From Arenibacter sp. 6A1 (GTDB lineage Bacteria > Bacteroidota > Bacteroidia > Flavobacteriales > Flavobacteriaceae): 64,000 nucleotides of DNA. This document shows positions 1 through 64,000 of the stretch, one piece after another. Below the pieces are notes generated by a model. The model worked only from the letters and a program-made list of their open reading frames with translations. It was not told the origin of the DNA and made no database searches. The translations under genes were made by a program, and so were the position numbers. Location of the stretch: contig NZ_JAAXCQ010000021.1 of assembly GCF_012272855.1 (NCBI RefSeq), positions 1 to 64,000 of the forward strand. Reading direction: 5' to 3'. The first letter of the stretch is position 1. Each line of letters starts with the position of its first letter.

Positions 1-1089
1 GCGAAGGCATCTGTTCCCTCTGTCACCGTCACATTGGTATTGGTGAATGCAATTCCGGTTCCCCCTACAGCATCATCATCCAGAATATTCCCAGTAGCGG
101 TGTTGGTAGTGTTTCCATCAACAAACCCAATTCCCAGGTTCGATTGTATGTTCGATAGCTCTACGGTAAAGGCCTCGCTAGGCTCAATGATAGCATCGTC
201 AATAATCGGCACCTGAATTTCGTAGGATTTGATCGTCGGGGTAAAGGTGATGGTGCTGGCAGTAGTCAAGTAATCACTAGGATCTACAGCGGTACCATCG
301 ATCGTGGTATAGTCCACGCTAACATTTTCCGAAATATCTCCGGTCAAGGTCACCTCGAATATGGCAAAGGCATCGGTTCCCTCTGTCACCGTCACATTGG
401 TATTGGTGAATGCAATTCCGGTTCCCCCTACAGCATCATCATCCAGGATATTTCCTGTAGCGGTGTTGGTGGTGTTTCCATCAACAAACCCTATTCCCAG
501 GTTCGATTGTATATTGGACAATTCTACGGTAAAGGCCTCGCTAGGCTCTATGATAGCATCGTCAATAATCGGCACCTTAATATCGTATGACTTACTAGAA
601 GGAGTAAAGGTGATGGTATTCGCGGTAGTAGTGTAATCAGTTGGATGCACCGCCGTTCCATTGTTCGTAGTGTAGTCCACGCTAACATTTTCTGATATAT
701 CTCCGGTCAAGGTCACTTCGAATATAGCGAAAGCATCGGTTCCCTCTGTCACCGTTACATTGGTATTGGTGAATGCAATTCCGGTTCCCCCTACAGCGTC
801 ATCATCCAGGATATTCCCTGTAGCGGTGTTGGTAGTGTTTCCATCAACAAACCCAATTCCCAGGTTCGATTGAATGTTCGATAGCTCTACGGTAAAGGCC
901 TCGCTAGGCTCAATGATAGCATCGTCAATAATCGGCACCTGAATTTCATAGGATTTGATAGTCGGAGTAAAGGTGATGGTGCTGGCAGTCGTCAAGTAAT
1001 CACTTGGATCTACGGCAGTACCATCGATCGTGGTATAGTCCACGCTAACATCTTCTGAAATATCCCCGGTCAAGGTCACCTCGAATACA
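1..1089 (-). repeat. Three tandem near-identical 363-bp Calx-beta units
   Basis: The same sequence recurs at positions 1, 364 and 727, with a fourth partial start at 1090, giving an exact 363-bp (121-codon) period. Recognisable anchors such as GGTTCCCTCTGTCACCGT recur at each step. Copies differ at only scattered bases. Older units at about 1090-2500 have shorter periods of about 348-354 bp and are clearly diverged. The array continues off the left edge. Confidence 0.93.
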
Positions 1090-4000
1090 GCGAAGGCATC
1101 GGTTCCCTCTGTCACCGTTACATTGGTATTGGTGAAGGCAATTCCGGTTCCTGCTATTGCATCATTGTCTAGGATGTTTCCATTTGCCTGTGGGGTAAGA
1201 ATCCCGATCAGGGTAGTGGACAAGTTGGATAGGTCAACTACGAAATTTTCCGTTGGCTCAATTAAAAGATCATCAATAATGGGTACTGTAATCTCTTTTG
1301 TCTCTCCATCGTTTCCAACAAAGGTAAGTGTGTCATAGGTCAAGCTATAGTCATCCGGTTGAACGGCAGAACCATTATTAGTGGTATAATCTAGCGTAAA
1401 TCCTCCCTGAACGTTTCCGCTAAGCACTACTGTAAAGGTAGCTGTGCCGGCATCTTCGTTTACGGTGATATCGGTATTGTCAAAGCTGATTCCTGTTCCT
1501 GCTGTAGCGTCGTTGTCTATAATGGTACCCGTCGCCTGGGCTGTATTTATACTAACAATAGCAGGATCTATATTTGATAGGTTAACTACAAAAGTTTCCG
1601 TAGGTTCTATTAGTGTATCGTCAATAATAGGAACTTCAATAGTATGGGATTCGTTATTGTTTCCTTCAAAATATAATTTTCCTTTCGTTAACGTATAATC
1701 GCTACCGGCCATAGCAGTTACATTGGCGGTAGTATAGTCTAGCGTAAATCCTCCAAATACCTGTCCTGTAAGTCGTACTGTAAAAATAGCGGTCCCGGCA
1801 TCTTCGTTTACGATAACATTGGTTTTGTCAAAACTAATTCCCGTTCCTGTAATGGCATCATTATCTATAATGTCAACATTAGCCTGATTGTCCAGAAAAC
1901 TAATGTCGCCAAAACCAGAGATGCTATTTAGGTTTACCAGGAAGTTTTCTGTGAATTCAATGATATTATCATCGATAACCTCTAAACTGATATTTTGCAC
2001 CGATCCGTTGGTGGAATTTGCAGGAAAAGTAATTTGCCCTATAGCTTCAACATAGTCGTCGACCTTTATTGCTGAACCATCGGCAGTACTGTATTGGATG
2101 GTAAAAGGATCTTGGGTTTTTCCATTCAATGTTACTTGAATATTGAAAATTCCGGCCCCTTCATTAATTTCCATATCGGCGATAGATATGGTCGCAGAAT
2201 CATTATCTAATATAGTACCCGTTCCAGTGGCTTTATTGATAGGGATTTCTGTGGTAGATAAATTAGAAAGTACAATTGTAAATATTTCCTCATCCTCTAC
2301 AAATTGGTCTTCTTTTATGGATACAGAAATTGTCTTTTTTTCTCCATGGTTCCCTGAGAAGGACAAAGAAGTAATGCCTATAGCAGTAAAATCGTTAGGG
2401 GCAATGGCTGTTCCGTTTACTGAATTATAGTCAACATTAAATCCTCCAGAGACCTTACCGGTAAGGGTTACGGTAAAGTCGGCGGTATTATCTGCTTCAT
2501 CAACCGTAACATCATATATCTTTAAGCCAATAGGGTCACCATCTTCAGTCACATAGATATATTGCGTATGTACCGTGTCATTACCTGCGCAATCAGAAGC
2601 TGTCCAAGTTCTAACGATCGTATATGTTGTGCTTGTGTTGTCACCAATATAGGTTTCTACAAAAGCCACAGATGCATTAATATCACAATTATCGCTAGCG
2701 GTTAATGTAGCAGCGCTCGGTATACTGTTATAAGCAGCTACGGTATTCTGAGGAAGTGATTCGACAAATGTGGGCGGGGAAGTATCTACGATGGTAATAA
2801 CTTGAGTAAACGGATCACTGATCCTACCACAAGCATCGGTAAAAGTCCAAGTATTGGTATAAGTCCCTAAATATCCACATCCCGAAGCTGGTTGGAATAC
2901 ACCAGAAACCTTATTCATGGTGAATTCACAAAACTCGGTAGTAGGAGCTAGCTCTTGGGCATCGCTTAAAGTACCGTTGTCATCACAAGAAACGGTACGA
3001 TCTAACTCGTTAGCCAAACTAGTCCAATTTACTTGAGCCGGTTTGTTCACAACAACAACACTAGGATCGTGATTGCCAAATCCACAACCATCTTTGGTGC
3101 TGGAACTGTTGGTGGTTTGTGGAGTCGTATTAATTTCTCCCTTAAAAGTAGCGGTTGCCTGAACCACAAAATTGGCAGAACATGCAGACTCTAAAAAGTA
3201 ACATTTCTCCTTAACTTTTACATCAAAGTCTATATTAAATAATGGATCATCAGTATCCACATAACCATTGGCAACAGTAAATGTAAGTGTGTTTCCTGAA
3301 ATGCCATAACTAACCCCCGCAGGTAAAGGTTTGGTAGCATCAAATTCCACTTCATCGGGTAGGGTAGTGCTGATAACAAGATCTCTAATATTATCATTCC
3401 CAGAATTTTTGATGCTGATAGAAAGTGTAGCAATATCCCCAGGGTTATAGGTGCTGTTTGCTGGGGAGGTCGTAAATTCCAACGCACCTAAACTAGGCTC
3501 GTAAACTTCAATTGAAAATCCTAATAAATATAGACCATAAGATTCACTACCAGAGGTAGCTCTTAAGGTTGTACTTGTTTGGTTATTGGCAATAAGCAGG
3601 TTTCCAGCGTTGTTTAATGGAAAAATGGAAGCATCGTACCCTAAAGTATTGGTACTAGCCGGATTCCTGTTAACAAAATTTGCTCCTTTTAAAGTAATTC
3701 TACTATTAAAAAAGTTATCTGCACCCCGCAAGGTTGTGCTTATTTTTTGCCAGGTATTATCTGGTTTTTTGATTTGTAAATTGTCTTTGTCCAACACCCT
3801 ATCCCCTTCAATAGCACCAAGGATAATATCGGCTTTCACATCACCCGTTGGGATAGATTTAAAACCATCAACCACAAAATCTGTGGTTTGATTGTTATCT
3901 ACGTGTGCATAGCCGTCAAAAAGGGTAATATTCCTTGTTTGTAATTCTGTAGACTGGTATACAAAAACAATTTGCCATCCGCCAGCAACTCCGTAATTAC

Positions 4001-4616
4001 CACCTCCATGAGGTTGTAAACCTCCAGAAGTAGCCTTTACATTCGCTACTTGGTATTTACCATAAGGGTTGCTTAAATTAAGTACGTCATCGGTAATATC
4101 CTTTACGCTTATATAAGGATCATTATGGAAGTGACCGGCTTCATCTCTTCCTCGGTACAAAACTTCATCGGCAGTAATGGTCGTATAGCTGGTTTCACCT
4201 GGGAGCATAATTTTAACCTGGTTATGCTGCCAAGTTTCAATGTTATTCGAAACCCCTCCGGCTTCCTTATCGGAAGCGGCCCAATACAAATAGGCTCTTA
4301 TAAACTCTTTACAAGCCAACCCTGGGTTGGGATCGGTAAGGTTGGCACTACTAGAGTTAAAGGTGCTATTATCAGAGTCTATATCTACATAAACCCTGTC
4401 GTTGCTATCTTGGTTATCTCCAGTGCCATTAAAACTATTTGTCTTATGGGCAGACAACATATTGTTAGCGATCATGGTAACATCACCCTGAATAGTGGCA
4501 TTATATCGAGGCGCAAATGTCTTTTTCACTTGACCGTAGGAACTAAAGACGGCCAGTAAAAAGAATAAAGCTATAAAATAAGGGAACTTAAAATTCCGTA
4601 TAGTAGAGTTTTGCAT
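1..4616 (-). CDS. Giant secreted Calx-beta repeat surface protein (3' end beyond window)
   Basis: This is a large exported protein whose C-terminus lies beyond base 1; about 1,538 residues are visible. It starts with a signal peptide (hydrophobic FIALFFLLAVF, ending SSYGQ near residue 29). A non-repetitive globular region follows, then a DUF11-like beta domain at about residues 375-465, then a region with spaced cysteines and DNC/DACG-type motifs at about 520-690 resembling HYR/gliding-motility adhesin domains. From about residue 718 there are at least seven Calx-beta units, each with an NEDAGTATFTV-like strand, DYTT..G.A, and a DD..IEP(S/T)E.F.V.LSN end. Calx-beta domains bind Ca2+ in integrins and bacterial adhesins, so a cell-surface adhesin or gliding-associated role is inferred. 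A type IX sorting domain would be expected at the unseen C-terminus. The last three visible units are nearly identical to each other. Confidence 0.85.
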   Translation of the reverse strand, partial: MQNSTIRNFKFPYFIALFFLLAVFSSYGQVKKTFAPRYNATIQGDVTMIANNMLSAHKTNSFNGTGDNQDSNDRVYVDIDSDNSTFNSSSANLTDPNPGLACKEFIRAYLYWAASDKEAGGVSNNIETWQHNQVKIMLPGETSYTTITADEVLYRGRDEAGHFHNDPYISVKDITDDVLNLSNPYGKYQVANVKATSGGLQPHGGGNYGVAGGWQIVFVYQSTELQTRNITLFDGYAHVDNNQTTDFVVDGFKSIPTGDVKADIILGAIEGDRVLDKDNLQIKKPDNTWQKISTTLRGADNFFNSRITLKGANFVNRNPASTNTLGYDASIFPLNNAGNLLIANNQTSTTLRATSGSESYGLYLLGFSIEVYEPSLGALEFTTSPANSTYNPGDIATLSISIKNSGNDNIRDLVISTTLPDEVEFDATKPLPAGVSYGISGNTLTFTVANGYVDTDDPLFNIDFDVKVKEKCYFLESACSANFVVQATATFKGEINTTPQTTNSSSTKDGCGFGNHDPSVVVVNKPAQVNWTSLANELDRTVSCDDNGTLSDAQELAPTTEFCEFTMNKVSGVFQPASGCGYLGTYTNTWTFTDACGRISDPFTQVITIVDTSPPTFVESLPQNTVAAYNSIPSAATLTASDNCDINASVAFVETYIGDNTSTTYTIVRTWTASDCAGNDTVHTQYIYVTEDGDPIGLKIYDVTVDEADNTADFTVTLTGKVSGGFNVDYNSVNGTAIAPNDFTAIGITSLSFSGNHGEKKTISVSIKEDQFVEDEEIFTIVLSNLSTTEIPINKATGTGTILDNDSATISIADMEINEGAGIFNIQVTLNGKTQDPFTIQYSTADGSAIKVDDYVEAIGQITFPANSTNGSVQNISLEVIDDNIIEFTENFLVNLNSISGFGDISFLDNQANVDIIDNDAITGTGISFDKTNVIVNEDAGTAIFTVRLTGQVFGGFTLDYTTANVTAMAGSDYTLTKGKLYFEGNNNESHTIEVPIIDDTLIEPTETFVVNLSNIDPAIVSINTAQATGTIIDNDATAGTGISFDNTDITVNEDAGTATFTVVLSGNVQGGFTLDYTTNNGSAVQPDDYSLTYDTLTFVGNDGETKEITVPIIDDLLIEPTENFVVDLSNLSTTLIGILTPQANGNILDNDAIAGTGIAFTNTNVTVTEGTDAFAVFEVTLTGDISEDVSVDYTTIDGTAVDPSDYLTTASTITFTPTIKSYEIQVPIIDDAIIEPSEAFTVELSNIQSNLGIGFVDGNTTNTATGNILDDDAVGGTGIAFTNTNVTVTEGTDAFAIFEVTLTGDISENVSVDYTTNNGTAVHPTDYTTTANTITFTPSSKSYDIKVPIIDDAIIEPSEAFTVELSNIQSNLGIGFVDGNTTNTATGNILDDDAVGGTGIAFTNTNVTVTEGTDAFAIFEVTLTGDISENVSVDYTTIDGTAVDPSDYLTTASTITFTPTIKSYEIQVPIIDDAIIEPSEAFTVELSNIQSNLGIGFVDGNTTNTATGNILDDDAVGGTGIAFTNTNVTVTEGTDAF

Positions 4617-5053
4617 AAGCGACTTTTTTTTGATGGATAAATCTTGAGACAATTTGGCTGGTTAAAAAGGCGGTACGCCTTCATATATTTTAATCGAGAA
4701 ATGAGTCTCGAAATAATCTCGAAACTTTATGTTTTTACGTCTAAAGAGTGTGTATTCCATAGCGAATGAATTTGCAAGTTATAGTACAGTAAATAGGTTA
4801 AGTACGTGGGTGAAGTACGGGTAAACCTTGGTAAGAAATTGAAAATAAGCGTTTAATATTGCTATATATTCGACATGTAGCATAGCCCTCGTTAAAAGGT
4901 TCTAAATATGGGACGTATATAAACCATCACCTTGGGGAATTGTTCGATAAGTGGACGTTAATTATCTGTGAACTACCTTGTTATTTATTGGGCGATTTTA
5001 GAAAAACAATGAAATGGAGGCGTTAATTGCAGTGTAATTAGATGCGAAGAAAC
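4617..5053. other. Intergenic region between surface protein and clpP
   Basis: No gene is seen in about 440 bases between the divergent surface-protein and clpP starts. Two small inverted repeats lie in the leader of the surface-protein gene: AAGGCG/CGCCTT with a 3-base loop (4667-4681), and TCGAGA/TCTCGA just upstream of it. No exact TAnnTTTG box was found on the minus strand. The motif AAGTACG is repeated near 4800-4820. Confidence 0.5.
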
Positions 5054-5085
5054 TTGGCTTGGTTAAAGGAAATTCATTACATTTG
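5054..5085 (+). promoter_or_regulatory. clpP promoter, Bacteroidota type
   Basis: A TACATTTG -7 box (5078-5085, matching TAnnTTTG) lies 22 bases before the clpP ATG. A TTGG at 5054 is at about the -33 distance (21 bases). The predicted leader is short and lacks a Shine-Dalgarno sequence. Confidence 0.5.
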
Positions 5086-5107
5086 AAACTTAACAAGAAA
5101 TCAAAAA

Positions 5108-5656
5108 ATGAGTTCAAAAAAAGGAAAAATACAGGAGGCAATTGATGAAAAATTGTTAGACGAAAGAAAAGTGTTTTTATGGGGTATGGTCGATGATGAT
5201 TCTGCAAAACACGTTATAGATCGTTTATTGTATTTAGATATGCAGAACAATAAGGAGATACAATTGTACATAAACAGTCCGGGAGGGTACGTAACCTCTG
5301 GTTTTGCCATGTACGATACCATTAAATCCTTAAAAAGTCCAGTTTCAACTATTTGTTCTGGTTTGGCAGCATCTATGGGTTCTATTTTGTTATCGGTAGG
5401 GCAAAAAGGGAGACGTTTTATTCAGCCTCACGCCCAAGTAATGATACATCAGCCTAGTGGAGGTGCTAGAGGACAGGCTTCTAATATTGAAATACAAGCA
5501 AGGGAAATTATAAAAACTAGAGAACTCAGCGCTAAAATCCTAGCAGAAAACTGTGGACAGGATTTTGAAAAAGTGATGAAAGATTTCGATAGGGATTTCT
5601 GGATGAACGCAGAAGAATCTATTGCATACGGTATTGTAGACGGAGTATTGGAATAA
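5108..5656 (+). CDS. clpP: ATP-dependent Clp protease proteolytic subunit, ClpP family
   Basis: This is the serine peptidase barrel subunit that degrades proteins unfolded by a Clp ATPase in the cytoplasm. It has 182 residues, shorter than the usual 190-220, because it lacks an N-terminal propeptide. The catalytic triad is visible as Ser89 in AASMGS, His114 in MIHQPSGG and Asp163 in DRDFW. The oxyanion-region INSPGG motif is at about 55-60. It stands alone, with no clpX or tig beside it, flanked by its own promoter and a strong terminator. It may therefore be the second ClpP paralogue found in many flavobacteria rather than the clpX-linked copy. The family assignment is secure; the paralogue identity is inferred from context. 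Confidence 0.93.
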   Translation: MSSKKGKIQEAIDEKLLDERKVFLWGMVDDDSAKHVIDRLLYLDMQNNKEIQLYINSPGGYVTSGFAMYDTIKSLKSPVSTICSGLAASMGSILLSVGQKGRRFIQPHAQVMIHQPSGGARGQASNIEIQAREIIKTRELSAKILAENCGQDFEKVMKDFDRDFWMNAEESIAYGIVDGVLE

Positions 5657-5669
5657 GACGTTATAGAAA

Positions 5670-5706
5670 AGCACCACTTAATAAAAAACCAAGTGGTGCT
5701 TTTTTT
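5670..5706 (+). terminator. clpP terminator
   Basis: A 10-bp stem (AGCACCACTT / AAGTGGTGCT) has an 11-base loop and is followed by a run of T, 13 bases after the clpP stop. Confidence 0.88.
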
Positions 5707-5718
5707 AAAATAATGAAA

Positions 5719-5877
5719 CTAAAGCCTTTTTCCTGTCGCTAGCCGATATAATAATCCAATAACCGCTAAGACTAGTAAAATGTGGATGAGATTGCCTACG
5801 GCTTCGCCGAATCCAATATAACCCACTAACCAACCAATAATTAACAATACAATAAGAATCGAAACGATATCTCTCAT
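5719..5877 (-). CDS. Small lmo0937/DUF5670-like membrane protein
   Basis: A 52-residue open frame starts MRDIVSILIVLLIIGW and ends LLYRLATGKRL. It carries two hydrophobic helices separated by GYIGFGEAVGN. This pattern, including the length, the internal G-x-G and the basic tail, matches the lmo0937-family small membrane proteins (DUF5670) that are common in Bacteroidota and Firmicutes and often linked to stress or osmotic conditions. Its function is unknown. It converges with clpP, the shared gap holding the clpP terminator. Upstream lies a strong hairpin at 5941-5978 with no other gene attached. The gene is easily missed because of its size. Confidence 0.75.
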   Translation of the reverse strand: MRDIVSILIVLLIIGWLVGYIGFGEAVGNLIHILLVLAVIGLLYRLATGKRL

Positions 5878-5940
5878 AATAGGGTGTGTTTTAGGTTCTT
5901 ATAAATGTAAGAAAAATTATTATGAGTTTGCTAAAAAAGC

Positions 5941-5978
5941 AAAAAGTCCTTCACACTATGAATGTGAAGGACTTTTTT
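5941..5978. terminator. Orphan terminator-like hairpin between divergent genes
   Basis: A perfect 13-bp stem (AAGTCCTTCACA-type arm and its complement TGTGAAGGACTT) with a 7-base loop is flanked by A/T runs, so it could terminate in either direction. It lies between the divergent small membrane protein gene and kmo, where no gene ends. It could be the end of a small RNA or a leader attenuator. Confidence 0.6.
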
Positions 5979-6156
5979 ATATATGGACGCCGAAGCGGTG
6001 TGTAAGATATCTACGCACGAATCCCTGAATTTGGATGTTAGCCTATAAAATATATTTTTCATTAAGATTGTGATGTTATGCTAGCTTTTCCTCGATGTTA
6101 CTTAATTTTAGTACTTTTATGGCTTTAACCATAAGATTTTTCCTTTTCACATTATT

Positions 6157-7497
6157 ATGACACAAACTCCCAAAACAATTGCCATTATCGGTTCCGGATT
6201 AGTTGGTTCTTTATTGGCAATTTATCTTCGGAAGCTAGGACACACTATTACCGTATTTGATCGTAGACCGGACATCCGAAATGTAAAATTTTCTGGCCGA
6301 TCTATTAATTTGGCCATGAGCAATAGGGGTTGGAAGGCCTTGAGGGAGGTCGGTATTGAAGATCAGATTAAGGAATTAGGGATTCCCTTAGATAAACGTG
6401 CTATTCATGTTTTGGGGCAAGAGGAGTATTACCAAAAATACGGCAAGGAAGGAGAGGCTATCTGGTCTATTTCAAGAGGGGTGTTAAATCGTAAAATGAT
6501 CGAACTGGCCGAGAAAGAAGGAGTGGAGTTCCGTTTTAACGAAAAGGTATGGGATGTAAACTTGTCAGAAGGTAAAATATATACGGGCGAGACAGAAAAA
6601 GGAGCCTGGGAAGAATATACCTATGATATTGTTTTTGGATGTGATGGGGCTTTTTCACGTGTGCGCCATAAAATGCAACGACGAAGTAGGTTCGATTATT
6701 CCCAAGATTTTATAGATGTTGGTTATAAAGAACTCACAATACCTGCCAAAGCTGACGGCTCACATAAATTAGAAAAGAATTCTTTTCATATTTGGCCTAG
6801 AGGAAAGTTCATGTTTATCGCTATGCCTAATTTAGATGGTAGTTTTACATGTACCCTGTTTTTGCCTTTTGAAGGTAAGGAGTCTTTTGAGAGTATCAAT
6901 ACTAAGGAAAAGGCAGAAGAGTTCTTCGCTACCCACTTTCCTACTGCAGCTGATAAGATAGAAAATTTGGCCGAAGATTTTTTTACCAATCCAACCAGCG
7001 CATTGGTCACTATGAAATGCTTTCCATGGACCTATTGGGATAAAGTTGCCTTGGTAGGCGACTCGGCCCATGCCATAGTTCCTTTTTATGGACAAGGGAT
7101 GAATGCAGGTTTTGAAGATATATTTGAGTTAAATAGGATTATAGCCCGATATGGTGACGATTGGGAAAAGATCTTTGAGGAGTATCAAAAGGATCGGAAG
7201 CCTAATGCCGATGCTATTGCTGAACTGAGTTATAGGAATTTCATGGAAATGAGCAGTAAAACGGCAGATCCTAAATTTTTATTACAGAAAAAAATCGAAA
7301 AGGCATTTGCGGATAAATATCCCGAAAAATGGATTCCATCCTATTCTAGGGTTACCTTTTCCGATCAGCCTTATGTCGATGCCCTAGCCATAGGGGATGC
7401 CCAAGAGGAAATTATGAAACAAGTGATGCAGCTGCCCAATATAGCCGATATTTGGGATAGCAAGGAGGTTGAAGATACTATTTTGAGACTGCTTTAG
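6157..7497 (+). CDS. kmo: Kynurenine 3-monooxygenase
   Basis: This FAD- and NADPH-dependent enzyme hydroxylates L-kynurenine to 3-hydroxykynurenine, in tryptophan breakdown or de novo NAD synthesis. It has 446 residues, the normal family length. The N-terminal Rossmann GSGLVGS at residues 12-18 binds FAD. A DG motif (GCDGAFSRVRHKM) is near residue 162, and the second FAD motif GDSAHAIVPFYGQGMNAGFED is near residue 300; that last block is characteristic of KMO among aromatic hydroxylases. Some family members have C-terminal membrane anchors, but none is obvious here. The gene is monocistronic, with a terminator just downstream, and no other kyn gene lies nearby. The near -7 sequence TACTTTTA about 40 bases upstream matches the promoter box imperfectly. 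Confidence 0.93.
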   Translation: MTQTPKTIAIIGSGLVGSLLAIYLRKLGHTITVFDRRPDIRNVKFSGRSINLAMSNRGWKALREVGIEDQIKELGIPLDKRAIHVLGQEEYYQKYGKEGEAIWSISRGVLNRKMIELAEKEGVEFRFNEKVWDVNLSEGKIYTGETEKGAWEEYTYDIVFGCDGAFSRVRHKMQRRSRFDYSQDFIDVGYKELTIPAKADGSHKLEKNSFHIWPRGKFMFIAMPNLDGSFTCTLFLPFEGKESFESINTKEKAEEFFATHFPTAADKIENLAEDFFTNPTSALVTMKCFPWTYWDKVALVGDSAHAIVPFYGQGMNAGFEDIFELNRIIARYGDDWEKIFEEYQKDRKPNADAIAELSYRNFMEMSSKTADPKFLLQKKIEKAFADKYPEKWIPSYSRVTFSDQPYVDALAIGDAQEEIMKQVMQLPNIADIWDSKEVEDTILRLL

Positions 7498-7523
7498 AAG
7501 CATTAAAATAAAGTGTTATAAAC

Positions 7524-7558
7524 AAAAAAGCCATCTTATTTAATAAGATGGCTTTTTT
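7524..7558. terminator. Bidirectional terminator, kmo / DUF164 gene
   Basis: A GCCATCTTAT / ATAAGATGGC stem with a 3-base loop and flanking A and T runs lies between two convergent genes, so it can serve both. Confidence 0.88.
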
Positions 7559-7577
7559 GTTTTAATAAGCTTACTTT

Positions 7578-8357
7578 CTATAACTTAGAAAAGTAAGCCT
7601 GCATTTTTTCTTGCTCTTCTTCAGCTAAAACAGGGTCAACCAAAATTCTACCACTGTGTTCGTCACTGATTATTTTTTTGCGAGAAGCAATCTCTACTTG
7701 TACCTGCGGTGGAATTGTAAAGAAAGAACCTCCAGAAGCACCTCTTTCGATAGGAACTACTGCCAATCCGTTCTTAACATTATTACGGATTCTTTTGTAA
7801 GCTTTTACTAAACGGTCCTCTATTTGCGTTTGAAATTCTTCAGATTTTTTTAGAAGTGCTATTTCTTCTTTTTCAGTTTCTGCCAAAATATTGTTCAATT
7901 CACTCTTCTTGTGCTTTAAGTGTGAATCTCTTTCGCTTAAACGTTCTTTAGTAGAAGAAATAATTTCTTTCTTTTGTTCTATTTGAGCCTTAAACTCCTT
8001 AATGTTCTTCTCGGCTAATTGAATTTCCAACTCTTGAAATTCGACTTCTTTGGTTAAAGAGTTAAATTCCCTGCTGTTACGAACATTCTTTTGTTGTTCA
8101 GCATATTTTTTAATTAAAACCTTAGCCTCGTCCATAAGGTTCTTTTTGGCTGTAATTTCGAAGTTAATGGTCTCAACATCAGTTTTCAACTTATCGAGTC
8201 TTGTTTTAAGGCCAAGAACCTCGTCTTCTAAATCTTCTACCTCTAGGGGTAATTCCCCTCTAACGTTTCTTATCTCATCAACTCTAGAATCGATTAATTG
8301 CAAGTCATATAATGCTCTTAACTTTTCTTCTACCGTTGCTTCTGTCTTTGTTGCCAT
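7578..8357 (-). CDS. DUF164 coiled-coil protein with degenerate C4 zinc ribbon
   Basis: The 259-residue protein is mostly a long charged antiparallel coiled coil (about residues 25-190), followed by a C-terminal block homologous to the C4 zinc ribbon of DUF164 (CdsZ-like) proteins. In the usual family the ribbon reads GxCGGC...IPPQ...I.CxxCGRIL. Here it reads GASGGSFFTIPPQVQ...DEHSGRILV, so all four zinc-binding cysteines are replaced while the surrounding fold signature is kept. The start 2 bases after the Nif3-like stop shows that the two genes form an operon, an association well known for DUF164 and Nif3 proteins. The molecular function is unresolved; relatives have been linked to nucleic-acid binding. 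Confidence 0.85.
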   Translation of the reverse strand: MATKTEATVEEKLRALYDLQLIDSRVDEIRNVRGELPLEVEDLEDEVLGLKTRLDKLKTDVETINFEITAKKNLMDEAKVLIKKYAEQQKNVRNSREFNSLTKEVEFQELEIQLAEKNIKEFKAQIEQKKEIISSTKERLSERDSHLKHKKSELNNILAETEKEEIALLKKSEEFQTQIEDRLVKAYKRIRNNVKNGLAVVPIERGASGGSFFTIPPQVQVEIASRKKIISDEHSGRILVDPVLAEEEQEKMQAYFSKL

Positions 8358-8359
8358 AT

Positions 8360-9454
8360 TTAAAAATACTTGATGGGATTTGTTTTACTCTCCGAGAGAG
8401 AGATTGCAAAATTAGCAATTTTTTTTGTAAGAAAGTCAACTATCAGATTTTTTGTAAATTGCTCTGTTTCATAGTGGCCAATATCGGCCAATAGTATTTT
8501 GCCTTCTGCTTCGTAAAATTGGTGGTACTTTAGGTCCGCTGTGATGAAAATATCAGCGTTTGTGGCCTTTGCCGCTGAAATGGCAAAAGAGCCGCTACCC
8601 CCTAATACCGCAACTTTCCGAATATCCTTTCCTAGGAATTCGGAATGTCGGATGCAAGAAACATTCATTTTTTTCTTAATAAAAGCAAAAAAATCGGCTT
8701 CAGACATGGGTTTGTCCAGATATCCGACCATTCCCATGCCGATATTTTGGTTGATATTTTCTAAAGTCTGAATTTCATAAGCGACTTCTTCATACGGATG
8801 ATGGTTAAATAGCGCCTTCAAAATTTTTGCTTCATTGGCCTTGGGAAAAGTGATGTTTAGCTGGGACTCTTCCTCGTAATGGGTGGTCCCTATTTCTCCC
8901 TTTACCGGATTGGCATCCGAGTTAGGTTTGAAGCTTCCGACTCCTTGAGTAGCGAAACTACAATGACTATAATTGCCAATATTACCGGCCCCAGCATCGA
9001 ATAGAGCTTGTTTTAAGGCGTTTTCATTGGATTTGGGCACGTAGGTAGTCAATTTTTTTATGGTCCCTTTCTGGGGCATTAAAATGCTTGGGTTGCTCAG
9101 CCCTAGTATATCACAAATTTTTGCATTAACACCCCTGTGGCTGTTGTCCAATGCCGTGTGCATACTGTAAATGGCAATGTTGTGCCGAATCGCTTTTATC
9201 ACCACACGTTCTACGTAATTGGCACCGTTGAGTTTTTTTAAACCACTGAAAATAATGGGGTGGAAACTTACGATTAGATTACATTTTTTAAGAATTGCCT
9301 CGTCTACGACCTTTTCCAAGGTGTCCAAGGTTACCAATACTCCGGTGACCTCGGTCTGCTTATCTCCAACCAATAATCCTACGTTGTCAAAATCTTCGGC
9401 ATAGGGTAAGGGAGCTAGCTCTTCAAGGATGTCAATAACTTCTTTTACGATCAT
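8360..9454 (-). CDS. Nif3-like dinuclear metal centre protein (NIF3/YqfO)
   Basis: The 364-residue protein belongs to the NIF3 family of hexameric toroids with a two-metal site. Visible conserved elements are the N-terminal DNVGLLVGD, VSFHPIIF (His ligand region), IYSMHTALDN and the C-terminal ADIFITADLKYHQF with IGHYETE. The length and the central block (about residues 130-230, with TYVPKSNENALKQALFDAGAG and the HPYEEVAYEI motif) show the long form with a PII/CutA-like inserted domain, as in Bacillus YqfO. The family's reaction is not settled; GTP cyclohydrolase type 1-like naming is unreliable. It is first in an operon with the DUF164 gene and is divergent from lpxK. Confidence 0.9.
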   Translation of the reverse strand: MIVKEVIDILEELAPLPYAEDFDNVGLLVGDKQTEVTGVLVTLDTLEKVVDEAILKKCNLIVSFHPIIFSGLKKLNGANYVERVVIKAIRHNIAIYSMHTALDNSHRGVNAKICDILGLSNPSILMPQKGTIKKLTTYVPKSNENALKQALFDAGAGNIGNYSHCSFATQGVGSFKPNSDANPVKGEIGTTHYEEESQLNITFPKANEAKILKALFNHHPYEEVAYEIQTLENINQNIGMGMVGYLDKPMSEADFFAFIKKKMNVSCIRHSEFLGKDIRKVAVLGGSGSFAISAAKATNADIFITADLKYHQFYEAEGKILLADIGHYETEQFTKNLIVDFLTKKIANFAISLSESKTNPIKYF

Positions 9455-9474
9455 TTTTCATTTTTATAGTATAT

Positions 9475-9482
9475 CAAAGATA
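9475..9482 (-). promoter_or_regulatory. -7 box of the Nif3/DUF164 operon
   Basis: On the minus strand the sequence reads TATCTTTG, matching TAnnTTTG, 21 bases before the start codon. No clear -33 box was seen. It shares the 49-base gap with the divergent lpxK start. Confidence 0.45.
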
Positions 9483-9503
9483 AAATATTATAATTTCGTT
9501 CTA

Positions 9504-10496
9504 ATGCAGCTATTGAGAAAATTATTATTCCCCGTTTCGTTAGTATATGCCATGGTGGTATATGTCCGAAATTATCTTTATGACATAGGAGTTTTTAACT
9601 CCTCAAAATTTAAGGTTAAGACAATATGTGTTGGTAACCTGAGTGTTGGAGGTACTGGAAAAACCCCGATGATAGAATTTTTGGTGTCACGTTTAAAACA
9701 ATCCCAAAAAGTAGCGGTGTTAAGCCGTGGATACGGACGTAAATCTAAAGGCTTTGTTTTGGCAAAGCCTGGTGTATCCGTAGAGACGCTGGGTGATGAG
9801 CCCTTTCAAATTTTTAAAAACTTCCCAGAGATCGTGCTAGCCGTTGATGCGGATAGGCGTAATGGGATTTCTATCTTGGAAAAAACAAAAGAAGTTGATG
9901 TTGTCTTGTTAGATGATGCCTATCAACACAGGAAGGTAAGTTGTGATTGTTATATATTACTAACAGCCTATTCTAATTTATATGTAGACGATTGGTATAT
10001 GCCTACAGGCAGCTTAAGGGATAGTAAGAGGGAAGCTAGGCGGGCCAATATAATAATAGTTACCAAATGCCCTAAGGATTTAAATACAGCCCAACAGCAG
10101 TTGATCTTGAAAAAATTGAAGCCCAGAGATGATCAAAATGTGGTGTTTAGTTATTTAGATTATAGCAACGACTTAAAAGGTGACAAAGACCTAATGCCCT
10201 TGGAAAATGTGAGGGGTAAGAAGATTACCTTGGTTACCGGTATTGCAAACCCGACGCCGCTGGTAACTTATTTGACAGAAAAAGAAGTACAACTAGAGCA
10301 TTTGGCTTTTAGGGATCACCATTTTTTTTCAGACAAAGAAATTGCTCTTATGAATACAAAAGAAATGGTACTTACTACCGAAAAAGATTATGTCAGGCTA
10401 AAAGGAAAAGTAGCTAACCTTTACTATATTGGAGTTACCCATAAATTTTTGAACAAGGGAGAACAACAGCTTTTAGAAGAAATTACGAAACACTAG
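9504..10496 (+). CDS. lpxK: Tetraacyldisaccharide 4'-kinase
   Basis: LpxK phosphorylates the 4' position of the lipid A disaccharide at the inner face of the inner membrane. The chosen ATG gives 330 residues starting MQLLRKLLFPVSLVYAMVVY, a hydrophobic membrane-associating helix typical of LpxK. An in-frame upstream ATG at 9429 would add 25 unconserved residues inside the divergent Nif3 gene and is rejected. The Walker A loop VGNLSVGGTGKTP is at about 47-59, followed by SRGYGRKSKG, GDEPF and LLDDAYQHRK, all standard LpxK blocks. The end overlaps the convergent sensor-kinase gene by 14 bases. Confidence 0.93.
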   Translation: MQLLRKLLFPVSLVYAMVVYVRNYLYDIGVFNSSKFKVKTICVGNLSVGGTGKTPMIEFLVSRLKQSQKVAVLSRGYGRKSKGFVLAKPGVSVETLGDEPFQIFKNFPEIVLAVDADRRNGISILEKTKEVDVVLLDDAYQHRKVSCDCYILLTAYSNLYVDDWYMPTGSLRDSKREARRANIIIVTKCPKDLNTAQQQLILKKLKPRDDQNVVFSYLDYSNDLKGDKDLMPLENVRGKKITLVTGIANPTPLVTYLTEKEVQLEHLAFRDHHFFSDKEIALMNTKEMVLTTEKDYVRLKGKVANLYYIGVTHKFLNKGEQQLLEEITKH

Positions 10497-12708
10497 TATT
10501 GTTTTTAGTATCAAAAATGTTCTCGCCAATTTTCTGATAGAATACCTCTGGCCTAAATGGCTTGGTGACTACATCATTGACACCAGCGGCAAAGAAACTT
10601 TCCAAACTATCATCCAAAGAGATAGCAGTAAGGGCAATAATAGGGATTAACCGATTAAATTTTCTTATTTCAATTGTAGCTTCATCACCACTTATTCCAG
10701 GCATATGGATATCCATTAAAATACCGTCGTAATAATTGTTCTTTACCATATCAATGGCTTCCATGCCGTTGTTGGCAATGTCACAACTAATTTCCTTCTT
10801 ATTGAGCATCTTTTTGGTAATGACCTGGTTTATTTTATTGTCTTCTACAATAAGCATGTGCAATCCCTTAAAATCGTAATCTCTTGGGACGTTTTCAAAG
10901 GGAGTATCATCGTTTAAATCCTTGTTGCTCTTTAGTGCTATTTCAAAGAAAAAGGAACTTCCCTTTCCTAATTCACTTTTAAGGTGAATTTTACTGCCAA
11001 ATTGGTTTAATAAGCTCTTAACAATAGTAAGTCCAAGACCTGTACCTCCATATTCCCTGTTTATTTGAACGGAGCCTTGCTCAAAGCTTTCAAAAATCGT
11101 TTTCTGTCTATCTGGGGTAATTCCTATACCATTATCTTTTACCTCGAAATAAAGTATGGCTTCATCAATTTCTTTTTTAACCAATTTGCCGATGACTTGG
11201 ACTTCTCCACCTCTGGTAAACTTAATGGCATTCCCTATAAGATTGATGAATACTTGGGATAATTTTAAGGGATCGCCTAATAGATGCGACGGTATATTGT
11301 TGTCGAAATCTAATTTAATGACCGTGTTGTTTTCCTTGGCGCTTTGTTGTAATGAATTGATAACCTCCCACAATATTTTTTGAATGTTAAAATCAATTTT
11401 TAAGGCTTCGGATTTTTGGGCGTCAATCTTATTTATTTGAAGTATATCATTTATAAAATTTAACAAGTAATCTCCCGAATATTTTAGGGACTTCAAATGT
11501 TCTTTTTGACTGGGGCTTGGATTTTCTTCCAATAGCAGGTGAGTCAGTCCGGTTACAGCATACAGGGGCGTCCTTAATTCATGACTTACGGTCGATAAAA
11601 AGTTGGTTTTGGCCTCCATAGCCTGAACAGCAGCATCGGTAGCAGCCTGTAATTCACGGTTCTTGGTTTGTAAAAGATCGTTGGTCTTTACTTTTATCTG
11701 ATTATTTCTGTACAAGGATACTGCCAATAATGAGATGATCGTTAAAAATGCGGAAGTTAAAATAGCAGTGATCTCTGACCGGTTGGCCGATTTGTTAAGA
11801 TCTTCAATTTTGGCTTCCTGTTTTTTAATCTCCTCGTTCATGATGGTGAACTGTATCTTTTCTGCTGTTTTTTCCTCAGCCTTTACTTTTTCGATCGTTA
11901 AAACGGAATCCTTAATATTTACAATGTCGTTAGTGTAAGATAGTGCGGTTTGAAAATTGCCGATATTTCGGTTCACTTCACTTAAAAGCCTGTTTGCCTC
12001 TACCATTTCCTCGTAAAATCCATGCTGTTTGGCTAAGGACAAGGCGCTTTCTGCATTCTTGATGCTTTCTTCAATTTGAACTGTATGGTGGTAAACCTCG
12101 GCAAGCTTAAGGTATGAAATAGTGGTTAAATAGTCTTTTTCATATAAGTCCGAGTTAACAAGGAGCGAATTGAAATTCTTTATCGCATCATCATATTTTT
12201 CCAATTTCATAAAAATGACCCCTTCCAAAAAAAGAATATGGTTCAGCAGATTGCGGTCGTTGTTAAGCTTTTGGGCTTCGTACAACTTGGATTTGGCAAG
12301 GAAATTTTTTCCTATCCGATACGACCTGATAGCTTCGATATATTTATGAACAGCATTTCCATAAGGGTAAGCAATATCCTTTAGGAGCGATTGAGCCCTT
12401 TCCCAGTAAAATTTAGAAGTATCGTCTTTATTCATTTTTGAATAAAGAAGGGCAAATTTATGGTAGCAGTCTATTAATGATTTGGTATCCTTGTTTTCAT
12501 TGGCGATAGTAATGGCTTTGTTAAGGCTTTCTAAAGCGAGAATTGTTTGGTTTGTATTTCCGTAGTCCCTCGCTTGATCAAAATAATATTCGATAGTATT
12601 GGTTTCCGCAGTCGGCATCTCTTGGGAGTGGCCCATGCTTGGAAATAGCAGCACGGCCATTAATAAGAGTATTGTAAGCGGTTTTATATGTCGAAATATT
12701 ATTTTCAA
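10483..12708 (-). CDS. TPR-sensor hybrid histidine kinase
   Basis: The 741-residue hybrid two-component protein has a signal peptide (ending GHSQ near 29), tetratricopeptide repeats at about 35-270 predicted to lie in the periplasm, a coiled coil and one membrane helix near 315-335. These are followed by HisKA (phospho-His near 376 in STVSHELRTPLYA), HATPase (NLIGNAIKFT, DNGIGI, GGTGLGL) and a C-terminal receiver domain (VEDNKINQ; phospho-Asp near 668 in ILMDIHMPG; ALTA). It has no DNA-binding output. The start is TTG at 12708, overlapping the TGA of the GAPDH gene; no upstream ATG exists, and the next Met would truncate the signal peptide. Translational coupling to GAPDH is inferred. Confidence 0.88.
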   Translation of the reverse strand: MKIIFRHIKPLTILLLMAVLLFPSMGHSQEMPTAETNTIEYYFDQARDYGNTNQTILALESLNKAITIANENKDTKSLIDCYHKFALLYSKMNKDDTSKFYWERAQSLLKDIAYPYGNAVHKYIEAIRSYRIGKNFLAKSKLYEAQKLNNDRNLLNHILFLEGVIFMKLEKYDDAIKNFNSLLVNSDLYEKDYLTTISYLKLAEVYHHTVQIEESIKNAESALSLAKQHGFYEEMVEANRLLSEVNRNIGNFQTALSYTNDIVNIKDSVLTIEKVKAEEKTAEKIQFTIMNEEIKKQEAKIEDLNKSANRSEITAILTSAFLTIISLLAVSLYRNNQIKVKTNDLLQTKNRELQAATDAAVQAMEAKTNFLSTVSHELRTPLYAVTGLTHLLLEENPSPSQKEHLKSLKYSGDYLLNFINDILQINKIDAQKSEALKIDFNIQKILWEVINSLQQSAKENNTVIKLDFDNNIPSHLLGDPLKLSQVFINLIGNAIKFTRGGEVQVIGKLVKKEIDEAILYFEVKDNGIGITPDRQKTIFESFEQGSVQINREYGGTGLGLTIVKSLLNQFGSKIHLKSELGKGSSFFFEIALKSNKDLNDDTPFENVPRDYDFKGLHMLIVEDNKINQVITKKMLNKKEISCDIANNGMEAIDMVKNNYYDGILMDIHMPGISGDEATIEIRKFNRLIPIIALTAISLDDSLESFFAAGVNDVVTKPFRPEVFYQKIGENIFDTKNNTSVS

Positions 12709-13715
12709 AGGTATTTCTTCCTAATTAATAGGTTTATGATATCTACGAGCCTACTGCTGTAACCGGATTCGTTGTCGTACCAACCAATGATCTTTACCAT
12801 TTTTCCAATCACCGAGGTCATCAAAGAATCAAACGTACAAGAATAATAACTATTGTTTATATCAATAGAAACTATAGGATCTTTAGTGTAATATAGGATG
12901 TTTTTTAATTCCTGTTGTGAACTTTGGTAAAAAGCTTCATTTATTTCTTCTATGGAAGCAGATTTTTTTACGTTAAAAGTGATATCTGTCAAGGACCCAT
13001 TTGGTACGGGTACTCTAATGCCACAGCCTCCAATTACATCTGACAATTCAGGGAAAATTCTTGTCAAAGCCTTGGCTGCGCCCGTGGTGGTCGGGACTAT
13101 AGATTGTGCCGCTGCTCTAGCCCGTCTGAGGTCCCTATGAGGCTGATCGTGCAAGCTTTGATCGGTCGTATAGGAATGGATAGTAGTGATGTAGGCCTGC
13201 TCAATACCGCATAAGTCCTTTATGACCTGTATCATAGGTGCCGCATTATTGGTGGTACAAGAAGCTGCCGATATAATATGGTCTTCCTTATACAGGGTGT
13301 CGTCATTGATACCGTATACGATCATTTTTAGGTCGTCTTCCTCAGGAGGAACAGAAAGAATAACTTTTTTGGCGCCATTGTCGAGGTGGTACTGTAGAAT
13401 ATCCTTTTTCTTGAATTTTCCGGAGCATTCCACAACAATATCTACTTGGTGATTAGACCAAGGGATGTCTTTTGGGCTTGCAAAATTTAGCAGTGCAATG
13501 GGGCAGTCATCAACGATGATATGCCCCTTATCGTGTGTTATTTCCTTTTGGAAAACACCGTGGATGCTATCGTATTTTAATAGATGGGCTAGGGTATAGC
13601 TATCCGCTACATCATTTATGGCAACCACGTTTAAATGGGGTTGGTTGCTAAGCAGTCTAAAAAGCGTACGTCCTATTCTACCAAAGCCGTTTATGCCTAT
13701 GTTGATTTTCTTCAT
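12705..13715 (-). CDS. gap: Glyceraldehyde-3-phosphate dehydrogenase, type I
   Basis: This enzyme interconverts glyceraldehyde 3-phosphate and 1,3-bisphosphoglycerate in the cytoplasm. With the start set at MKKINIGINGFGRIGR it has 336 residues; the open frame extends 5 residues further up without conservation. The NAD Rossmann motif GFGRIG, INDVAD for the NAD ribose, catalytic Cys153 in SAASCTTN and His180 in TTIHSYT are visible. So are RRARAAAQSIVPTTTGAAKA and the C-terminal WYDNESGYSSR. The start is 68 bases after lipA, and it ends overlapping the hybrid kinase start. Flavobacteria commonly carry more than one GAPDH. This copy has atypical stretches such as SVPPEEDDLK, where SAP is usual, so it may not be the main glycolytic enzyme. 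Confidence 0.92.
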   Translation of the reverse strand: MKKINIGINGFGRIGRTLFRLLSNQPHLNVVAINDVADSYTLAHLLKYDSIHGVFQKEITHDKGHIIVDDCPIALLNFASPKDIPWSNHQVDIVVECSGKFKKKDILQYHLDNGAKKVILSVPPEEDDLKMIVYGINDDTLYKEDHIISAASCTTNNAAPMIQVIKDLCGIEQAYITTIHSYTTDQSLHDQPHRDLRRARAAAQSIVPTTTGAAKALTRIFPELSDVIGGCGIRVPVPNGSLTDITFNVKKSASIEEINEAFYQSSQQELKNILYYTKDPIVSIDINNSYYSCTFDSLMTSVIGKMVKIIGWYDNESGYSSRLVDIINLLIRKKYL

Positions 13716-13782
13716 TTGACTAAAAGCCAATCCTTCTTTATTAAAAAAGAGAAAGCGACTATAATTAAGACGTATAAATTAA

Positions 13783-14658
13783 TTACTCAATATGCTTGTG
13801 AGCCTTATAGGACGAACGTACCAAAGCACCACTTTCTACATGTCTAAAACCTAATTTTAGACCTATTTCTTCATATTTTTTGAATTGTTCTGGCAAAATA
13901 AATTCTTTTACCGGAAGGTGTTTTTTAGATGGTTGTAAGTATTGCCCAATGGTCACTACATCTACATTGGCTCGTCTAAGGTCTTCCAAGGTTTCTATGA
14001 CTTCTTCTTCCCTTTCTCCTAGCCCTAGCATAATACCCGACTTGGTCCTGTTGGCACCGTTGTCTTTTAAGTATTTTAATACCCCTAAACTCCGCTCGTA
14101 TTTTGCCTGTATACGTACCTCTCTAGTCAGTCGTTTTACGGTTTCCATGTTATGGGAAACAACTTCTGGGGCTACGGCTATAATTCGGTCTAGATGAGTT
14201 TCTATGCCTTGGAAATCGGGGATTAAGGTTTCTAAGGTAGTCGTTGGGTTCATTCTTCTAATGGCCTTCACGGTTTCTGCCCACATAATAGACCCCATAT
14301 CCTTTATGTCGTCACGGTCTACCGAAGTAATAACGGCATGCTTAATGCTCATTAATTTTATAGATCTCGCTACCTTTTCTGGTTCTTCCCAATCTAAATC
14401 TTCTGGGCGTCCTGTTTTAACACCACAAAAACCACAAGAACGGGTACAGATATTTCCTAAAATCATAAATGTGGCCGTTCCTTCCCCCCAACACTCTCCC
14501 ATATTGGGACAACTGCCCGAAGTACATATGGTGTGAAGGTTATATTTATCTACCAGTCCCCTTAGTTGGGTGTATTTTTTGCCAGTTGGAAGTTTAACAC
14601 GAAGCCATTTCGGCTTGCCCTTAGGTGGAATTACACTTTCAATCGTTTCAGTACTCAT
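13783..14658 (-). CDS. lipA: Lipoyl synthase
   Basis: This radical-SAM enzyme inserts two sulfurs into protein-bound octanoyl groups to make lipoyl cofactor for the 2-oxoacid dehydrogenases and glycine cleavage. It has 291 residues. Both iron-sulfur clusters are visible: the auxiliary CX4CX5C at Cys45, Cys50 and Cys56 ([12 protein letters not shown]), and the radical-SAM CX3CX2C at Cys71, Cys75 and Cys78 (CTRSCGFC). The C-terminal RSSY, which caps the auxiliary cluster, is present. It has its own -7 box just upstream and is followed by GAPDH. Confidence 0.96.
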
Positions 14659-14672
14659 AGTGTGATTTTGTG

Positions 14673-14680
14673 CAAATATA
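14673..14680 (-). promoter_or_regulatory. -7 box of lipA
   Basis: The minus strand reads TATATTTG (TAnnTTTG) 15 bases before the lipA ATG, predicting a very short leader. No -33 element at the right distance was found. Confidence 0.45.
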
Positions 14681-14736
14681 CAAAATGGTAATAAGTAAAA
14701 ATACGATTTGAGAGCAAAGTATAGGAAAGCTTTTTC

Positions 14737-15306
14737 CTATTGCTTTTGGGTGGTAATTACCTCGGCCAATAATTTTTTGGCCCTAAGAAGTTTTACCTTA
14801 ATATTGTTGATTGGTTCGCCCAGTTTTTCGGCAATTTCGGCATAGGAAAGTTCGTGGAAATATCGAAGGTTTATGACTTCCTGGTAATGGGGCTTTAACT
14901 TCTTTATATACCCCAATAAGGCTGCTAAATTTTGTTCGGTAATAAGGCTGTCTTCGGCTGATGGAGCATCGTCCAAAGCTTTTTGTACCACATCATTATT
15001 TCGGCCTTCACTGCTTTCTAGAATATTCCTTTTTCTTTTTCGAATAAGGTCTACATGAAGGTTTTTGGAAATTGTGATCAGCCAAGTCTTAAACTCGTAA
15101 GAATCGTCAAAGGAATGTATTTTGTCAAAAGCCTTTGAAAAGGTTTGGATGGTAATGTCTTCGGCATCATTCTCGTTTTTGGTGCGGATTAACTGAAAAC
15201 CATAAACGTCGTTCCAGAAATAGTCCAATAGACTACTAAAGGCTATCTGATTGCCCTGTTTAGCTTTATCTATAAGTTTGTGAAGCGTTTCTTCGTTTTT
15301 ATCCAA
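14737..15306 (-). CDS. ECF RNA polymerase sigma factor
   Basis: The 189-residue extracytoplasmic-function sigma factor has region 2 at about 20-90 (DAEDITIQTFSKAF and TWLITISKNLHVDLIRKRKR) and region 4 at about 125-185 (INLRYFHELSYAEIAEKLG helix-turn-helix, then LLRAKKLL). The start is TTG at 15306: the frame is closed by a stop four codons upstream and no other early Met exists. It lies 27 bases after the Cys-rich membrane peptide and about 80 bases before lipA. No dedicated anti-sigma gene follows it directly; the nearest one belongs to the other sigma factor upstream in the same direction. Its target regulon is unknown. Confidence 0.88.
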   Translation of the reverse strand: MDKNEETLHKLIDKAKQGNQIAFSSLLDYFWNDVYGFQLIRTKNENDAEDITIQTFSKAFDKIHSFDDSYEFKTWLITISKNLHVDLIRKRKRNILESSEGRNNDVVQKALDDAPSAEDSLITEQNLAALLGYIKKLKPHYQEVINLRYFHELSYAEIAEKLGEPINNIKVKLLRAKKLLAEVITTQKQ

Positions 15307-15332
15307 AATAAGGGTTTAGAGGAAACTGGGAT

Positions 15333-15545
15333 TTAACGTATAGCATCGGTTGCGTCGTCCTTTTTACAATCCTGTTCGGTGGGGAGTTTACCACAAAATC
15401 CACATGCTTCGCCTTCTTTGTTTAAAAACGGATTTTGGCTAGCACAGGTCCCGGCAAATTTACCGTCTTTTTTGGACCAAATTTTGATGGCGATACCTGC
15501 AAAAGCAAGTGCCAATAAGCCTACGGTTAAAAGTAATAATTTCAT
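15333..15545 (-). CDS. Small Cys-rich membrane-anchored protein
   Basis: The 70-residue protein has one N-terminal hydrophobic segment (about 3-22, LLLLTVGLLALAFAGIAIKI), then a basic WSKKDGK turn and a short tail with four cysteines in a C..., CGFCG, C pattern. Small proteins of this form are conserved in flavobacteria next to ECF sigma factors. The paired CGFC looks like a redox or metal site, but no function is established. It sits between the anti-sigma gene and the second ECF sigma gene, 27 bases before the latter, suggesting co-transcription. Confidence 0.7.
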   Translation of the reverse strand: MKLLLLTVGLLALAFAGIAIKIWSKKDGKFAGTCASQNPFLNKEGEACGFCGKLPTEQDCKKDDATDAIR

Positions 15546-15624
15546 ATCCTTGCAATTGTTTGTGCAAAGATATGAAAATTATAACCTTCCAAAAAGGTTT
15601 GGGAATTCTTTAAGTATATAGAAA

Positions 15625-16383
15625 TTAGTAGTCAATATTAGCTACTATATTTTCTGTGGTAGGGGTAGAATTACCGCCAGTAGGCTCAATGGTAATGTAT
15701 CCGATAGCGTTTTCGCCATAGGGGAGGGGCATAAGCTTCTCGCTGTCATTTGCTTCTTGAACGATTCCCAAATTAATCATTTGCCCATTGACTTCTGCCC
15801 ACATTTGATAGCATTTGTTGTCTGGTAAATTAGGCAATTTACTAAGGTTGATATAGGATAGTTTTTTAACCGGGTTAACATACGCTACAGCCTTTAGTTC
15901 TTTCGCTTTTTCATTGCCATTAACCTTAAGGCGTTTGGTCTTAGGGTTGTTGAGGACAATAAACTGATTCCTTACCTCTTCCAACTGTAACCTCATGTTT
16001 TCCTCTAAGGTTTGAATCTTGTTGTTTACGATATGGTTTTCTTCTTGTAGACTTTGATTTTGGTTCCAAAAGAAATAGGAAGCACCGGCAAATACCAAAG
16101 CAGAAAAACTGGCTGCTACGGCATATTGATAGAATTTTGTTCGCCTAACATTGTCGGATTTTACCCTGTTAAGAATTCTTTCCTTCAATCCTTCTGGGGG
16201 AGATATGGCATGAAGTTTGGCGAACATTTCTAGGTTTTCCTGAAGTTCATCGTAGGTTTCCCGAACCTCAGGGTGCATTGCAATGTATCGTTCTACTTGC
16301 ATGGACTCTTCTTGGGTAGTGTTGCCAAGAAGATACTTCTCTAGAAGGTCTGTGTCCAAAAATATTCGGATTTTTTCTTTCAT
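15625..16383 (-). CDS. RskA-type anti-sigma factor
   Basis: This is a transmembrane anti-sigma factor of 252 residues. The cytoplasmic N-terminal domain (about 1-85, with LEKYLLGNTTQEESMQVERY and PPEGLKERIL) binds the sigma factor, and one membrane helix spans about 88-106. A coiled-coil stretch of about 110-140 follows, then the RskA C-terminal domain (about 165-250, with LPNLPDNKCYQMWAEVNGQM and IGYITIEPTGG). It follows the ECF sigma gene at 16467-17036 by 83 bases in the same direction, which is the usual sigma/anti-sigma pairing. No zinc HxxxCxxC (ZAS) motif is present, as is normal for this subgroup. Confidence 0.88.
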   Translation of the reverse strand: MKEKIRIFLDTDLLEKYLLGNTTQEESMQVERYIAMHPEVRETYDELQENLEMFAKLHAISPPEGLKERILNRVKSDNVRRTKFYQYAVAASFSALVFAGASYFFWNQNQSLQEENHIVNNKIQTLEENMRLQLEEVRNQFIVLNNPKTKRLKVNGNEKAKELKAVAYVNPVKKLSYINLSKLPNLPDNKCYQMWAEVNGQMINLGIVQEANDSEKLMPLPYGENAIGYITIEPTGGNSTPTTENIVANIDY

Positions 16384-16466
16384 TACTATTTTATTCTTGC
16401 CTTATTAGATAAATAAGCCCTGTAACCTACGGGAACCTTCCCGCAACCTGACAGAGCAGTGTTGTT

Positions 16467-17036
16467 TTATTGTGTTAGCAAACGTACAAGAAACACTAAG
16501 GCGACCGAAGCGCCATATATTTTTCTTAATTCCCTTAATCCAATTTTCAATCTAGATTTTATAGTGCCCAAGGGTATGTTTAACTCTTCGCTAGCTTCTT
16601 GTTGGGTCATTCCTTGAAAAAATAAAGCGTCTAATACTATTTGGTACTTAGGGTCAATTTTTTCCAAATTTTCTTGAACGTCGATTAAATCGGGTTTTAT
16701 GCCTTCACTTCCAAGACTATATACGTCGGAAATATCCATTTGGATCTCCTTTTCAGATTTAGTGTTGGCACTTCTAAGTTTATCTATGGCAGTGTTACGG
16801 GTTATTCTAAAGAGCCAAGTAAAAAGTTTAGCCTTGGTGGGGTCGTAGGAGTCAGATTTTTTCCAAATTTTCACAAAACTTTCCTGCAAAATATCTTGGG
16901 CTAAATCCTCATTGCGTACTACTTTGAAAGCCACCCCGTACAAGGCGTCACCATAGTGTTCATACAGTAACGAAATGGCTTTTTCATTGCGTTCTTTGAG
17001 AAGTTCGGCAATATGGTTTTCAAGTAATATGCTCAT
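16467..17036 (-). CDS. ECF sigma factor paired with RskA-type anti-sigma
   Basis: The 189-residue sigma factor of the SigK-like group has region 2 at about 20-90 (DLAQDILQESFVKIWKKSDSYDPTKAKLFTW cut across several motifs, then RNTAIDKLRS) and region 4 at about 130-180 (LDALFFQGMTQQEASEELNIPLGTIKSRLKIGL split by the helix turn). It is the first gene of the run sigma, anti-sigma, Cys-rich peptide, second sigma, lipA. A perfect 8+4+8 palindrome lies 42 bases upstream of its start and may control it. Confidence 0.9.
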   Translation of the reverse strand: MSILLENHIAELLKERNEKAISLLYEHYGDALYGVAFKVVRNEDLAQDILQESFVKIWKKSDSYDPTKAKLFTWLFRITRNTAIDKLRSANTKSEKEIQMDISDVYSLGSEGIKPDLIDVQENLEKIDPKYQIVLDALFFQGMTQQEASEELNIPLGTIKSRLKIGLRELRKIYGASVALVFLVRLLTQ

Positions 17037-17077
17037 ACCTAGGGTGGTTTTACCAAAAGTTTAAATCCAATCATCCA

Positions 17078-17097
17078 ATACGGTAATTATACCGTAT
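17078..17097. promoter_or_regulatory. Palindromic operator candidate upstream of ECF sigma
   Basis: ATACGGTA-ATTA-TACCGTAT is a perfect inverted repeat with a 4-base spacer, 42 bases before the sigma start. No T-run follows, so it looks more like a protein-binding site than a terminator. The binding factor is unknown. Confidence 0.45.
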
Positions 17098-17201
17098 ATA
17101 AAAGTGTGCTTTGCTTATAGACCAAGCTTAGCATCATAGGTTCATTTAATTAATCTACAGCTGGTAACTGTGTATTAATTTTTTGGTTAGATTGGTTTGG
17201 T

Positions 17202-17245
17202 ATAGCCCCTGGATGATAAAGTGCAGGGGCTATTTTATTATATTA
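17202..17245 (+). terminator. Terminator-like hairpin at murB end, plus-strand polarity
   Basis: The 10-bp stem ATAGCCCCTG / CAGGGGCTAT has a 12-base loop. The T-rich tail TTTATTATATT follows on the plus strand, over the last murB codons; on the minus strand, where murB ends, no T-run follows. It may end a plus-strand transcript from 17040-17200 or act as a stem-only barrier for murB. Confidence 0.55.
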
Positions 17246-18246
17246 ACTTCCGGGTTGATACGTATATTAAACCTTTGTAAAACGGCTGTCATAATGGTGT
17301 TGGCCAAAGCTATTATTTCGGCTCCGCTAGCATTGCCATAATTGACTAAAACCAAGGCTTGGTTTTTATGAATTCCCGCATCGCCAAATCGTTTTCCCTT
17401 AAATCCACACTGCTCTATTAGCCAGCCAGCCGGAATCTTGTATTCGTTTTCCGATACTTTATAAAAAGGCGCCTCGGGCCAATTTATAGTAAATTTATCA
17501 AATTCTTGTTTGTTAATTATCGGATTTTTAAAGAAACTTCCGCTGTTGCCCAGTTCTTTAGGGTCCGGTAACTTGCTTTTTCTTATCGCTACTACCGCAT
17601 TCGATATATCCTTAATACTAGGATTGTCAATATTTTGTTGTTGAAGCTCGGATTCTATAGCACCATAAGCAACGTTTTTTTTATGGTTTCTTTTGGTGAG
17701 TTTAAAGCATACGGAGGTAATCACGAACTTTCCTTTGCCTTCGTTTTTAAAATAAGAATCGCGATACCCAAATTGGCAAGCTTCCCTATCAAAGGTACTC
17801 AATTTTAAGGTGTCTATTTCTAAAGCTTCACAACTTATAAAGGAATCTTTTAGTTCTACCCCATAGGCCCCGATGTTCTGTATGGGCGCAGTTCCGGTAT
17901 TGCCAGGTATCAGGGACAGATTTTCCAAGCCGCCATAATTCTGTTCTAATGTCCAAAGTACCATCTCGTGCCAGTTTTCCCCAGCATTAACTTTTAGGAT
18001 AACGTGGTCGTCATCTTCAGAGATAACCGAAATGCCTTTAATATTGATATACAATACCACGGCATTTATATCTTTGGTAATTAATATGTTGCTGCCTCCA
18101 CCTAGGATAAAAATATCGTCATGCCGATATAATTCCAGGGCTTGTAAGAGTGCTTCCATAGAGGATACCTCAAGGAAGCACTTAGTTTTGACATCGATTC
18201 CAAATGTATTGTACTCTTTTAAGGAAAAGTCTTTTTGAACCATCAT
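17230..18246 (-). CDS. murB: UDP-N-acetylenolpyruvoylglucosamine reductase
   Basis: This FAD enzyme reduces UDP-GlcNAc-enolpyruvate to UDP-MurNAc with NADPH in peptidoglycan synthesis. It has 338 residues, the type I length. The FAD-binding region ILGGGSNILI is at about 46-55, IPGNTGTAPIQNIGAYGVE near 113-131, the FGYRDSYFK motif follows, and the catalytic serine lies in GNSGSFFKNP (about residue 235). A C-terminal AGWLIEQCGFKG completes the family blocks. Its ATG overlaps the stop of the aminotransferase gene by one base (TAATG), so the two are translationally linked. Confidence 0.95.
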   Translation of the reverse strand: MMVQKDFSLKEYNTFGIDVKTKCFLEVSSMEALLQALELYRHDDIFILGGGSNILITKDINAVVLYINIKGISVISEDDDHVILKVNAGENWHEMVLWTLEQNYGGLENLSLIPGNTGTAPIQNIGAYGVELKDSFISCEALEIDTLKLSTFDREACQFGYRDSYFKNEGKGKFVITSVCFKLTKRNHKKNVAYGAIESELQQQNIDNPSIKDISNAVVAIRKSKLPDPKELGNSGSFFKNPIINKQEFDKFTINWPEAPFYKVSENEYKIPAGWLIEQCGFKGKRFGDAGIHKNQALVLVNYGNASGAEIIALANTIMTAVLQRFNIRINPEVNIIK

Positions 18247-19436
18247 TAAGACTTATAGACTTTAAGCGCTTCTTTTAAAATAGAAACGGCCCGTATGAGT
18301 TCTTGTTTTTCCAATACATAGGCAATGCGTATTTGTTTGGTTCCCAATCCTTCCGTAGCGTAAAATCCGGCTGCCGGGGCAACCATTACGGTTTCTCCAT
18401 CTACATTGAAATCTTCTAGTAACCATTGGGCAAAAGTGTCCGAATTGTCTATGGGAAGTTCAGCAATACAATAAAAGGCCCCTTGTGGCGCTGCTACTTT
18501 AATACCTTCTATCTTCTTGAGTTCGGAGATCAAGACATTTCTGCGGGCCACATATTCCTGCTTTACGTCATCAAAATACTGTTGTGGAGTATCCAAAGCC
18601 GCTTCACTGGCAATTTGGGCGTAAGTAGGTGGCGATAGTCTGGCCTGTGCAAATTTTAGGGCCGTTTTAATGAACTCCTTGTTTCTGGAAACCAAATAAC
18701 CTATTCGCGCTCCGCACATGCTATATCTTTTCGATACACTATCTACAATAATAGCATTCTCCTCAAGACCCTCTTCCTGTAAGATAGAATAGTGTTCCTT
18801 CCCGTCATAGGTGAACTCTCTGTATACCTCGTCGGCTATTAAAAACAAATTGTGCTTTTTTACGATCTTGGCCAGCTTTTTTATCTCTTCCCTACTGTAA
18901 AGGTAGCCAGTAGGGTTCCCTGGGTTACATATAAGGATAGCCTTGGTATTTGGCGTAATTAATTTTTCAAATTCCTCAATGGGAGGGAGGGCGAAATTGG
19001 TTTCTATATGCGATACTACCGGTACTACCTTAATGCCTGCGGCTGTGGCAAAACCATTGTAGTTGGCATAAAAAGGTTCCGGAATAATAATCTCGTCTTC
19101 CGCATCGGCTATTGTACCCATGGTAAAAGACAAAGCTTCGGAACCACCTGTGGTAACGATAATATCTTGTGCCGATACATGAATATCGTTCTTGGCGTAA
19201 TATTGCGCTATCTTTTCCCTATAGGTGTCAGAACCTTCTGTGCGGCTATAGGATAAAATATCCATGTCGCAATTCTTAATTGCATCTAGGGCTATTTGCG
19301 GAGTTTTAATGTCGGGCTGTCCAATGTTAAGGTGAATAACCTTAATTCCTCTTTTTTTAGCTTCTTCAGCAAAAGGAACTAATTTTCTAATGGGGGATTC
19401 AGGCATTAATAGCCCTTTACGTGATATTGTAGGCAT
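18246..19436 (-). CDS. PLP-dependent class I aminotransferase
   Basis: The roughly 396-residue fold-type I aminotransferase is close to aspartate/aromatic aminotransferases. The start is set at MPTISRKGLLMPESPIRKL; the frame extends 7 residues upstream without conservation. Visible sites are TTGGSEAL for PLP phosphate binding, NPGNPTGYLYSREE, ADEVYREF with the PLP-ring Asp and Tyr, the Schiff-base Lys near 235 in DSVSKRYSMCGARIGY, and the C-terminal QIRIAYV with the substrate-carboxylate Arg. The exact amino acid substrate cannot be read from the sequence. The linkage to murB is probably operonic rather than functional. Confidence 0.88.
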   Translation of the reverse strand: MPTISRKGLLMPESPIRKLVPFAEEAKKRGIKVIHLNIGQPDIKTPQIALDAIKNCDMDILSYSRTEGSDTYREKIAQYYAKNDIHVSAQDIIVTTGGSEALSFTMGTIADAEDEIIIPEPFYANYNGFATAAGIKVVPVVSHIETNFALPPIEEFEKLITPNTKAILICNPGNPTGYLYSREEIKKLAKIVKKHNLFLIADEVYREFTYDGKEHYSILQEEGLEENAIIVDSVSKRYSMCGARIGYLVSRNKEFIKTALKFAQARLSPPTYAQIASEAALDTPQQYFDDVKQEYVARRNVLISELKKIEGIKVAAPQGAFYCIAELPIDNSDTFAQWLLEDFNVDGETVMVAPAAGFYATEGLGTKQIRIAYVLEKQELIRAVSILKEALKVYKS

Positions 19437-19587
19437 ATGGGTTGGAATTTTTAGCAAAAATGGGAAATCGACATGGACTATCCAATATAACCTCCCTTTT
19501 TGATGTCGTATTTAATGTTAATGTTCGTGCTTTCGCAAAAATTAGTTCGTAAATTTAAGATAATCAGTTGGTAAAAATAAAGCACTC

Positions 19588-20919
19588 ATGAATATTTTAA
19601 GGTATTTAATTTACCTTATATGGTGTCTTCCCATACTACTGCCAGCACAAGAATATAAGTTGCCCCGTGGAGAAAGATATCAGAAGGTTAAATTCAAATT
19701 AGTAAATAACCTCATTGTCCTTCCCGTGGAAGTGAATGGGGCAAAGCTCTCGTTTATTCTTGATTCCGGTGTGTATAAACCTATTCTTTTTAATATATCC
19801 GATAAAGATTCTGTTCAGATTAATAATGTAACCGAAGTGACCATTAGGGGGCTTGGAGATGGAGAACCTATTAGTGCCCTAAAGTCTTCTAATAATGTGT
19901 TTAAAATAGGCAAGAGTGTTAATTATGATCAATTGCTGTATATAGTGATGGATAAGGATATTAATTTCTCGCCTAAACTAGGAATGGCTATTCACGGGAT
20001 TATAGGGTATGATCTTTTTCGGGATTTTGTGGTTAAAATTAATTATGGATCACAAACAATCAAACTATATGATCCGGAAAACTATACCCCTCCCAAAAAA
20101 ACTAAAAGCGAAACTCTGCCCTTGGTGGTAGAAAATAATAAGGCATATATACAGGGTACGGTTTTTCTGAAAGACAACAAACCTATTCCTGTTAAATTAT
20201 TGATAGATACTGGGAGTAGCGATGCTGTTTGGCTTTTCGAAAATAACACTAAAGGTATAGGCCTGCCCGAAAACAGTTATGAAGACTTTTTGGGGCAAGG
20301 GTTAAGTGGAAAAGTCTTCGGAAAAAGAACTAAGATCGAAGGAGTTTCTTTGGGGACATTTCACTTCAAGGATGCCAAAGCGGCTTTTCCTGATATGGAA
20401 TATTATAGTATCCTTGGAGCCATGGGCGATAGGGATGGCAGTTTGGGAGGTGAAATTTTAAAAAGGTTTTCAGTAGTATTCGATTATCACAATCAGCAAA
20501 TATCCCTAAAAAAGAACGGCTATTTTAAAGATCCCTTCCATTTTAACTTAAGTGGGTTGGATATACAACATAACGGTGTTCGCTATATTTCGGAAAGTAT
20601 AACCGATGGCAGAGGGGTGGTTATAAACGATGAAGAGTCTTTTGGGGATGTGCAGATATTGTTCGAAGGTAAAACCAGACTTAGTTTGGTGCCCGAAATT
20701 GTTGTTTCTGGGATAAGGGCCGGTAGTCCTGCCCAAGAAGCAGGGCTGAAGGAAGGAGATATTATCCTTTCGGTCAATGGTAAAAAGATCTATGATTACA
20801 AGCTTCAGGAAATTATAAAAATGCTCAATGATAAGCAAGGGAAACGGGTTAAGGTGCTTATAGAGCGGTACAATAAAGACATGCTCTTTAGTTTTGTTTT
20901 AAAGGATATGTTTAAATAA
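19588..20919 (+). CDS. Secreted retropepsin-like aspartyl protease with PDZ domain
   Basis: The 443-residue exported protein has a signal peptide (hydrophobic LIYLIWCLPILLPA, cleavage near AQ at 20-21). Two aspartyl-protease-like lobes follow. The first carries FILDSGVYKPI (Asp59, with Ser in place of the usual Thr), and the second carries LLIDTGSSDAVWLF (Asp near 207, canonical DTGS). A C-terminal PDZ domain at about 365-443 reads GIRAGSPAQEAGLKEGD then ILSVNGKKI. This tandem-lobe plus PDZ layout is known in Bacteroidota periplasmic proteases. The gene is single, ended by a terminator shared with the convergent DUF1573 gene. Substrates are unknown. Confidence 0.88.
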   Translation: MNILRYLIYLIWCLPILLPAQEYKLPRGERYQKVKFKLVNNLIVLPVEVNGAKLSFILDSGVYKPILFNISDKDSVQINNVTEVTIRGLGDGEPISALKSSNNVFKIGKSVNYDQLLYIVMDKDINFSPKLGMAIHGIIGYDLFRDFVVKINYGSQTIKLYDPENYTPPKKTKSETLPLVVENNKAYIQGTVFLKDNKPIPVKLLIDTGSSDAVWLFENNTKGIGLPENSYEDFLGQGLSGKVFGKRTKIEGVSLGTFHFKDAKAAFPDMEYYSILGAMGDRDGSLGGEILKRFSVVFDYHNQQISLKKNGYFKDPFHFNLSGLDIQHNGVRYISESITDGRGVVINDEESFGDVQILFEGKTRLSLVPEIVVSGIRAGSPAQEAGLKEGDIILSVNGKKIYDYKLQEIIKMLNDKQGKRVKVLIERYNKDMLFSFVLKDMFK

Positions 20920-20968
20920 AAAAAAGCCCGTTTTAACTGTTATGATAGCAGTAAAAACGGGCTTTTAA
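20920..20968. terminator. Bidirectional terminator, aspartyl protease / DUF1573
   Basis: The stem AAAAGCCCGTTTT / AAAAACGGGCTTTT sits between convergent genes, with A- and T-runs on both sides. The inner ACTGTTATGATAGCAGT forms an extension of the stem. Confidence 0.88.
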
Positions 20969-20981
20969 AATAGGTTTTGGA

Positions 20982-21368
20982 TTATTTGCCGCTAGGCTCC
21001 TTAATGTCTCCTTTTATTTTTAATACAATTGTTGGTGTATCCGCATTAGAAATAACCGTAATGGCTTTTCTGATAGGGCCTACCCTGTTAGTATCGTATT
21101 TCACTTGAATCTCACCTTTTTTGCCAGGTAATATTGGAGCTTCGGGTTTTTTAGGGATGGTACATCCGCAGCTAGAACTTACTTTACTTATGATTAAAGG
21201 AGCGTTTCCTGTATTTGTAAATTCAAACACCCGAACACCATCACTTCCTTTAGCAATCTCACCGTAATCAACGGTTTCAGTCTTAAATTTAATTTTAGCG
21301 CCATTTTCTTGGGCGGTAAGGCCAAATCCTAATAGCCCAATAAATAAAACTAGTACTATTTTCTTCAT
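20982..21368 (-). CDS. Secreted DUF1573 protein
   Basis: The 128-residue protein has a signal peptide (KKIVLVLFIGLLGFGLTAQE, cleavage near residue 19) and a single DUF1573 immunoglobulin-like fold. The domain shows DYGEIAKGSDGVRVFEFTN, then IISKVSSSCGCTIPKKPEAP with the signature SCGCT cysteines, and ILPGKKGEIQVKYD. DUF1573 proteins are widespread in Bacteroidota and resemble ASPM/HYDIN-type beta domains; their function is unknown. It is transcribed alone from a consensus promoter back-to-back with that of valS. Confidence 0.88.
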   Translation of the reverse strand: MKKIVLVLFIGLLGFGLTAQENGAKIKFKTETVDYGEIAKGSDGVRVFEFTNTGNAPLIISKVSSSCGCTIPKKPEAPILPGKKGEIQVKYDTNRVGPIRKAITVISNADTPTIVLKIKGDIKEPSGK

Positions 21369-21391
21369 TATTTTTAGTTTTGGGTGAATTT

Positions 21392-21422
21392 CAAAAGTAA
21401 ATGTTTTTAATGAACCCTCAAA
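21392..21422 (-). promoter_or_regulatory. Consensus promoter of the DUF1573 gene
   Basis: Read on the minus strand, TTTG (21422-21419) is followed by 19 bases and TACTTTTG (21399-21392), a full Bacteroidota sigma-A consensus, 24 bases before the ATG. Confidence 0.65.
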
Positions 21423-21427
21423 ATCCT

Positions 21428-21457
21428 TTTGTTATGTTATAACGTTACTTATTTTTG
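21428..21457 (+). promoter_or_regulatory. valS promoter
   Basis: TTTG (21428-21431), 18 bases, then TATTTTTG (21450-21457). It predicts a leader of about 105 bases before valS. It lies back-to-back with the DUF1573 promoter. Confidence 0.5.
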
Positions 21458-21568
21458 TTTCGTATTTCTAATTGGACAAAAACCATACGGATTACCTCGA
21501 GTTTAACTTTTATATTGCAATCATTTTAGTAATCGCCCTGTTAGGGTAAACAAAAACTGTTCCAAACA

Positions 21569-24205
21569 ATGGAAATTCCTTCAAAATACGAACCTCAAAA
21601 AGTTGAGTCCCAATGGTATGACTATTGGATCAAGCATAATTATTTTCATTCTACCCCAGATGAAAGGGAGCCTTATACCATCGTAATTCCGCCTCCAAAT
21701 GTTACTGGAGTCCTTCATATGGGACATATGCTGAACAATACCATACAGGATGTTTTAATCCGTAGGGCGCGTTTGATGGGTAAAAATGCCTGCTGGGTAC
21801 CCGGTACCGACCATGCTTCTATAGCCACTGAAGCCAAGGTTGTAGCAAAACTTAAAGAACAGGGAATTAATAAAGCAGATATTTCTAGGGAAGAGTTTCT
21901 AGGACATGCTTGGGATTGGACCCATGAATACGGTGGCGTTATTTTGGAACAATTAAAAAAACTTGGCTGTTCTTGCGATTGGGATAGAACAACCTTTACC
22001 ATGGATGACAATATGTCGGCTTCCGTGATAAAAGTTTTTGTCGATTTGTTTAATAAAGGCCAGATATATAGAGGGTACCGAATGGTAAACTGGGATCCAG
22101 AAGCCAAAACGACCTTGTCAGACGAAGAGGTGATCTATGAAGAAAGACAAGGGTTGCTTTATTATCTGTCGTATAAAATAGAAGGCTCTGATGAGACGGT
22201 AACCATCGCAACCACCAGGCCTGAAACCATTTTGGGGGATACTGCTATATGTATAAACCCAAATGATGAAAGATATGCCCATTTACGAGGCAAAAAGGCT
22301 ATTGTTCCTATTTGTAACAGGGTTATTCCGATTATCGAGGACGAATATGTAGATGTTGAGTTCGGAACCGGTTGTTTAAAAGTAACCCCCGCGCATGATA
22401 TAAACGATAAAGCCCTAGGAGATAAACATCAATTAGAGACTGTTGATATCTTTAACGACGATGCAACCCTAAATAGTTTTGGTCTGCATTACGAAGGACA
22501 GGACCGTTTTGTGGTTCGTAAGGCTATCAGTAAGGAACTGGAAGAAAAAGGCTTTTTAGTAAAAACAGAACAACACCTTAATAAAGTAGGGACTTCGGAA
22601 AGAACTAAGGCCGTCATTGAGCCAAGACTGTCCGATCAGTGGTTCTTAAAAATGGAAGAATTGGCAAAACCTGCCATTAAAGCTGTTTTGGAAGATGGAG
22701 ATGTAAAGTTGTTTCCTAAGAAGTTCGAAAATACCTACCGTCACTGGATGGAAAATATCCGTGATTGGAACATTTCGCGCCAATTGTGGTGGGGGCAACA
22801 AATACCTGCCTATTATTTTGGCGATGGTCAAGAAGATTTCGTGGTGGCAGCATCCAAAGAAGAAGCCTTGGAGCTGGCCAGAAAGAAATCTGGAAATCCG
22901 ACTTTGGCCGCAGATGAATTACGACAAGATGAAGATGCCTTGGATACCTGGTTTTCCTCTTGGTTATGGCCAATAAGTGTATTTAACGGTATCATGGAGC
23001 CCAATAACAAAGAAATAGAATATTATTATCCTACCAATGATTTGGTGACAGGACCCGATATTTTGTTTTTCTGGGTGGCTAGGATGATTGTTTCTGGCTA
23101 TGAATATCGCGATGAAAAACCTTTTGAAAATGTTTACCTAACCGGATTGGTGCGCGATAAGCAAAGGAGAAAAATGTCTAAATCCCTAGGGAATTCTCCG
23201 GATGCCTTAAAATTAATTGAAGATTATGGTGCCGATGGGGTGCGTGTGGGACTACTATTGAGCTCCGCAGCAGGAAACGATCTAATGTTCGATGAAGCCC
23301 TTTGTCAACAAGGGAAGAATTTTGCCAATAAAATATGGAACGGTTTCCGACTCCTAAAAGGATGGGAAGTAGCCGACCTACCGCAACCTGAAGCTTCGAA
23401 ACTAGGGATAGAATGGTACCAAGCAAAGTTTAATAAGACCTTGGTTGAAATTGAAGATCACTTTAGTAAGTACAGAATTTCTGATGCTCTTATGGCGATC
23501 TACAAATTGGTCTGGGACGATTATAGTTCTTGGTTGTTAGAAATTATTAAACCAGCTTATCAGCAGCCTATAGATAAGACTACTTTTGATGCCGTTATTG
23601 AAATCTTTGAAGGTAATTTAAAACTATTGCACCCGTTTATGCCTTTCTTAACGGAAGAGGTATGGCAACATATAGCTGAGCGTAGCCCTGAAGAGGCATT
23701 GGTAGTGGCAAAATGGCCAGCCCCAGAAGCGGTTAACGAACAGCTTATAGCCGAATTTGAGCATTCAGCAGAGGTTATTTCAGGGATCAGAACCATTAGA
23801 AAGGAAAAGAATATCCCAATGAAAGAGTCGCTAGAACTTTCTGTGTTAAACGAGGGAGACTTAACTAATCGATGGGATGTGGTGATCGCAAAATTGACCA
23901 ATGTTTCTGAAATTACCTATGTTTCCGAAGCAGTAGATGGCGCCCTGTCTTTTAGGGCAAAATCTAATGAGTATTTTATTCCTATGGTCGGAGCTATTGA
24001 TGTAGAGGCCGAAATAGAAAAGATAAAAGAGGAATTAAAATATACCAAAGGCTTTTTAATGTCCGTACAAAAGAAGCTGTCTAACGAGCGTTTTGTGAGT
24101 AATGCCCCAGAGCAGGTCATCACCATAGAACGTCAGAAAGAAGCCGATGCCTTGGCTAAAATAGAAACTTTGGAAAAGAGTTTGGCAAGTTTAGAGCAAG
24201 CATAG
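21569..24205 (+). CDS. valS: Valyl-tRNA synthetase
   Basis: This class Ia synthetase charges tRNA-Val and edits misactivated threonine. It has 878 residues, the normal bacterial length. The HIGH-type motif is seen as [17 protein letters not shown] near residue 40-56 and the KMSKS loop as [13 protein letters not shown] near 533. The editing domain ([30 protein letters not shown]) lies between them. An anticodon-binding helical domain and a C-terminal coiled coil ([31 protein letters not shown]) complete it. It is monocistronic, with a long leader from an upstream promoter. Confidence 0.97.
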
Positions 24206-24313
24206 CCTATAAAAGGAAGTCGCTGAAAAGTACATTGAAGCAGGCTTCCTTCCTTTATATAAAAACCGAGGCCCCGAATGAAGAACTATTGTTAAGGGGA
24301 CTAACAAATTTTT

Positions 24314-24354
24314 AAGCCTAGTTGCGAATTTTAAAAGCAACTAGGCTTATATTT
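24314..24354 (+). terminator. Terminator between valS and the DUF2130 gene
   Basis: A perfect 12-bp stem AAGCCTAGTTGC / GCAACTAGGCTT has an 11-base loop, followed by the T-rich ATATTTAT. It is about 110 bases past the valS stop and 30 bases before the DUF2130 start. Confidence 0.65.
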
Positions 24355-24384
24355 ATCTAGTAATCCTGAAATAAAAACTACCCT

Positions 24385-25623
24385 ATGATTGATAAAATAA
24401 AATGTCCTAATTGCGGTCACAACTTCGATGTAGAAGAGGCCCTATCTGGGAAATTAGAGGCTCATTTTAAAGCCGAATTCGAGAAGAAAGTAGCAGAACA
24501 AGCAAAGAAATTTAATGCAGAACGGTTGTCCCTAGAAAAGGAGATCGAGGAATTTCAGCGTAAAAAGGAGAAGGAAAATGAATTGTTCAAGGAAAAACTA
24601 GCACAAAGACTCAGTCAGGAAACCGAAAAAATACAACTTCAGACCAAGGAGAGTTTTGAGCTCGAGCTGAAGGCGCTTCAGGAAGAAAATGAAAAGAAGA
24701 AAGCGGAAAATAGATTGCTGAAAACGCAGGAGTTAGATCTCCTAAAACGTGAAAATCAATTAAAAGAACAGGCCGAGGAATTACAGCTCAGCATGCAAAA
24801 ACAACTTTTAGAAAGACAAAAAGAGATAGAGGAGAAGGCTAGAGCCAAGGAACGGGAGTCTATGACCTTAAAGGAAAAAGAATACCAAAAACAATTGGAT
24901 GATCAGAAAAAACTGATCGATGAAATGAAACGAAAGGCCGAACAAGGGTCCATGCAAATGCAAGGAGAAATTCAGGAATTGGCCCTAGAAGAGCTATTGC
25001 GTACAACCTATCCGTTCGATGAGATCGATGAGGTAGCTAAGGGGGTGCGCGGTGCCGATTGCATTCAAACGGTGGTGAATGCCTTACAGCAATCTTGTGG
25101 TACCATCGTATATGAAAGTAAAAGGACCAAAAACTTCTCTAACGATTGGATCGATAAGCTCAAGCAAGATCAAATAACATGCAAGGCCGATATAGCGGTA
25201 ATTGTTACCGAAACCTTTCCCAACGGCATGGATCGTTTTGGGGAGAAAAATGGCGTGTGGATCTGTGGCTTCCACGAAGTAAAGAGTGTTTCCTTTGTGT
25301 TGCGGGAAATGTTGGTGAAAACCCAGTCGGTAAAATCATCCGACGAGAATAAAGGCGATAAAATGGAATTGCTTTATACCTATTTGACCAGCAATGAATT
25401 TGTTCAAAATATTAAAAGAATTGTAGAGAATTACGACGGTATGATCAACCAGTTGAATTCTGAAAAAAAGGCGATGCACAAAATTTGGGCTTCTCGGGAA
25501 AAGCAGATATGGGTAGTTCAGGAAAATATATCAGCCCTCTTTGGTTCTATAAAGGGTATTGCCGGTAAAGAACTGGCCACTGCTTCGGTCTTGGAATTGC
25601 CAGACACATCCATTGAGGAATAG
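24385..25623 (+). CDS. DUF2130 protein: zinc finger, coiled coil, nuclease-like core
   Basis: The 412-residue protein begins with a short zinc-knuckle (CPNCGHNFDV, residues 7-16). A long charged coiled coil (about 25-195) follows, then the DUF2130 core (about 200-390). The core contains a GADCIQTV strand, then IVYESKRTKNFSNDWIDKL near 240-258 and CKADIAVIVTE. The acidic residue and E-x-K order (GAD ... ESK) resembles the PD-(D/E)XK restriction-endonuclease fold, so a nucleic-acid-processing role is inferred; the true function is undescribed. It stands alone between terminator-like hairpins, and no partner gene suggests a defence system. Confidence 0.8.
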   Translation: MIDKIKCPNCGHNFDVEEALSGKLEAHFKAEFEKKVAEQAKKFNAERLSLEKEIEEFQRKKEKENELFKEKLAQRLSQETEKIQLQTKESFELELKALQEENEKKKAENRLLKTQELDLLKRENQLKEQAEELQLSMQKQLLERQKEIEEKARAKERESMTLKEKEYQKQLDDQKKLIDEMKRKAEQGSMQMQGEIQELALEELLRTTYPFDEIDEVAKGVRGADCIQTVVNALQQSCGTIVYESKRTKNFSNDWIDKLKQDQITCKADIAVIVTETFPNGMDRFGEKNGVWICGFHEVKSVSFVLREMLVKTQSVKSSDENKGDKMELLYTYLTSNEFVQNIKRIVENYDGMINQLNSEKKAMHKIWASREKQIWVVQENISALFGSIKGIAGKELATASVLELPDTSIEE

Positions 25624-25754
25624 GGACTGACAGCTTTCCTAATCAAAACCCAGCACACTGCAAGTACCTTTTAGTAGGACTTGCCAAATTATAAGGGAGA
25701 AGCGTTTTGATCCCCCAATAATAGGTACTTGTAGTGGAGCTTTGGTATAATGTG

Positions 25755-26099
25755 TTATTTAGAGCTCAGGGCTTCTTTTTCAAACGAAATGCCATCCCAA
25801 CCAGTCGCCATAAAATTGCGGATATTCTGGTGGTCGGTACCCGTTGGGTTTTTTAAGACATCATTTCTGTAATAAGAACCAAAACAAGCCAAGGTCTCCT
25901 CTTTGCTTAATTTATGATGCGCCCCAAAAGAAAATATCTTACAAGAACCAGAATTTTGGCCGGCTTCGTTCACTAAGGTGCCATTGGTAAACGAGGTAGG
26001 TTTAAAATTAAAATACTTCTCAATTACTTCTAAAGTGTCGCCAAAAACGATCTCTTCCGGATTCGTTTTTAGTTTGGTAATAAATTCATGAACCGTCAT
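25755..26099 (-). CDS. HopJ type III effector-like family protein
   Basis: The 114-residue soluble protein matches the HopJ family (PF08888): the N-terminal FITKLKTNPEEIVFGDTLEVIEKYF, the YFNFKPTSFTNGTLVNEAGQNSGSCKI segment spanning the middle, and LACFGSYYRNDVLKNPTGTDHQNIRNF. Despite the name, the family is widespread in free-living Gammaproteobacteria and Bacteroidota without type III secretion, so a virulence role should not be assumed. There is no signal peptide. It is convergent with the DUF2130 gene and divergent from the secreted unknown at 26224. Confidence 0.87.
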   Translation of the reverse strand: MTVHEFITKLKTNPEEIVFGDTLEVIEKYFNFKPTSFTNGTLVNEAGQNSGSCKIFSFGAHHKLSKEETLACFGSYYRNDVLKNPTGTDHQNIRNFMATGWDGISFEKEALSSK

Positions 26100-26223
26100 G
26101 GCTTAGTGGATTAAAATTTAACCGTTAAAATTAAGATATCCCGAACAATTTTAGCCTTAGTTCGAGAATTATTTATGCCCTTTATTCCGCTAGTTTTTCT
26201 ATCTTTAAGAAAAACAGATATCT

Positions 26224-26817
26224 ATGAAAGCTTTATTGTTCGGTTGCTTGTTTTGTGTACTGATGCCTCTTATGGCTCAAGAAGTAAAAGTGGAAATTCT
26301 TCCTGCAGAAATTCAAATAAAAACCGCTGTATTGCCAGCGCCTGATGCCGATAAGGATGGGGCTATGGTGTATGGTTATAATGCCGCCGGAACCTTGGTG
26401 GTACTTCGTAAAGGAACCAATAACTTGGTTTGTATTGCCGACAACCCAAAAAAGGATGGTATAAACGTGGCGTGTTATTCCAAAAAATTAGAGCCCTTTA
26501 TGGCCCGTGGGCGCGAATTGAACCTTCAGGGGAAATCTTCCGAAGAAAGGGAGGCGATTCGGGAAAAGGAAGTGGCTCAGGGCAGCTTAAAAATGCCAGA
26601 TGTTCCCAGTATGTTGTATGTGTATTACGGTAAATCGGAAGATTATGATAAAACAACCGGACACCTCAATAATGGCAATTTTAGATATGTAATATACACT
26701 CCTTTTGCAACAACGGAGTCTACTGGCTTGCCTGCCAAACCCCATGCCCCAGGAATGCCATGGTTGATGGATCCAGGAACCTATAGGGCCCATATCATGG
26801 TGGGGCCTTTTCATTGA
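26224..26817 (+). CDS. Secreted protein of unknown function
   Basis: The 197-residue protein has a clear signal peptide (KALLFGCLFCVLMPLMAQE, cleavage near residue 19). The mature part contains VYGYNAAGTLVVLRKGTNNLVCIADNP, a central basic/acidic helix (ARGRELNLQGKSSEEREAIREKE split by turns) and a C-terminal PGMPWLMDPGTYRAHIMVGP. Similar proteins occur scattered in Bacteroidota, but I do not recognise a characterised domain. It is a free-standing gene followed after 160 bases by the SDR gene, which has its own promoter box. Confidence 0.75.
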   Translation: MKALLFGCLFCVLMPLMAQEVKVEILPAEIQIKTAVLPAPDADKDGAMVYGYNAAGTLVVLRKGTNNLVCIADNPKKDGINVACYSKKLEPFMARGRELNLQGKSSEEREAIREKEVAQGSLKMPDVPSMLYVYYGKSEDYDKTTGHLNNGNFRYVIYTPFATTESTGLPAKPHAPGMPWLMDPGTYRAHIMVGPFH

Positions 26818-26938
26818 TTTTAGATCGGCGCTTGCCGAGCTAATGTAGGGACTTGGCCATATAGCCATGCCTACAAGGCTATTGGTTGCTCTGCTGAGAG
26901 CTTTAAAAGACACTGGTAAATCCAAGCAATATTAAACG

Positions 26939-26946
26939 TACCTTTG
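26939..26946 (+). promoter_or_regulatory. -7 box of the zinc-ribbon SDR gene
   Basis: TACCTTTG matches TAnnTTTG and lies 34 bases before the chosen ATG at 26980. It overlaps an in-frame TTG at 26944, which argues against that TTG as the start. Confidence 0.45.
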
Positions 26947-26979
26947 CCGGGTTTTAAATTTACAGATAATCATAGGAAT

Positions 26980-28551
26980 ATGAGTAGTAACGACCTGAAA
27001 GATGAGCTGATACAGCAGTCAAAAAATATTAGCTCGGAAGAAATAGATCATTGTATTTCCATTTTAAATAAATTGGTAGATACCGGCTATGAAGTTTTAG
27101 AGCTTCCAGAAGAAAAAAGGGTGGCTTTGCTAACAGCTGCGGGGAAACTCTCTAGACCTAGCAGGCACGAGTTTAAGCAGCGTAAAAAAGATGCTGCCAA
27201 AGCTGCCAAAAGAAAAATGATAGAGCGCGACAAGCACGCTCGTAAAGAAACCGGAATAAGGAGTGCCAGGGAGGCAGCAGTTTTTGTGGCCCCTAAATTA
27301 TTGACGGCCCCAACTCCGGAACAATTGGAGGGGCGCGAATTGCAATCCCCAAGAAATTGCTATGTCTGCAAGACCGTCTATACGAAGCTGCATCATTTTT
27401 ATGATACCATGTGTCCCGAATGCGGCGATTTTAACTACGCCAAACGCTTTCAAACGGCCGACCTTACCGGACAGGTTGCCATAGTAACCGGTTCTAGGTT
27501 AAAAATAGGGTATCATATCACTTTAATATTATTGCGTGCTGGGGCAACGGTGGTAGCTACTACCCGCTTTCCGGTAGATTCTGCCTTGCGTTTTTCCAAA
27601 GAAGAAGATTTTCACAAATGGGGACATCGATTAAAAATCCATGGCCTCGATCTAAGGCATATTCCGAGCGTAGAAATCTTCTGTAATTTTATTGAACAGC
27701 AGTATGACCGATTGGATATATTGATCAATAACGCGGCACAAACCGTAAGAAGACCGGCAGGATTTTTTCAGCATTTGATGAAAAATGAAGAAATGCCCTA
27801 TGAAACCTTGCCTCCTTTTGCCAAGGAGCTTTTGGCAGATCACAATTTTTGCCTGAATGAATTAAATGCCTTGACAAAGGATACGGCCAGTCCACAAAAC
27901 AATGCCTTGCCCGTTACTTGGCATGCGCCAGAACCAGGGATTGGTATTAGGGCTTCGGCAAAATTGTCACAGATACCGTATAGTTTCGATAGTTCGTTAT
28001 CGGTAAAAGAGGTGTTTCCAGAAGGCCAATTGGATGCCGATCTGCAACAGGTAGATTTAAGGAAAACCAATAGTTGGCGCTTAAAATTAGGGGAAATAGA
28101 AACTCCGGAAATGATAGAAGTACAATTGGTGAATGCTATAGCTCCCTTTGTGCTTTGTAATAGGTTGTCTAAGTTGATGCGTCAGGAGAATACCGGGAAA
28201 AAACATATTATAAACGTATCGGCCATGGAAGGTAAATTTCATAGGTTCTTTAAGGAAGACCGCCATCCGCATACCAATATGGCCAAGGCGGCCCTGAATA
28301 TGATGACGCATACTTCGGCCTTGGATTTTGCCAAGGACGGTGTGTTTATGAACGCCGTGGATACCGGTTGGGTAACCGATGAGGATCCTGCGGAATTGTC
28401 TAAAAGAAAAGTAGAAATTCACGATTTTCAACCGCCTTTGGATATTGTCGACGGTGCGGCAAGGGTACTCGATCCTTTAATTGACGGAATCAATACCGGA
28501 AAACATTGGTGCGGGAAATTTCTAAAAGATTATATGCCAATAGATTGGTAG
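26980..28551 (+). CDS. Zinc-ribbon fused short-chain dehydrogenase with atypical active site
   Basis: The 523-residue two-part protein has a helical, basic N-terminal region (about 1-120) followed by a C-x2-C ... C-x2-C ribbon near 127-148 (CYVCKTVY and MCPECGDF). A Rossmann SDR domain spans about 165-510, with [14 protein letters not shown] (Gly-rich loop TGSxxxIG), LDLRH, and [12 protein letters not shown], where the NNAA motif is intact. At the catalytic site, the usual Tyr-x3-Lys is TNMAK: the lysine is kept but Tyr is Thr. The serine of NVSAMEGK is kept. An insertion of about 100 residues lies after NNAAQT. Homologues with the same layout are known in plants and other bacteria, but a substrate is not established. 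The ATG at 26980 is preferred over the upstream TTG. Confidence 0.82.
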
Positions 28552-28582
28552 TCGTGGGCTAGATTCTTTGAGGCTATTTTAT

Positions 28583-28590
28583 TAAATTTG
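28583..28590 (+). promoter_or_regulatory. -7 box of the sterol-desaturase-family gene
   Basis: TAAATTTG (TAnnTTTG) ends 20 bases before the ATG. No -33 box at the right distance was seen. Confidence 0.4.
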
Positions 28591-28610
28591 ATACAATAGC
28601 TCATTAATTT

Positions 28611-29879
28611 ATGGAAGCCTACGCAAAAGCCTTGTTATATGCCATACCTTTTTTTGTGCTTTTACTGAGTATAGAAATAGGGTATGGCTTTTTTGTTAAG
28701 AACCAGAAACACCGGCTCATGGATTCGGTTTCTAGTATTAGCGCCGGCTTAACCAATATTATAAAGGATTCTCTTGGGCTGGCCGTTATAGTTATTTCCT
28801 ATCCTTTCTTAGAATCGCATGTAGCGCTCATTTCTTTAGAGGCTACGTGGTTGGTCTGGGGCATTGCATTTTTGACCTTGGATTTTGCTGGCTATTGGAA
28901 CCATCGCTTAAGCCATAGGGTGAATATATTCTGGAACCAACATGTTATTCACCATAGTAGTGAAGAATTTAACCTGGCCTGTGCGCTGCGGCAACCGGTA
29001 TCTAATTTAATAGGGTACTTTTCCCTCTTCTTACTTCCAGCTGCCGTTCTTGGCGTTCCTTCTGTGGTTATCGCGGTGTTGGCGCCAATACATCTGTTTG
29101 CACAGTTTTGGTATCATACCCAGCATATAGGTAAGATGGGATGGGTAGAGTATGTTCTGGTGACGCCTTCCCAACACAGGGTACACCATGCTATAAATCC
29201 CGAATATATCGATAAGAATTTAGGGCAGATACTCTGTATATGGGATAGGATGTTCGGTACTTTTCAGGAAGAACTAAAGGAAGTGCCTCCTCAATATGGG
29301 GTGTTAAAACCAGTGGCTACTTGGAATCCTTTCCTGATAAATTTTCAACATTTTTGGCTATTGTTGCAAGATGCCTGGCGTACCCGTAAGATTTGGGACA
29401 AATGCAGAATATGGTTTATGCCTACTGGTTGGAGGCCTCTAGATGTTCAGGAGAAATTTCCGGTGACCATTATTAATGACGTATACCGATTTAACAAATA
29501 TCAACCCATGGCTTCTAACCTCCTAAAGGGTTATGCGGTTTTTCAGTTGTCCGTGGTCCTGTTGCTAATGATGTTTATGTTTTTTAACTACTCGGAAATA
29601 GGCTTTAACCGCCTTCTTTTATATGGCGGATTCTTGTTTTTAAGTATTTATGGCTATTCCGCCCTCATGGATAGGGAAAAATATGCTGTTGGCTTAGAGA
29701 TCTTCCGTGCCGCGCTAGGTATTATGCTAATTCTATTTTCCGGCGATTGGTTTGGGATAAATGCCCTTGTGCCTTACGGGGCTTTCGCGGTGTTGGCTTA
29801 TTTGGTGCTTACCGTGGTAGGCGCCGTTTATTTTACCTATCTCGAAAAATATAGCAGTTTGGATAGTCGTATAGGGTAG
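28611..29879 (+). CDS. Sterol desaturase / fatty acid hydroxylase family membrane protein
   Basis: The 422-residue integral membrane protein has about eight to nine hydrophobic helices. The di-iron histidine clusters of the fatty acid hydroxylase superfamily are visible: HRLSHR near 97, HVIHHSSEEFN near 110, HTQHIGKMGW near 172 and QHRVHHAINPEY near 192. The C-terminal 150 residues form an extra membrane domain beyond the usual 250-300-residue core, as in some Bacteroidota and alkylglycerol monooxygenase-like members. The likely reaction is O2-dependent hydroxylation or desaturation of a lipid; the substrate is unknown. No operon partner is evident. Confidence 0.87.
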   Translation: MEAYAKALLYAIPFFVLLLSIEIGYGFFVKNQKHRLMDSVSSISAGLTNIIKDSLGLAVIVISYPFLESHVALISLEATWLVWGIAFLTLDFAGYWNHRLSHRVNIFWNQHVIHHSSEEFNLACALRQPVSNLIGYFSLFLLPAAVLGVPSVVIAVLAPIHLFAQFWYHTQHIGKMGWVEYVLVTPSQHRVHHAINPEYIDKNLGQILCIWDRMFGTFQEELKEVPPQYGVLKPVATWNPFLINFQHFWLLLQDAWRTRKIWDKCRIWFMPTGWRPLDVQEKFPVTIINDVYRFNKYQPMASNLLKGYAVFQLSVVLLLMMFMFFNYSEIGFNRLLLYGGFLFLSIYGYSALMDREKYAVGLEIFRAALGIMLILFSGDWFGINALVPYGAFAVLAYLVLTVVGAVYFTYLEKYSSLDSRIG

Positions 29880-29989
29880 TGGTGCGTGGTGTTATAAGTG
29901 CTGGGCTGTCTTCGGAACTGCAATGAGCAGCAATGGTCTTGTAGCGCTTGTAATAATTTTAAAATGAACGGCCTGGTTTATTGCTCTTT

Positions 29990-30081
29990 GGGCGTTCCCC
30001 TGTCGGGTCGCTCTTTTCGCTGTATCTTTTTTAGGAGCCCTATGGCCTCCCAAAAAAGGATGCCGCTGCAATAGCTAACGC
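29990..30081 (+). repeat. Intergenic repeat element, copy 1
   Basis: It begins GGGCGTTCCC, contains TCGGGTCG, CGCTGTATC and an inner hairpin (TTTTTTAGGAG / CTCCCAAAAAA), and ends GGATGCCGCTGC then CTAACGC. The same ends are found in reverse orientation at 30297-30376. Confidence 0.7.
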
Positions 30082-30090
30082 TTTTTTTAA

Positions 30091-30126
30091 TTTGCAATAA
30101 GCAGTTTGCAATAAGCAGTTTGCAAT
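30091..30126. repeat. 14-base tandem repeat
   Basis: TTTGCAATAAGCAG occurs twice in tandem (30091-30104, 30105-30118) plus a partial third TTTGCAAT. The gap it sits in is otherwise unremarkable. Confidence 0.85.
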
Positions 30127-30296
30127 TAACAATGTTTAAAAAGGTCAACGCTATTCAGGGTAGTACATCAAATCAGTTATCTTGTTATCCAGCTAATAAC
30201 AATGGCCCCATAATCACCAATAACCATGTGCAAATATTAAAGTGAGCTCCTTCTCTAATGGTTGCATCGAAAAATTGTTTCATTTCCATTGTAAAA

Positions 30297-30376
30297 GCGT
30301 TAGGGACCGCGGCGGCATCCCCGCAGCAACGCAAGGGATATAGCCAAGGGCCCGCCCGACGAAGGAGGGAACGCCC
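30297..30376 (-). repeat. Intergenic repeat element, copy 2 (inverted)
   Basis: Read on the minus strand it runs GGGCGTTCCCTCC..., TCGGGCGGG, GGCTATATCCC, then GGATGCCGCCGC and CTAACGC. Ends and internal order match copy 1, with a different middle. Confidence 0.7.
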
Positions 30377-30446
30377 AAATTAATAAGCTAAATAGAAATA
30401 GGGGAGGTAGTATGTAACTGCTGGAGGATGATAAACAGCACATAAA

Positions 30447-30474
30447 AAAAGCAAGAGTGGTGTTACTCTTGCTT
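30447..30474 (-). terminator. Terminator of the cdsA-psd-ACBP operon
   Basis: Read on the minus strand, AAGCAAGAGT / ACTCTTGCTT with a 6-base loop is followed by TTTTTT. The first arm overlaps the last codons of the ACBP gene. Confidence 0.85.
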
Positions 30475-30729
30475 CTTAATTTCTTTTTTGACCAGGAGAA
30501 TGTATTTTTCCATCGCTTCTTCAATACTGACGTTTTTAGCCTGAATTAAGGCATTTGCCTTAAAAGCATTGATTAAGGGAGTTTTGCTTCCTGGATGACT
30601 AGAATTGCGACTGGCAATTTTAAAATATGCGTACAATTTTAATAATAAGTCTGCTGGTAAAGGATCTGTATAGCCATTGACAAAATTGACCGCTTCTAAA
30701 AATTCTTCTTCTAATTTATCAGTCTTCAT
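30463..30729 (-). CDS. Acyl-CoA-binding protein
   Basis: The 88-residue four-helix ACBP-fold protein binds and carries long-chain acyl-CoA esters in the cytoplasm. Visible family marks are the FLEAVNFVN helix, LLLKLYAYFKIASRN (the KLYxxxKxA ligand helix), and FKANALIQAKNVSIEEAMEKYI. Bacterial ACBPs are uncommon outside Bacteroidota and a few others. It overlaps the psd gene end by 11 bases and is the last gene of the rsfS-ftsH-LUD-cdsA-psd run, which fits a role in lipid supply. Confidence 0.9.
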   Translation of the reverse strand: MKTDKLEEEFLEAVNFVNGYTDPLPADLLLKLYAYFKIASRNSSHPGSKTPLINAFKANALIQAKNVSIEEAMEKYILLVKKEIKKQE

Positions 30730-31393
30730 TTTCCTTTTTAATCCTAGTAGTTGCTATACAAGTTTTGGCGCCAATAACCTTCTGGTTTAACTTAACCGTA
30801 ATGGCAGCGTCCAAAGGTAAGAACAAATCTACTCTTGAACCAAATTTAATGAACCCGGCATCGTCTCCTTGCTGAACACTTTCGCCTACTTCGGCATAGT
30901 TTACAATACGACGCGCCAAGGCACCTGCAATTTGGCGATAAAGGACATCTCCAAATTTAGGGGTGTTAATAACGACTGTTGTTCTTTCGTTTTCCTCGCT
31001 GGCTTTTGGGTGCCAGGCTACTAAGTATTTTCCAGGATGGTATTTGGAAAATTTTATCTGTCCGCTGGCAGCATATCTTGTGACATGTACGTTAACAGGC
31101 GACATAAAGATAGATACCTGAATACGTTTGTCTTTAAAATATTCGTTTTCCTCAACTTCTTCAATTACTACTACCTTGCCATCTACAGGAGCCAGGATAT
31201 CATCAAAAGACTTGGCGGGCTTGCGGGTGGGGTTTCTAAAAAATTGTAGAATTAGAATTAAAATTACTAAAGCTAAAATTTGTACGCTCATTTGTAACCA
31301 TGGGATGGTTATAAATTGGTTTGCCAATAATACAGTAACAGCCACTAACAAAAAGGTAGTGATAATAATTCTTTGGCCTTCTTTATGAAACAT
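30719..31393 (-). CDS. psd: Phosphatidylserine decarboxylase family protein
   Basis: This pyruvoyl enzyme makes phosphatidylethanolamine from phosphatidylserine at the membrane. It has 224 residues, the short (archaeal/Bacteroidota) form. Two N-terminal membrane helices (about 8-48) precede the core: APVDGKVV, SIFMSPVNVHVTRYAASG, KYHPGKYLVAWHPKASEENERT (read across) and FIKFGSRVDLFLP. The Gly-Ser in KFGSRVD is the predicted self-cleavage site giving the pyruvoyl group. It overlaps cdsA by 11 bases upstream and ACBP by 11 bases downstream, indicating tight translational coupling. Confidence 0.93.
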   Translation of the reverse strand: MFHKEGQRIIITTFLLVAVTVLLANQFITIPWLQMSVQILALVILILILQFFRNPTRKPAKSFDDILAPVDGKVVVIEEVEENEYFKDKRIQVSIFMSPVNVHVTRYAASGQIKFSKYHPGKYLVAWHPKASEENERTTVVINTPKFGDVLYRQIAGALARRIVNYAEVGESVQQGDDAGFIKFGSRVDLFLPLDAAITVKLNQKVIGAKTCIATTRIKKENED

Positions 31394-32186
31394 GGGTAAA
31401 AATAATTAAAGTTAAATATGCAAATGGTGCAGCAAACACCAAACTATCCAAACGATCGAGCATTCCACCGTGTCCCGGTAAAATAGCCCCGCTATCTTTT
31501 ACTCCTGCGGCCCTTTTGAACTTAGATTCAATGAGATCGCCCAAACTACCTGTTAGTACAATGATAGAAGCGAGTATCAGCCATTGAATAAGAGAAATGT
31601 TAGTTTCGTACTTAGACATAAAATAGGCGCCAATCAACGCAAATACAAAGCCTCCCATTGTGCCTTCTATAGTTTTCTTTGGGGAAATAGAGGGGAACAA
31701 TTTATGTTTCCCTATGCTTTTTCCTACCAAGTAGGCAAAGGTATCGTTTATCCAGATAAGAATGAACACTCCCATGATTAAAAACTGCGCGAAATCATTA
31801 TCCTTGTAAGGAATCATTGTTAGGAAAATACAGCCACCGCCAATATAAAATAGGCCAATGAAAAATTTTTGGATGTTGGTAAATAACTTGTCCTTACCAG
31901 AAAATAGATAGTACAGTAGTATAAAATTAACACTGATGGTAGCCAACATCAGAAGGTTGATCAGGATTTTGTCCTGAACAAGGTAGATATAGGCCCACCA
32001 TAGGGCCAAATACGCTACAAAAATATAGTAGCCTCTTAATTTAACCATCCGTTTGTACTCGTACAAACAAGTAAGTCCGAAGGTCATAAATAAAAAGTCG
32101 AATGCATCGGAACTTAGGAATATAGCAGAAAGCAGTAAAAATACATATACTGCACCCGTAAGTAGGCGCCTTAAAATTTCTCTCAT
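31383..32186 (-). CDS. cdsA: Phosphatidate cytidylyltransferase
   Basis: CdsA makes CDP-diacylglycerol from phosphatidate and CTP, the precursor for phosphatidylserine and other phospholipids. It has 267 residues with about eight membrane helices. The C-terminal CDS signature is complete: SLGDLIESKFKRAAGVKD then GAILPGHGGMLDRLDSL, with the metal-binding Asp residues. NDTFAYLVGKSIGKHKLFP precedes it. It begins 1 base after the LUD gene and overlaps psd, so substrate production and use are encoded together. Confidence 0.95.
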   Translation of the reverse strand: MREILRRLLTGAVYVFLLLSAIFLSSDAFDFLFMTFGLTCLYEYKRMVKLRGYYIFVAYLALWWAYIYLVQDKILINLLMLATISVNFILLYYLFSGKDKLFTNIQKFFIGLFYIGGGCIFLTMIPYKDNDFAQFLIMGVFILIWINDTFAYLVGKSIGKHKLFPSISPKKTIEGTMGGFVFALIGAYFMSKYETNISLIQWLILASIIVLTGSLGDLIESKFKRAAGVKDSGAILPGHGGMLDRLDSLVFAAPFAYLTLIIFTHVS

Positions 32187-32187
32187 G

Positions 32188-32802
32188 TTATAGGTCTTCC
32201 AGAAGTAACAGATAAAGATTTTTAGAACTACTTCCGTAAGTTAAGAAATCATCTGAATTATCGGGTGTTGGCTGGAAATGTTTAATAGTCGTAATATTTG
32301 TAGGGATAGAATTCTTGTACTTCTTTTTTATAATCTTTAATCCTTCGCCAATATTTTCTATCATTTGGCTGGTAGTAGCAAAGACAATTAAATTAGAAGG
32401 TAAATCGTGCAGTTTTCTTTCCTTTAATTGGTTTTCACTAACTAATATGGAACCGTTTTGAGCTATTAAATGCTCGCAGGTGGTGAAAAAAACATCGCTT
32501 TTATTAGGCTTGTCTGTGAAATTAATGTCCTGACTAGAAAATTTCTCTATCAGTCTTGGATCCATTGAGAAGAATGTCTGGTCTTGCCATTCGTTCTCAA
32601 TGATTATTTTGTCCAAGGTGCTGTAAATTTCGTCAATAGAGTCGCAATACAGGAACTTTCCGCCGTTTTGTTTAAAATTCATAGTGAACTTTTCGTCAAC
32701 CGGGATATCCAATGCGGGCATATGCATGCCTCTGGTTTCCACAGTTTCTTTGGGAACTTTCTTTTTTCCTCCCCCGAAAAGTATATTATATAATTTCTTC
32801 AA
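32188..32802 (-). CDS. LUD (LutC/YkgG-like) domain protein
   Basis: The 204-residue soluble protein has a LUD-type core (about 50-200): FLYCDSIDEIYSTLDKI, then FFTTCEHLIAQNGSILVSENQ, the signature of the LutC-related fold. The N-terminus is a short basic segment (LFGGGKKKVPKE). The start is TTG at 32802; no ATG lies upstream in frame and the next Met is after residue 25. In flavobacteria this gene is regularly found between ftsH and cdsA, away from the lactate-utilisation genes of classical LutC, so lactate metabolism should not be assumed. Function unknown. Confidence 0.8.
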   Translation of the reverse strand: MKKLYNILFGGGKKKVPKETVETRGMHMPALDIPVDEKFTMNFKQNGGKFLYCDSIDEIYSTLDKIIIENEWQDQTFFSMDPRLIEKFSSQDINFTDKPNKSDVFFTTCEHLIAQNGSILVSENQLKERKLHDLPSNLIVFATTSQMIENIGEGLKIIKKKYKNSIPTNITTIKHFQPTPDNSDDFLTYGSSSKNLYLLLLEDL

Positions 32803-32861
32803 AATTAAAAAGAGTTCTTATTATGTACTCATAAACCATTAAAAACAAATAAATTACTGGT

Positions 32862-34877
32862 TTATTTTTCAGGTTCTGATTCAGTTTCCGATTCGGTTTC
32901 CGATTGCAGTTTCTCTTGGGTGGATTTTTCCTCCAATGCTGCTTCAGCTTCCAATAGATCTTTCTCAAAGGGTCGTTTTCCGAAAATCTTTTCCAAATCG
33001 TCCTTAAATATAACTTCTTTTTCTAACAAACGCTCTGCTAACTCTGTAAGTTTATCTTTATTGTTCGATAATAACTCTATGGCTCTGATATATTGTTCTT
33101 CAATAAGCTTAGAGATTTCCTTGTCAATAGTCAGTGCTGTTTGCTCACTATACGGTTTAGAGAAGCCATATTCGTTCTGACCTGAGGAATCGTAATACGT
33201 TAAGTTTCCAATTTCATCATTCAGACCATAGATGGTAACCATAGCTCTTGCTTGTTTGGTCACTTTTTCTAAATCGCTTAATGCTCCTGTCGAAATTTCG
33301 TCAAAAATCACTTTCTCTGCAGCTCTACCTCCTAAGGTAGCACACATTTCGTCCTTCATTTGATCTGGACGTACAATTAAGCGCTCTTCCGGTAAATACC
33401 AAGCGGCTCCTAAGGATTGTCCTCTAGGAACAATAGTAACCTTAACCAATGGAGCAGCGTGCTCTAGCATCCAGCTTACCGTGGCATGTCCTGCCTCGTG
33501 GTAGGCGATGGTCTTTTTCTCTCTTGGCGTTATTATTTTGTTCTTTTTCTCTAATCCGCCAACAATTCTGTCTACGGCGTCCAAGAAATCTTGTTTGTTT
33601 ACGGCTTTCTTTTCCTTACGGGCAGCAATTAAGGCTGCTTCGTTACAAACATTGGCAATATCGGCACCCGAGAAGCCCGGAGTTTGTTTTGCCAAGAAAT
33701 CTACATCTAGGGTTTCTGCCGTTTTAATAGGTCTTAAATGGACCTCGAAAATCTCTTTACGCTCTCTGATGTCTGGTAAATCTACATAGATCTGTCTGTC
33801 AAATCTACCAGCTCTCATCAAAGCCTTGTCCAATACATCGGCACGGTTGGTGGCCGCCAATACAATAACATTGGTATTGGTTCCAAAACCATCCATTTCT
33901 GTCAATAACTGGTTAAGGGTATTTTCTCTTTCATCGTTAGACCCGGTGAAATTGCTTTTCCCTCTTGCCCTACCTATGGCATCAATCTCATCAATAAAGA
34001 TTATAGCAGGAGATTTGTCCTTTGCTTGTTTAAACAGGTCTCTTACCCTAGAAGCACCAACTCCTACGAACATCTCGACAAAATCGGAACCAGATAGAGA
34101 GAAGAAAGGAACCTTTGCTTCACCGGCAACAGCCTTGGCCAATAAGGTTTTTCCCGTTCCCGGAGGGCCTACCAATAAAGCTCCCTTAGGAATTTTTCCT
34201 CCTAAAGAGGTATATTTATCTGGGTTCTTAAGGAACTCTACGATTTCTTCGATTTCTTCCTTGGCCCCTTCCAGACCCGCAACATCCTTAAAAGAAGTTC
34301 TGGTATCTGTCTTTTCGTCAAATAGTTTTGCTTTAGATTTCCCTATGTTAAAGATCTGTCCGCCTGCACCACCACCGGCACCACCAGACATTCTTCGCAT
34401 AAGGTATAACCATATCCCAATAATAAGTACAAATGGCAACAGGGTGATAATAAAGTCAGTCAATAAATTAGATTCTGACTCAAAAGTCACAACGGTTCCA
34501 GTTAGCTCATTATCTTCCTTGATCTTGTTGATAGTTTGTTCAAAAATCGCCTGATCACCATAATTGACAATATATTGTGGCGATGCCGTAGCACTTAATG
34601 AAAATGGCTGGCCCGAAACATCTTTGTGTACATCTTTCGCCAAAGCTTCTTCCGTTAGGTAAATTTTGGCCTGATGGGTGTTTATAATCGCCTGGATTTT
34701 GCTAATGTCCCCATTGCGAAGATATTCTTGAACTTCGGAAATACTAGCCTTTTTGGTGTTGGAGAAATTACCGCTGCCAAAAAATTGAAAACCAATTAAT
34801 AAAATTGCTATTAAACCATAAATCCACCAAGTGTTGAATTTTGGCTTATTTGGAGTTGAATTGTTGTCTTTTGCCAT
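32862..34877 (-). CDS. ftsH: ATP-dependent zinc metalloprotease FtsH
   Basis: This is the membrane-anchored AAA+ protease for membrane-protein quality control and for regulated turnover of lipid-A enzymes. It has 671 residues. There are two membrane helices (WWIYGLIAILLIGFQFF at about 17-33 and FIITLLPFVLIIGIWLYL at about 140-158) flanking the periplasmic domain. The AAA domain follows, with Walker A GPPGTGKT near 236, Walker B IIFIDEIDAIG and the SRH region ATNRADVLDKALMRAGRFDR. The zinc site is HEAGH near 460. The C-terminus is acidic (SETESETESEPEK-like repeats). It is 10 bases downstream of rsfS. Confidence 0.97.
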   Translation of the reverse strand: MAKDNNSTPNKPKFNTWWIYGLIAILLIGFQFFGSGNFSNTKKASISEVQEYLRNGDISKIQAIINTHQAKIYLTEEALAKDVHKDVSGQPFSLSATASPQYIVNYGDQAIFEQTINKIKEDNELTGTVVTFESESNLLTDFIITLLPFVLIIGIWLYLMRRMSGGAGGGAGGQIFNIGKSKAKLFDEKTDTRTSFKDVAGLEGAKEEIEEIVEFLKNPDKYTSLGGKIPKGALLVGPPGTGKTLLAKAVAGEAKVPFFSLSGSDFVEMFVGVGASRVRDLFKQAKDKSPAIIFIDEIDAIGRARGKSNFTGSNDERENTLNQLLTEMDGFGTNTNVIVLAATNRADVLDKALMRAGRFDRQIYVDLPDIRERKEIFEVHLRPIKTAETLDVDFLAKQTPGFSGADIANVCNEAALIAARKEKKAVNKQDFLDAVDRIVGGLEKKNKIITPREKKTIAYHEAGHATVSWMLEHAAPLVKVTIVPRGQSLGAAWYLPEERLIVRPDQMKDEMCATLGGRAAEKVIFDEISTGALSDLEKVTKQARAMVTIYGLNDEIGNLTYYDSSGQNEYGFSKPYSEQTALTIDKEISKLIEEQYIRAIELLSNNKDKLTELAERLLEKEVIFKDDLEKIFGKRPFEKDLLEAEAALEEKSTQEKLQSETESETESEPEK

Positions 34878-34886
34878 TATATATTT

Positions 34887-35264
34887 TTACTGATTGAAAC
34901 TACTTTCAATGGAGGTGACTTTGGCATCGCCCCAAAGTCCTTCAATGTCATAATAAGTTCGCGCATGTTTTTGAAACACGTGTACAACGACATTTACATA
35001 GTCCATTAATATCCATTCGGCGTTATCGGATCCTTCGACATGCCAAGGCTTGTCATGGATGGCCTTGCTTACTGTTTTTTGGACGGAGCCTACTATGGCG
35101 TTTACGTGGGTGTTGGAAGTACCATTACAAATTATAAAGTAGTCACAAACCGTATTTTCAATTTCTCTTAGATCAAGTATATTTATATCGTGCCCTTTAA
35201 CATCTTCTATTCCAGTTAAAATTAAAGCAATTAACTCATCTACACTACTTTTTCTATTTTGCAT
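34887..35264 (-). CDS. rsfS: Ribosomal silencing factor RsfS
   Basis: The 125-residue RsfS/Iojap protein binds uL14 and blocks 30S-50S joining during nutrient limitation. Conserved elements are ILDLREIENTVCDYFIICNGTSNTHV at about 25-50 (read across), KPWHVEGSDNAEWILMDYVNVVVHVF and the end of the domain TYYDIEGLWGDA. It is the first gene of the envelope operon, with a -7 box 20 bases upstream, and is divergent from birA. Confidence 0.93.
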   Translation of the reverse strand: MQNRKSSVDELIALILTGIEDVKGHDINILDLREIENTVCDYFIICNGTSNTHVNAIVGSVQKTVSKAIHDKPWHVEGSDNAEWILMDYVNVVVHVFQKHARTYYDIEGLWGDAKVTSIESSFNQ

Positions 35265-35283
35265 TCAAAAAATTTAATTTTTA

Positions 35284-35291
35284 CAAAGTTA
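35284..35291 (-). promoter_or_regulatory. -7 box of the rsfS-ftsH-cdsA operon
   Basis: The minus strand reads TAACTTTG (TAnnTTTG), ending 20 bases before the rsfS ATG. No -33 element at the right spacing is clear in the T-rich upstream tract. Confidence 0.45.
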
Positions 35292-35311
35292 TTGTTTTTT
35301 TGTTTTTTTAA

Positions 35312-35330
35312 CTATTGTTTTTAACAATAG
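35312..35330. promoter_or_regulatory. Palindrome between rsfS and birA
   Basis: CTATTGTT-TTT-AACAATAG is a perfect inverted repeat with a 3-base spacer, near the -35 region of the rsfS promoter and 28 bases before the birA ATG. It is a candidate operator for either gene; BirA here has no DNA-binding domain and is not an obvious ligand. Confidence 0.4.
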
Positions 35331-35357
35331 ATTATAGAATTTTCCATAAGATTGTAC

Positions 35358-36089
35358 ATGCAATTAATCAAACTTAGTGCCACAGATTCCACAAACGCCT
35401 TTTTAAAGGAATTGTTGTCGGTACAAAAACAGGCCGATTTTACCGTAGTGACAACGGATGCCCAGTTAAAAGGCAGGGGGCAAATGGGCACAACCTGGGA
35501 GGCAGCGCCTGGTAAGAACTTAACCTTTAGTGTGTTGAATAACCTCGGTTCGCTAAATGTAACGGAGCAGTTTAATTTAAATATATTGGTCTCCATAGCT
35601 ATTTATGAGGTGCTAGAGCAGTATCAGGTGCCAGATTTGAGGATAAAATGGCCTAACGACATTATGTCAGGTCATTCAAAAATATGTGGAATTCTAATAG
35701 AAAATATTTTATCTGGCCATAATATACAGTCGGCTATTATCGGAATAGGCTTAAATGTAAATCAATTGGAATTTAATGCCCTGGCAAATGTATCGTCCTT
35801 AAAGTTATTGATGGGGGTGCATTTTGATCTGGAAGAATTGCTGCAGGCTATTGTCGCAAAGTTAAAGGTGCTTTTTGTAGCATTTGAACAAGAAGGAGTC
35901 GATCAACTGAAATCCTATTATGAAAGTCTGTTGTTTCGAAAAGATAAGCCCTCGACCTTTAAGGATGAGAATGGGGAGCTGTTTATGGGCTTTATTAATG
36001 GTGTGTCCGACTCTGGCACACTAATAATTCTTTTGGAGGACAATATAAAAAAGGAGTTTAATTTAAAAGAGGTAAAGCTTTTATATTAA
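35358..36089 (+). CDS. birA: Biotin-[acetyl-CoA-carboxylase] ligase
   Basis: This protein activates biotin with ATP and attaches it to carboxylase lysines, including presumably the pyruvate carboxylase at 46.6-50.1 kb. It has 243 residues from the ATG at 35358; a TTG two codons upstream is less likely. The catalytic domain shows TDSTNAFL, the loop GRGQMGTTWEA (the usual GRGRxGRxW with Gln, Met and Thr variants) and RIKWPNDIM with the catalytic lysine. It lacks the N-terminal helix-turn-helix of E. coli BirA, so it is a class I ligase with no repressor function. Confidence 0.93.
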   Translation: MQLIKLSATDSTNAFLKELLSVQKQADFTVVTTDAQLKGRGQMGTTWEAAPGKNLTFSVLNNLGSLNVTEQFNLNILVSIAIYEVLEQYQVPDLRIKWPNDIMSGHSKICGILIENILSGHNIQSAIIGIGLNVNQLEFNALANVSSLKLLMGVHFDLEELLQAIVAKLKVLFVAFEQEGVDQLKSYYESLLFRKDKPSTFKDENGELFMGFINGVSDSGTLIILLEDNIKKEFNLKEVKLLY

Positions 36090-36123
36090 ACTCCCGAAAT
36101 CACTTATGAAATAGTAAAGCTAT

Positions 36124-36516
36124 TTAAAGCTTACTGAGATTGTCTGATAAAGTTCCTATGAAATTAGTGATAGGCGATTTAATCATCATAGCCATCATAG
36201 GGTTAAAATCGCCTTCAAAGCTAAGGGATACTTCGCTTTTGTTGGCATCGATCTCCTTGATGTCTGCAGTAAGGGTAAATGGCAGTTTTTCACTGGCTGC
36301 ACCCAATACTACCTGAGAATTTGGAGTTTCTTGTTTTTTTTGTAAAACAATTTCCGGCATCCCTTTTAAGGCAAAAAGAAATCTGTTTTCGTTTAAAATT
36401 TCAAATTTGCTGATATTTTCAGGCATCAATTTTTCGAAATTTTTAATATCACTAAGAAAATCAAAAACTTCTTTACTGCTTTTTGATACCGTTTTAATGG
36501 GTGTTTCTAGATGCAT
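36124..36516 (-). CDS. SRPBCC (START/Bet v1-like) protein
   Basis: The 130-residue soluble protein has the SRPBCC helix-grip fold: VFDFLSDIKNFEKLMPENI (the typical opening helix), a run of beta strands, and a long amphipathic C-terminal helix. This fold forms a hydrophobic ligand pocket, but no ligand can be named. It starts 4 bases after pyrE and is presumably co-transcribed, an order frequent in flavobacteria. The ending is convergent with birA. Confidence 0.82.
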   Translation of the reverse strand: MHLETPIKTVSKSSKEVFDFLSDIKNFEKLMPENISKFEILNENRFLFALKGMPEIVLQKKQETPNSQVVLGAASEKLPFTLTADIKEIDANKSEVSLSFEGDFNPMMAMMIKSPITNFIGTLSDNLSKL

Positions 36517-36520
36517 AGTA

Positions 36521-37162
36521 TTATTGTTTCCAGGTTGAAGGGTTGCTTTTCCACTCTAAAAGTGTATTTAATTGCTCTTCCTTAATGTAGTTGGTGTCCG
36601 AAGCTTGTTGAATTAGATGCTCATAATCGCTTAAAGTATGTAAATCTAAATTGCTGTTTTTAAAGTTTTCATTGGCAACATCAAAGCCATACGTAAATAT
36701 AGCGATCATTCCCTTAACGTTGGCACCACTGTTTTTTAGGGCTTCGACGGCATTTAAGCTACTTTTACCGGTACTGATCAAATCTTCTATGACCACTACA
36801 TTTTGGTTGGGTTCTAAATGTCCCTCAATTTGATTTTGACGACCATGAGATTTTGGTTCGGGCCTGACATATACAAAAGGTAAACCTAGGTATTCGGCTA
36901 CCAGCATACCAATACCGATAGCTCCCGTAGCAACTCCGGCGATGACATCGGGTTTCCCATATAGGTTTTCTAGCTGTTTTGCCATTTGCTCTCTTACGTA
37001 GTTTCTTATTATAGGATAAGAGAGAATAATCCTATTATCGCAATAAATTGGAGACTTCCATCCTGAAGCCCATGTAAATGGATTTTCAGGATTCAACTTT
37101 ATTGCATTAATTTGTAGCAGAAGTTCTGCTGTTTTTTTCGCAGTGTCTTTATCTAAAATCAT
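36521..37162 (-). CDS. pyrE: Orotate phosphoribosyltransferase
   Basis: This enzyme joins orotate to PRPP to give OMP in pyrimidine synthesis. It has 213 residues from the ATG at 37162; the frame extends 45 residues upstream into the divergent NUDIX gene without conservation, so that extension is rejected. Visible sites are WASGWKSPIYCDNR (orotate loop), GVATGAIGIG, YVRPEPKSHGRQNQIEG (flexible loop with the catalytic Lys) and the PRPP motif VVVIEDLISTGKSS. Its -7 box TACATTTG ends 5 bases before the ATG, which suggests a leaderless mRNA. Starts of pyrE and the NUDIX gene are 7 bases apart. Confidence 0.95.
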   Translation of the reverse strand: MILDKDTAKKTAELLLQINAIKLNPENPFTWASGWKSPIYCDNRIILSYPIIRNYVREQMAKQLENLYGKPDVIAGVATGAIGIGMLVAEYLGLPFVYVRPEPKSHGRQNQIEGHLEPNQNVVVIEDLISTGKSSLNAVEALKNSGANVKGMIAIFTYGFDVANENFKNSNLDLHTLSDYEHLIQQASDTNYIKEEQLNTLLEWKSNPSTWKQ

Positions 37163-37166
37163 AACG

Positions 37167-37174
37167 CAAATGTA
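37167..37174 (-). promoter_or_regulatory. -7 box of pyrE overlapping the NUDIX start
   Basis: The minus strand reads TACATTTG, a full TAnnTTTG match, only 5 bases before the pyrE ATG and overlapping the divergent NUDIX ATG at 37170. Confidence 0.5.
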
Positions 37175-37757
37175 TAAAGTTTTTGTTAATGAGTCACCTT
37201 TGATTTTAACAAATAAGCTGTCAGACGCTGCAAATAATAAATATTTTTTATTAAACGGTACGGCTATTAATGAAGCCATAGATTCTTTGGTGAACAAAAA
37301 ATTAGGCCAGGCTTTTGTTTATCATCCTAACCATGAGGAGATTTTGAAGAAATTTTCCAAGAAAATTCCGATTGTAGTGGCTGCGGGAGGGGTGGTAACC
37401 AACAAAGAAGGGAAAGTTCTTTTTATTTATAGGAACAATAAATGGGATTTGCCCAAGGGAAAACTCGATAAGGGAGAGTCTATTGAGGAGTGTGCTATTA
37501 GGGAAGTTGAGGAAGAAACAGGGGTAAAAGGCCTGAAAATTGAGAATTTCCTAAGAACTACCTACCACTTGTTCAAGCGCAATGGGGTATATAAATTAAA
37601 AGAAGTTCATTGGTTTGCCATGAATACTACTTACAAAGGCGAGCTTACCGGCCAGGTAGACGAAGGGATTGAAAAAGTAAAATGGAAAGGGCCTAAAAAA
37701 ATAAAAAAGGCCTTGGAAAATTCCTATGCCAATATTAGGATTCTTTTCGAAGATTAA
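37170..37757 (+). CDS. NUDIX hydrolase
   Basis: The 195-residue protein has the complete NUDIX box GKLDKGESIEECAIREVEEETG near residues 105-127 (Mg2+-binding glutamates in REVEEE), in a typical barrel with VVAAGGVVTNKEGKVLF before it. It has an N-terminal extension of about 75 residues (YKVFVNESPLILTNK start) that is absent from the smallest NUDIX proteins and is common in Bacteroidota. It hydrolyses a nucleoside-diphosphate-linked substrate, not identifiable here. The ATG at 37170 is preferred; the longer frame has a GTG inside pyrE. It converges with the M14 peptidase gene 3 bases downstream. Confidence 0.88.
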   Translation: MYKVFVNESPLILTNKLSDAANNKYFLLNGTAINEAIDSLVNKKLGQAFVYHPNHEEILKKFSKKIPIVVAAGGVVTNKEGKVLFIYRNNKWDLPKGKLDKGESIEECAIREVEEETGVKGLKIENFLRTTYHLFKRNGVYKLKEVHWFAMNTTYKGELTGQVDEGIEKVKWKGPKKIKKALENSYANIRILFED

Positions 37758-37760
37758 TCC

Positions 37761-39509
37761 TTATTCCTTTAAAATCCGGTATATAGGGTATTGCATATGG
37801 GCTTGTTCGTAATATGGCGACTGTTTATAAATCCAGTCTAGTTGCGAATACCAGCTATTTGCAAAAAGACTGTCGTTTTCTTTCTTGGTATTAAAGCGCT
37901 CTTTTAGGTGTATATCCTCTTGTAGGAGTGCTGTGGCTATATCTTCGAAAACATAAGGCGAAAACCCCTCTTTTTGTTGCAGAATGGCATCGAAGAAATT
38001 CCAATTAAAAAAAGAATCCGTGGCCTCTGGTTCTAGGGTTTCTAGTAAATAGCGCACCCCTTTTTGATTGGTCGGCACTATAATATCGCCGGCAGAAAAG
38101 TTTATTTTTTGGAGATTAGAGCTTACTTGGGTGTTGTAATGGGGATAGTGGCCCTCGTAAGGCTGGCTGTAAGTATCATAAGTTTTAATCTTATAAGCCT
38201 CAACGGTAATGCTGCTGTCTTTTTTTAAGGTCTCAAAGCTTATTTGGTTTACGCTAAATAGTTCAAGGATCCTATCCCAGCCCTTTTTTAGGATATAGGC
38301 CTTGGGAATCTTTACCGTCTTGGTAGGGGTGAAATAATTTTGATACTCGACTTCTTTTGTAAAAGGTCTGTCCCGATGGTACTTAAGTCGAGGAAAACCA
38401 GTGACTTCGCTAGGAATGATATCGGCTTCAAACCCTTTGAACCGAAGGGTAGTGCTTTTGGTAGTGTCAATGGCCCATTGAATGGGGTAGTCTTGTTTTT
38501 CTAGGTAGGATTCAAAGGTCCTCTCTCTTAACTGTTTTATTTTTTTAGTGTCGCGATCCGCAATTTCTAGCATCTTTGTCATCAGCACATAGGTGCCTTC
38601 AACTCTTTTGGGGTAGGGCTTAAGCCTATGGGTCTCGACCATTAACCCTAAGGTATTCCACAGGCTTGCATAACCAGTAGAATATCGGGGGTAATCCATG
38701 AACTGGGAAAAGCCTTTCTCCGGTACTTCATTAAATACGTTGACATAGGGTGTTATATCCCATTGCACTTTAGCTAGTGATTTTTCTAGGGAAGGCATCA
38801 TTTCCTGGTGGATGTATTCGCCTAATGCTCCGTCTAGTTTATTGTGCTGAGTGAAGAGATGGGTGAGGGTATATTGGTAATCGGCACCATTGCTTACATG
38901 GTTGTCGATAAATATATCGGGTTTTATCATATGAAAAATAGCAGCAAAACTGTGCATATTTTTGGTGTCCGTTTTGATAAAATCGCGATTCAGGTCGTAA
39001 TTTTTGGTGTTTCCCCTAAAACCATAAGATTTGGGGCCGTTTTGGTTGGCCCTAGTAAAGGAGTTTCTGTTTAGAGCCCCACCAATATTGTAAATAGGAA
39101 TGGTGACGACTACAGTGTTTTTTGGTGACGATATTTTTTTTAGCGCCAAATCCCTGAAGAGCATCATAGTAGCATCAATTCCATCGCTCTCTCCGGGGTG
39201 TATGCCGTTATTAATTAGAATGACTGTTTTGGTTTTGCCTATTTTTTGGAAGTTAAACTCCGATTCCGCATTAAAAGTCACCATATGCAACGGCAAGCCG
39301 CTATCCGTACTTCCTACGCTCCGTATACCAACTTGGGGGAATTCTTTCGCTAACGCTTTATAAAAGGCTATGGTTTGGTCGTAAGTGGCTGTTTCCTCGC
39401 CTTTGCTTTGTTCAAATACGGTTTTGAAAGTAGTGGTCTCCTTTGTATCCTTATCCTTGCAAGAGGAAAAATGAAAAAGTAAACATAGGGATAGGAGGAA
39501 TCTCTTCAA
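37761..39509 (-). CDS. M14 zinc carboxypeptidase family lipoprotein
   Basis: The 582-residue exported protein has a lipoprotein signal peptide (KRFLLSLCLLFHFSSC, lipobox SSC near residue 17). The peptidase M14 catalytic region spans about 55-320: NNGIHPGESDG with the HxxE zinc ligands, the NRNSFTRANQNGP segment, DNHVSNGADYQY with the third His ligand region, and VETHRLKPYPKR with a catalytic acidic residue. A C-terminal beta-rich module of about 240 residues follows. The start is TTG at 39509: a stop lies six codons upstream, and losing this start would remove the signal peptide. It is likely anchored to the outer membrane. Confidence 0.87.
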   Translation of the reverse strand: MKRFLLSLCLLFHFSSCKDKDTKETTTFKTVFEQSKGEETATYDQTIAFYKALAKEFPQVGIRSVGSTDSGLPLHMVTFNAESEFNFQKIGKTKTVILINNGIHPGESDGIDATMMLFRDLALKKISSPKNTVVVTIPIYNIGGALNRNSFTRANQNGPKSYGFRGNTKNYDLNRDFIKTDTKNMHSFAAIFHMIKPDIFIDNHVSNGADYQYTLTHLFTQHNKLDGALGEYIHQEMMPSLEKSLAKVQWDITPYVNVFNEVPEKGFSQFMDYPRYSTGYASLWNTLGLMVETHRLKPYPKRVEGTYVLMTKMLEIADRDTKKIKQLRERTFESYLEKQDYPIQWAIDTTKSTTLRFKGFEADIIPSEVTGFPRLKYHRDRPFTKEVEYQNYFTPTKTVKIPKAYILKKGWDRILELFSVNQISFETLKKDSSITVEAYKIKTYDTYSQPYEGHYPHYNTQVSSNLQKINFSAGDIIVPTNQKGVRYLLETLEPEATDSFFNWNFFDAILQQKEGFSPYVFEDIATALLQEDIHLKERFNTKKENDSLFANSWYSQLDWIYKQSPYYEQAHMQYPIYRILKE

Positions 39510-39632
39510 AGCTGGGTTGTGGTTTTAGTATGTTGGTAATTAGCTTAAAAAATAGAGTGATGTGTGGGGGTGAAGCCTAACGCTCCGCTTGTAACAAGCA
39601 ATCAAAATTAATTAAAAAAACGAAGGTAATTT

Positions 39633-40037
39633 CTAAATTGCTTTGGTGATTTCTTCAATTTCAGATTTTCGGATAGGTTTGCTATTAAAGGCAATGTGAT
39701 GGTGGGTCAATGATTTAAAATTTTCCGATTTTTCTTTGTCGTACTGGTCAATAGAGGAAGTAACTATATTGATATTGATGTTTTTGGAAATAGGCAAGGA
39801 GATAAACGCCTCTAAAAACTCCCATCCGTCCATTACGGGCATATTAATGTCCAAGAAAATCAATTCCGGTAAATGGGTGTTTTCAATAATTATTTTCCTG
39901 ATCTCATCAATGGCTGTCTGACCGTTCTTAAACTCATGGATGTGCTGACAAACCGCTACGGAATTTAATATTTTTTTTATCCCATAAACGGTTATGGGGT
40001 CGTCATCAATAATGAAAATAGTATTAATGTTCTTCAT
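39633..40037 (-). CDS. Single-domain response regulator
   Basis: The 134-residue CheY-like receiver has no output domain: IFIIDDDPITVYGIKKIL (acidic pocket), the phospho-Asp in ELIFLDINMPVMDGWEFL near residue 70, VTSS as the T/S switch and NSKPIRKSEI with the conserved Lys. The start is set at MKNINTIF; the open frame extends 11 residues upstream inside the kinase gene. It overlaps the end of the PAS kinase gene by 14 bases, so the two form a kinase-regulator pair. Confidence 0.9.
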   Translation of the reverse strand: MKNINTIFIIDDDPITVYGIKKILNSVAVCQHIHEFKNGQTAIDEIRKIIIENTHLPELIFLDINMPVMDGWEFLEAFISLPISKNININIVTSSIDQYDKEKSENFKSLTHHHIAFNSKPIRKSEIEEITKAI

Positions 40038-41874
40038 TAAAGTATAAATTAAAAGTGGAGCCAACATCAATTTGGCTTTGTGCGTTAATTTTCCCTCCCA
40101 TGGCTTCTATTTGGTTTTTAACAATAAACAATCCTAACCCTTTTGTGCTGGTATTATTGTGGAATGTCTTGTACATGCCAAATAACTTATGACCATTTTT
40201 TTTCATGTCAATGCCCAAGCCGTTATCTTCAATTTTAATTTGAGTATAATTTTGAACATAATTAACACTTATTTTAATAACAGGATCTATTTCTGGCTTT
40301 TTAAATCGAACGGCATTGGTTAAGATGCTTAAAATTATGGATTCAAAATAAGAGGGAATTACATTTATAAAAACGCCATCTGGAATTTCACAGACCACGG
40401 TTGCCTTATTTTGATCCAATAAGGTAGAAATATTTTTTAAAACTGAATGAATCTTTTCGTTTATATTTATTTTTTTCTTCAATAAGGTTTGCTCACTACT
40501 AATCGTCACTATGTCATTTAAGTTGTGTAGGGTCTCCATAAGATTGTCCGAAGATTCCCTTAGCATCTTCATAATTCTAGCTTTTTCTTCTTCATCTTCT
40601 TCAGTGGTCAGGAAATCGAGCAACATGGAAAAATTTGCCGAATGGGATCTTAGGTTGTGGGAAACGATATGGGCAAAATTAATGAGTTTTTTATTTTGTT
40701 GGGTAGTGACGTGATTGAGGGTTTTTAGTTCCTTTTCCTTTTTTTTAAGATCGGTGATGTCCATATTGATACCTACTAAACCGGTAATTTCACCATTTTC
40801 GCCCTTTAAGGGGATTTTTGATGTTAAAAAGGTCGAAAAGCTTCCGTCAGCATGCTTATGGATAAGTTCCGTATTTAAGGATGGGGTTTGGGAAATCATG
40901 ACCTCCAAATCGTGGTCACGATATTTTTGGGCAGTTTCTTTATCGAAAATATCAAAATCTGTTTTCCCAATAATATCAGTATCGCTTTGAAATCCGCAGA
41001 ATTGTAGTTCGGATTTATTGGCTAAAATTTTTCTAAACTTTGTGTCCTTGATATGAACTTGTATCGGAATATTATTGATTAAGGTTCTTAATAGATGTTC
41101 GTTGGCTTTGGTTTTTTGTTCCTTGTGTACAAAGTCCGTAATGTCTTGGGTAACCACGATCAATCCGGCATATTTTCCGCTTTTATAAAATGGTTTTCCG
41201 GAAACCATTACCCATTTTAAATTCCCTTTAGCGGTGATAATCTGTAATTTTTCCTTCCAGGAGGTTTTGTTTTCCGTAGAAGAGAATATGGCCATGGAAA
41301 TGGTATTCCTGTCGTATCCCGACTTGAAAAAATCTATGATGTTGTTTAAGTTTAACTCAAAATGCTCATCTATTTCCAATATGTTCCTGAAGACCGGACA
41401 GCCAATGACCGTTTCTTGGGTTTTAATATACTCCCAATTTCCAATTTTTCCAGAACGGGAGGTTTCTTGAAGAAGGAATTCTAACTTATCCTTTTCTAAG
41501 TCACTTTTTATTCTTTGCCCCACATCTTCGGTTTGAATGATGGCGCCAATAGCATTCCCATGTTCATCGTACCAAGGGGAAAAAGACCACTCAAAATAGC
41601 TTTCCTTAAAAGTAGGGTCTGTATAGACCTCTATATTGGGTTGTGGCTGTTGGCCGCGAAAACATTCCCTTAGGGATTTTATGGTAGTGTCTCCTAGTTT
41701 TTCGAAAAGATCCCGAAGGTTTTTGTCAATAACTTCACCATGGTTGAAATTAAATTCTTGAGTCCATTTATCGGCCGCAAACACTACCTTAAAATCCTTG
41801 TTTATAAAGGCTATTGGTGTTGGTAGTTGTCTGATTAATATGTTGTCATTGGCTTTGAGGGGGGATCTCAACAT
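40024..41874 (-). CDS. Multi-PAS soluble sensor histidine kinase
   Basis: The 616-residue cytoplasmic kinase has no membrane helices. Three PAS/PAC modules are visible at about 10-120, 130-255 and 265-385 (the third with TDFDIFDKETAQKYRDHDLEV). The dimerisation helix follows with FAHIVSHNLRSHSANFS near 405, where the phospho-His is HNLRS-type. The ATPase domain shows ILTNAVRFKKP (N box), DNGLGID and KGLGLFIVKNQIEAMGG. This HNLRS-type kinase is common in Bacteroidota alongside single-domain receivers. The ligand sensed by the PAS domains is unknown. Confidence 0.9.
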   Translation of the reverse strand: MLRSPLKANDNILIRQLPTPIAFINKDFKVVFAADKWTQEFNFNHGEVIDKNLRDLFEKLGDTTIKSLRECFRGQQPQPNIEVYTDPTFKESYFEWSFSPWYDEHGNAIGAIIQTEDVGQRIKSDLEKDKLEFLLQETSRSGKIGNWEYIKTQETVIGCPVFRNILEIDEHFELNLNNIIDFFKSGYDRNTISMAIFSSTENKTSWKEKLQIITAKGNLKWVMVSGKPFYKSGKYAGLIVVTQDITDFVHKEQKTKANEHLLRTLINNIPIQVHIKDTKFRKILANKSELQFCGFQSDTDIIGKTDFDIFDKETAQKYRDHDLEVMISQTPSLNTELIHKHADGSFSTFLTSKIPLKGENGEITGLVGINMDITDLKKKEKELKTLNHVTTQQNKKLINFAHIVSHNLRSHSANFSMLLDFLTTEEDEEEKARIMKMLRESSDNLMETLHNLNDIVTISSEQTLLKKKININEKIHSVLKNISTLLDQNKATVVCEIPDGVFINVIPSYFESIILSILTNAVRFKKPEIDPVIKISVNYVQNYTQIKIEDNGLGIDMKKNGHKLFGMYKTFHNNTSTKGLGLFIVKNQIEAMGGKINAQSQIDVGSTFNLYFNEEH

Positions 41875-42024
41875 GATTAATGGTTTCTGTAAAATTAGTT
41901 AGAATTTATAAATATTGAAATTCTTTGTTGTGAACTCCATATAATAAGTGGTTTAGTGCCTAATTGCACAAAAAAAAAGAATGCGTTTTTTTTAATCTCT
42001 AGGAAATATCCAAAGCCCTAAAGC

Positions 42025-42483
42025 TTATTTCCATCGAACCGAATCTGGAACCAGTCCGGTATAGTCGCCACCATTTCTAATAACATCCCTAACGATGGAA
42101 GAACTGATGTATGATTTTCCCGAAGAGGTAAGCAAAAATACGGTTTCTATTTCTGATAGTTTTCTGTTGGTATGTGCGATGGCTTTCTCAAATTCGAAAT
42201 CCGCAGGATTCCTTAATCCTCTGAGAATAAAGCCAGCATTAATTTTTTTACAAAAATCTACCGTTAAGCCCTCATAGGTAAGAACCGATATTTTTGGTTC
42301 GTCCTTAAAAGCTTCTGTGATGAATTTTTTACGTTCTTCTAGGGAAAACATGTATTTTTTATCCGAATTGATGCCGATCGCTATCACCAATTCATCAAAA
42401 AGAGTAATGCCTCTTTGAATAATATCGGCATGTCCTAAGGTTAAAGGATCAAAAGAACCTGGAAATACTGCACGTCTTATCAT
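42025..42483 (-). CDS. coaD: Phosphopantetheine adenylyltransferase
   Basis: CoaD makes dephospho-CoA from 4'-phosphopantetheine and ATP. It has 152 residues. Conserved elements are RRAVFPGSFDPLTLGHADII with the HxGH-like GHADI, RGLRNPADFEFE, LTSSGKSYISSSIVRDV, and a C-terminal LVPDSV. The upstream gap towards ddl carries alternative hairpins (42503-42572), suggesting leader control. Confidence 0.95.
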   Translation of the reverse strand: MIRRAVFPGSFDPLTLGHADIIQRGITLFDELVIAIGINSDKKYMFSLEERKKFITEAFKDEPKISVLTYEGLTVDFCKKINAGFILRGLRNPADFEFEKAIAHTNRKLSEIETVFLLTSSGKSYISSSIVRDVIRNGGDYTGLVPDSVRWK

Positions 42484-42502
42484 TGATTTTTCTTTTTAGG
42501 GC

Positions 42503-42572
42503 GACCACCTGAGATTGTAATTGACCTTTGTTAAAGGTGGTCATGAGCCTTGTTCTTAAAAATGAACAAGGC
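42503..42572 (-). promoter_or_regulatory. Alternative hairpins in the ddl-coaD gap
   Basis: Two hairpins lie here: GCCTTGTTC / GAACAAGGC (42547-42572), and GACCACCT / AGGTGGTC (42503-42542). Inside the latter, ACCTTT-GTT-AAAGGT forms a smaller competing hairpin that would block the longer stem. Neither has a T-run, so a plain terminator is unlikely. It lies just before the coaD start. Confidence 0.45.
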
Positions 42573-42600
42573 GTATTGGTTTGGTTTATATAGCCTAAAG

Positions 42601-43584
42601 TTAATTATTTTGTTTCAAAGCTTCCCAAATAGCACTTTCAAAAAGTTCAGCCAAGGAAATACCGGCAGCCTGTGCCTGTTGTGGCAAGATACTTTCGGTG
42701 GTAAGGCCGGGGGTGGTATTCATTTCTAACATATAGGGTTCGTCATCGACGAAAATAAATTCACTTCTAGAGAAACCACGCATTTTTAAGCGCTCGTACG
42801 CTAGTTTAGCTATGTTTGCCACTCGTAAGGCTTGTTGTTCGCTTATTCTTGCCGGGGTAATTTCCTGGGATTTGCCTTCGTATTTGGCAGCGTAATCAAA
42901 AAAGTCGTTTTCCGATACAATTTCTGTGATAGGCAGCACTTTGGTCTGACCTTGATATTTGATGACCCCTACAGACACTTCGGTACCATTTAAAAAGGCT
43001 TCGATAATGATTTCATTATCTTCGGCAAAGGCCTTTTCTATGGCTTTTGCCAAAGCCTCTTTTTCATAGACTTTGCTTATCCCAAAACTACTACCGGCCT
43101 TATTGGCCTTTACAAAACACGGAAGTCCCACGGCAGCAATAATCTCGTCCTCCCTAATTTCATCTCCAAGATTTAAGTAGTAAGACGCGGCCGATTTAAT
43201 TCCATATGGTTTTAAAACACTTAACAGGTCTCGTTTGTTAAACGTTAGGGATGCTTGATAATAGTCACATGAAGTTTGTTTGATGCCCAAAAGTTCGAAA
43301 TATGCCTGCATTAGGCCGTCTTCCCCGGGCGAACCGTGGATAGCATTAAAAACACAGTCGAATTTGATGGATTCAGTGGGGGTGTCTACCGAAAAATCGT
43401 CCTTGTTTACAGGGTGTTCCCGATCGTTCTCATCTACATACACCCACTTTTCCTTTAAAATATGGATTCTGAAGGCATTAAATTTTTCTTTGTTTAAATA
43501 GTCGTAAACAACTTGGCCGCTTATTAGGGAGATTTTGTACTCGCTAGAGTAGCCGCCCATTATGATCGCAACATTTATTTTCAT
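42601..43584 (-). CDS. ddl: D-alanine--D-alanine ligase
   Basis: Ddl makes the D-Ala-D-Ala dipeptide for peptidoglycan, using ATP. It has 327 residues from MKINVAIIMGGYSSEY; 10 upstream residues in the frame are unconserved. ATP-grasp elements are seen: FNAIHGSPGEDGLMQ, FVKANKAGSSFGISKV, EAFLNGTEVSVGVI, GFSRSEFIFVDDEPYMLEMNTTPG with the metal ligands, and PGLTTESILPQQAQAAG. The upstream gap is shared with the divergent PASTA gene. Confidence 0.96.
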   Translation of the reverse strand: MKINVAIIMGGYSSEYKISLISGQVVYDYLNKEKFNAFRIHILKEKWVYVDENDREHPVNKDDFSVDTPTESIKFDCVFNAIHGSPGEDGLMQAYFELLGIKQTSCDYYQASLTFNKRDLLSVLKPYGIKSAASYYLNLGDEIREDEIIAAVGLPCFVKANKAGSSFGISKVYEKEALAKAIEKAFAEDNEIIIEAFLNGTEVSVGVIKYQGQTKVLPITEIVSENDFFDYAAKYEGKSQEITPARISEQQALRVANIAKLAYERLKMRGFSRSEFIFVDDEPYMLEMNTTPGLTTESILPQQAQAAGISLAELFESAIWEALKQNN

Positions 43585-43654
43585 AGTTCTGTTAAGGGTA
43601 AAATCAATAAACAAATATCATGTGTTCAAAGTAAAGAAAAAGCATTCGGTTTTC

Positions 43655-43662
43655 TATCTTTG
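43655..43662 (+). promoter_or_regulatory. -7 box of the PASTA / pseudouridine synthase operon
   Basis: TATCTTTG (TAnnTTTG) ends 20 bases before the PASTA gene ATG. A -33 element is not obvious. Confidence 0.45.
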
Positions 43663-43681
43663 CCAGACTATAAAATATAAC

Positions 43682-44269
43682 ATGGGAAATTTTTTTAAAT
43701 TTTTATTTAGTAAATCATTTTTTGTGCAATTGGTGCTAGCGCTAATTGTAACGGTGGTTTTGGTGATAGGTGCCATGCAGTGGCTGAAAAATTCTACCAA
43801 TCACGGCGAATTTGTAGAAGTCCCGGATCTCTCTAAAATGTCGATCAGTGAGATGAGATCAGTGGTCGAAAAGGCAAAATTGAGATATGAAGTGTTAGAT
43901 TCTGCTAACTATAATCCCGATTATCCGCGGTTTTCTATAATAGATCAAAATCCCCCTGCCGGGAACAAGGTCAAGGAAAACAGAAAACTCTACATCACCG
44001 TAAACCCTTCTGGCTACCAAAAGGTAAGTATCCCCAATATTATTCAAGTTACCCAAAGGAACGCAAGCGCCATGCTAAAGGCAGTAGGCTTGGAGGTAGA
44101 GCGGGTGAGCTATATTGATAAATTGGGAAAAGATATGGTGTACGAAATTAAATATAAAGGCAAGAGTATTTCTCCTGGGGATAAATTGCCTAAGACCTCA
44201 AAAATAGAATTGGTTTGTGGGAACGGTAATATTGCCGGAAATATCCCAGTAGAAACAGATTCACAATAG
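43682..44269 (+). CDS. PASTA domain membrane protein
   Basis: The 195-residue single-pass membrane protein has one helix (about 12-32, FFVQLVLALIVTVVLVIG region) followed by PASTA repeats. The first PASTA is near 45-110 (VPDLSKMSISEMRSVVEKAKL, IIDQNPPAGNKVKENRKLYITVN), and a second is near 115-185. PASTA domains bind peptidoglycan fragments and are best known from penicillin-binding proteins and Ser/Thr kinases; here no catalytic part is present. The chosen ATG is preceded by a -7 box, whereas the longer frame overlaps the divergent ddl gene. It is 3 bases upstream of the RluD-like gene. Confidence 0.88.
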   Translation: MGNFFKFLFSKSFFVQLVLALIVTVVLVIGAMQWLKNSTNHGEFVEVPDLSKMSISEMRSVVEKAKLRYEVLDSANYNPDYPRFSIIDQNPPAGNKVKENRKLYITVNPSGYQKVSIPNIIQVTQRNASAMLKAVGLEVERVSYIDKLGKDMVYEIKYKGKSISPGDKLPKTSKIELVCGNGNIAGNIPVETDSQ

Positions 44270-44272
44270 CAT

Positions 44273-45304
44273 ATGGATACATTAGACGATAAGGATTTTA
44301 ATGAAGAAGAACTTTTTGAGCATTTTAGTTTTAGTGCCTCTAAAGGTCAGGATCCCCTAAGAGTAGATAAGTTTTTAATGAATTTTATTGAAAACGCTAC
44401 AAGAAATAAAATTCAACAAGCAGCCAAAGATGGTAATATATGGGTTAACGGACTAACTGTTAAACAAAATTACAAGGTAAAGGCCGGTGATAATGTGCGG
44501 GTTATGTTTGCGCATCCTCCACACGAGATGTTGCTGGTGCCAGAAGATATTCCGATAGATATTGTTTATGAAGACGATGCGCTGATGGTGGTTAACAAGC
44601 CAGCCGGTATGGTAGTACATCCTGGACATGGCAACTACTCCGGTACATTGATCAATGCCTTGTTGTTTCACAGTGCTAATTTGCCCAAGAACAGCGACGA
44701 ACGCCCAGGTTTGGTGCATCGTATAGATAAGGATACTTCGGGGCTCTTGGTAGTGGCCAAGACAGAAATGGCCATGACACATCTGGCCAAGCAATTTTTT
44801 GATAAAAGTAGCGAACGCGAATATATAGCCTTGGTTTGGGGTAATGTAGAAGAAGATGAAGGGACTATAGAAGGACATATTGGCCGTAATCCTAAAAACA
44901 GGCTGCAAATGCAGGTGTTTCTAGAAGGAGAGCAAGGGAAAGAAGCGGTGACCCATTACAAGGTGGTAGAAAGATTGGGCTATGTAACCTTAATATCCTG
45001 TAGGCTAGAAACGGGAAGAACGCATCAGATCCGTGTACACCTAAAGCATATAGGACATACCCTGTTTAACGATGAAAGATATGGCGGAGATAAGATCTTA
45101 AAAGGAACCACTTTTACAAAATATAAACAGTTTGTAGATAATGCCTTTAAAATTTTGCCGCGACAGGCCCTGCATGCAAAAACCTTAGGATTTGTGCATC
45201 CCGTGAGTGGGGAATATATGAGGTTCGATTCTGAAATTCCGGAAGATATGGTTAGTTGTATCGAAAAATGGAGACATTACGCCAAACACAGTCAAGCAGA
45301 ATAG
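44273..45304 (+). CDS. RluD-family 23S rRNA pseudouridine synthase
   Basis: The 343-residue RluA/RluD-family enzyme converts uridines to pseudouridine in rRNA. An S4 RNA-binding domain is at about 28-90 (RVDKFLMNFIENATRNKIQQA, then VNGLTVKQNYKVKAGD). The catalytic domain shows MVVNKPAGMVVHPG, the motif with the catalytic Asp GLVHRIDKDTSGLLVVAKT near 145-165, and RLETGRTHQIRVHLKHIGH. The layout is that of RluD, which modifies 1911/1915/1917 in E. coli, but the exact target is not provable from sequence. It overlaps no gene and follows PASTA closely. Confidence 0.93.
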   Translation: MDTLDDKDFNEEELFEHFSFSASKGQDPLRVDKFLMNFIENATRNKIQQAAKDGNIWVNGLTVKQNYKVKAGDNVRVMFAHPPHEMLLVPEDIPIDIVYEDDALMVVNKPAGMVVHPGHGNYSGTLINALLFHSANLPKNSDERPGLVHRIDKDTSGLLVVAKTEMAMTHLAKQFFDKSSEREYIALVWGNVEEDEGTIEGHIGRNPKNRLQMQVFLEGEQGKEAVTHYKVVERLGYVTLISCRLETGRTHQIRVHLKHIGHTLFNDERYGGDKILKGTTFTKYKQFVDNAFKILPRQALHAKTLGFVHPVSGEYMRFDSEIPEDMVSCIEKWRHYAKHSQAE

Positions 45305-45343
45305 ATTTAATTGATTTCCGTATCGATAACTACAGTGGTGGTT

Positions 45344-45376
45344 TTTGGGAAATCTAAGTTTTGAAAGTTATTTTTG
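45344..45376 (+). promoter_or_regulatory. yaaA promoter
   Basis: TTTG (45344-45347), 21 bases, TATTTTTG (45369-45376), about 60 bases before the yaaA ATG. Confidence 0.45.
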
Positions 45377-45435
45377 AGTGTCGTTTTGTACCAACAACGG
45401 TAAATTAAGAATTAATACAGAAGATAAGCATTATA

Positions 45436-46197
45436 ATGAAAATAGTAATTTCGCCTGCAAAGTCGCTAGATTTAAAAAGTACAGTACCCACAAAAGACTT
45501 TTCCCTGCCGGTTTTTTTAGAACAAGCGGCAGAATTAAATAAGGTACTTGCCAAAAAAAAGCCCAAAGATCTATCAGCTCTTATGGGGATTTCGGACAAT
45601 TTGGCGCAATTAAATTGGGAAAGGAATCAAGCGTTTTCTACTCCCTTTACGCCAGAAAATGCTAGGGCAGCCGTTTATGCTTTTAATGGTGATGTCTACC
45701 AAGGATTGGATGCCTATAGTATACCAACTTCGGCATTGGAAAGGCTACAGGGGACCCTTAGGATACTGTCGGGCTTGTATGGGGTATTAAAACCTTTAGA
45801 TTTAATTCAGGCATACCGATTGGAAATGGGGACCCAATTAAAAGTAGGAAGAAAGAAGAATTTATACGAGTATTGGAAAACACCACTGACAGCCCAATTA
45901 AATTCCGAAATGGAAGAAGGGGAGTTGTTGGTAAACTTGGCCAGTAACGAGTATTTCAGTGCCGTAGATACAAAAGTATTACAGGCGACCGTCATAAGCC
46001 CGGTTTTTAAAGAGTGGAAAAACGATAACTTAAAGATTATCAGTTTTTATGCTAAAAAGGCCCGTGGTACCATGGCGAGGTATATTTTAGACACCGATGC
46101 CGCAACTTTGGATGATATACGTGCTTTTGACCGCGATGGCTATATGTTCAGTAAGGAACATACCTTAAAGGAGCATCAGCCCGTATTTATCAGGTAG
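45436..46197 (+). CDS. yaaA: Peroxide stress protein YaaA
   Basis: The 253-residue YaaA/DUF328 protein is known in E. coli to lower intracellular free iron during H2O2 stress. Conserved blocks are [12 protein letters not shown] at the start, then [13 protein letters not shown] near 95-107, [25 protein letters not shown] near 121-145, and [10 protein letters not shown] near 175-184. The C-terminal [16 protein letters not shown] and FDRDGYMF complete the family. It is followed by a terminator that overlaps the end of the convergent bTHX gene. Confidence 0.93.
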
Positions 46198-46220
46198 AAA
46201 CAAAATGTTATACATAATAG

Positions 46221-46252
46221 AATAAGCCTCTCTCAGAGGCTTATTTTTTTTT
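46221..46252 (+). terminator. yaaA terminator overlapping the bTHX stop
   Basis: The stem AATAAGCCTCT / AGAGGCTTATT has a 3-base loop, then 9 T. The T-run encodes the terminal lysines of bTHX on the other strand. Confidence 0.9.
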
Positions 46253-46369
46253 GCCTACACTTATCTTTTCTTCAATAGAAGGCTTTCTTTTTAACTTTCG
46301 TTTTCGCCTTGTCCCGTAGGTTCCATTGATAATCTTACCTCTTTTCGATTTTTTATCGCCTTTTCCCAT
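46241..46369 (-). CDS. Small ribosomal protein bTHX (30S THX)
   Basis: The 42-residue highly basic protein starts MGKGDKKSKRGKIINGTYG and then RRKRKLKRKP. This N-terminal pattern (GKGDKKxKRGKI, G-[ST]-YG) is diagnostic of the THX ribosomal protein, known from Thermus and widespread in Bacteroidota, which binds the head of the 30S subunit. A -7 box TACTTTTG (46437-46444) lies upstream. A second short lysine-rich frame begins at 46416 and overlaps its start out of frame. The gene is too small for most ORF searches and its stop falls in the yaaA terminator. Confidence 0.9.
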   Translation of the reverse strand: MGKGDKKSKRGKIINGTYGTRRKRKLKRKPSIEEKISVGKKK

Positions 46370-46436
46370 TTTTCGGATTTTAAATTTTTCTTGAAGTTAT
46401 ACTTTTTAAAAGCCATTGTCAAGTTTTAGGTCCATT

Positions 46437-46444
46437 CAAAAGTA
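46437..46444 (-). promoter_or_regulatory. -7 box upstream of bTHX
   Basis: The minus strand reads TACTTTTG (TAnnTTTG), 68 bases before the bTHX ATG, giving a leader of about 60 bases. Confidence 0.4.
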
Positions 46445-46653
46445 GTTTTTTGGTTTTTATCCATACCGATATTCCTTAGAAGTCGATAGAACGCTTTTTG
46501 TCGGGCATTAAGGAAAGTTAAACGTTGATATAAAATCTCTTAAATAAAAAAATGTAGCTTTAGAAAGGCTCTTGATTGGATGAAAATGTATAAATTATAA
46601 ATGTTTTTGGTCCTGCCCAGCAAAAAAAGAATTTATAATAAAAACTTATAAGC

Positions 46654-49600
46654 GTGAATATCAAAAAGGTTTTAGTTGCAAACAGAGGAGAGATAGCTAT
46701 TCGGATTTTTAGAGCTTGTGTAGAAATAGGAATAAAAACAGTGGGGGTATATACCTATGAAGACCGGTATTCACTACATCGCTATAAGGCCGATGAAAGC
46801 TACCAAATAGGAGAGGACCATGAGCCATTAAAACCATATTTGGATATGGACAGCCTTATTCAGGTGGCAAAAGAGAATAATGTTGATGCCATACATCCTG
46901 GATACGGATTTTTGTCTGAAAACCCAAAATTTGCGCAAAAATGTGAGGACCATGGGATTATTTTTATAGGCCCTAAAGTAGCTGTTTTAAAGGCCTTGGG
47001 CGATAAAATAACGGCGAAAAGGGTAGCTGTAGACAATAATATCCCCATCATTAGAAGTAGTGAGCTAGCACTGATCAATATAGATGTCGCCCTCTCGGAA
47101 GCGTCAAAAATCGGTTATCCGCTGATGCTAAAAGCGGCTTCGGGGGGCGGTGGACGTGGAATGAGGGTGATCCTTAGCGATAACGACCTTCGAAAAGAGT
47201 TCGATGTGGCCAGACGTGAGTCGCTGAATGCTTTTGGTGATGATACAGTGTTTCTAGAGAAATTTGTAGCCAATCCAAAACATATAGAAATTCAAATAGT
47301 GGCCGATACCCACGGCAATATGGTACACTTGTACGAACGCGATTGTTCCGTGCAGCGCCGGTATCAGAAAGTAATAGAATTTGCCCCGTCGGTAGGCCTG
47401 GAAGAAAAAACCAAAGAGCAGCTATACCGCTATGCCATTGATATTTGTAAGGCAGTAGATTATAATAATATTGGTACGGTCGAATTTCTGCTCGATGAGG
47501 ACGGGAGTATTTATTTTATCGAAGTAAATCCCAGAATACAAGTAGAGCATACCGTTACCGAAATGATTACCAATATAGACTTGGTAAAGACCCAAATATT
47601 TATCGCTGGGGGATATAAATTGTCCGATAAGCAAATTAAAATCCAAGACCAAGATGCAATCCGGGTAACTGGATTTGCCCTGCAATGCCGGATAACCACC
47701 GAAGATCCTGCCAACGATTTTAAACCAGATTACGGGGTGGTTACTACTTATAGGAGCGCTTCGGGCTTAGGGATCCGACTAGATGCCGGAAGTATTTATC
47801 AGGGAGTGACTATTTCTCCCTTCTTCGATTCTATGCTTGTAAAGGTTTCTGCCATTAGTAGAACTTTGGATGGCTCTTGCAGGAAAATGCGCAGGGCCTT
47901 GGCCGAGTTTCGTATCAGAGGGGTGAAGACCAATATGGCATTTCTAGATAATATTCTGAAACATCCCACTTTTAGGGAAGGTAAGGTGACGGTGAATTTT
48001 ATAAAAAACGAGCCCAGCTTATTCGAGTTTATCGAATCTAGGAACCGCGCCAATAAATTATTGGAATATTTGGGCGAGGTAATCGTCAACGGCAATCCAG
48101 ATGTAAAAAACATAACGCCCAACGTAGTATTTACCAAACCTAAGGTACCTGCCTTTTCAAAAACCGAAGCGTACCCAAAAGGAAGTAAAGATCTGTTGAC
48201 TGAACTGGGGCCAGAGAATTTTTCCCAATGGTTAAAAGCAGAAAAGAAGGTTCATTTTACCGATACTACCATGCGCGATGCTCACCAAAGTTTGTTGGCG
48301 ACACGGATGAGAACGGCAGATATGCTAAAAGTGGCCGAGGGCTATGCCAAAAATCATCCAGAAGTATTTAGTATGGAAGTCTGGGGGGGAGCGACTTTCG
48401 ATGTTTGTCTGCGGTTTTTGCAAGAAAACCCTTGGGAACGCTTAAGTCTGCTGCGAAAAGCTATCCCCAATATATTATTGCAAATGCTTATAAGAGGGTC
48501 TAACGGTGTCGGATATACCGCATATCCCGATAACCTGATTCAGCGCTTTGTAGAAGAATCATGGAATTCCGGGATCGATGTTTTTCGGATTTTCGATTCC
48601 CTGAACTGGATGAAATCGATTGCCCCATGTATAGAATATGTCCGCACTAAAACAGACGGACTAGCAGAAGGTTCCATTTGCTACACCGGCGATATTCTAG
48701 ACCCCTCCAAATCTAAATACGATCTAAAGTATTACCTGCGCTTGGCCAAGGATATCGAAAATTCGGGGGCTCATATTTTGGGGGTCAAGGATATGGCAGG
48801 CCTGTTAAAACCATATGCGGCCTATGAATTGATATCGGCCTTAAAAGCAGAAATAAATATTCCTATTCACTTGCATACCCACGATACCTCCTCCATACAA
48901 TCGGCAACCTATTTAAAAGCAATAGAAGCAGGGGTCGATGTGGTCGATGTGGCCCTAGGAGGACTATCCGGATTAACAGCACAGCCCAACTTCAATGCCA
49001 TGGTAGAAATGCTGAGGTTTCACGAGCGCGAAAATAAATTCGATACCGATACATTGGCAGCGTATTCTAATTATTGGGAAGCTGTTCGGAAGTATTACTA
49101 CCCTTTTGAATCTGGCTTAAAATCGGGTACGGGAGAGGTGTATAAACATGAAATTCCAGGTGGCCAATATTCCAACCTAAAAGGACAGGCCATAGCCTTG
49201 GGATTGGAGGACAAATTTCCTGAAGTGACTAAAATGTATGGGGAAGTGAATACCTTATTCGGCGATATTATTAAGGTAACGCCTAGTTCGAAAGTAGTCG
49301 GGGATATGGCCCAATACATGATCAGTAATAACTTAACGGTTGCGGATGTCTTGGAAAAAGGCGACACCATTTCCTTTCCGCAATCGGTGATAGGATTCTT
49401 TAAAGGAGATTTGGGACAGCCCGTAGGAGGCTTTCCGGAAAATATAAAAAAACTTGTCCTCAAAGATCAAAAATCATATTCCGAAAGACCCAATGCACAT
49501 TTAGAAGCCATAGATTTTGAAAAGGAATTTGCCGCTTTTAAGCGCGACTTTAACCACGGTATGGGACGTGAACTGATGATCACCGATTTTTTATCCTTTA

Positions 49601-50106
49601 AATTGTACCCCAAAGTTTTTACGGAAGCCTATAATAATCATTTAAAATACGGGAATGTAATGCGTATTCCTACCAAGAACTTCTTCTATGGGATGGATAT
49701 AGGGGAGGAGATTATGGTAGAATTGGATAGGGGGAAAAATGTTTTGATATCCTTGATGTTAAAGGGAGAACCAGATGATTCGGGAAATGTAAATGTTTTC
49801 TTTAAGGTCAATGGACAAATGCGTAACGTGGTCATCAAAGACCGTTCGGTAAAAGTATTAAAGGTAGAAAATGCCAAAGCAGATATGTCCAATACCAAAG
49901 AAGTTGGTGCCCCTTTACAAGGAATGCTATCTTCGGTACTGGTAAAAAGGGGGGAAGAGGTGAAAAAAAATCAACCCTTATTTGTCATAGAAGCTATGAA
50001 AATGGAGACTACCGTAACTGCAGCCGAAGCCGGAATAGTAGATAGAATTCAGTTAAAAGGCGGATCCTTGGTAAACTCCGAAGATTTGGTGCTGGTCTTA
50101 AAGTAA
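46654..50106 (+). CDS. pyc: Pyruvate carboxylase
   Basis: This biotin enzyme carboxylates pyruvate to oxaloacetate, replenishing the TCA cycle. It has 1150 residues, the full alpha4-type length. The biotin carboxylase domain (about 1-460) has ANRGEIAIRIFRACVEIG, AASGGGGRGMRVI and the VNPRIQVEHTVTE active site. The carboxyltransferase domain (about 530-810) has DTTMRDAHQSLLATRMRT and GVKDMAGLLKP. The C-terminal biotinyl domain has the biotin lysine in VIEAMKMETTV near 1112. The start is GTG; the conserved NIKKVLVANRGEIA follows at once and no ATG is near. It would be a substrate of the BirA at 35.4 kb. Confidence 0.97.
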   Translation: MNIKKVLVANRGEIAIRIFRACVEIGIKTVGVYTYEDRYSLHRYKADESYQIGEDHEPLKPYLDMDSLIQVAKENNVDAIHPGYGFLSENPKFAQKCEDHGIIFIGPKVAVLKALGDKITAKRVAVDNNIPIIRSSELALINIDVALSEASKIGYPLMLKAASGGGGRGMRVILSDNDLRKEFDVARRESLNAFGDDTVFLEKFVANPKHIEIQIVADTHGNMVHLYERDCSVQRRYQKVIEFAPSVGLEEKTKEQLYRYAIDICKAVDYNNIGTVEFLLDEDGSIYFIEVNPRIQVEHTVTEMITNIDLVKTQIFIAGGYKLSDKQIKIQDQDAIRVTGFALQCRITTEDPANDFKPDYGVVTTYRSASGLGIRLDAGSIYQGVTISPFFDSMLVKVSAISRTLDGSCRKMRRALAEFRIRGVKTNMAFLDNILKHPTFREGKVTVNFIKNEPSLFEFIESRNRANKLLEYLGEVIVNGNPDVKNITPNVVFTKPKVPAFSKTEAYPKGSKDLLTELGPENFSQWLKAEKKVHFTDTTMRDAHQSLLATRMRTADMLKVAEGYAKNHPEVFSMEVWGGATFDVCLRFLQENPWERLSLLRKAIPNILLQMLIRGSNGVGYTAYPDNLIQRFVEESWNSGIDVFRIFDSLNWMKSIAPCIEYVRTKTDGLAEGSICYTGDILDPSKSKYDLKYYLRLAKDIENSGAHILGVKDMAGLLKPYAAYELISALKAEINIPIHLHTHDTSSIQSATYLKAIEAGVDVVDVALGGLSGLTAQPNFNAMVEMLRFHERENKFDTDTLAAYSNYWEAVRKYYYPFESGLKSGTGEVYKHEIPGGQYSNLKGQAIALGLEDKFPEVTKMYGEVNTLFGDIIKVTPSSKVVGDMAQYMISNNLTVADVLEKGDTISFPQSVIGFFKGDLGQPVGGFPENIKKLVLKDQKSYSERPNAHLEAIDFEKEFAAFKRDFNHGMGRELMITDFLSFKLYPKVFTEAYNNHLKYGNVMRIPTKNFFYGMDIGEEIMVELDRGKNVLISLMLKGEPDDSGNVNVFFKVNGQMRNVVIKDRSVKVLKVENAKADMSNTKEVGAPLQGMLSSVLVKRGEEVKKNQPLFVIEAMKMETTVTAAEAGIVDRIQLKGGSLVNSEDLVLVLK

Positions 50107-50120
50107 ACTGAAAATCACCC

Positions 50121-50852
50121 ATGGCGCCTTTTTTACATACCCATCCGTACGAACCTTTTTTATTTAAAGAGGCGACTAAATTAATTGTAGGTACCCTACC
50201 GCCACCAAGGTTTACCATCGGCGATTTAAAGGAAGGCGATGTCGATTTTTGTTACGGTAGTAGGGACGGGCAATTATGGCCTATATTAGATGAGATTTTT
50301 AAGCTGAATCTAAAGTTTGAAACAACTGAGGAAGCGGCTCAACAACGGATCGATTTTTTGAGGCAACGTAAAATAGGTATCTGTGATATTGTAGCAAGCG
50401 CAGAAAGAACTAAGATTGATGCCTCCGATGTCGGCATGGAAAATATCCAATTGCGGAATTTATTGGGATACTTACGAGAATATCCCAATGTAAATACCCT
50501 TTTATTTACCGGAGGGAATAGTAAAAATGGACCTGAGTATTTTTTCAGGAGACATTTAAAAGAAAATGGATTGCGATTAAGACTACTGTCCAATGAGGTG
50601 CCTCGTATCCATGAATTTGACTTGCCAATTACAAATGCCTTGGATATTGCGATTTCTAGGGGGAGACAACCATTAGTAAGCGCTAAAACAGAAATTAGTA
50701 CAAGGCAAATAAAAACCGTGTCCTTAATAGCCCCGTCCGGTGCAGCCAATAGGGCAGTGGGGAGTTTACAGGCATATAAGGAAATGAAAAAACAACACCC
50801 GGAACTCAATACTATCGATTTCCGGGTGTTGCAGTATAAGGCTTTTTTCTAA
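50121..50852 (+). CDS. Uracil-DNA glycosylase superfamily protein
   Basis: The 243-residue protein has the UDG-superfamily fold marks: LIVGTLPPPRF in place of the GxxPG water-activating loop, FCYGSRDGQLWPILDEIF (the FW-type aromatic base-stacking motif), and the C-terminal LIAPSGAANRAVG, resembling the S/N-rich DNA intercalation loop. A base-excision repair role on uracil or a deaminated base is inferred. The divergent first motif means the activity may differ from Ung. It starts 14 bases after pyc, so it is probably co-transcribed. A 12-bp inverted repeat lies in the last codons. Confidence 0.78.
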   Translation: MAPFLHTHPYEPFLFKEATKLIVGTLPPPRFTIGDLKEGDVDFCYGSRDGQLWPILDEIFKLNLKFETTEEAAQQRIDFLRQRKIGICDIVASAERTKIDASDVGMENIQLRNLLGYLREYPNVNTLLFTGGNSKNGPEYFFRRHLKENGLRLRLLSNEVPRIHEFDLPITNALDIAISRGRQPLVSAKTEISTRQIKTVSLIAPSGAANRAVGSLQAYKEMKKQHPELNTIDFRVLQYKAFF

Positions 50853-51294
50853 ATTATGAAGAACAAGCTTGCTCCCTTTGAAAAATAGACCTATTATTAT
50901 TATGATACTTCCTACTTTTTGTTTTGTTGTTTTTTTATGGTGTCTTCATCGAAATTAATTTTATTGGTTTCAATGCTGGTATTACCAGTAGGGTTGGTTG
51001 GATTCTCTTGTGTTACTTTTCTTTTAAACTTTCTGTTTTCACTAATTATTCCCATATATTTTATGTTTTTAGGTTCACCTATAACATAAAAAAAAGCTGT
51101 CAATATTTCCGTTAATGAAGTATAAAACCTTTGTTATAGACTGTTAAATATGGGGTGCGGTAGGGTTTTGTGTTATTAGTATTAGTGATAAGTGAGCTCT
51201 TTTATGTGTGCAGCTTATAGATGAAAGCATTATGGTCCACTTCTGTATTGTAGAAAATGGACCATCGGGTATAGCATTCCTTAACAGGAAATGT
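50853..51294. other. Intergenic region between UDG-like gene and trpA
   Basis: About 440 bases hold only one possible short reading frame (50912-51055). An imperfect hairpin lies at 51232-51265 (ATGGTCCA / TGGACCAT) and a smaller CCTT/AAGG palindrome near 51280. Both lie just past the trpA stop and may end or process the trp mRNA, though neither has a strong T-run on the minus strand. Confidence 0.55.
50912..51055 (-). CDS. Possible 47-residue hypothetical protein
   Basis: A short frame from MGIISENRKFKRKV ends with a lysine-rich tail (DTIKKQQNKK). It is hydrophilic, with an NPTNPTGNTS segment. No homologue family is recognised. It is preferred over the overlapping plus-strand frame because it has a plausible start and charge pattern, but no -7 box was found, so it may be spurious. 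Confidence 0.35.
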   Translation of the reverse strand: MGIISENRKFKRKVTQENPTNPTGNTSIETNKINFDEDTIKKQQNKK

Positions 51295-52068
51295 TTATTG
51301 TTTAACAGCTAGAATTCCCTCTATAAAATCTGGAATCTTTTCTACACCATGGTTGGTGAGATGCTTTACAAAAGCCGAACCTATAATGGCCCCGCTGGCC
51401 GTTTTCGTGGCTTGCTGAAAAGTTTCGGCATTGCTGATGCCAAACCCGATAATCTGAGGGTTTTTTAGGTGCATATCGGCTATCCTTTGGAAATACTGCT
51501 CTTGGGTGTTTCCAAAACCATCCTGGGATCCGGTTACGCTGGCAGAACTAACCATATAAATAAACCCGTCCGAGGCAGCATCTATTTTTAGAATACGCTC
51601 GTCACTGGTCTGTGGGGTTATTAGAAAGATATGGGCAAGGCCGTATTTTTTAAAAATATCCTCGTATTGGTCCTGATATACATCTAAAGGCAAATCGGGT
51701 AATATAAGTCCGTCTATACCAATTTCCTGACATTTTTTACAAAAGGCTTCTACGCCGTATTGAAAAATAGGATTAAAATACCCCATGATGATCAAAGGAA
51801 TGCGTACCGATTTACGGATGTTTTTAAGCTGTTCGAATAAAATAGCGGTAGTCATTCCGTTTGTTAATGCTTGGGTAGAACTGGCCTGAATGGTAGGGCC
51901 ATCGGCCAAGGGGTCGCTAAAGGGCAATCCTATCTCTATCATATCGACCCCGTTTTTTTCGAGATCTTGAATGATTTTTACCGTATCGTTTAAAGCAGGG
52001 TATCCCGCTGTAAAATATATGGACAATAATTTTTTGTCCTCTTGTAATTTTTGATTTATTCTGTTCAT
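51295..52068 (-). CDS. trpA: Tryptophan synthase alpha chain
   Basis: TrpA cleaves indole-3-glycerol phosphate to indole and glyceraldehyde 3-phosphate. It has 257 residues. The catalytic Glu is in MIEIGLPFSDPLADGP (Glu near 43) and the Asp near 54 is in DPLADGPTIQ. GLILPDLPLD and FGISNAETFQQAT with the GSAFVKHL end are present. It is the last gene of the trp operon, 69 bases after trpB, with a 12-bp stem in that gap. Confidence 0.96.
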   Translation of the reverse strand: MNRINQKLQEDKKLLSIYFTAGYPALNDTVKIIQDLEKNGVDMIEIGLPFSDPLADGPTIQASSTQALTNGMTTAILFEQLKNIRKSVRIPLIIMGYFNPIFQYGVEAFCKKCQEIGIDGLILPDLPLDVYQDQYEDIFKKYGLAHIFLITPQTSDERILKIDAASDGFIYMVSSASVTGSQDGFGNTQEQYFQRIADMHLKNPQIIGFGISNAETFQQATKTASGAIIGSAFVKHLTNHGVEKIPDFIEGILAVKQ

Positions 52069-52093
52069 CTTTTTGGAAATAGTGTCGTTGGGG

Positions 52094-52129
52094 GATAAAC
52101 AAGGAAATAAGCTTATCTCCTTGTTTATC
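52094..52129 (-). promoter_or_regulatory. Stem-loop in the trpB-trpA gap
   Basis: A perfect 12-bp stem (GATAAACAAGGA / TCCTTGTTTATC) has a 12-base loop, itself containing the ATAAGCTTAT palindrome. There is no T-run, so processing or mRNA-stability control is more likely than termination. Confidence 0.6.
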
Positions 52130-52137
52130 CATCCAAT

Positions 52138-53319
52138 CTATAGTTTAAAATAATCGATATAGGTACCTAAATCTTTATCGCCACGCCCCGATAGGTTGAT
52201 AACGACCACATCATCTGGTTTAAAAGTTTTTGTTTCTAAAACAGCAAAGGCATGCGAGGATTCTATGGCTGGAATAATACCTTCTAATTTGGAGAGTTGC
52301 ATTCCGGCCTGCATGGCCTGATCATCGGTTACTGCAATAAATTCTGCCCGTCCCGATTTGTACAAATGGGCATGCATTGGGCCAACACCAGGGTAATCCA
52401 AGCCGGCAGAAATAGAATATGGTTCTGTGATCTGACCATCTTGGGTCTGCATTAATAAGGTTTTACAACCGTGAATAATACCTTCTTTGCCCAGTACCGA
52501 TGTGGCGGCACTTTCTCCAGTGTCAATACCTTTTCCGGCCGCTTCAACAGCAATGATACCAACTTCTTTTTCGTGTAAAAAATGATAGAAGGTACCGGCA
52601 GCATTACTACCACCCCCAACACAGGCTACCACGTAATCTGGGTTTTCCTTGCCTTCCTTTTCTTTTAACTGCCATTTTATTTCTTCGGAGATGATAGACT
52701 GAAACCTGGTCACCATATCTGGGTAGGGGTGTGGGCCAATAGCGGAACCTATAATATAATGCGTGTCTACCGGATTATTGATCCAATCGCGAATGGCTTC
52801 ATTGGTCGCATCCTTTAAGGTTCGGCTCCCGGAAAGGGCAGGCCTTACTTCGGCACCCAACATCTTCATTCTAGCAACATTGGGGGCCTGCCGGGCAATA
52901 TCAATTTCACCCATATACACAATACATGCCATTCCCATCAGGGCACACACCGTAGCGGTGGCCACACCGTGCTGTCCGGCGCCAGTCTCAGCAATAATTC
53001 TGGTCTTGCCCAAACGTTTGGCCATTAATATTTGCCCAATGGTATTGTTTACCTTATGAGCACCGGTATGGTTAAGGTCTTCGCGTTTTAAGTATATTTT
53101 GGTGTTGTATCTTTCCGAAAGGCGCTTGGCAAAATATAGGGGAGAAGGCCTACCTACATAATCCTTTAATAATTGGTCAAATTCAGCGATAAATGTAGGG
53201 TCTGCCATCACCTTTAAATACTGCTGTCTCAGGTTCTCTACATTGGGGTACAACATTTCGGGAATAAAGGCTCCGCCAAATTCACCGTAATATCCTTTTT
53301 CGTCTACGTTATAATTCAT
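52138..53319 (-). CDS. trpB: Tryptophan synthase beta chain
   Basis: TrpB condenses indole with serine to make tryptophan, using PLP. It has 393 residues. The Schiff-base lysine is in [15 protein letters not shown] near residue 87 and the PLP phosphate loop is GGGSNAAG near 227. The N-terminal [11 protein letters not shown] and C-terminal [12 protein letters not shown] are also conserved. It belongs to the typical TrpB1 type that pairs with TrpA, whose gene follows. Confidence 0.97.
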
Positions 53320-53384
53320 TCTTTAAAGTGTTTTATCCCTATACTTTATTAGCCAATAACGATGGCCAAAGAAGGAAGGTCTTT

Positions 53385-54005
53385 TTATATGTTTTGCTTA
53401 AATGCTTTTAAAAGCGCTATGTCCTTTTCACCAGGTTTAATTTCGAATTTGCTGTTCACGTCAATGGCGTAGCAATATTCAGATTCAGGTCTACTAAGGA
53501 AATCGGCCACCTTGCCCGCTTCTTCTAGTCCAATACCGCCGCTTAAAAAATAAGGTTTGGTGGAAGGGTAGCTTTGTAAAACCTCCCAACTAAATGTATA
53601 GCCGTTTCCTCCAGGTAGTTTTCCCTTGGTATCGAATAAAAAATAATCGCATACCTTTTCGTAGGGAGTTAACAATTGAAAATCGAAATCGTCTTTAATA
53701 GAAAATACCTTTATGATTTCGATCCCCTGGGCTGTAGCGCCTAAAGCCTTACAAAAATCTGGCGATTCTTTTCCGTGCAACTGTACTGCCTGTAGGTCAT
53801 AGGTTGCAATAGTTTTTATAATATCGGAAAGAGAGGTGTCGACAAAAACACCTACTTTTTTAATATTGTCAGGAATCTTCGGCATGCTGCCATTAAAATA
53901 ACGGGAAGAAGGTTCCCAAAATATATACCCCATGTAATCGGGCTGTAAATTTGCGACAGCCAACATATTATCATGGTATTTCATTCCGCATACTTTGAGT
54001 TTCAT
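53385..54005 (-). CDS. trpF: Phosphoribosylanthranilate isomerase
   Basis: TrpF carries out the Amadori rearrangement of PRA to CdRP. It has 206 residues from the ATG at 54005, whose A is also the last base of the trpC stop (TGATG), so translation is coupled. KVCGM with the catalytic Cys is near residue 5, AVQLHGKE and the catalytic Asp in FLFDTKGKLPGGNGYTFSWE follow, and FLSGGIG near 155 is the phosphate site. Confidence 0.95.
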   Translation of the reverse strand: MKLKVCGMKYHDNMLAVANLQPDYMGYIFWEPSSRYFNGSMPKIPDNIKKVGVFVDTSLSDIIKTIATYDLQAVQLHGKESPDFCKALGATAQGIEIIKVFSIKDDFDFQLLTPYEKVCDYFLFDTKGKLPGGNGYTFSWEVLQSYPSTKPYFLSGGIGLEEAGKVADFLSRPESEYCYAIDVNSKFEIKPGEKDIALLKAFKQNI

Positions 54006-54787
54006 CACTTTAATTGATTTATGAAGTCAGTAGCGCTTTTTCCGGGAGTGTCGGTTTTCATAAAATTCTCTCCAATCAAAAAGCCTTGGTAACCATATGG
54101 TTGTAATTCTTTAATGGCGGGTATATTGCTAATGCCGCTTTCGGAAACCTTGACAAAATCGTTGGGGATTAAGCTAGAAAGAGATTTGCTGGTTTCTAAA
54201 CTAAGCTCAAAGGTCTTTAAGTTTCTATTATTTACCCCTAACATGTCTATGCTGGGCATAATAGACTTGTGTAGTTCTTCTTCATTATGCACCTCTAACA
54301 ATACGTCGAGCTGCAATTGCTTGGCCAATTCAGAATAGGCTTTTATTTCTTCCCTGCTCAGAATTGCGGCTATCAGTAAAATTACATCGGCCCCATAGGC
54401 CTTTGCTTCTATGATCTGATATTCGTCAATAATAAATTCTTTCCTAAGAAGTGGGAGTTGTACCGAGGCCCGTGCAAGAAGCAAATCGTCCAAAGAACCT
54501 CCGAAGTACTTGCCATCGGTTAGTACCGACATACCGCATACCCCGGCATGCTCGTAGCCTACGGCTACCTCGCTCACACTGCTGTTTTGGTTGATGACAG
54601 CTTTAGAGGGCGACCTGCGCTTGTGTTCTGCAATAATACCCGTACCACTGTTCCTTAGGGCTTGTGCCAAGGATACGGTAGGACGATCAAAAAGCACGGA
54701 GTTTTCCAATTGGGAAATAGGAATGATAGATTTTTTTAAGGCTACTTCCTTGCGTTTGTCAATGACTATTTTATCGAGTATATTCAT
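54005..54787 (-). CDS. trpC: Indole-3-glycerol phosphate synthase
   Basis: TrpC closes CdRP to indole-3-glycerol phosphate. It has 260 residues. The IAEHKRRSPSKAVI motif with the catalytic lysines is near 53-65. YFGGSLDDLL follows, then LLRKEFIIDEYQI near 112 with the catalytic Lys and Glu, LLEVHNEEEL and LGVNNRNLKTFELSL near 178. It stands alone as a domain, with trpF a separate, overlapping gene. Confidence 0.96.
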   Translation of the reverse strand: MNILDKIVIDKRKEVALKKSIIPISQLENSVLFDRPTVSLAQALRNSGTGIIAEHKRRSPSKAVINQNSSVSEVAVGYEHAGVCGMSVLTDGKYFGGSLDDLLLARASVQLPLLRKEFIIDEYQIIEAKAYGADVILLIAAILSREEIKAYSELAKQLQLDVLLEVHNEEELHKSIMPSIDMLGVNNRNLKTFELSLETSKSLSSLIPNDFVKVSESGISNIPAIKELQPYGYQGFLIGENFMKTDTPGKSATDFINQLK

Positions 54788-54817
54788 TTTTTTAACCTTG
54801 AGAGGTAGTGTTTAAAT

Positions 54818-55813
54818 TTATAGTGCGCTTAATGTCTGTAATTTTTTAAGAGAAGCCAATCCCTTACCACTCTGTAAGGATTCCATCGCCTGTTCAAAAC
54901 CTTGCAACGGACTCAAGCCTTTTACGGTAGCAATCGCCATCCCAGCATTGGCACAGACAACATTATTTTGAGCTTCCGTACCTTTTCCTTCCAGGACGTT
55001 AAGGAATATTTGGGCCGATTTTTCGATACTTCCGCCTCCTGTAATATCGTTTTGGGAGATGGTTGGTACTCCAAAATCGGAGGGTTTTAACATTCCCTCA
55101 CTATGATTGGTGATGGTTTTGGTGTCTCCGGTCAATGAAATTTCATCATAACCGTCCAAGGCATGTAATACCGTAAAATTTATATCGGTCTTCTGATATA
55201 GATACCCGTACATTCGAGCCAATTCTAAATTAAACACCCCTACGGTCTGATTATTCGGGAAAGCCGGATTTACCATAGGCCCCAACATATTGAAGAAGGT
55301 TTTTACACCTAGTTCTCGGCGAATGGGGGCTACATTTTTCATGGCAGGGTGAAACAGAGGGGCATGTAAAACACATATGCCAGCCTTATCGATGCATTTT
55401 TCTAAAAAATCGGGCTCATTACTAAATTTAACGCCCAGGTATTCCATAACATTACTACTGCCACAAGAAGAAGATACCCCGTAATTACCATGCTTACTTA
55501 CTTTGACATCGGCCCCGGCAGTTACAAAACTTGCAAGTGTAGAGATGTTAAAAGTATCCTTGCCGTCGCCACCGGTACCACAGAGATCTATAGGGTTGTA
55601 TGCCGATAAATCGACCGCCAAACACAATTCTAATAAAGCATCTCTAAAACCTTCCAGTTCTTCAATGGTAACGCTACGCATCATATATACGGTTAAAAAA
55701 GCCGCAATCTGACTAGTGTTGTAATCTCCTTTTGCAATATTGACCAAAACTTCCTTGGCTACTTCCTTGGGAAGAACATCGTGATTGATGAGTCTGTTTA
55801 ATATATCTTTCAT
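54818..55813 (-). CDS. trpD: Anthranilate phosphoribosyltransferase
   Basis: TrpD joins anthranilate with PRPP. It has 331 residues. The signature DLCGTGGDGKDTFNIST near 76-92 (PRPP loop) is complete, and KHGNYGVSSSCGSSNVMEYLG near 106-127 gives the anthranilate and metal sites, with RRELGVKTFFNMLGPMVNPA downstream. It follows trpG by 118 bases and precedes trpC by 30. Confidence 0.96.
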   Translation of the reverse strand: MKDILNRLINHDVLPKEVAKEVLVNIAKGDYNTSQIAAFLTVYMMRSVTIEELEGFRDALLELCLAVDLSAYNPIDLCGTGGDGKDTFNISTLASFVTAGADVKVSKHGNYGVSSSCGSSNVMEYLGVKFSNEPDFLEKCIDKAGICVLHAPLFHPAMKNVAPIRRELGVKTFFNMLGPMVNPAFPNNQTVGVFNLELARMYGYLYQKTDINFTVLHALDGYDEISLTGDTKTITNHSEGMLKPSDFGVPTISQNDITGGGSIEKSAQIFLNVLEGKGTEAQNNVVCANAGMAIATVKGLSPLQGFEQAMESLQSGKGLASLKKLQTLSAL

Positions 55814-55931
55814 TTTAATTCCTTTTTATGCGAACGGTGCCGATGATTATACATCTCAGTACCCGTTTCGCTATTTTTTAATGGGATACTAATAGGTATA
55901 CTAGTCCTATGAGTTCTTTAATGTCCGATTT

Positions 55932-56579
55932 TTACTTTTCGAGCCAATTCTTAAGCATATCCTTTCCATTTGGGGTAAGTACGGACTCTGGATGAAATTG
56001 TACGGCACACACATCATATAATTTGTGGCGCAAGGACATTACTTGTCCGTTTTCATCCAAGGAAGTGGCTTCCAAAACATCGGGCAATTCAGGGTGCACT
56101 ACCCAAGAATGATAACGTCCAACTTCAATTTCCTTGGGCATTCCTTTAAATAGGACATCGTCTTTAATAATATTTATACTCGTAGCAATACCGTGGTATA
56201 CTTGGTCTATGTTTATTAGTGAGCCACCGAAAACCTCCGCAATGGCCTGTTGGCCTAGACAAACGCCAAAAATGCTTTTGGTCGGAGCGTAGGTTGCAAT
56301 AATTTCCTTTAATAGTCCAGCTTCGTCCGGAATCCCGGGGCCTGGAGAAAGAACAATTTTATCAAAGGCGTCAACTTCTTCCAGACGTAATTGATTGTTT
56401 CTTTTTACCGTTACCACACAACCTAAATCTTCTAGGTAGTGCACAAGGTTATAGGTAAAACTATCGTAGTTGTCTATCACTAAGACTTCCAAAGTTGATG
56501 GCTTTGAGGAAGAGGGGTTAGAATCGGAATGTATGTTGTTGTTCATATTTTTTATCTCTGTATTTAATAGTTCCGCCAT
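55932..56579 (-). CDS. trpG: Anthranilate synthase component II (glutamine amidotransferase)
   Basis: TrpG releases ammonia from glutamine for TrpE. The frame gives 215 residues, but the first 30 are a Ser/Asn-rich unconserved segment; the conserved domain begins at LEVLVIDNYDSFTYNL. An internal Met at residue 12 is an alternative start. The class I triad is visible as Cys107 in FGVCLGQQA, and His and Glu in VQFHPESVLTPNG. LSPGPGIPDEAG is the conserved first loop. It begins 15 bases after trpE. Confidence 0.94.
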   Translation of the reverse strand: MAELLNTEIKNMNNNIHSDSNPSSSKPSTLEVLVIDNYDSFTYNLVHYLEDLGCVVTVKRNNQLRLEEVDAFDKIVLSPGPGIPDEAGLLKEIIATYAPTKSIFGVCLGQQAIAEVFGGSLINIDQVYHGIATSINIIKDDVLFKGMPKEIEVGRYHSWVVHPELPDVLEATSLDENGQVMSLRHKLYDVCAVQFHPESVLTPNGKDMLKNWLEK

Positions 56580-56594
56580 TAAGGAATGATCGGA

Positions 56595-57992
56595 TTATAG
56601 GGTCTCTGCTATTTCTAAGGCTTTGGTCAAGGCTCCTAATTTGTTATAGGTTTCCTGTAATTCATCGGCGGGGTTAGAAGCAGCAACCAAACCAGCACCG
56701 GCCTGATAATGTAATTGATGGTTTTTGCTTAAGAAAGTACGGATCATGATAGCGTGATTAAAATTGCCGTTAAAATCCATAAAACCAATGGCTCCGCCAT
56801 AATAGCCTCTACTGGTTTTTTCATACTTCTCTATCAATTGCATGGCCATATGCTTGGGAGCACCACTTAATGTTCCGGCAGGGAAGGTGTCTGCCACGAC
56901 TTTCATGGTAGAGATTTCTTTTTTGATTTTCCCGGAAACTTTTGAAACTAAGTGAATAACATGTGAGAAAAATTGAACTTCCCTGTATTTTTCCACGGCT
57001 ACCTCACTGCCATTTCTGCTAAGGTCGTTCCTCGCGAGATCTACCAACATAACATGCTCGCTATTTTCCTTGTCATCGGCCCTTAATTGTTTGGCAAGTT
57101 CTGCATCCTGCTCATCATTACCGGTTCTTTTAAAAGTACCTGCTATGGGGTGAATCTCGGCCTTGCCTTCCTTTACGATCAATTGGGCTTCTGGGGAACT
57201 CCCGAAAATTTTAAAATCGCCATAGTCGAAATAAAACAAATAAGGAGAAGGGTTTATGGAGCGCAAGGCTCTATATACATTGAATTCGTCTCCCTTAAAA
57301 TCTTGTGAAAATCTTCTAGAGAGTACCAATTGAAAAACATCGCCGCGTTGACAGTGTTTTTTTGCCTGTTCTACTTGCGCTATATACTCCTCGTCTTTAA
57401 GGTTAGATTCGGGAAGACCTTCTTTAGAGAAATTATAGGAAGCGAAGGTTTTGGCGCTTAGGATTTGTTGTATTTCTGAAATATTATTTTCGGATTTATA
57501 ACAATGGGCAAAAATATAGGCCTCGTTCTTAAAGTGGTTGATCGCAATGATATTTTGGTAAACCGCATAATAGATATCCGGAATCTCCAAAGAATCTGGT
57601 TTTTTTGAAATTTCTAGGTCTTCATAATAACGCACCGCGTTATAAGACATATACCCAAACAAACCATTGTTGATGAATTTAAAATCGTTGGTGTCCGATT
57701 CAAATTTGCGACTGAAATCGTGCAGTATCATTGGAATATTGGTGTCCTTGTCAATGGGGATCTCTTCAGAACTTCCATCAGGAAACTGTTGTACTACCAT
57801 TTCGTTTTCTACTCTAATCGAAGCAATGGGATTACAGCAGATATATGAAAAGCTATTGTCGTTAGCATGGTAATCGCTACTTTCTAATAGAATACTATTG
57901 GGGAACCTGTCCCTTATTTTTAGATATACACTTACAGGGGTAATGGTATCTGCAAGGATTTTTTTGTGGTGAGAATGTAATGGGTACTTCAT
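56595..57992 (-). CDS. trpE: Anthranilate synthase component I
   Basis: TrpE converts chorismate to anthranilate. It has 465 residues. The feedback-inhibition motif LLESSDYH near 34 is the tryptophan-binding LLES site. The chorismate-binding core is DVFQLVLSRRFS, then FGSSPEAQL, IAGTFKRTGNDEQDAELA, HVMLVDLARND, FPAGTLSGAPKHMA with the conserved GAPK, and GAIGFMDFNG. The gene is preceded by the Trp-rich leader peptide and the terminator hairpin, so its expression is expected to be attenuated by charged tRNA-Trp. Confidence 0.97.
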   Translation of the reverse strand: MKYPLHSHHKKILADTITPVSVYLKIRDRFPNSILLESSDYHANDNSFSYICCNPIASIRVENEMVVQQFPDGSSEEIPIDKDTNIPMILHDFSRKFESDTNDFKFINNGLFGYMSYNAVRYYEDLEISKKPDSLEIPDIYYAVYQNIIAINHFKNEAYIFAHCYKSENNISEIQQILSAKTFASYNFSKEGLPESNLKDEEYIAQVEQAKKHCQRGDVFQLVLSRRFSQDFKGDEFNVYRALRSINPSPYLFYFDYGDFKIFGSSPEAQLIVKEGKAEIHPIAGTFKRTGNDEQDAELAKQLRADDKENSEHVMLVDLARNDLSRNGSEVAVEKYREVQFFSHVIHLVSKVSGKIKKEISTMKVVADTFPAGTLSGAPKHMAMQLIEKYEKTSRGYYGGAIGFMDFNGNFNHAIMIRTFLSKNHQLHYQAGAGLVAASNPADELQETYNKLGALTKALEIAETL

Positions 57993-58047
57993 GTGCTGGT
58001 TTTATTCGATGTTATTGCTGTTGATCTGCGATTTTTATTTAAAAAGA

Positions 58048-58078
58048 AAAAAGGCTTGTCGTGATGACAAGCCTTTTT
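58048..58078 (-). terminator. trp attenuator terminator
   Basis: A perfect 13-bp stem (AAAAAGGCTTGTC and its complement) has a 5-base loop. On the minus strand it ends TTTTTTCTTTTT. It lies between the leader peptide and trpE, 56 bases before the trpE ATG. A possible antiterminator pairs the CCTT before the second hairpin with the AAGG of its first arm, but this is unproven. Confidence 0.85.
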
Positions 58079-58106
58079 CTATAGTTTAACTACAAGGGTG
58101 CTTTGC

Positions 58107-58163
58107 TCACGATGTTTGCCGTAAGTTATTCCACCACCAAGTATTTGATATTCTGTTATTCAT
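58107..58163 (-). CDS. trpL: trp leader peptide with three consecutive Trp codons
   Basis: The 18-residue frame reads MNNRISNTWWWNNLRQTS and stops at TGA. Three adjacent Trp codons lie at positions 9-11. It starts 6 bases after a consensus -7 box and ends 29 bases before the terminator hairpin of the trp operon. Ribosome stalling at the Trp codons when tryptophan is short would favour read-through into trpE. A Trp run this dense is strong evidence of a real leader peptide. The predicted transcript would begin at or next to the ATG, so it may be leaderless. Confidence 0.88.
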   Translation of the reverse strand: MNNRISNTWWWNNLRQTS

Positions 58164-58168
58164 TGCCT

Positions 58169-58199
58169 CAAATATAAGAATGAATTCCTTAATAACAAA
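58169..58199 (-). promoter_or_regulatory. trp operon promoter
   Basis: Read on the minus strand, TTTG (58199-58196), 19 bases, TATATTTG (58176-58169) is an exact Bacteroidota consensus, 6 bases before the leader-peptide ATG. Confidence 0.75.
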
Positions 58200-58218
58200 T
58201 CAATGTTAGATTATTAAA

Positions 58219-58246
58219 TAAAAAACCCCACAATAGTGAGGTTTAA
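58219..58246 (-). terminator. Terminator of the YceI gene
   Basis: Read on the minus strand, AACCTCAC / GTGGGGTT (one G-T pair) has a 4-base loop and is followed by a T-run. It is 23 bases past the YceI stop and separates it from the trp promoter. Confidence 0.75.
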
Positions 58247-58268
58247 AACATTCTTATATAAAATGGTC

Positions 58269-58847
58269 TTAGAAAGCTAAATCTACCACCAAATCAAATT
58301 CGTCATAAATTGTTTTGTCTCCTAGGTTATCAAAGAAACTACCAGAACCATATTGTACATTGTACAAAGAACGGTCTACTTTTAAGTTTGCAGAGGCCTT
58401 GCTACCGTAAACAGAGATATCGAAGGTCACAGGCTTGGTAATTCCTTTAATGGTTAAATCTCCAGTAACTTTATAGGAGTTTTTTCCGGTTGCTTTTACT
58501 TTTTTAAAGACTAGTTTAGAAGTCGGGTTCTTGGTAACACCAAAGAAATCATCAGATTTAAGATGGCCTTCTAATTTTGTTCTATACTCGCCTTCTAAGT
58601 CGGTAGCTATTAAAGTAGTCATATCTACTACGAATTCACCTCCGGTAAGTTTGTCGCCATCGAAAATTAAAGCACCTTCTTTTAATGCAATAGTTCCATA
58701 ATGAGATCCTGTAACCTTGTATCCTTTCCAGGTTACAGTACTCTCAGCGGTTTTAACTTCTTTTTTAACGCCGTCTATCGGTGTTGCTGCTGTTGCTGTA
58801 AAACCTGTTACAACGGCCAATACTAAGCTTAAAATACTTTTTTTCAT
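58269..58847 (-). CDS. Secreted YceI-family protein
   Basis: The 192-residue protein has a signal peptide (KKSILSLVLAVVTGFTATA, cleavage near residue 20). The YceI lipocalin-like beta barrel shows STVTWKGYKVTGSHYGTI near 38-52, then GGEFVVDMTTLIATDLEG, HLKSDDFFGVTKNPTSKLVF and VTGDLTIKGITKPVTFDI. YceI barrels bind polyisoprenoid or amphiphilic lipids in the periplasm. It is transcribed in the same direction as the nitroreductase but with a gap, and is ended by its own terminator. Confidence 0.92.
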   Translation of the reverse strand: MKKSILSLVLAVVTGFTATAATPIDGVKKEVKTAESTVTWKGYKVTGSHYGTIALKEGALIFDGDKLTGGEFVVDMTTLIATDLEGEYRTKLEGHLKSDDFFGVTKNPTSKLVFKKVKATGKNSYKVTGDLTIKGITKPVTFDISVYGSKASANLKVDRSLYNVQYGSGSFFDNLGDKTIYDEFDLVVDLAF

Positions 58848-58879
58848 AATGCTGATTTTTAATTTATTTGTGTTTAGGT

Positions 58880-59512
58880 TTATATTAAGGTAATTAAATT
58901 TTCTTTTGATTTTCGTACTTTTTTATAATGTTGGGTCTCGTCTTCCTCAGAGCGGTAGCCTATAGTTGCTAGAACTGCCGTGTTTAGATTTTTGGAGTTT
59001 AATCCCAATATATCGTTGAACTCAACAGCATCGAAACCTTCCATGGGACAAGCGTCTATTTTTAAATCTGCGGCGGCGGACAGTAAATTTCCCAAGGCAA
59101 TGTAGGCTTGCTTTGCAGTCCATGTAGCCTTGTCTTCATCGGACATGGTGACTACTTTAGACTTCATAAAAGTCGCATACCCTTCTAGATTTTCGGACGG
59201 AATGCCACGGGTCTCGCTAACATTATTCAAGTGGTCATCTACAAGTTCCTCTCCGAAACTTGTTAGATTGGCAAGAACAACTAAATGAGAAGCCTCGGTA
59301 ATCTGAGATTGTCCCCAAGCGGCCGGTTGCAATTTCTTTCTAAGGTCTTGGTCTTCTATAATAAGAACCTTGTACGGCTGTAAGCCATAAGAAGACGGAC
59401 TTAAGGTAATAGCCTCCGTTAATAACTCTAAATCTTCTGAAGGTATTTTTTTAGTAACATCAAATTTTTTGGTGGCATAACGCCAGTTTAAATTGTCTAT
59501 ATATTTACTCAT
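58880..59512 (-). CDS. NAD(P)H-dependent nitroreductase
   Basis: The 210-residue FMN-dependent NfsB-like nitroreductase shows YATKKFDVTKKIPSEDLELL near 13-32, the FMN phosphate loop SPSSYGLQPYKVLII near 37-51, and the C-terminal EGFDAVEFNDILGL and TIGYRSEEDET. It reduces quinones or nitro compounds; the natural substrate is unknown. It begins 13 bases after the MarR gene stop and is the second gene of that pair, suggesting regulation by MarR. Confidence 0.9.
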   Translation of the reverse strand: MSKYIDNLNWRYATKKFDVTKKIPSEDLELLTEAITLSPSSYGLQPYKVLIIEDQDLRKKLQPAAWGQSQITEASHLVVLANLTSFGEELVDDHLNNVSETRGIPSENLEGYATFMKSKVVTMSDEDKATWTAKQAYIALGNLLSAAADLKIDACPMEGFDAVEFNDILGLNSKNLNTAVLATIGYRSEEDETQHYKKVRKSKENLITLI

Positions 59513-59524
59513 TATATTGTAGAA

Positions 59525-59971
59525 TTAAAATTTGTCTAAAAAGTTGTTTAATAATATGAGGTCTTCGTTTGTAAAGTTTTGTAACAGTTCTTTCTCCGCA
59601 GCTTTTATGGCAACGTCCATGTTGGACAAGGCTTCTAGCCCTTCGGGGGTAATGTTTATTTCTACCTTCCTTCTGTTCGATTCACATACAGTACGATGAA
59701 CAAAACCCTTTAAGATCAATTTATCGACCAACCTTGTCGTGTTGCTCATTTTGGTGACCATACGTTCGTTTAGCGTAGATAAGTTCGCAGGATTCCCTTT
59801 TTGGCCCCTTAATATCCTAAGGACATTAAATTGTTGGGGCGAAACATCATGTGGTTTTAAACTATTGATCATAACTTCGTTGATCTTATTTTGAACCAAA
59901 CTTATATGAATAAGTGTCCTGCCCTCTAAAGGAAGTTGTTTCTCTGTTTTTATTATTTTCTCTACATTCAT
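59525..59971 (-). CDS. MarR-family transcriptional regulator
   Basis: The 148-residue winged-helix regulator has the dimerisation helices at both ends. The DNA-recognition region FNVLRILRGQKG, STLNERMVTKMSNTTRLVDKLILKG and the wing RTVCESNRRKVEINITPEGLE are clear. It starts an operon with the nitroreductase, the usual MarR target arrangement. Palindromes overlap its own -7 box (59976-60001), supporting autoregulation. Confidence 0.92.
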   Translation of the reverse strand: MNVEKIIKTEKQLPLEGRTLIHISLVQNKINEVMINSLKPHDVSPQQFNVLRILRGQKGNPANLSTLNERMVTKMSNTTRLVDKLILKGFVHRTVCESNRRKVEINITPEGLEALSNMDVAIKAAEKELLQNFTNEDLILLNNFLDKF

Positions 59972-59975
59972 GTCG

Positions 59976-60001
59976 ATACAATAATTGTATATACAAATGT
60001 A
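59976..60001 (-). promoter_or_regulatory. MarR operon promoter and operator
   Basis: On the minus strand the -7 box is TACATTTG (60001-59994), 22 bases before the marR ATG. Overlapping it are two perfect palindromes: TTGTATATACAA (59985-59996) and ATACAATAATTGTAT (59976-59990). These are typical of MarR binding sites placed over the start of transcription. Confidence 0.65.
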
Positions 60002-60130
60002 TGGTTTTTAATTAGATTGTAGGGAGTCTTTTTCGTAATTAACAATTATTTATGAAAAAATGAGGCTAACCATTGTTTTACCAAGTCTTAACAGTAAATT
60101 AAAAGTGTGCTTTGATTTATCGCTTAAATA

Positions 60131-60161
60131 TTGGATGTAGTTTTGGAAAAACTTAAATTTG
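60131..60161 (+). promoter_or_regulatory. Rhodanese gene promoter
   Basis: TTG (60131-60133), 20 bases, TAAATTTG (60154-60161), 22 bases before the ATG at 60183. Confidence 0.55.
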
Positions 60162-60182
60162 ACCTTTAAATTAAAAAAAGTA

Positions 60183-60494
60183 ATGGCAGATTTATCGCAA
60201 GAAGAGTGGAGTTCGCAATTAGAGAACGACAATAATGCATTGATATTGGATGTTAGGACCCAGGAGGAAGTAGAGGAAGGATATATTCCTAATTCTATCC
60301 ATATCGATATTTATTTAGGACAAGAATTTATTGACGAATTAGAGAAACTAGATAAGACGAAAAACTATTATGTGTATTGCAGGTCTGGTAACCGAAGCGG
60401 TCAAGCCTGTGCTTTAATGAATCAATTAGGTTTTGAAAACGCCTTTAATTTAGAAGGTGGTTTTATGAACTGGCAGGGAGAAGTAGTAGAGTAG
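60183..60494 (+). CDS. Rhodanese-like sulfurtransferase
   Basis: The 103-residue single rhodanese domain carries LILDVRTQEEVEEGYIPNSIHID near 23-45 and the active-site loop YVYCRSGNRSGQAC near 68-81, with the catalytic Cys first in CRSGNRS. It accepts sulfur as a persulfide; acceptor unknown. The ATG at 60183 is preferred over the earlier non-ATG frame start. It has its own promoter and terminator, so it is a single gene. Confidence 0.9.
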   Translation: MADLSQEEWSSQLENDNNALILDVRTQEEVEEGYIPNSIHIDIYLGQEFIDELEKLDKTKNYYVYCRSGNRSGQACALMNQLGFENAFNLEGGFMNWQGEVVE

Positions 60495-60511
60495 TTATGA
60501 AAATATATTTA

Positions 60512-60546
60512 GAGGTTGCCCCATAAGGCAGCCTCTTTTTATTTTT
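60512..60546 (+). terminator. Rhodanese gene terminator
   Basis: The 9-bp stem GAGGTTGCC / GGCAGCCTC (one G-T pair) has a 6-base loop, then TTTTTATTTTT. Confidence 0.85.
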
Positions 60547-60613
60547 AGTCGATCAAATAATCTTAATTTCTAGGAAAATGGATCTTGTATAATTTTTTTC
60601 CTTAATTTGGATT

Positions 60614-61897
60614 ATGCGCGAAGACCTTTTGCATTTTATATGGAAATATAAAAAACTTCCTTTAGAGGAATTGTATACCTCCAAAAATGAAGAGGTTACC
60701 ATTATGGATGTCGGCGTTCATAATATGTTATCCGGTCCCGATTTTTTCAATTCAAAAATTGAAATAGGGGGGCAGCTTTGGGCTGGGACTGTAGAGATAC
60801 ATGTAAAATCTTCAGACTGGTACGCACACCACCATGAAGTAGACGATAATTATAACAATGTAATATTGCATGTGGTTTGGGAAGATGACATAGCTGTGTT
60901 CAGTAGTAATAATACCGAGATTCCCACACTAGTGCTTAAGGATTATATTTCGTCCAGTATTCTAGGGGCCTATCAAAAATTGTTTCTCACTAAGGGGAAT
61001 GGTTTTATCAATTGCGAAAAGGAAATAGCCCATATAGAACCTTTTGTTTTTGACAATTGGGTAGAACGCTTGTATTTTGAACGACTAGAGCAAAAATCTT
61101 TACAGGTTATGGGGCTATTAGAACAATCTAAGAACGATTGGGAAGCTGTGTTTTTTGCGTTGTTGGCCAAAAGTTTTGGACTGAAAATAAATGGGGATAT
61201 ATTTTTTAGAATCGCAAAAGAAATAGATTTCTCAATAGTGAGAAAGATCCAGAACAACCCTCTTCAATTAGAGGCTCTCTTGTTGGGAAAGGCGGGGTTG
61301 TTGTCTGTAGAAACCCAGGGAGAAGAGTACTTGGGCCTGTTAAAAAAGGAGTACCATTATATAGGACTAAAATTTAATATCTTGGAAGAGCCGTTTCAAA
61401 AGGCCGAGTTTTTTAAATTAAGGCCACATAATTTTCCCACTATTAGGCTGTCGCAGCTGACGGCGGTGTATGCGAAGCACCAAAATCTATTTAGCAAAAT
61501 TATAAATGCCTCCCATATAGAGGAGTTTTATAATATTTTTAATGTGTCGGCCAATGCGTATTGGGACAACCATTATACTTTTGGAAAGCTGTCTAAAAAG
61601 AGCCCTAAAAGGCTTACGAAACGATTTATAGATTTATTGGTGATCAATACTATCTTGCCGCTTAAACTGTCTTATGCCAAGTATTTGGGGCAAGAAGAAA
61701 ATGATCAGATCCTTAGAATAATAACAGGAATAAAAGCAGAAAGCAATCATATAGTTTCAAGTTTCCATGGCTTACAAATAACAGTGCCTTCGGCCAAGGA
61801 AAGTCAAGGTGTATTGGAGTTATATAATAATTACTGTACAAAAAATAAATGCCTGCAATGTGCGGTTGGCAATCAATTAATGAACCGAAAAGCTTAA
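60614..61897 (+). CDS. DUF2851 family protein
   Basis: The 427-residue protein of the DUF2851 family is confined largely to Bacteroidota. Conserved segments are MREDLLHFIWKYKKLP at the start, then GPDFFNSKIEIGGQLWAGTVEIHVKSSDWYAHHHEVDDNYNNVILHVVWED split over about 40-100, and a C-terminal CLQCAVGN. The first half, with GPDF, E and H residues, resembles a nuclease-like metal site, but no function has been shown. It begins a three-gene run with the PspC protein and the K+ channel. Confidence 0.85.
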   Translation: MREDLLHFIWKYKKLPLEELYTSKNEEVTIMDVGVHNMLSGPDFFNSKIEIGGQLWAGTVEIHVKSSDWYAHHHEVDDNYNNVILHVVWEDDIAVFSSNNTEIPTLVLKDYISSSILGAYQKLFLTKGNGFINCEKEIAHIEPFVFDNWVERLYFERLEQKSLQVMGLLEQSKNDWEAVFFALLAKSFGLKINGDIFFRIAKEIDFSIVRKIQNNPLQLEALLLGKAGLLSVETQGEEYLGLLKKEYHYIGLKFNILEEPFQKAEFFKLRPHNFPTIRLSQLTAVYAKHQNLFSKIINASHIEEFYNIFNVSANAYWDNHYTFGKLSKKSPKRLTKRFIDLLVINTILPLKLSYAKYLGQEENDQILRIITGIKAESNHIVSSFHGLQITVPSAKESQGVLELYNNYCTKNKCLQCAVGNQLMNRKA

Positions 61898-61906
61898 ATA
61901 CATCCT

Positions 61907-62134
61907 ATGAGTAATTTTTATAAGTTATTATATTATTTTCAGAAACGTGGTTTTGAGGTGTGTCGTAGAATTGCCGAAAGGTTAGGGATGCGTACTAGAG
62001 TAGTCCGCACTACCTTTATCTATCTAACCTTTGTGACCTTGGGATTTGGATTTGCCTTGTATCTGTTCCTTGCTTTTTGGTTAAAAATTAAAGATTTGAT
62101 ATATACCAAAAGGACCTCGGTTTTTGATCTATAA
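61907..62134 (+). CDS. PspC-domain small membrane protein
   Basis: The 75-residue protein carries a PspC-like domain: a basic cytoplasmic front (EVCRRIAERLGMRTRVVRTTF) and one strong membrane helix (IYLTFVTLGFGFALYLFLAFWL near 38-60). PspC in E. coli acts in phage-shock signalling; isolated short PspC proteins are common in flavobacteria with no demonstrated role. It is 9 bases after the DUF2851 gene and 2 bases before the channel. Confidence 0.82.
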   Translation: MSNFYKLLYYFQKRGFEVCRRIAERLGMRTRVVRTTFIYLTFVTLGFGFALYLFLAFWLKIKDLIYTKRTSVFDL

Positions 62135-62136
62135 AT

Positions 62137-63141
62137 ATGATAAAGCTTTTTCGTTCCAAGATATATTTAGCACTGACGTTATTAGTGCTGGTCTTATTAA
62201 TTGGCGTTCTTGGATATAGATTTCTTTCTGGTTATACATGGGTAGATGCCTTTTATATGACCATTATCACGGTCACAACGGTTGGTTTTTCCGAAGTAAG
62301 GCCCTTGGATGTTTCTTCGAAACTTTTCACCGTATTACTAATCATTTCTAGTGTATTTATTTTTGCCTTCGCGATTTCGGTAATAACAGAGTATATCCTA
62401 AGTAAAAACACACTGCAACTTTTAAAGAACAAAAAAGTGAAAAATACTATTGATAGTTTGACCAATCATGTGATTATTTGTGGGTTTGGAAGAAATGGAA
62501 ACCAAGCAGCAGAAAAGCTACAGGCATATAAAAAACCATTTGTGGTCATTGAAAAGGATAAAGAAGTAATTCTAAAGTACGAGAATGATGTTTTATTTGT
62601 CGAAGGCGATGCGAACGAAGATGAGGTATTGATCCAAGCTGGGATAAAAAGGGCTCAATTTCTAATTACGGCTATGCCCGAAGATGCCGATAATCTTTTT
62701 GTAGTACTCTCTGCAAAGCAATTAAATAAGAAGCTGTTTGTCATCAGTAGGGCTTCACAGATTACTTCCCAAAAAAAATTGATGTTGGCCGGGGCCGATA
62801 AGGTAATTATGCCCGATAAAATTGGGGGCGATCATATGGCCTCCCTGGTGGTGATGCCTAATTTGATCACCTTTATGGACAAACTTTCTACCGAAGGGGA
62901 AGACACTACCAACTTGGAGGAAGTTGCCGTAGAAAGTTTTACGGCCAAAATAAATAGTAGTTCCCTGCGCGACCTAGATTTGAGACGCAAAACAGGTTGT
63001 ACCATTATCGGTTATGTAGAGCCCGATGGCAACTATATTATTAACCCCGAGGCAGATTTGCAATTACATCCAAAAGGGAAAGTAATTGTCCTTGGGAGAC
63101 CAGAACAAATAAAAAAATTAAATGAAATGTTTAAGATCTAA
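62137..63141 (+). CDS. Two-pass K+ channel with RCK (TrkA-N/TrkA-C) domains
   Basis: The 334-residue MthK-like channel has two membrane helices at about 10-27 and 64-87 flanking a pore loop. The selectivity filter reads TVTTVGFSEV near 44-53, whereas most K+ channels have TVGYG or TVGFG, so the last Gly is Ser here. A RCK/TrkA-N domain follows (HVIICGFGRNGNQAAEKL NAD-binding loop near 109-126, VIEKD), then a TrkA-C domain (about 255-334). Ligand-gated potassium conductance is inferred; the filter change may affect selectivity. Confidence 0.9.
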   Translation: MIKLFRSKIYLALTLLVLVLLIGVLGYRFLSGYTWVDAFYMTIITVTTVGFSEVRPLDVSSKLFTVLLIISSVFIFAFAISVITEYILSKNTLQLLKNKKVKNTIDSLTNHVIICGFGRNGNQAAEKLQAYKKPFVVIEKDKEVILKYENDVLFVEGDANEDEVLIQAGIKRAQFLITAMPEDADNLFVVLSAKQLNKKLFVISRASQITSQKKLMLAGADKVIMPDKIGGDHMASLVVMPNLITFMDKLSTEGEDTTNLEEVAVESFTAKINSSSLRDLDLRRKTGCTIIGYVEPDGNYIINPEADLQLHPKGKVIVLGRPEQIKKLNEMFKI

Positions 63142-63235
63142 TAACGATCCTTAGAATTAATATTTGAATAGGAGTTATATTATTGTGATATTGTTAAAAA
63201 ATTTAAATAAAACCAACAAAACCTTAAAATAGATT

Positions 63236-64000
63236 ATGAAGAAATACATGTCATTCGTTTTTTTGCTTTTTTCCATAAGCTTGTTTGCTCAAGAGCTTAA
63301 AGTCAAGGAAACTTTATTAAACCCTTCCAATAAGATTAATGACGGAGTCATAAAACTGGAAGTCGAGGGGGGTACGCCGCCCTACCAATATAAATGGAGC
63401 AATCAGGCTACCTCCCTTAATTCTAATGAATCGGTAAATTTGGTAGAAGGCTTATCTTATGAAGTCGTAATTTCAGATGCCAGTGGCGCACAGCTTACCA
63501 AATCCTATAAGGTGCCGGCCAAAGCAATAACAGAAATATTTAATGGTGCTATGACTCCTGCCGTAAGTGCTATGGGGGCGGTACTGTTTTGGGATCCTTT
63601 TGCGGCAATAGGGATATACGATCCTGTTGTCTATGCCGATGTAAAAAGAGTGTCTATCCCTAATTGGTCGCCAGAAGTAGAAGATAAATATACGCTTAAG
63701 GAATGGTTGCGACCAGAGGGTAGTAAAGTGAAAAAAGGGGAAGCTATCGCTGTTATTGAAAACAAGAGCGGTACCACGGAGACTATTTTGGCACCCGTTA
63801 ATGGCGGATTACAATATTTGGTCAAGGAAGGTGGCGTCATTTATAATTCCGAAAACATGGAACATGTTATAGAACAAGGCGCAAATTTTTTGGCCGCTAT
63901 ATCTTATGATGAACCAGTAGCTATAACACATCCTAACGGAGACCCTCAGGAAAAGGCTATTCCATTTATCGTTATTTGGTTAGTGGTAGGGGCTTTGTTT
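63236..64000 (+). CDS. Sodium:alanine symporter family protein, N-terminal part
   Basis: The first 255 residues run off the right edge. A signal-peptide-like start (MSFVFLLFSISLFAQE, near 5-20) is followed by an SprB-like repeat (INDGVIKLEVEGGTPPYQYKW near 36-56). A lipoyl-like hammerhead region follows at about 165-205 (LRPEGSKVKKGEAIAVIENK and TETILAPVNGG), with no lysine in the biotin/lipoyl position. The last visible residues, AIPFIVIWLVVGALF, match the first core helix of AGCS transporters. Flavobacterial AGCS proteins carry this exported N-terminal extension. The family call is by resemblance of the visible part only. Confidence 0.75.
   Translation, partial: MKKYMSFVFLLFSISLFAQELKVKETLLNPSNKINDGVIKLEVEGGTPPYQYKWSNQATSLNSNESVNLVEGLSYEVVISDASGAQLTKSYKVPAKAITEIFNGAMTPAVSAMGAVLFWDPFAAIGIYDPVVYADVKRVSIPNWSPEVEDKYTLKEWLRPEGSKVKKGEAIAVIENKSGTTETILAPVNGGLQYLVKEGGVIYNSENMEHVIEQGANFLAAISYDEPVAITHPNGDPQEKAIPFIVIWLVVGALF

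What the first reader, a model, noticed from the sequence alone, without database searches (positions are those of the whole stretch)
58048..58199. Complete trp attenuator: consensus promoter, WWW leader peptide, U-tailed terminator
Upstream of trpE on the minus strand are TTTG-N19-TATATTTG, an 18-residue frame with three adjacent Trp codons, and a 13-bp stem ending in a T-run. These are the parts of ribosome-mediated attenuation, well characterised in Proteobacteria and less so in Bacteroidota. The -7 box is only 6 bases from the leader ATG, suggesting a leaderless leader mRNA, which would need an unusual initiation mode for stalling. Basis: the parts are read directly; the mechanism is from established trp attenuation; the antiterminator is inferred.
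Basis: partly seen in the sequence, partly recalled or inferred. Interest (0 to 1): 0.78.

Follow-up and report, generated by a model that had tools for sequence, protein, structure and literature searches.

The report
Flavobacterial tryptophan attenuator starting leaderless
This is a tryptophan-sensing on/off switch of a known bacterial type in front of the tryptophan genes; what is less ordinary is that the tiny peptide that senses tryptophan seems to be read from the very first bases of the RNA, an arrangement shared by many related bacteria.

Summary
On the minus strand, TTTG-N19-TATATTTG, a 5-nt gap, an 18-codon ORF (MNNRISNTWWWNNLRQTS) and a strong U-tailed hairpin precede trpE of a trpEGDCFBA operon. 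It is a new member of a known family, Rfam RF01692 (Bacteroid-trp; 71 bits, cut-off 49). Relatives keep the Trp run, the hairpin and a pairing absent from the Rfam model: UCGUGA at the leader stop matches UCACGA in the terminator loop (CGUGA and UCACG both present in 100 of 112 leaders). Folding gives an ordinary ribosome-controlled switch: with a ribosome stalled on the Trp codons the antiterminator is favoured in 103 of 104 leaders.

The leaderless idea is a supported inference. The -7-to-ATG gap in relatives is bimodal (5-9 or 13-19 nt); the window's nearest relatives have the short one. Start spacing measured in Flavobacterium johnsoniae puts the window's RNA start 0-1 nt before AUG. In the same genome an ilv leader looks leaderless and a his leader nearly so, both with imperfect -7 boxes; thr and phe leaders do not. 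No 5'-end or regulation data were available. Leaderless trpL is already known in Sinorhizobium, so the initiation mode is uncommon, not unprecedented.

The parts
58196..58199 (-). -33 promoter element TTTG
   Evidence: exact TTTG at the same 19-nt spacing in 22 of 30 short-gap named relatives
58169..58176 (-). -7 promoter element TATATTTG (Bacteroidota TANNTTTG)
   Evidence: strict box found in 72 of 73 named relatives with an ATG leader
58163..58164 (-). predicted transcription start: the A before ATG (1-nt leader) or the A of ATG (leaderless)
   Evidence: inference from the 4-5 nt between -7 element and start in F. johnsoniae (PMC6847099) and from base frequencies after the box
58107..58163 (-). 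leader peptide gene trpL, 18 codons plus stop: MNNRISNTWWWNNLRQTS
   Evidence: sequence; related leaders in 116 loci
58131..58139 (-). three adjacent Trp codons, the sensor
   Evidence: run of three in 113 of 116 leaders, of two in 3; leaders were sought by TGGTGG
58120..58125 (-). segment 1, CUUACG: pairs with segment 2 as protector hairpin
   Evidence: MFE; synonymous-codon control over 104 leaders
58106..58112 (-). segment 2, UCGUGAG, overlapping the leader stop codon: protector partner and 5' arm of the antiterminator
   Evidence: GUGA invariant in the 75 aligned leaders, outgroups left out; pairs with the terminator loop in stalled-ribosome folds
58059..58078 (-). segment 3, AAAAAGGCUUGUC, loop AUCAC and GA: 3' arm of the antiterminator (UCACGA 58064-58059) and 5' arm of the terminator
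58047..58079 (-). intrinsic terminator hairpin (segments 3 and 4), followed by a U-rich tail
58066..58183 (-). Rfam RF01692 (Bacteroid-trp) match, model 1-131, 71.0 bits; its first positions fall on the -7 element
56595..57992 (-). trpE, first gene of the controlled operon
   Evidence: Pfam PF00425 and PF04715
51295..56579 (-). trpG, trpD, trpC, trpF, trpB, trpA
   Evidence: ORFs and Pfam PF00117, PF00591, PF00218, PF00697, PF00291, PF00290
58223..58244 (-). terminator-like hairpin after the upstream YceI-domain gene, which limits room for another promoter of the leader

Best explanation
It is a ribosome-mediated transcription attenuator of the trpEGDCFBA operon that senses charged tRNA-Trp, a member of the Bacteroid-trp family (RF01692). 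Transcription starts 0-1 nt before the trpL AUG (inferred). A ribosome begins on the 5'-terminal AUG and follows RNA polymerase. When Trp-tRNA is scarce it stalls on UGG codons 9-11 and covers segment 1 (CUUACG), so segment 2 (UCGUGA) is free to pair with UCACGA in the loop and 3' foot of the terminator; the terminator fails and trpE is transcribed. When Trp-tRNA is plentiful the ribosome reaches the UGA stop, which lies inside segment 2 and masks it; the terminator forms. Untranslated RNA tends to close segment 2 in the 1:2 hairpin and also terminates. Shown here: the parts, their conservation and the folding preferences. Inferred: the transcription start, leaderless initiation, stalling and the response to tryptophan. 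The confidence given is for the attenuation mechanism; for the start at the AUG it is nearer 0.8.
For: RF01692 match over the whole model. In 75 aligned leaders (outgroups left out) the invariant columns outside the Trp run all lie in GUGA and in GGCUUGUC...UCACG; CGUGA and UCACG are both present in 100 of 112 leaders. UCGUGA is kept where the leader stop lies before it (L031, L086, L093, L124) and, in ten leaders, where the stop lies beyond it, so the RNA sequence and not the stop codon is constrained. With RNA before Trp codon + 16 nt removed and segment 4 not yet made, GUGA pairs with UCAC with mean probability over 0.5 in 103 of 104 leaders; with the whole leader present in 14 of 104, while GUGA is then paired upstream in 80 of 104. 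That upstream pairing is lost when synonymous codons are randomised (median 0.72 observed, 0.05 randomised; above its own control in 101 of 104). Leaderless: 5-nt gap; F. johnsoniae starts lie 4-5 nt after the -7 element; the short-class spacer has the base make-up of the first 5 nt of the long class (A 0.38 against 0.40), whereas the rest of the long-class leader is A-rich (0.68).
Against: No 5'-end, ribosome or expression data. The antiterminator helix hardly varies, so it shows no covariation (covariation term -0.01), and in single sequences its complementarity is not exceptional: only 28 of 112 leaders beat all but 10 or fewer of 200 shuffles. It was not found in six distant loci (L004, L009, L039, L040, L044, L045). 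In the window's own RNA without a ribosome the protector is weak (0.32) and the antiterminator already likely (0.68) before segment 4 is made (L025). The footprint of a stalled ribosome is taken from other bacteria (recalled). The relatives are not independent of each other.
Confidence: 0.88

Rival explanations
1. The attenuator is real but the leader peptide is translated from a longer mRNA made at an upstream promoter, so initiation is ordinary for Bacteroidota.
For: An imperfect -7-like TAACATTG lies just upstream of the TTTG (seen) and would give about 30 nt of leader; most mRNAs measured are leadered: 87% over 10 nt in F. johnsoniae, 5.5% leaderless in F. psychrophilum.
Against: TTTG-N19-TANNTTTG is conserved at a fixed place in short-gap relatives; a terminator-like hairpin at 58244-58223 closes the upstream gene; the short-gap class lacks the A-rich stretch that the long-gap class has before ATG. 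Whether TAACATTG is conserved was not checked.
Confidence: 0.15
2. A simpler two-state device: ribosome stalling only uncovers segment 2, and the 1:2 protector hairpin is incidental.
For: In the window's own sequence the protector is weak (0.32), and 24 of 104 leaders do not exceed 0.5 for upstream pairing.
Against: Synonymous-codon control; the closing pair 15-35 is U-A in 35 and C-G in 22 of 75 leaders.
Confidence: 0.12
3. A tryptophan-binding RNA or a protein (TRAP-like) controls the terminator and the Trp-rich frame is incidental.
For: None found; not searched for directly.
Against: The Trp run and its distance to the AUG are conserved, and the conserved pairing overlaps the leader stop.
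Confidence: 0.02

Closest known systems
Rfam RF01692 Bacteroid-trp (Weinberg et al. 2010, PMC2864571; passages seen, a table row only)
   Same: Matched over the full model at 71 bits; same Trp run, same place upstream of trp genes.
   Different: The Rfam consensus stops at GGCUUGUC and does not contain the terminator loop or the UCGUGA:UCACGA pairing; several of its pairs are non-standard in the window (marked v).
trpL of Sinorhizobium meliloti (PMC7298713, passages seen)
   Same: Leader peptide whose ATG is the 5' end of the attenuated RNA.
   Different: Different phylum and a 14-aa peptide; there the 5' end is reported, here it is inferred. Hairpins were not compared.
E. coli trp attenuator (recalled, no call)
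   Same: Logic of segments 1:2, 2:3 and 3:4, with a stalled ribosome freeing segment 2 and a ribosome at the stop masking it.
   Different: E. coli trpL has a longer 5' leader with a Shine-Dalgarno site; here segment 2 pairs mainly with the terminator loop and foot.
Leader-peptide attenuators of F. psychrophilum (PMC9723704, passages seen)
   Same: Same bacterial family; leader-peptide attenuation proposed upstream of amino-acid biosynthesis operons.
   Different: The passages seen give no trp leader anatomy and do not link leaderless starts to leader peptides; supplements were not read.

Membership tests
Rfam RF01692 Bacteroid-trp | covariance-model score over the gathering cut-off | tested here: met
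   71.0 bits against 49, model 1-131
Rfam RF01692 Bacteroid-trp | upstream of trp biosynthesis genes in Bacteroidota | tested here: met
   trpE follows; Pfam on seven trp genes; nearest named TrpE relatives are Arenibacter
Ribosome-mediated trp attenuator | short ORF with adjacent Trp codons | tested here: met
Ribosome-mediated trp attenuator | intrinsic terminator between leader ORF and first gene | tested here: met
Ribosome-mediated trp attenuator | mutually exclusive antiterminator freed by a stalled ribosome | tested here: met
   by folding and conservation only; no covariation
Ribosome-mediated trp attenuator | read-through depends on charged tRNA-Trp | not testable with these tools
   needs expression data
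Leaderless mRNA | 5' end at, or within a few nt of, the AUG | tested here: inconclusive
   predicted 0-1 nt from promoter spacing; no 5'-end data

The most novel reading that the evidence does not exclude
A group of related Flavobacteriaceae (Arenibacter, Maribacter, Flagellimonas/Allomuricauda, Cellulophaga, Muriicola, Eudoraea and kin) runs amino-acid attenuators, trp and ilv and nearly his, from leaderless sensor ORFs, in a phylum that lacks Shine-Dalgarno sequences and where leaderless mRNAs are a few percent in the species measured. Ribosomes would load on the 5'-terminal AUG as soon as it leaves the polymerase, which would tighten the coupling that attenuation needs. Related genera with the same attenuator have the promoter about 12 bp further upstream and an A-rich leader, so two initiation modes can be compared in one otherwise conserved switch.
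Probability: 0.6. Interest if true: 0.5.

Novelty: new member of a known kind. Interest (0 to 1): 0.36.

Why it matters
The switch itself is textbook. What it adds: a named antiterminator pairing missing from the Rfam model, and a natural comparison of leaderless against short A-rich-leader initiation in one conserved regulator of a phylum without Shine-Dalgarno sequences. How ribosomes find leader-peptide starts in Bacteroidota, quickly enough for attenuation, becomes directly testable.

Tried and rejected
Leaderless as a genome-wide habit: rejected. TANNTTTG-N5-ATG occurs 85 times in the genome, its reversed control 82 times; of 53 window ORFs of 100 aa or more (most 5' ATG taken as start) the 12 with a strict -7 box within 60 nt have gaps of 14-59. 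Leaderless as a rule for all attenuators of this genome: not met; the thr leader has a 16-nt gap and the phe leader no clear short gap. Single-sequence complementarity as proof of the antiterminator: not significant in most leaders. Covariation of the antiterminator: none. A seventh pair beyond UCGUGA is possible in 24 of the 25 leaders whose loop base there is U or G, in 2 of the 74 where it is A and not in the one where it is C, so it is at most lineage-specific. Fixed-column protector on A2: 70.7% of cells paired against 66.9% in shuffles, but a slide of -3 gives a higher covariation score (0.212 against 0.168), so the column alignment does not settle it; the codon control (40 randomisations a leader) is the better test, though its p-value ignores kinship.

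Rows dropped: of 80 named loci, 73 gave an ATG leader within 450 nt of trpE; L049, L062 and L080 have a leader further upstream, L083 starts with TTG, L120 has a longer frame, L090 and L100 are cut short. L068 lacks a strict box. The terminator script missed L032, L054, L057 and L063, although hairpins can be seen by eye. Alignment A2 (75 rows out of 112) leaves out near-identical rows and nine distant loci, L004, L009, L039-L041 and L043-L046. 8 of 112 leaders lacked GTGA or TCAC where sought and were not folded. The named and unnamed sets overlap in part (L014 and L071 have the same leader); the 43 unnamed loci include the window's own. L127-L155 were fetched but not analysed.

Full report
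What is there. On the minus strand the window carries, in order, TTTG (58199-58196), 19 nt, TATATTTG (58176-58169), the spacer aggca, an ATG (58163), an 18-codon frame MNNRISNTWWWNNLRQTS ending at a TGA (58109-58107), and a hairpin of 13 Watson-Crick pairs plus one G-U (58079-58047) with a U-rich tail. trpE begins at 57992 and is followed by trpG, trpD, trpC, trpF, trpB and trpA. The leader RNA folds at -34.5 kcal/mol, 4.8 standard deviations below shuffles.

Family. A scan of the window against Rfam gives RF01692, Bacteroid-trp, at 71.0 bits (gathering score 49), over the full model. Of 394 genomes sampled from the phylum, the window's own among them, 43 match at E up to 0.001, 39 of them over the cut-off. 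The family comes from Weinberg et al. 2010 (PMC2864571; passages, a table row). The element was noted before the trp genes of F. psychrophilum (PMC6414381, passage), and a transcriptome study of that species reports strong clues for leader-peptide attenuation before amino-acid operons (PMC9723704, passages). The finding is therefore a new member of a described kind. If transcription starts at the ATG, the first twenty or so positions of the Rfam model lie on promoter DNA in this genome.

Conservation. I took the 43 matches and 80 named trpE loci found by protein search, which do not depend on the leader. An ATG leader holding TGGTGG was found in all 43 and in 73 of the 80; the seven others are accounted for under Tried and rejected. 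The run has three Trp codons in 113 of 116 and two in 3. It begins 8 codons after the ATG in 70 of the 71 named leaders with gaps of 5-9 or 13-19, which supports the start codon chosen.

Antiterminator. In 75 non-redundant leaders, nine distant loci left out, the invariant columns outside the Trp run lie in GUGA near the leader stop and in GGCUUGUC...UCACG in the terminator. These blocks are complementary: UCGUGA with UCACGA. CGUGA and UCACG are both present in 100 of 112 leaders; three of the other twelve keep GUGA beside an unchanged loop (L037, L084, L116), three use a shifted GUGAG pairing (L041, L043, L046), and six distant ones do not have it. UCGUGA persists in leaders whose stop codon lies before it (L031, L086, L093, L124) and, in ten, where it lies beyond it, so the RNA is constrained beyond its role as Ser-stop. 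In the window the stalled-ribosome fold pairs GUGA (58110-58107) with UCAC and AAGC with GCUU around an inner hairpin, -10.4 kcal/mol. Over 104 leaders this pairing has mean probability over 0.5 in 103 when the RNA before Trp codon + 16 nt is removed, and in 14 when the whole leader is present; GUGA is then paired upstream in 80. Randomising synonymous codons removes that upstream pairing (median 0.72 to 0.05; 101 of 104 above their control), so the codons seem chosen for the protector hairpin. Against this: the antiterminator shows no covariation because it hardly varies; its single-sequence complementarity is unremarkable; and the window's own protector is weak (0.32).

Leaderless start. In F. 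johnsoniae many starts lie 4-5 nt after the -7 element (PMC6847099, section 14 read). For the window this gives a 5' end on the A before ATG or on the A of ATG. In the 72 named leaders with a strict -7 box the gap to ATG is 5-9 in 30 (exactly 5 in 14), 13-19 in 41 and 30 in one; two more with displaced leaders, L062 and L080, also show 5. In the 43 unnamed loci it is 4-7 in 14, 16-23 in 26, and 3 have no strict box. On a quick TrpE tree of 73 rows the two classes need 5 changes against a shuffled mean of 23.7; the window lies in a supported set of 26 rows, 25 of them short. That set holds Arenibacter, Maribacter, Flagellimonas/Allomuricauda, Cellulophaga, Muriicola, Robiginitalea, Eudoraea and Aurantibacter; Winogradskyella, Joostella and Leeuwenhoekiella outside it have 8-9; the Flavobacterium, Aquimarina, Olleya and Bizionia loci are long. 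In the long class position 5 after the box is A in 34 of 41 and position 4 is C or T in 33 of 41, as for a pyrimidine-A start; in the short class position 4 is C or T in 28 of 30 and position 5 is A in 16 of 30. The base before ATG is A in 23 of 30 short and 24 of 41 long leaders, so it does not by itself discriminate. The short-class spacer has the make-up of the first five bases of the long class, while the remainder of the long-class leader is 68% A. This is what one expects if the short class has no, or almost no, transcribed leader. With gaps of 8-9 the predicted leader is 3-5 nt, short but not leaderless.

How unusual. Leaderless mRNAs are 5.5% of 890 in F. psychrophilum; 87% of F. johnsoniae leaders exceed 10 nt; about 3.7% of Bacteroides thetaiotaomicron 5' UTRs are under 10 nt (PMC7366714, passage). 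In the window itself 12 of 53 ORFs have a strict -7 box within 60 nt, none closer than 14. The exact arrangement is no commoner in the genome than its reversed control (85 against 82). Outside this phylum, trpL of S. meliloti starts with its ATG (PMC7298713, passage), and a C. glutamicum ilvBNC attenuator paper discusses initiation on leaderless mRNAs (PMC11857589, passage). The one search that joined leaderless, leader peptide, attenuation and Bacteroid- found 6 papers; I saw passages of two (PMC7366714, PMC9723704) and only listings of four, and in what I saw none describes leaderless leader peptides in this phylum. Related searches showed none either, from listings and a few passages (PMC2965389 was queried for Bacteroidetes, trpE and leaderless without a hit); only open-access papers are held and supplements were not read.

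Other leaders in the same genome. Upstream of hisG lies MKNKNTHHHHFHTGHQAR with an imperfect -7 box TACTTTTA 7 nt before ATG and, by eye, a terminator; upstream of ilvD lies MQINNNIINVVIIIPEMG with TTTG-N19 and an imperfect TAATATTG 4 nt before ATG and, by eye, a terminator. The thr leader has a 16-nt gap and the phe leader no clear short gap. In 30 ilvD loci of the family (11 without a candidate, several candidates doubtful) five leaders show a 4-5 nt gap (L210, L212, L214, L216, L221; in L212 the second of two ATGs). In 30 hisG loci, 22 have a His-rich leader: four with 7-8 nt (L176, L182, L187, L193), six with 17-19, and twelve without a box in either range by that rule (one mismatch to TANNTTTG allowed there). 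So the trait is shared by some attenuators, not all.

Verdict. An ordinary, well-supported trp attenuator with an antiterminator that can now be named, and a leaderless or nearly leaderless start that is conserved among its near relatives but awaits 5'-end mapping.

Noticed in passing
L161 (minus, about 455-402); L162 (minus, about 672-616); L163 (plus, 1084 on); L165 (plus, 1029 or 1059 on): Same genome: leader peptides rich in His, Ile/Val, Thr and Phe upstream of hisG, ilvD, thrA and pheA, with terminator-like hairpins by eye for his, ilv and phe; his and ilv have very short -7-to-ATG gaps with imperfect -7 boxes.
   Followed up: partly
L062:1676-1960; also L080 and L049 upstream of trpE: A GIY-YIG nuclease-like ORF lies between the trp attenuator and trpE in L062 (Pfam PF01541); a similar sequence is visible by eye in L080 and L049.
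   Followed up: partly
window 30002-30080, minus strand: Flavo-1 RNA (Rfam RF01705), 48 bits against a cut-off of 42; a motif without a clear function in PMC9723704 (passage).
   Followed up: no
L004, L009, L032, L039; L044, L045: In more distant Bacteroidota the attenuator precedes a trpB-like or trpD-like first gene instead of trpE (judged by eye from translations). Of these, L004, L009, L039, L044 and L045 lack UCGUGA; L044 and L045 could pair GGCAGCCU with the terminator stem (GGGUUGCC).
   Followed up: no
L064 upstream of trpE: Pareuzebyella, inside the short-gap set, has a 30-nt gap: the place where the ATG would stand holds ACT, and an ATG lies 25 nt further on.
   Followed up: no
L083 upstream of trpE: A trp leader that starts with TTG, with a long gap; other leaders were sought with ATG only.
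   Followed up: no
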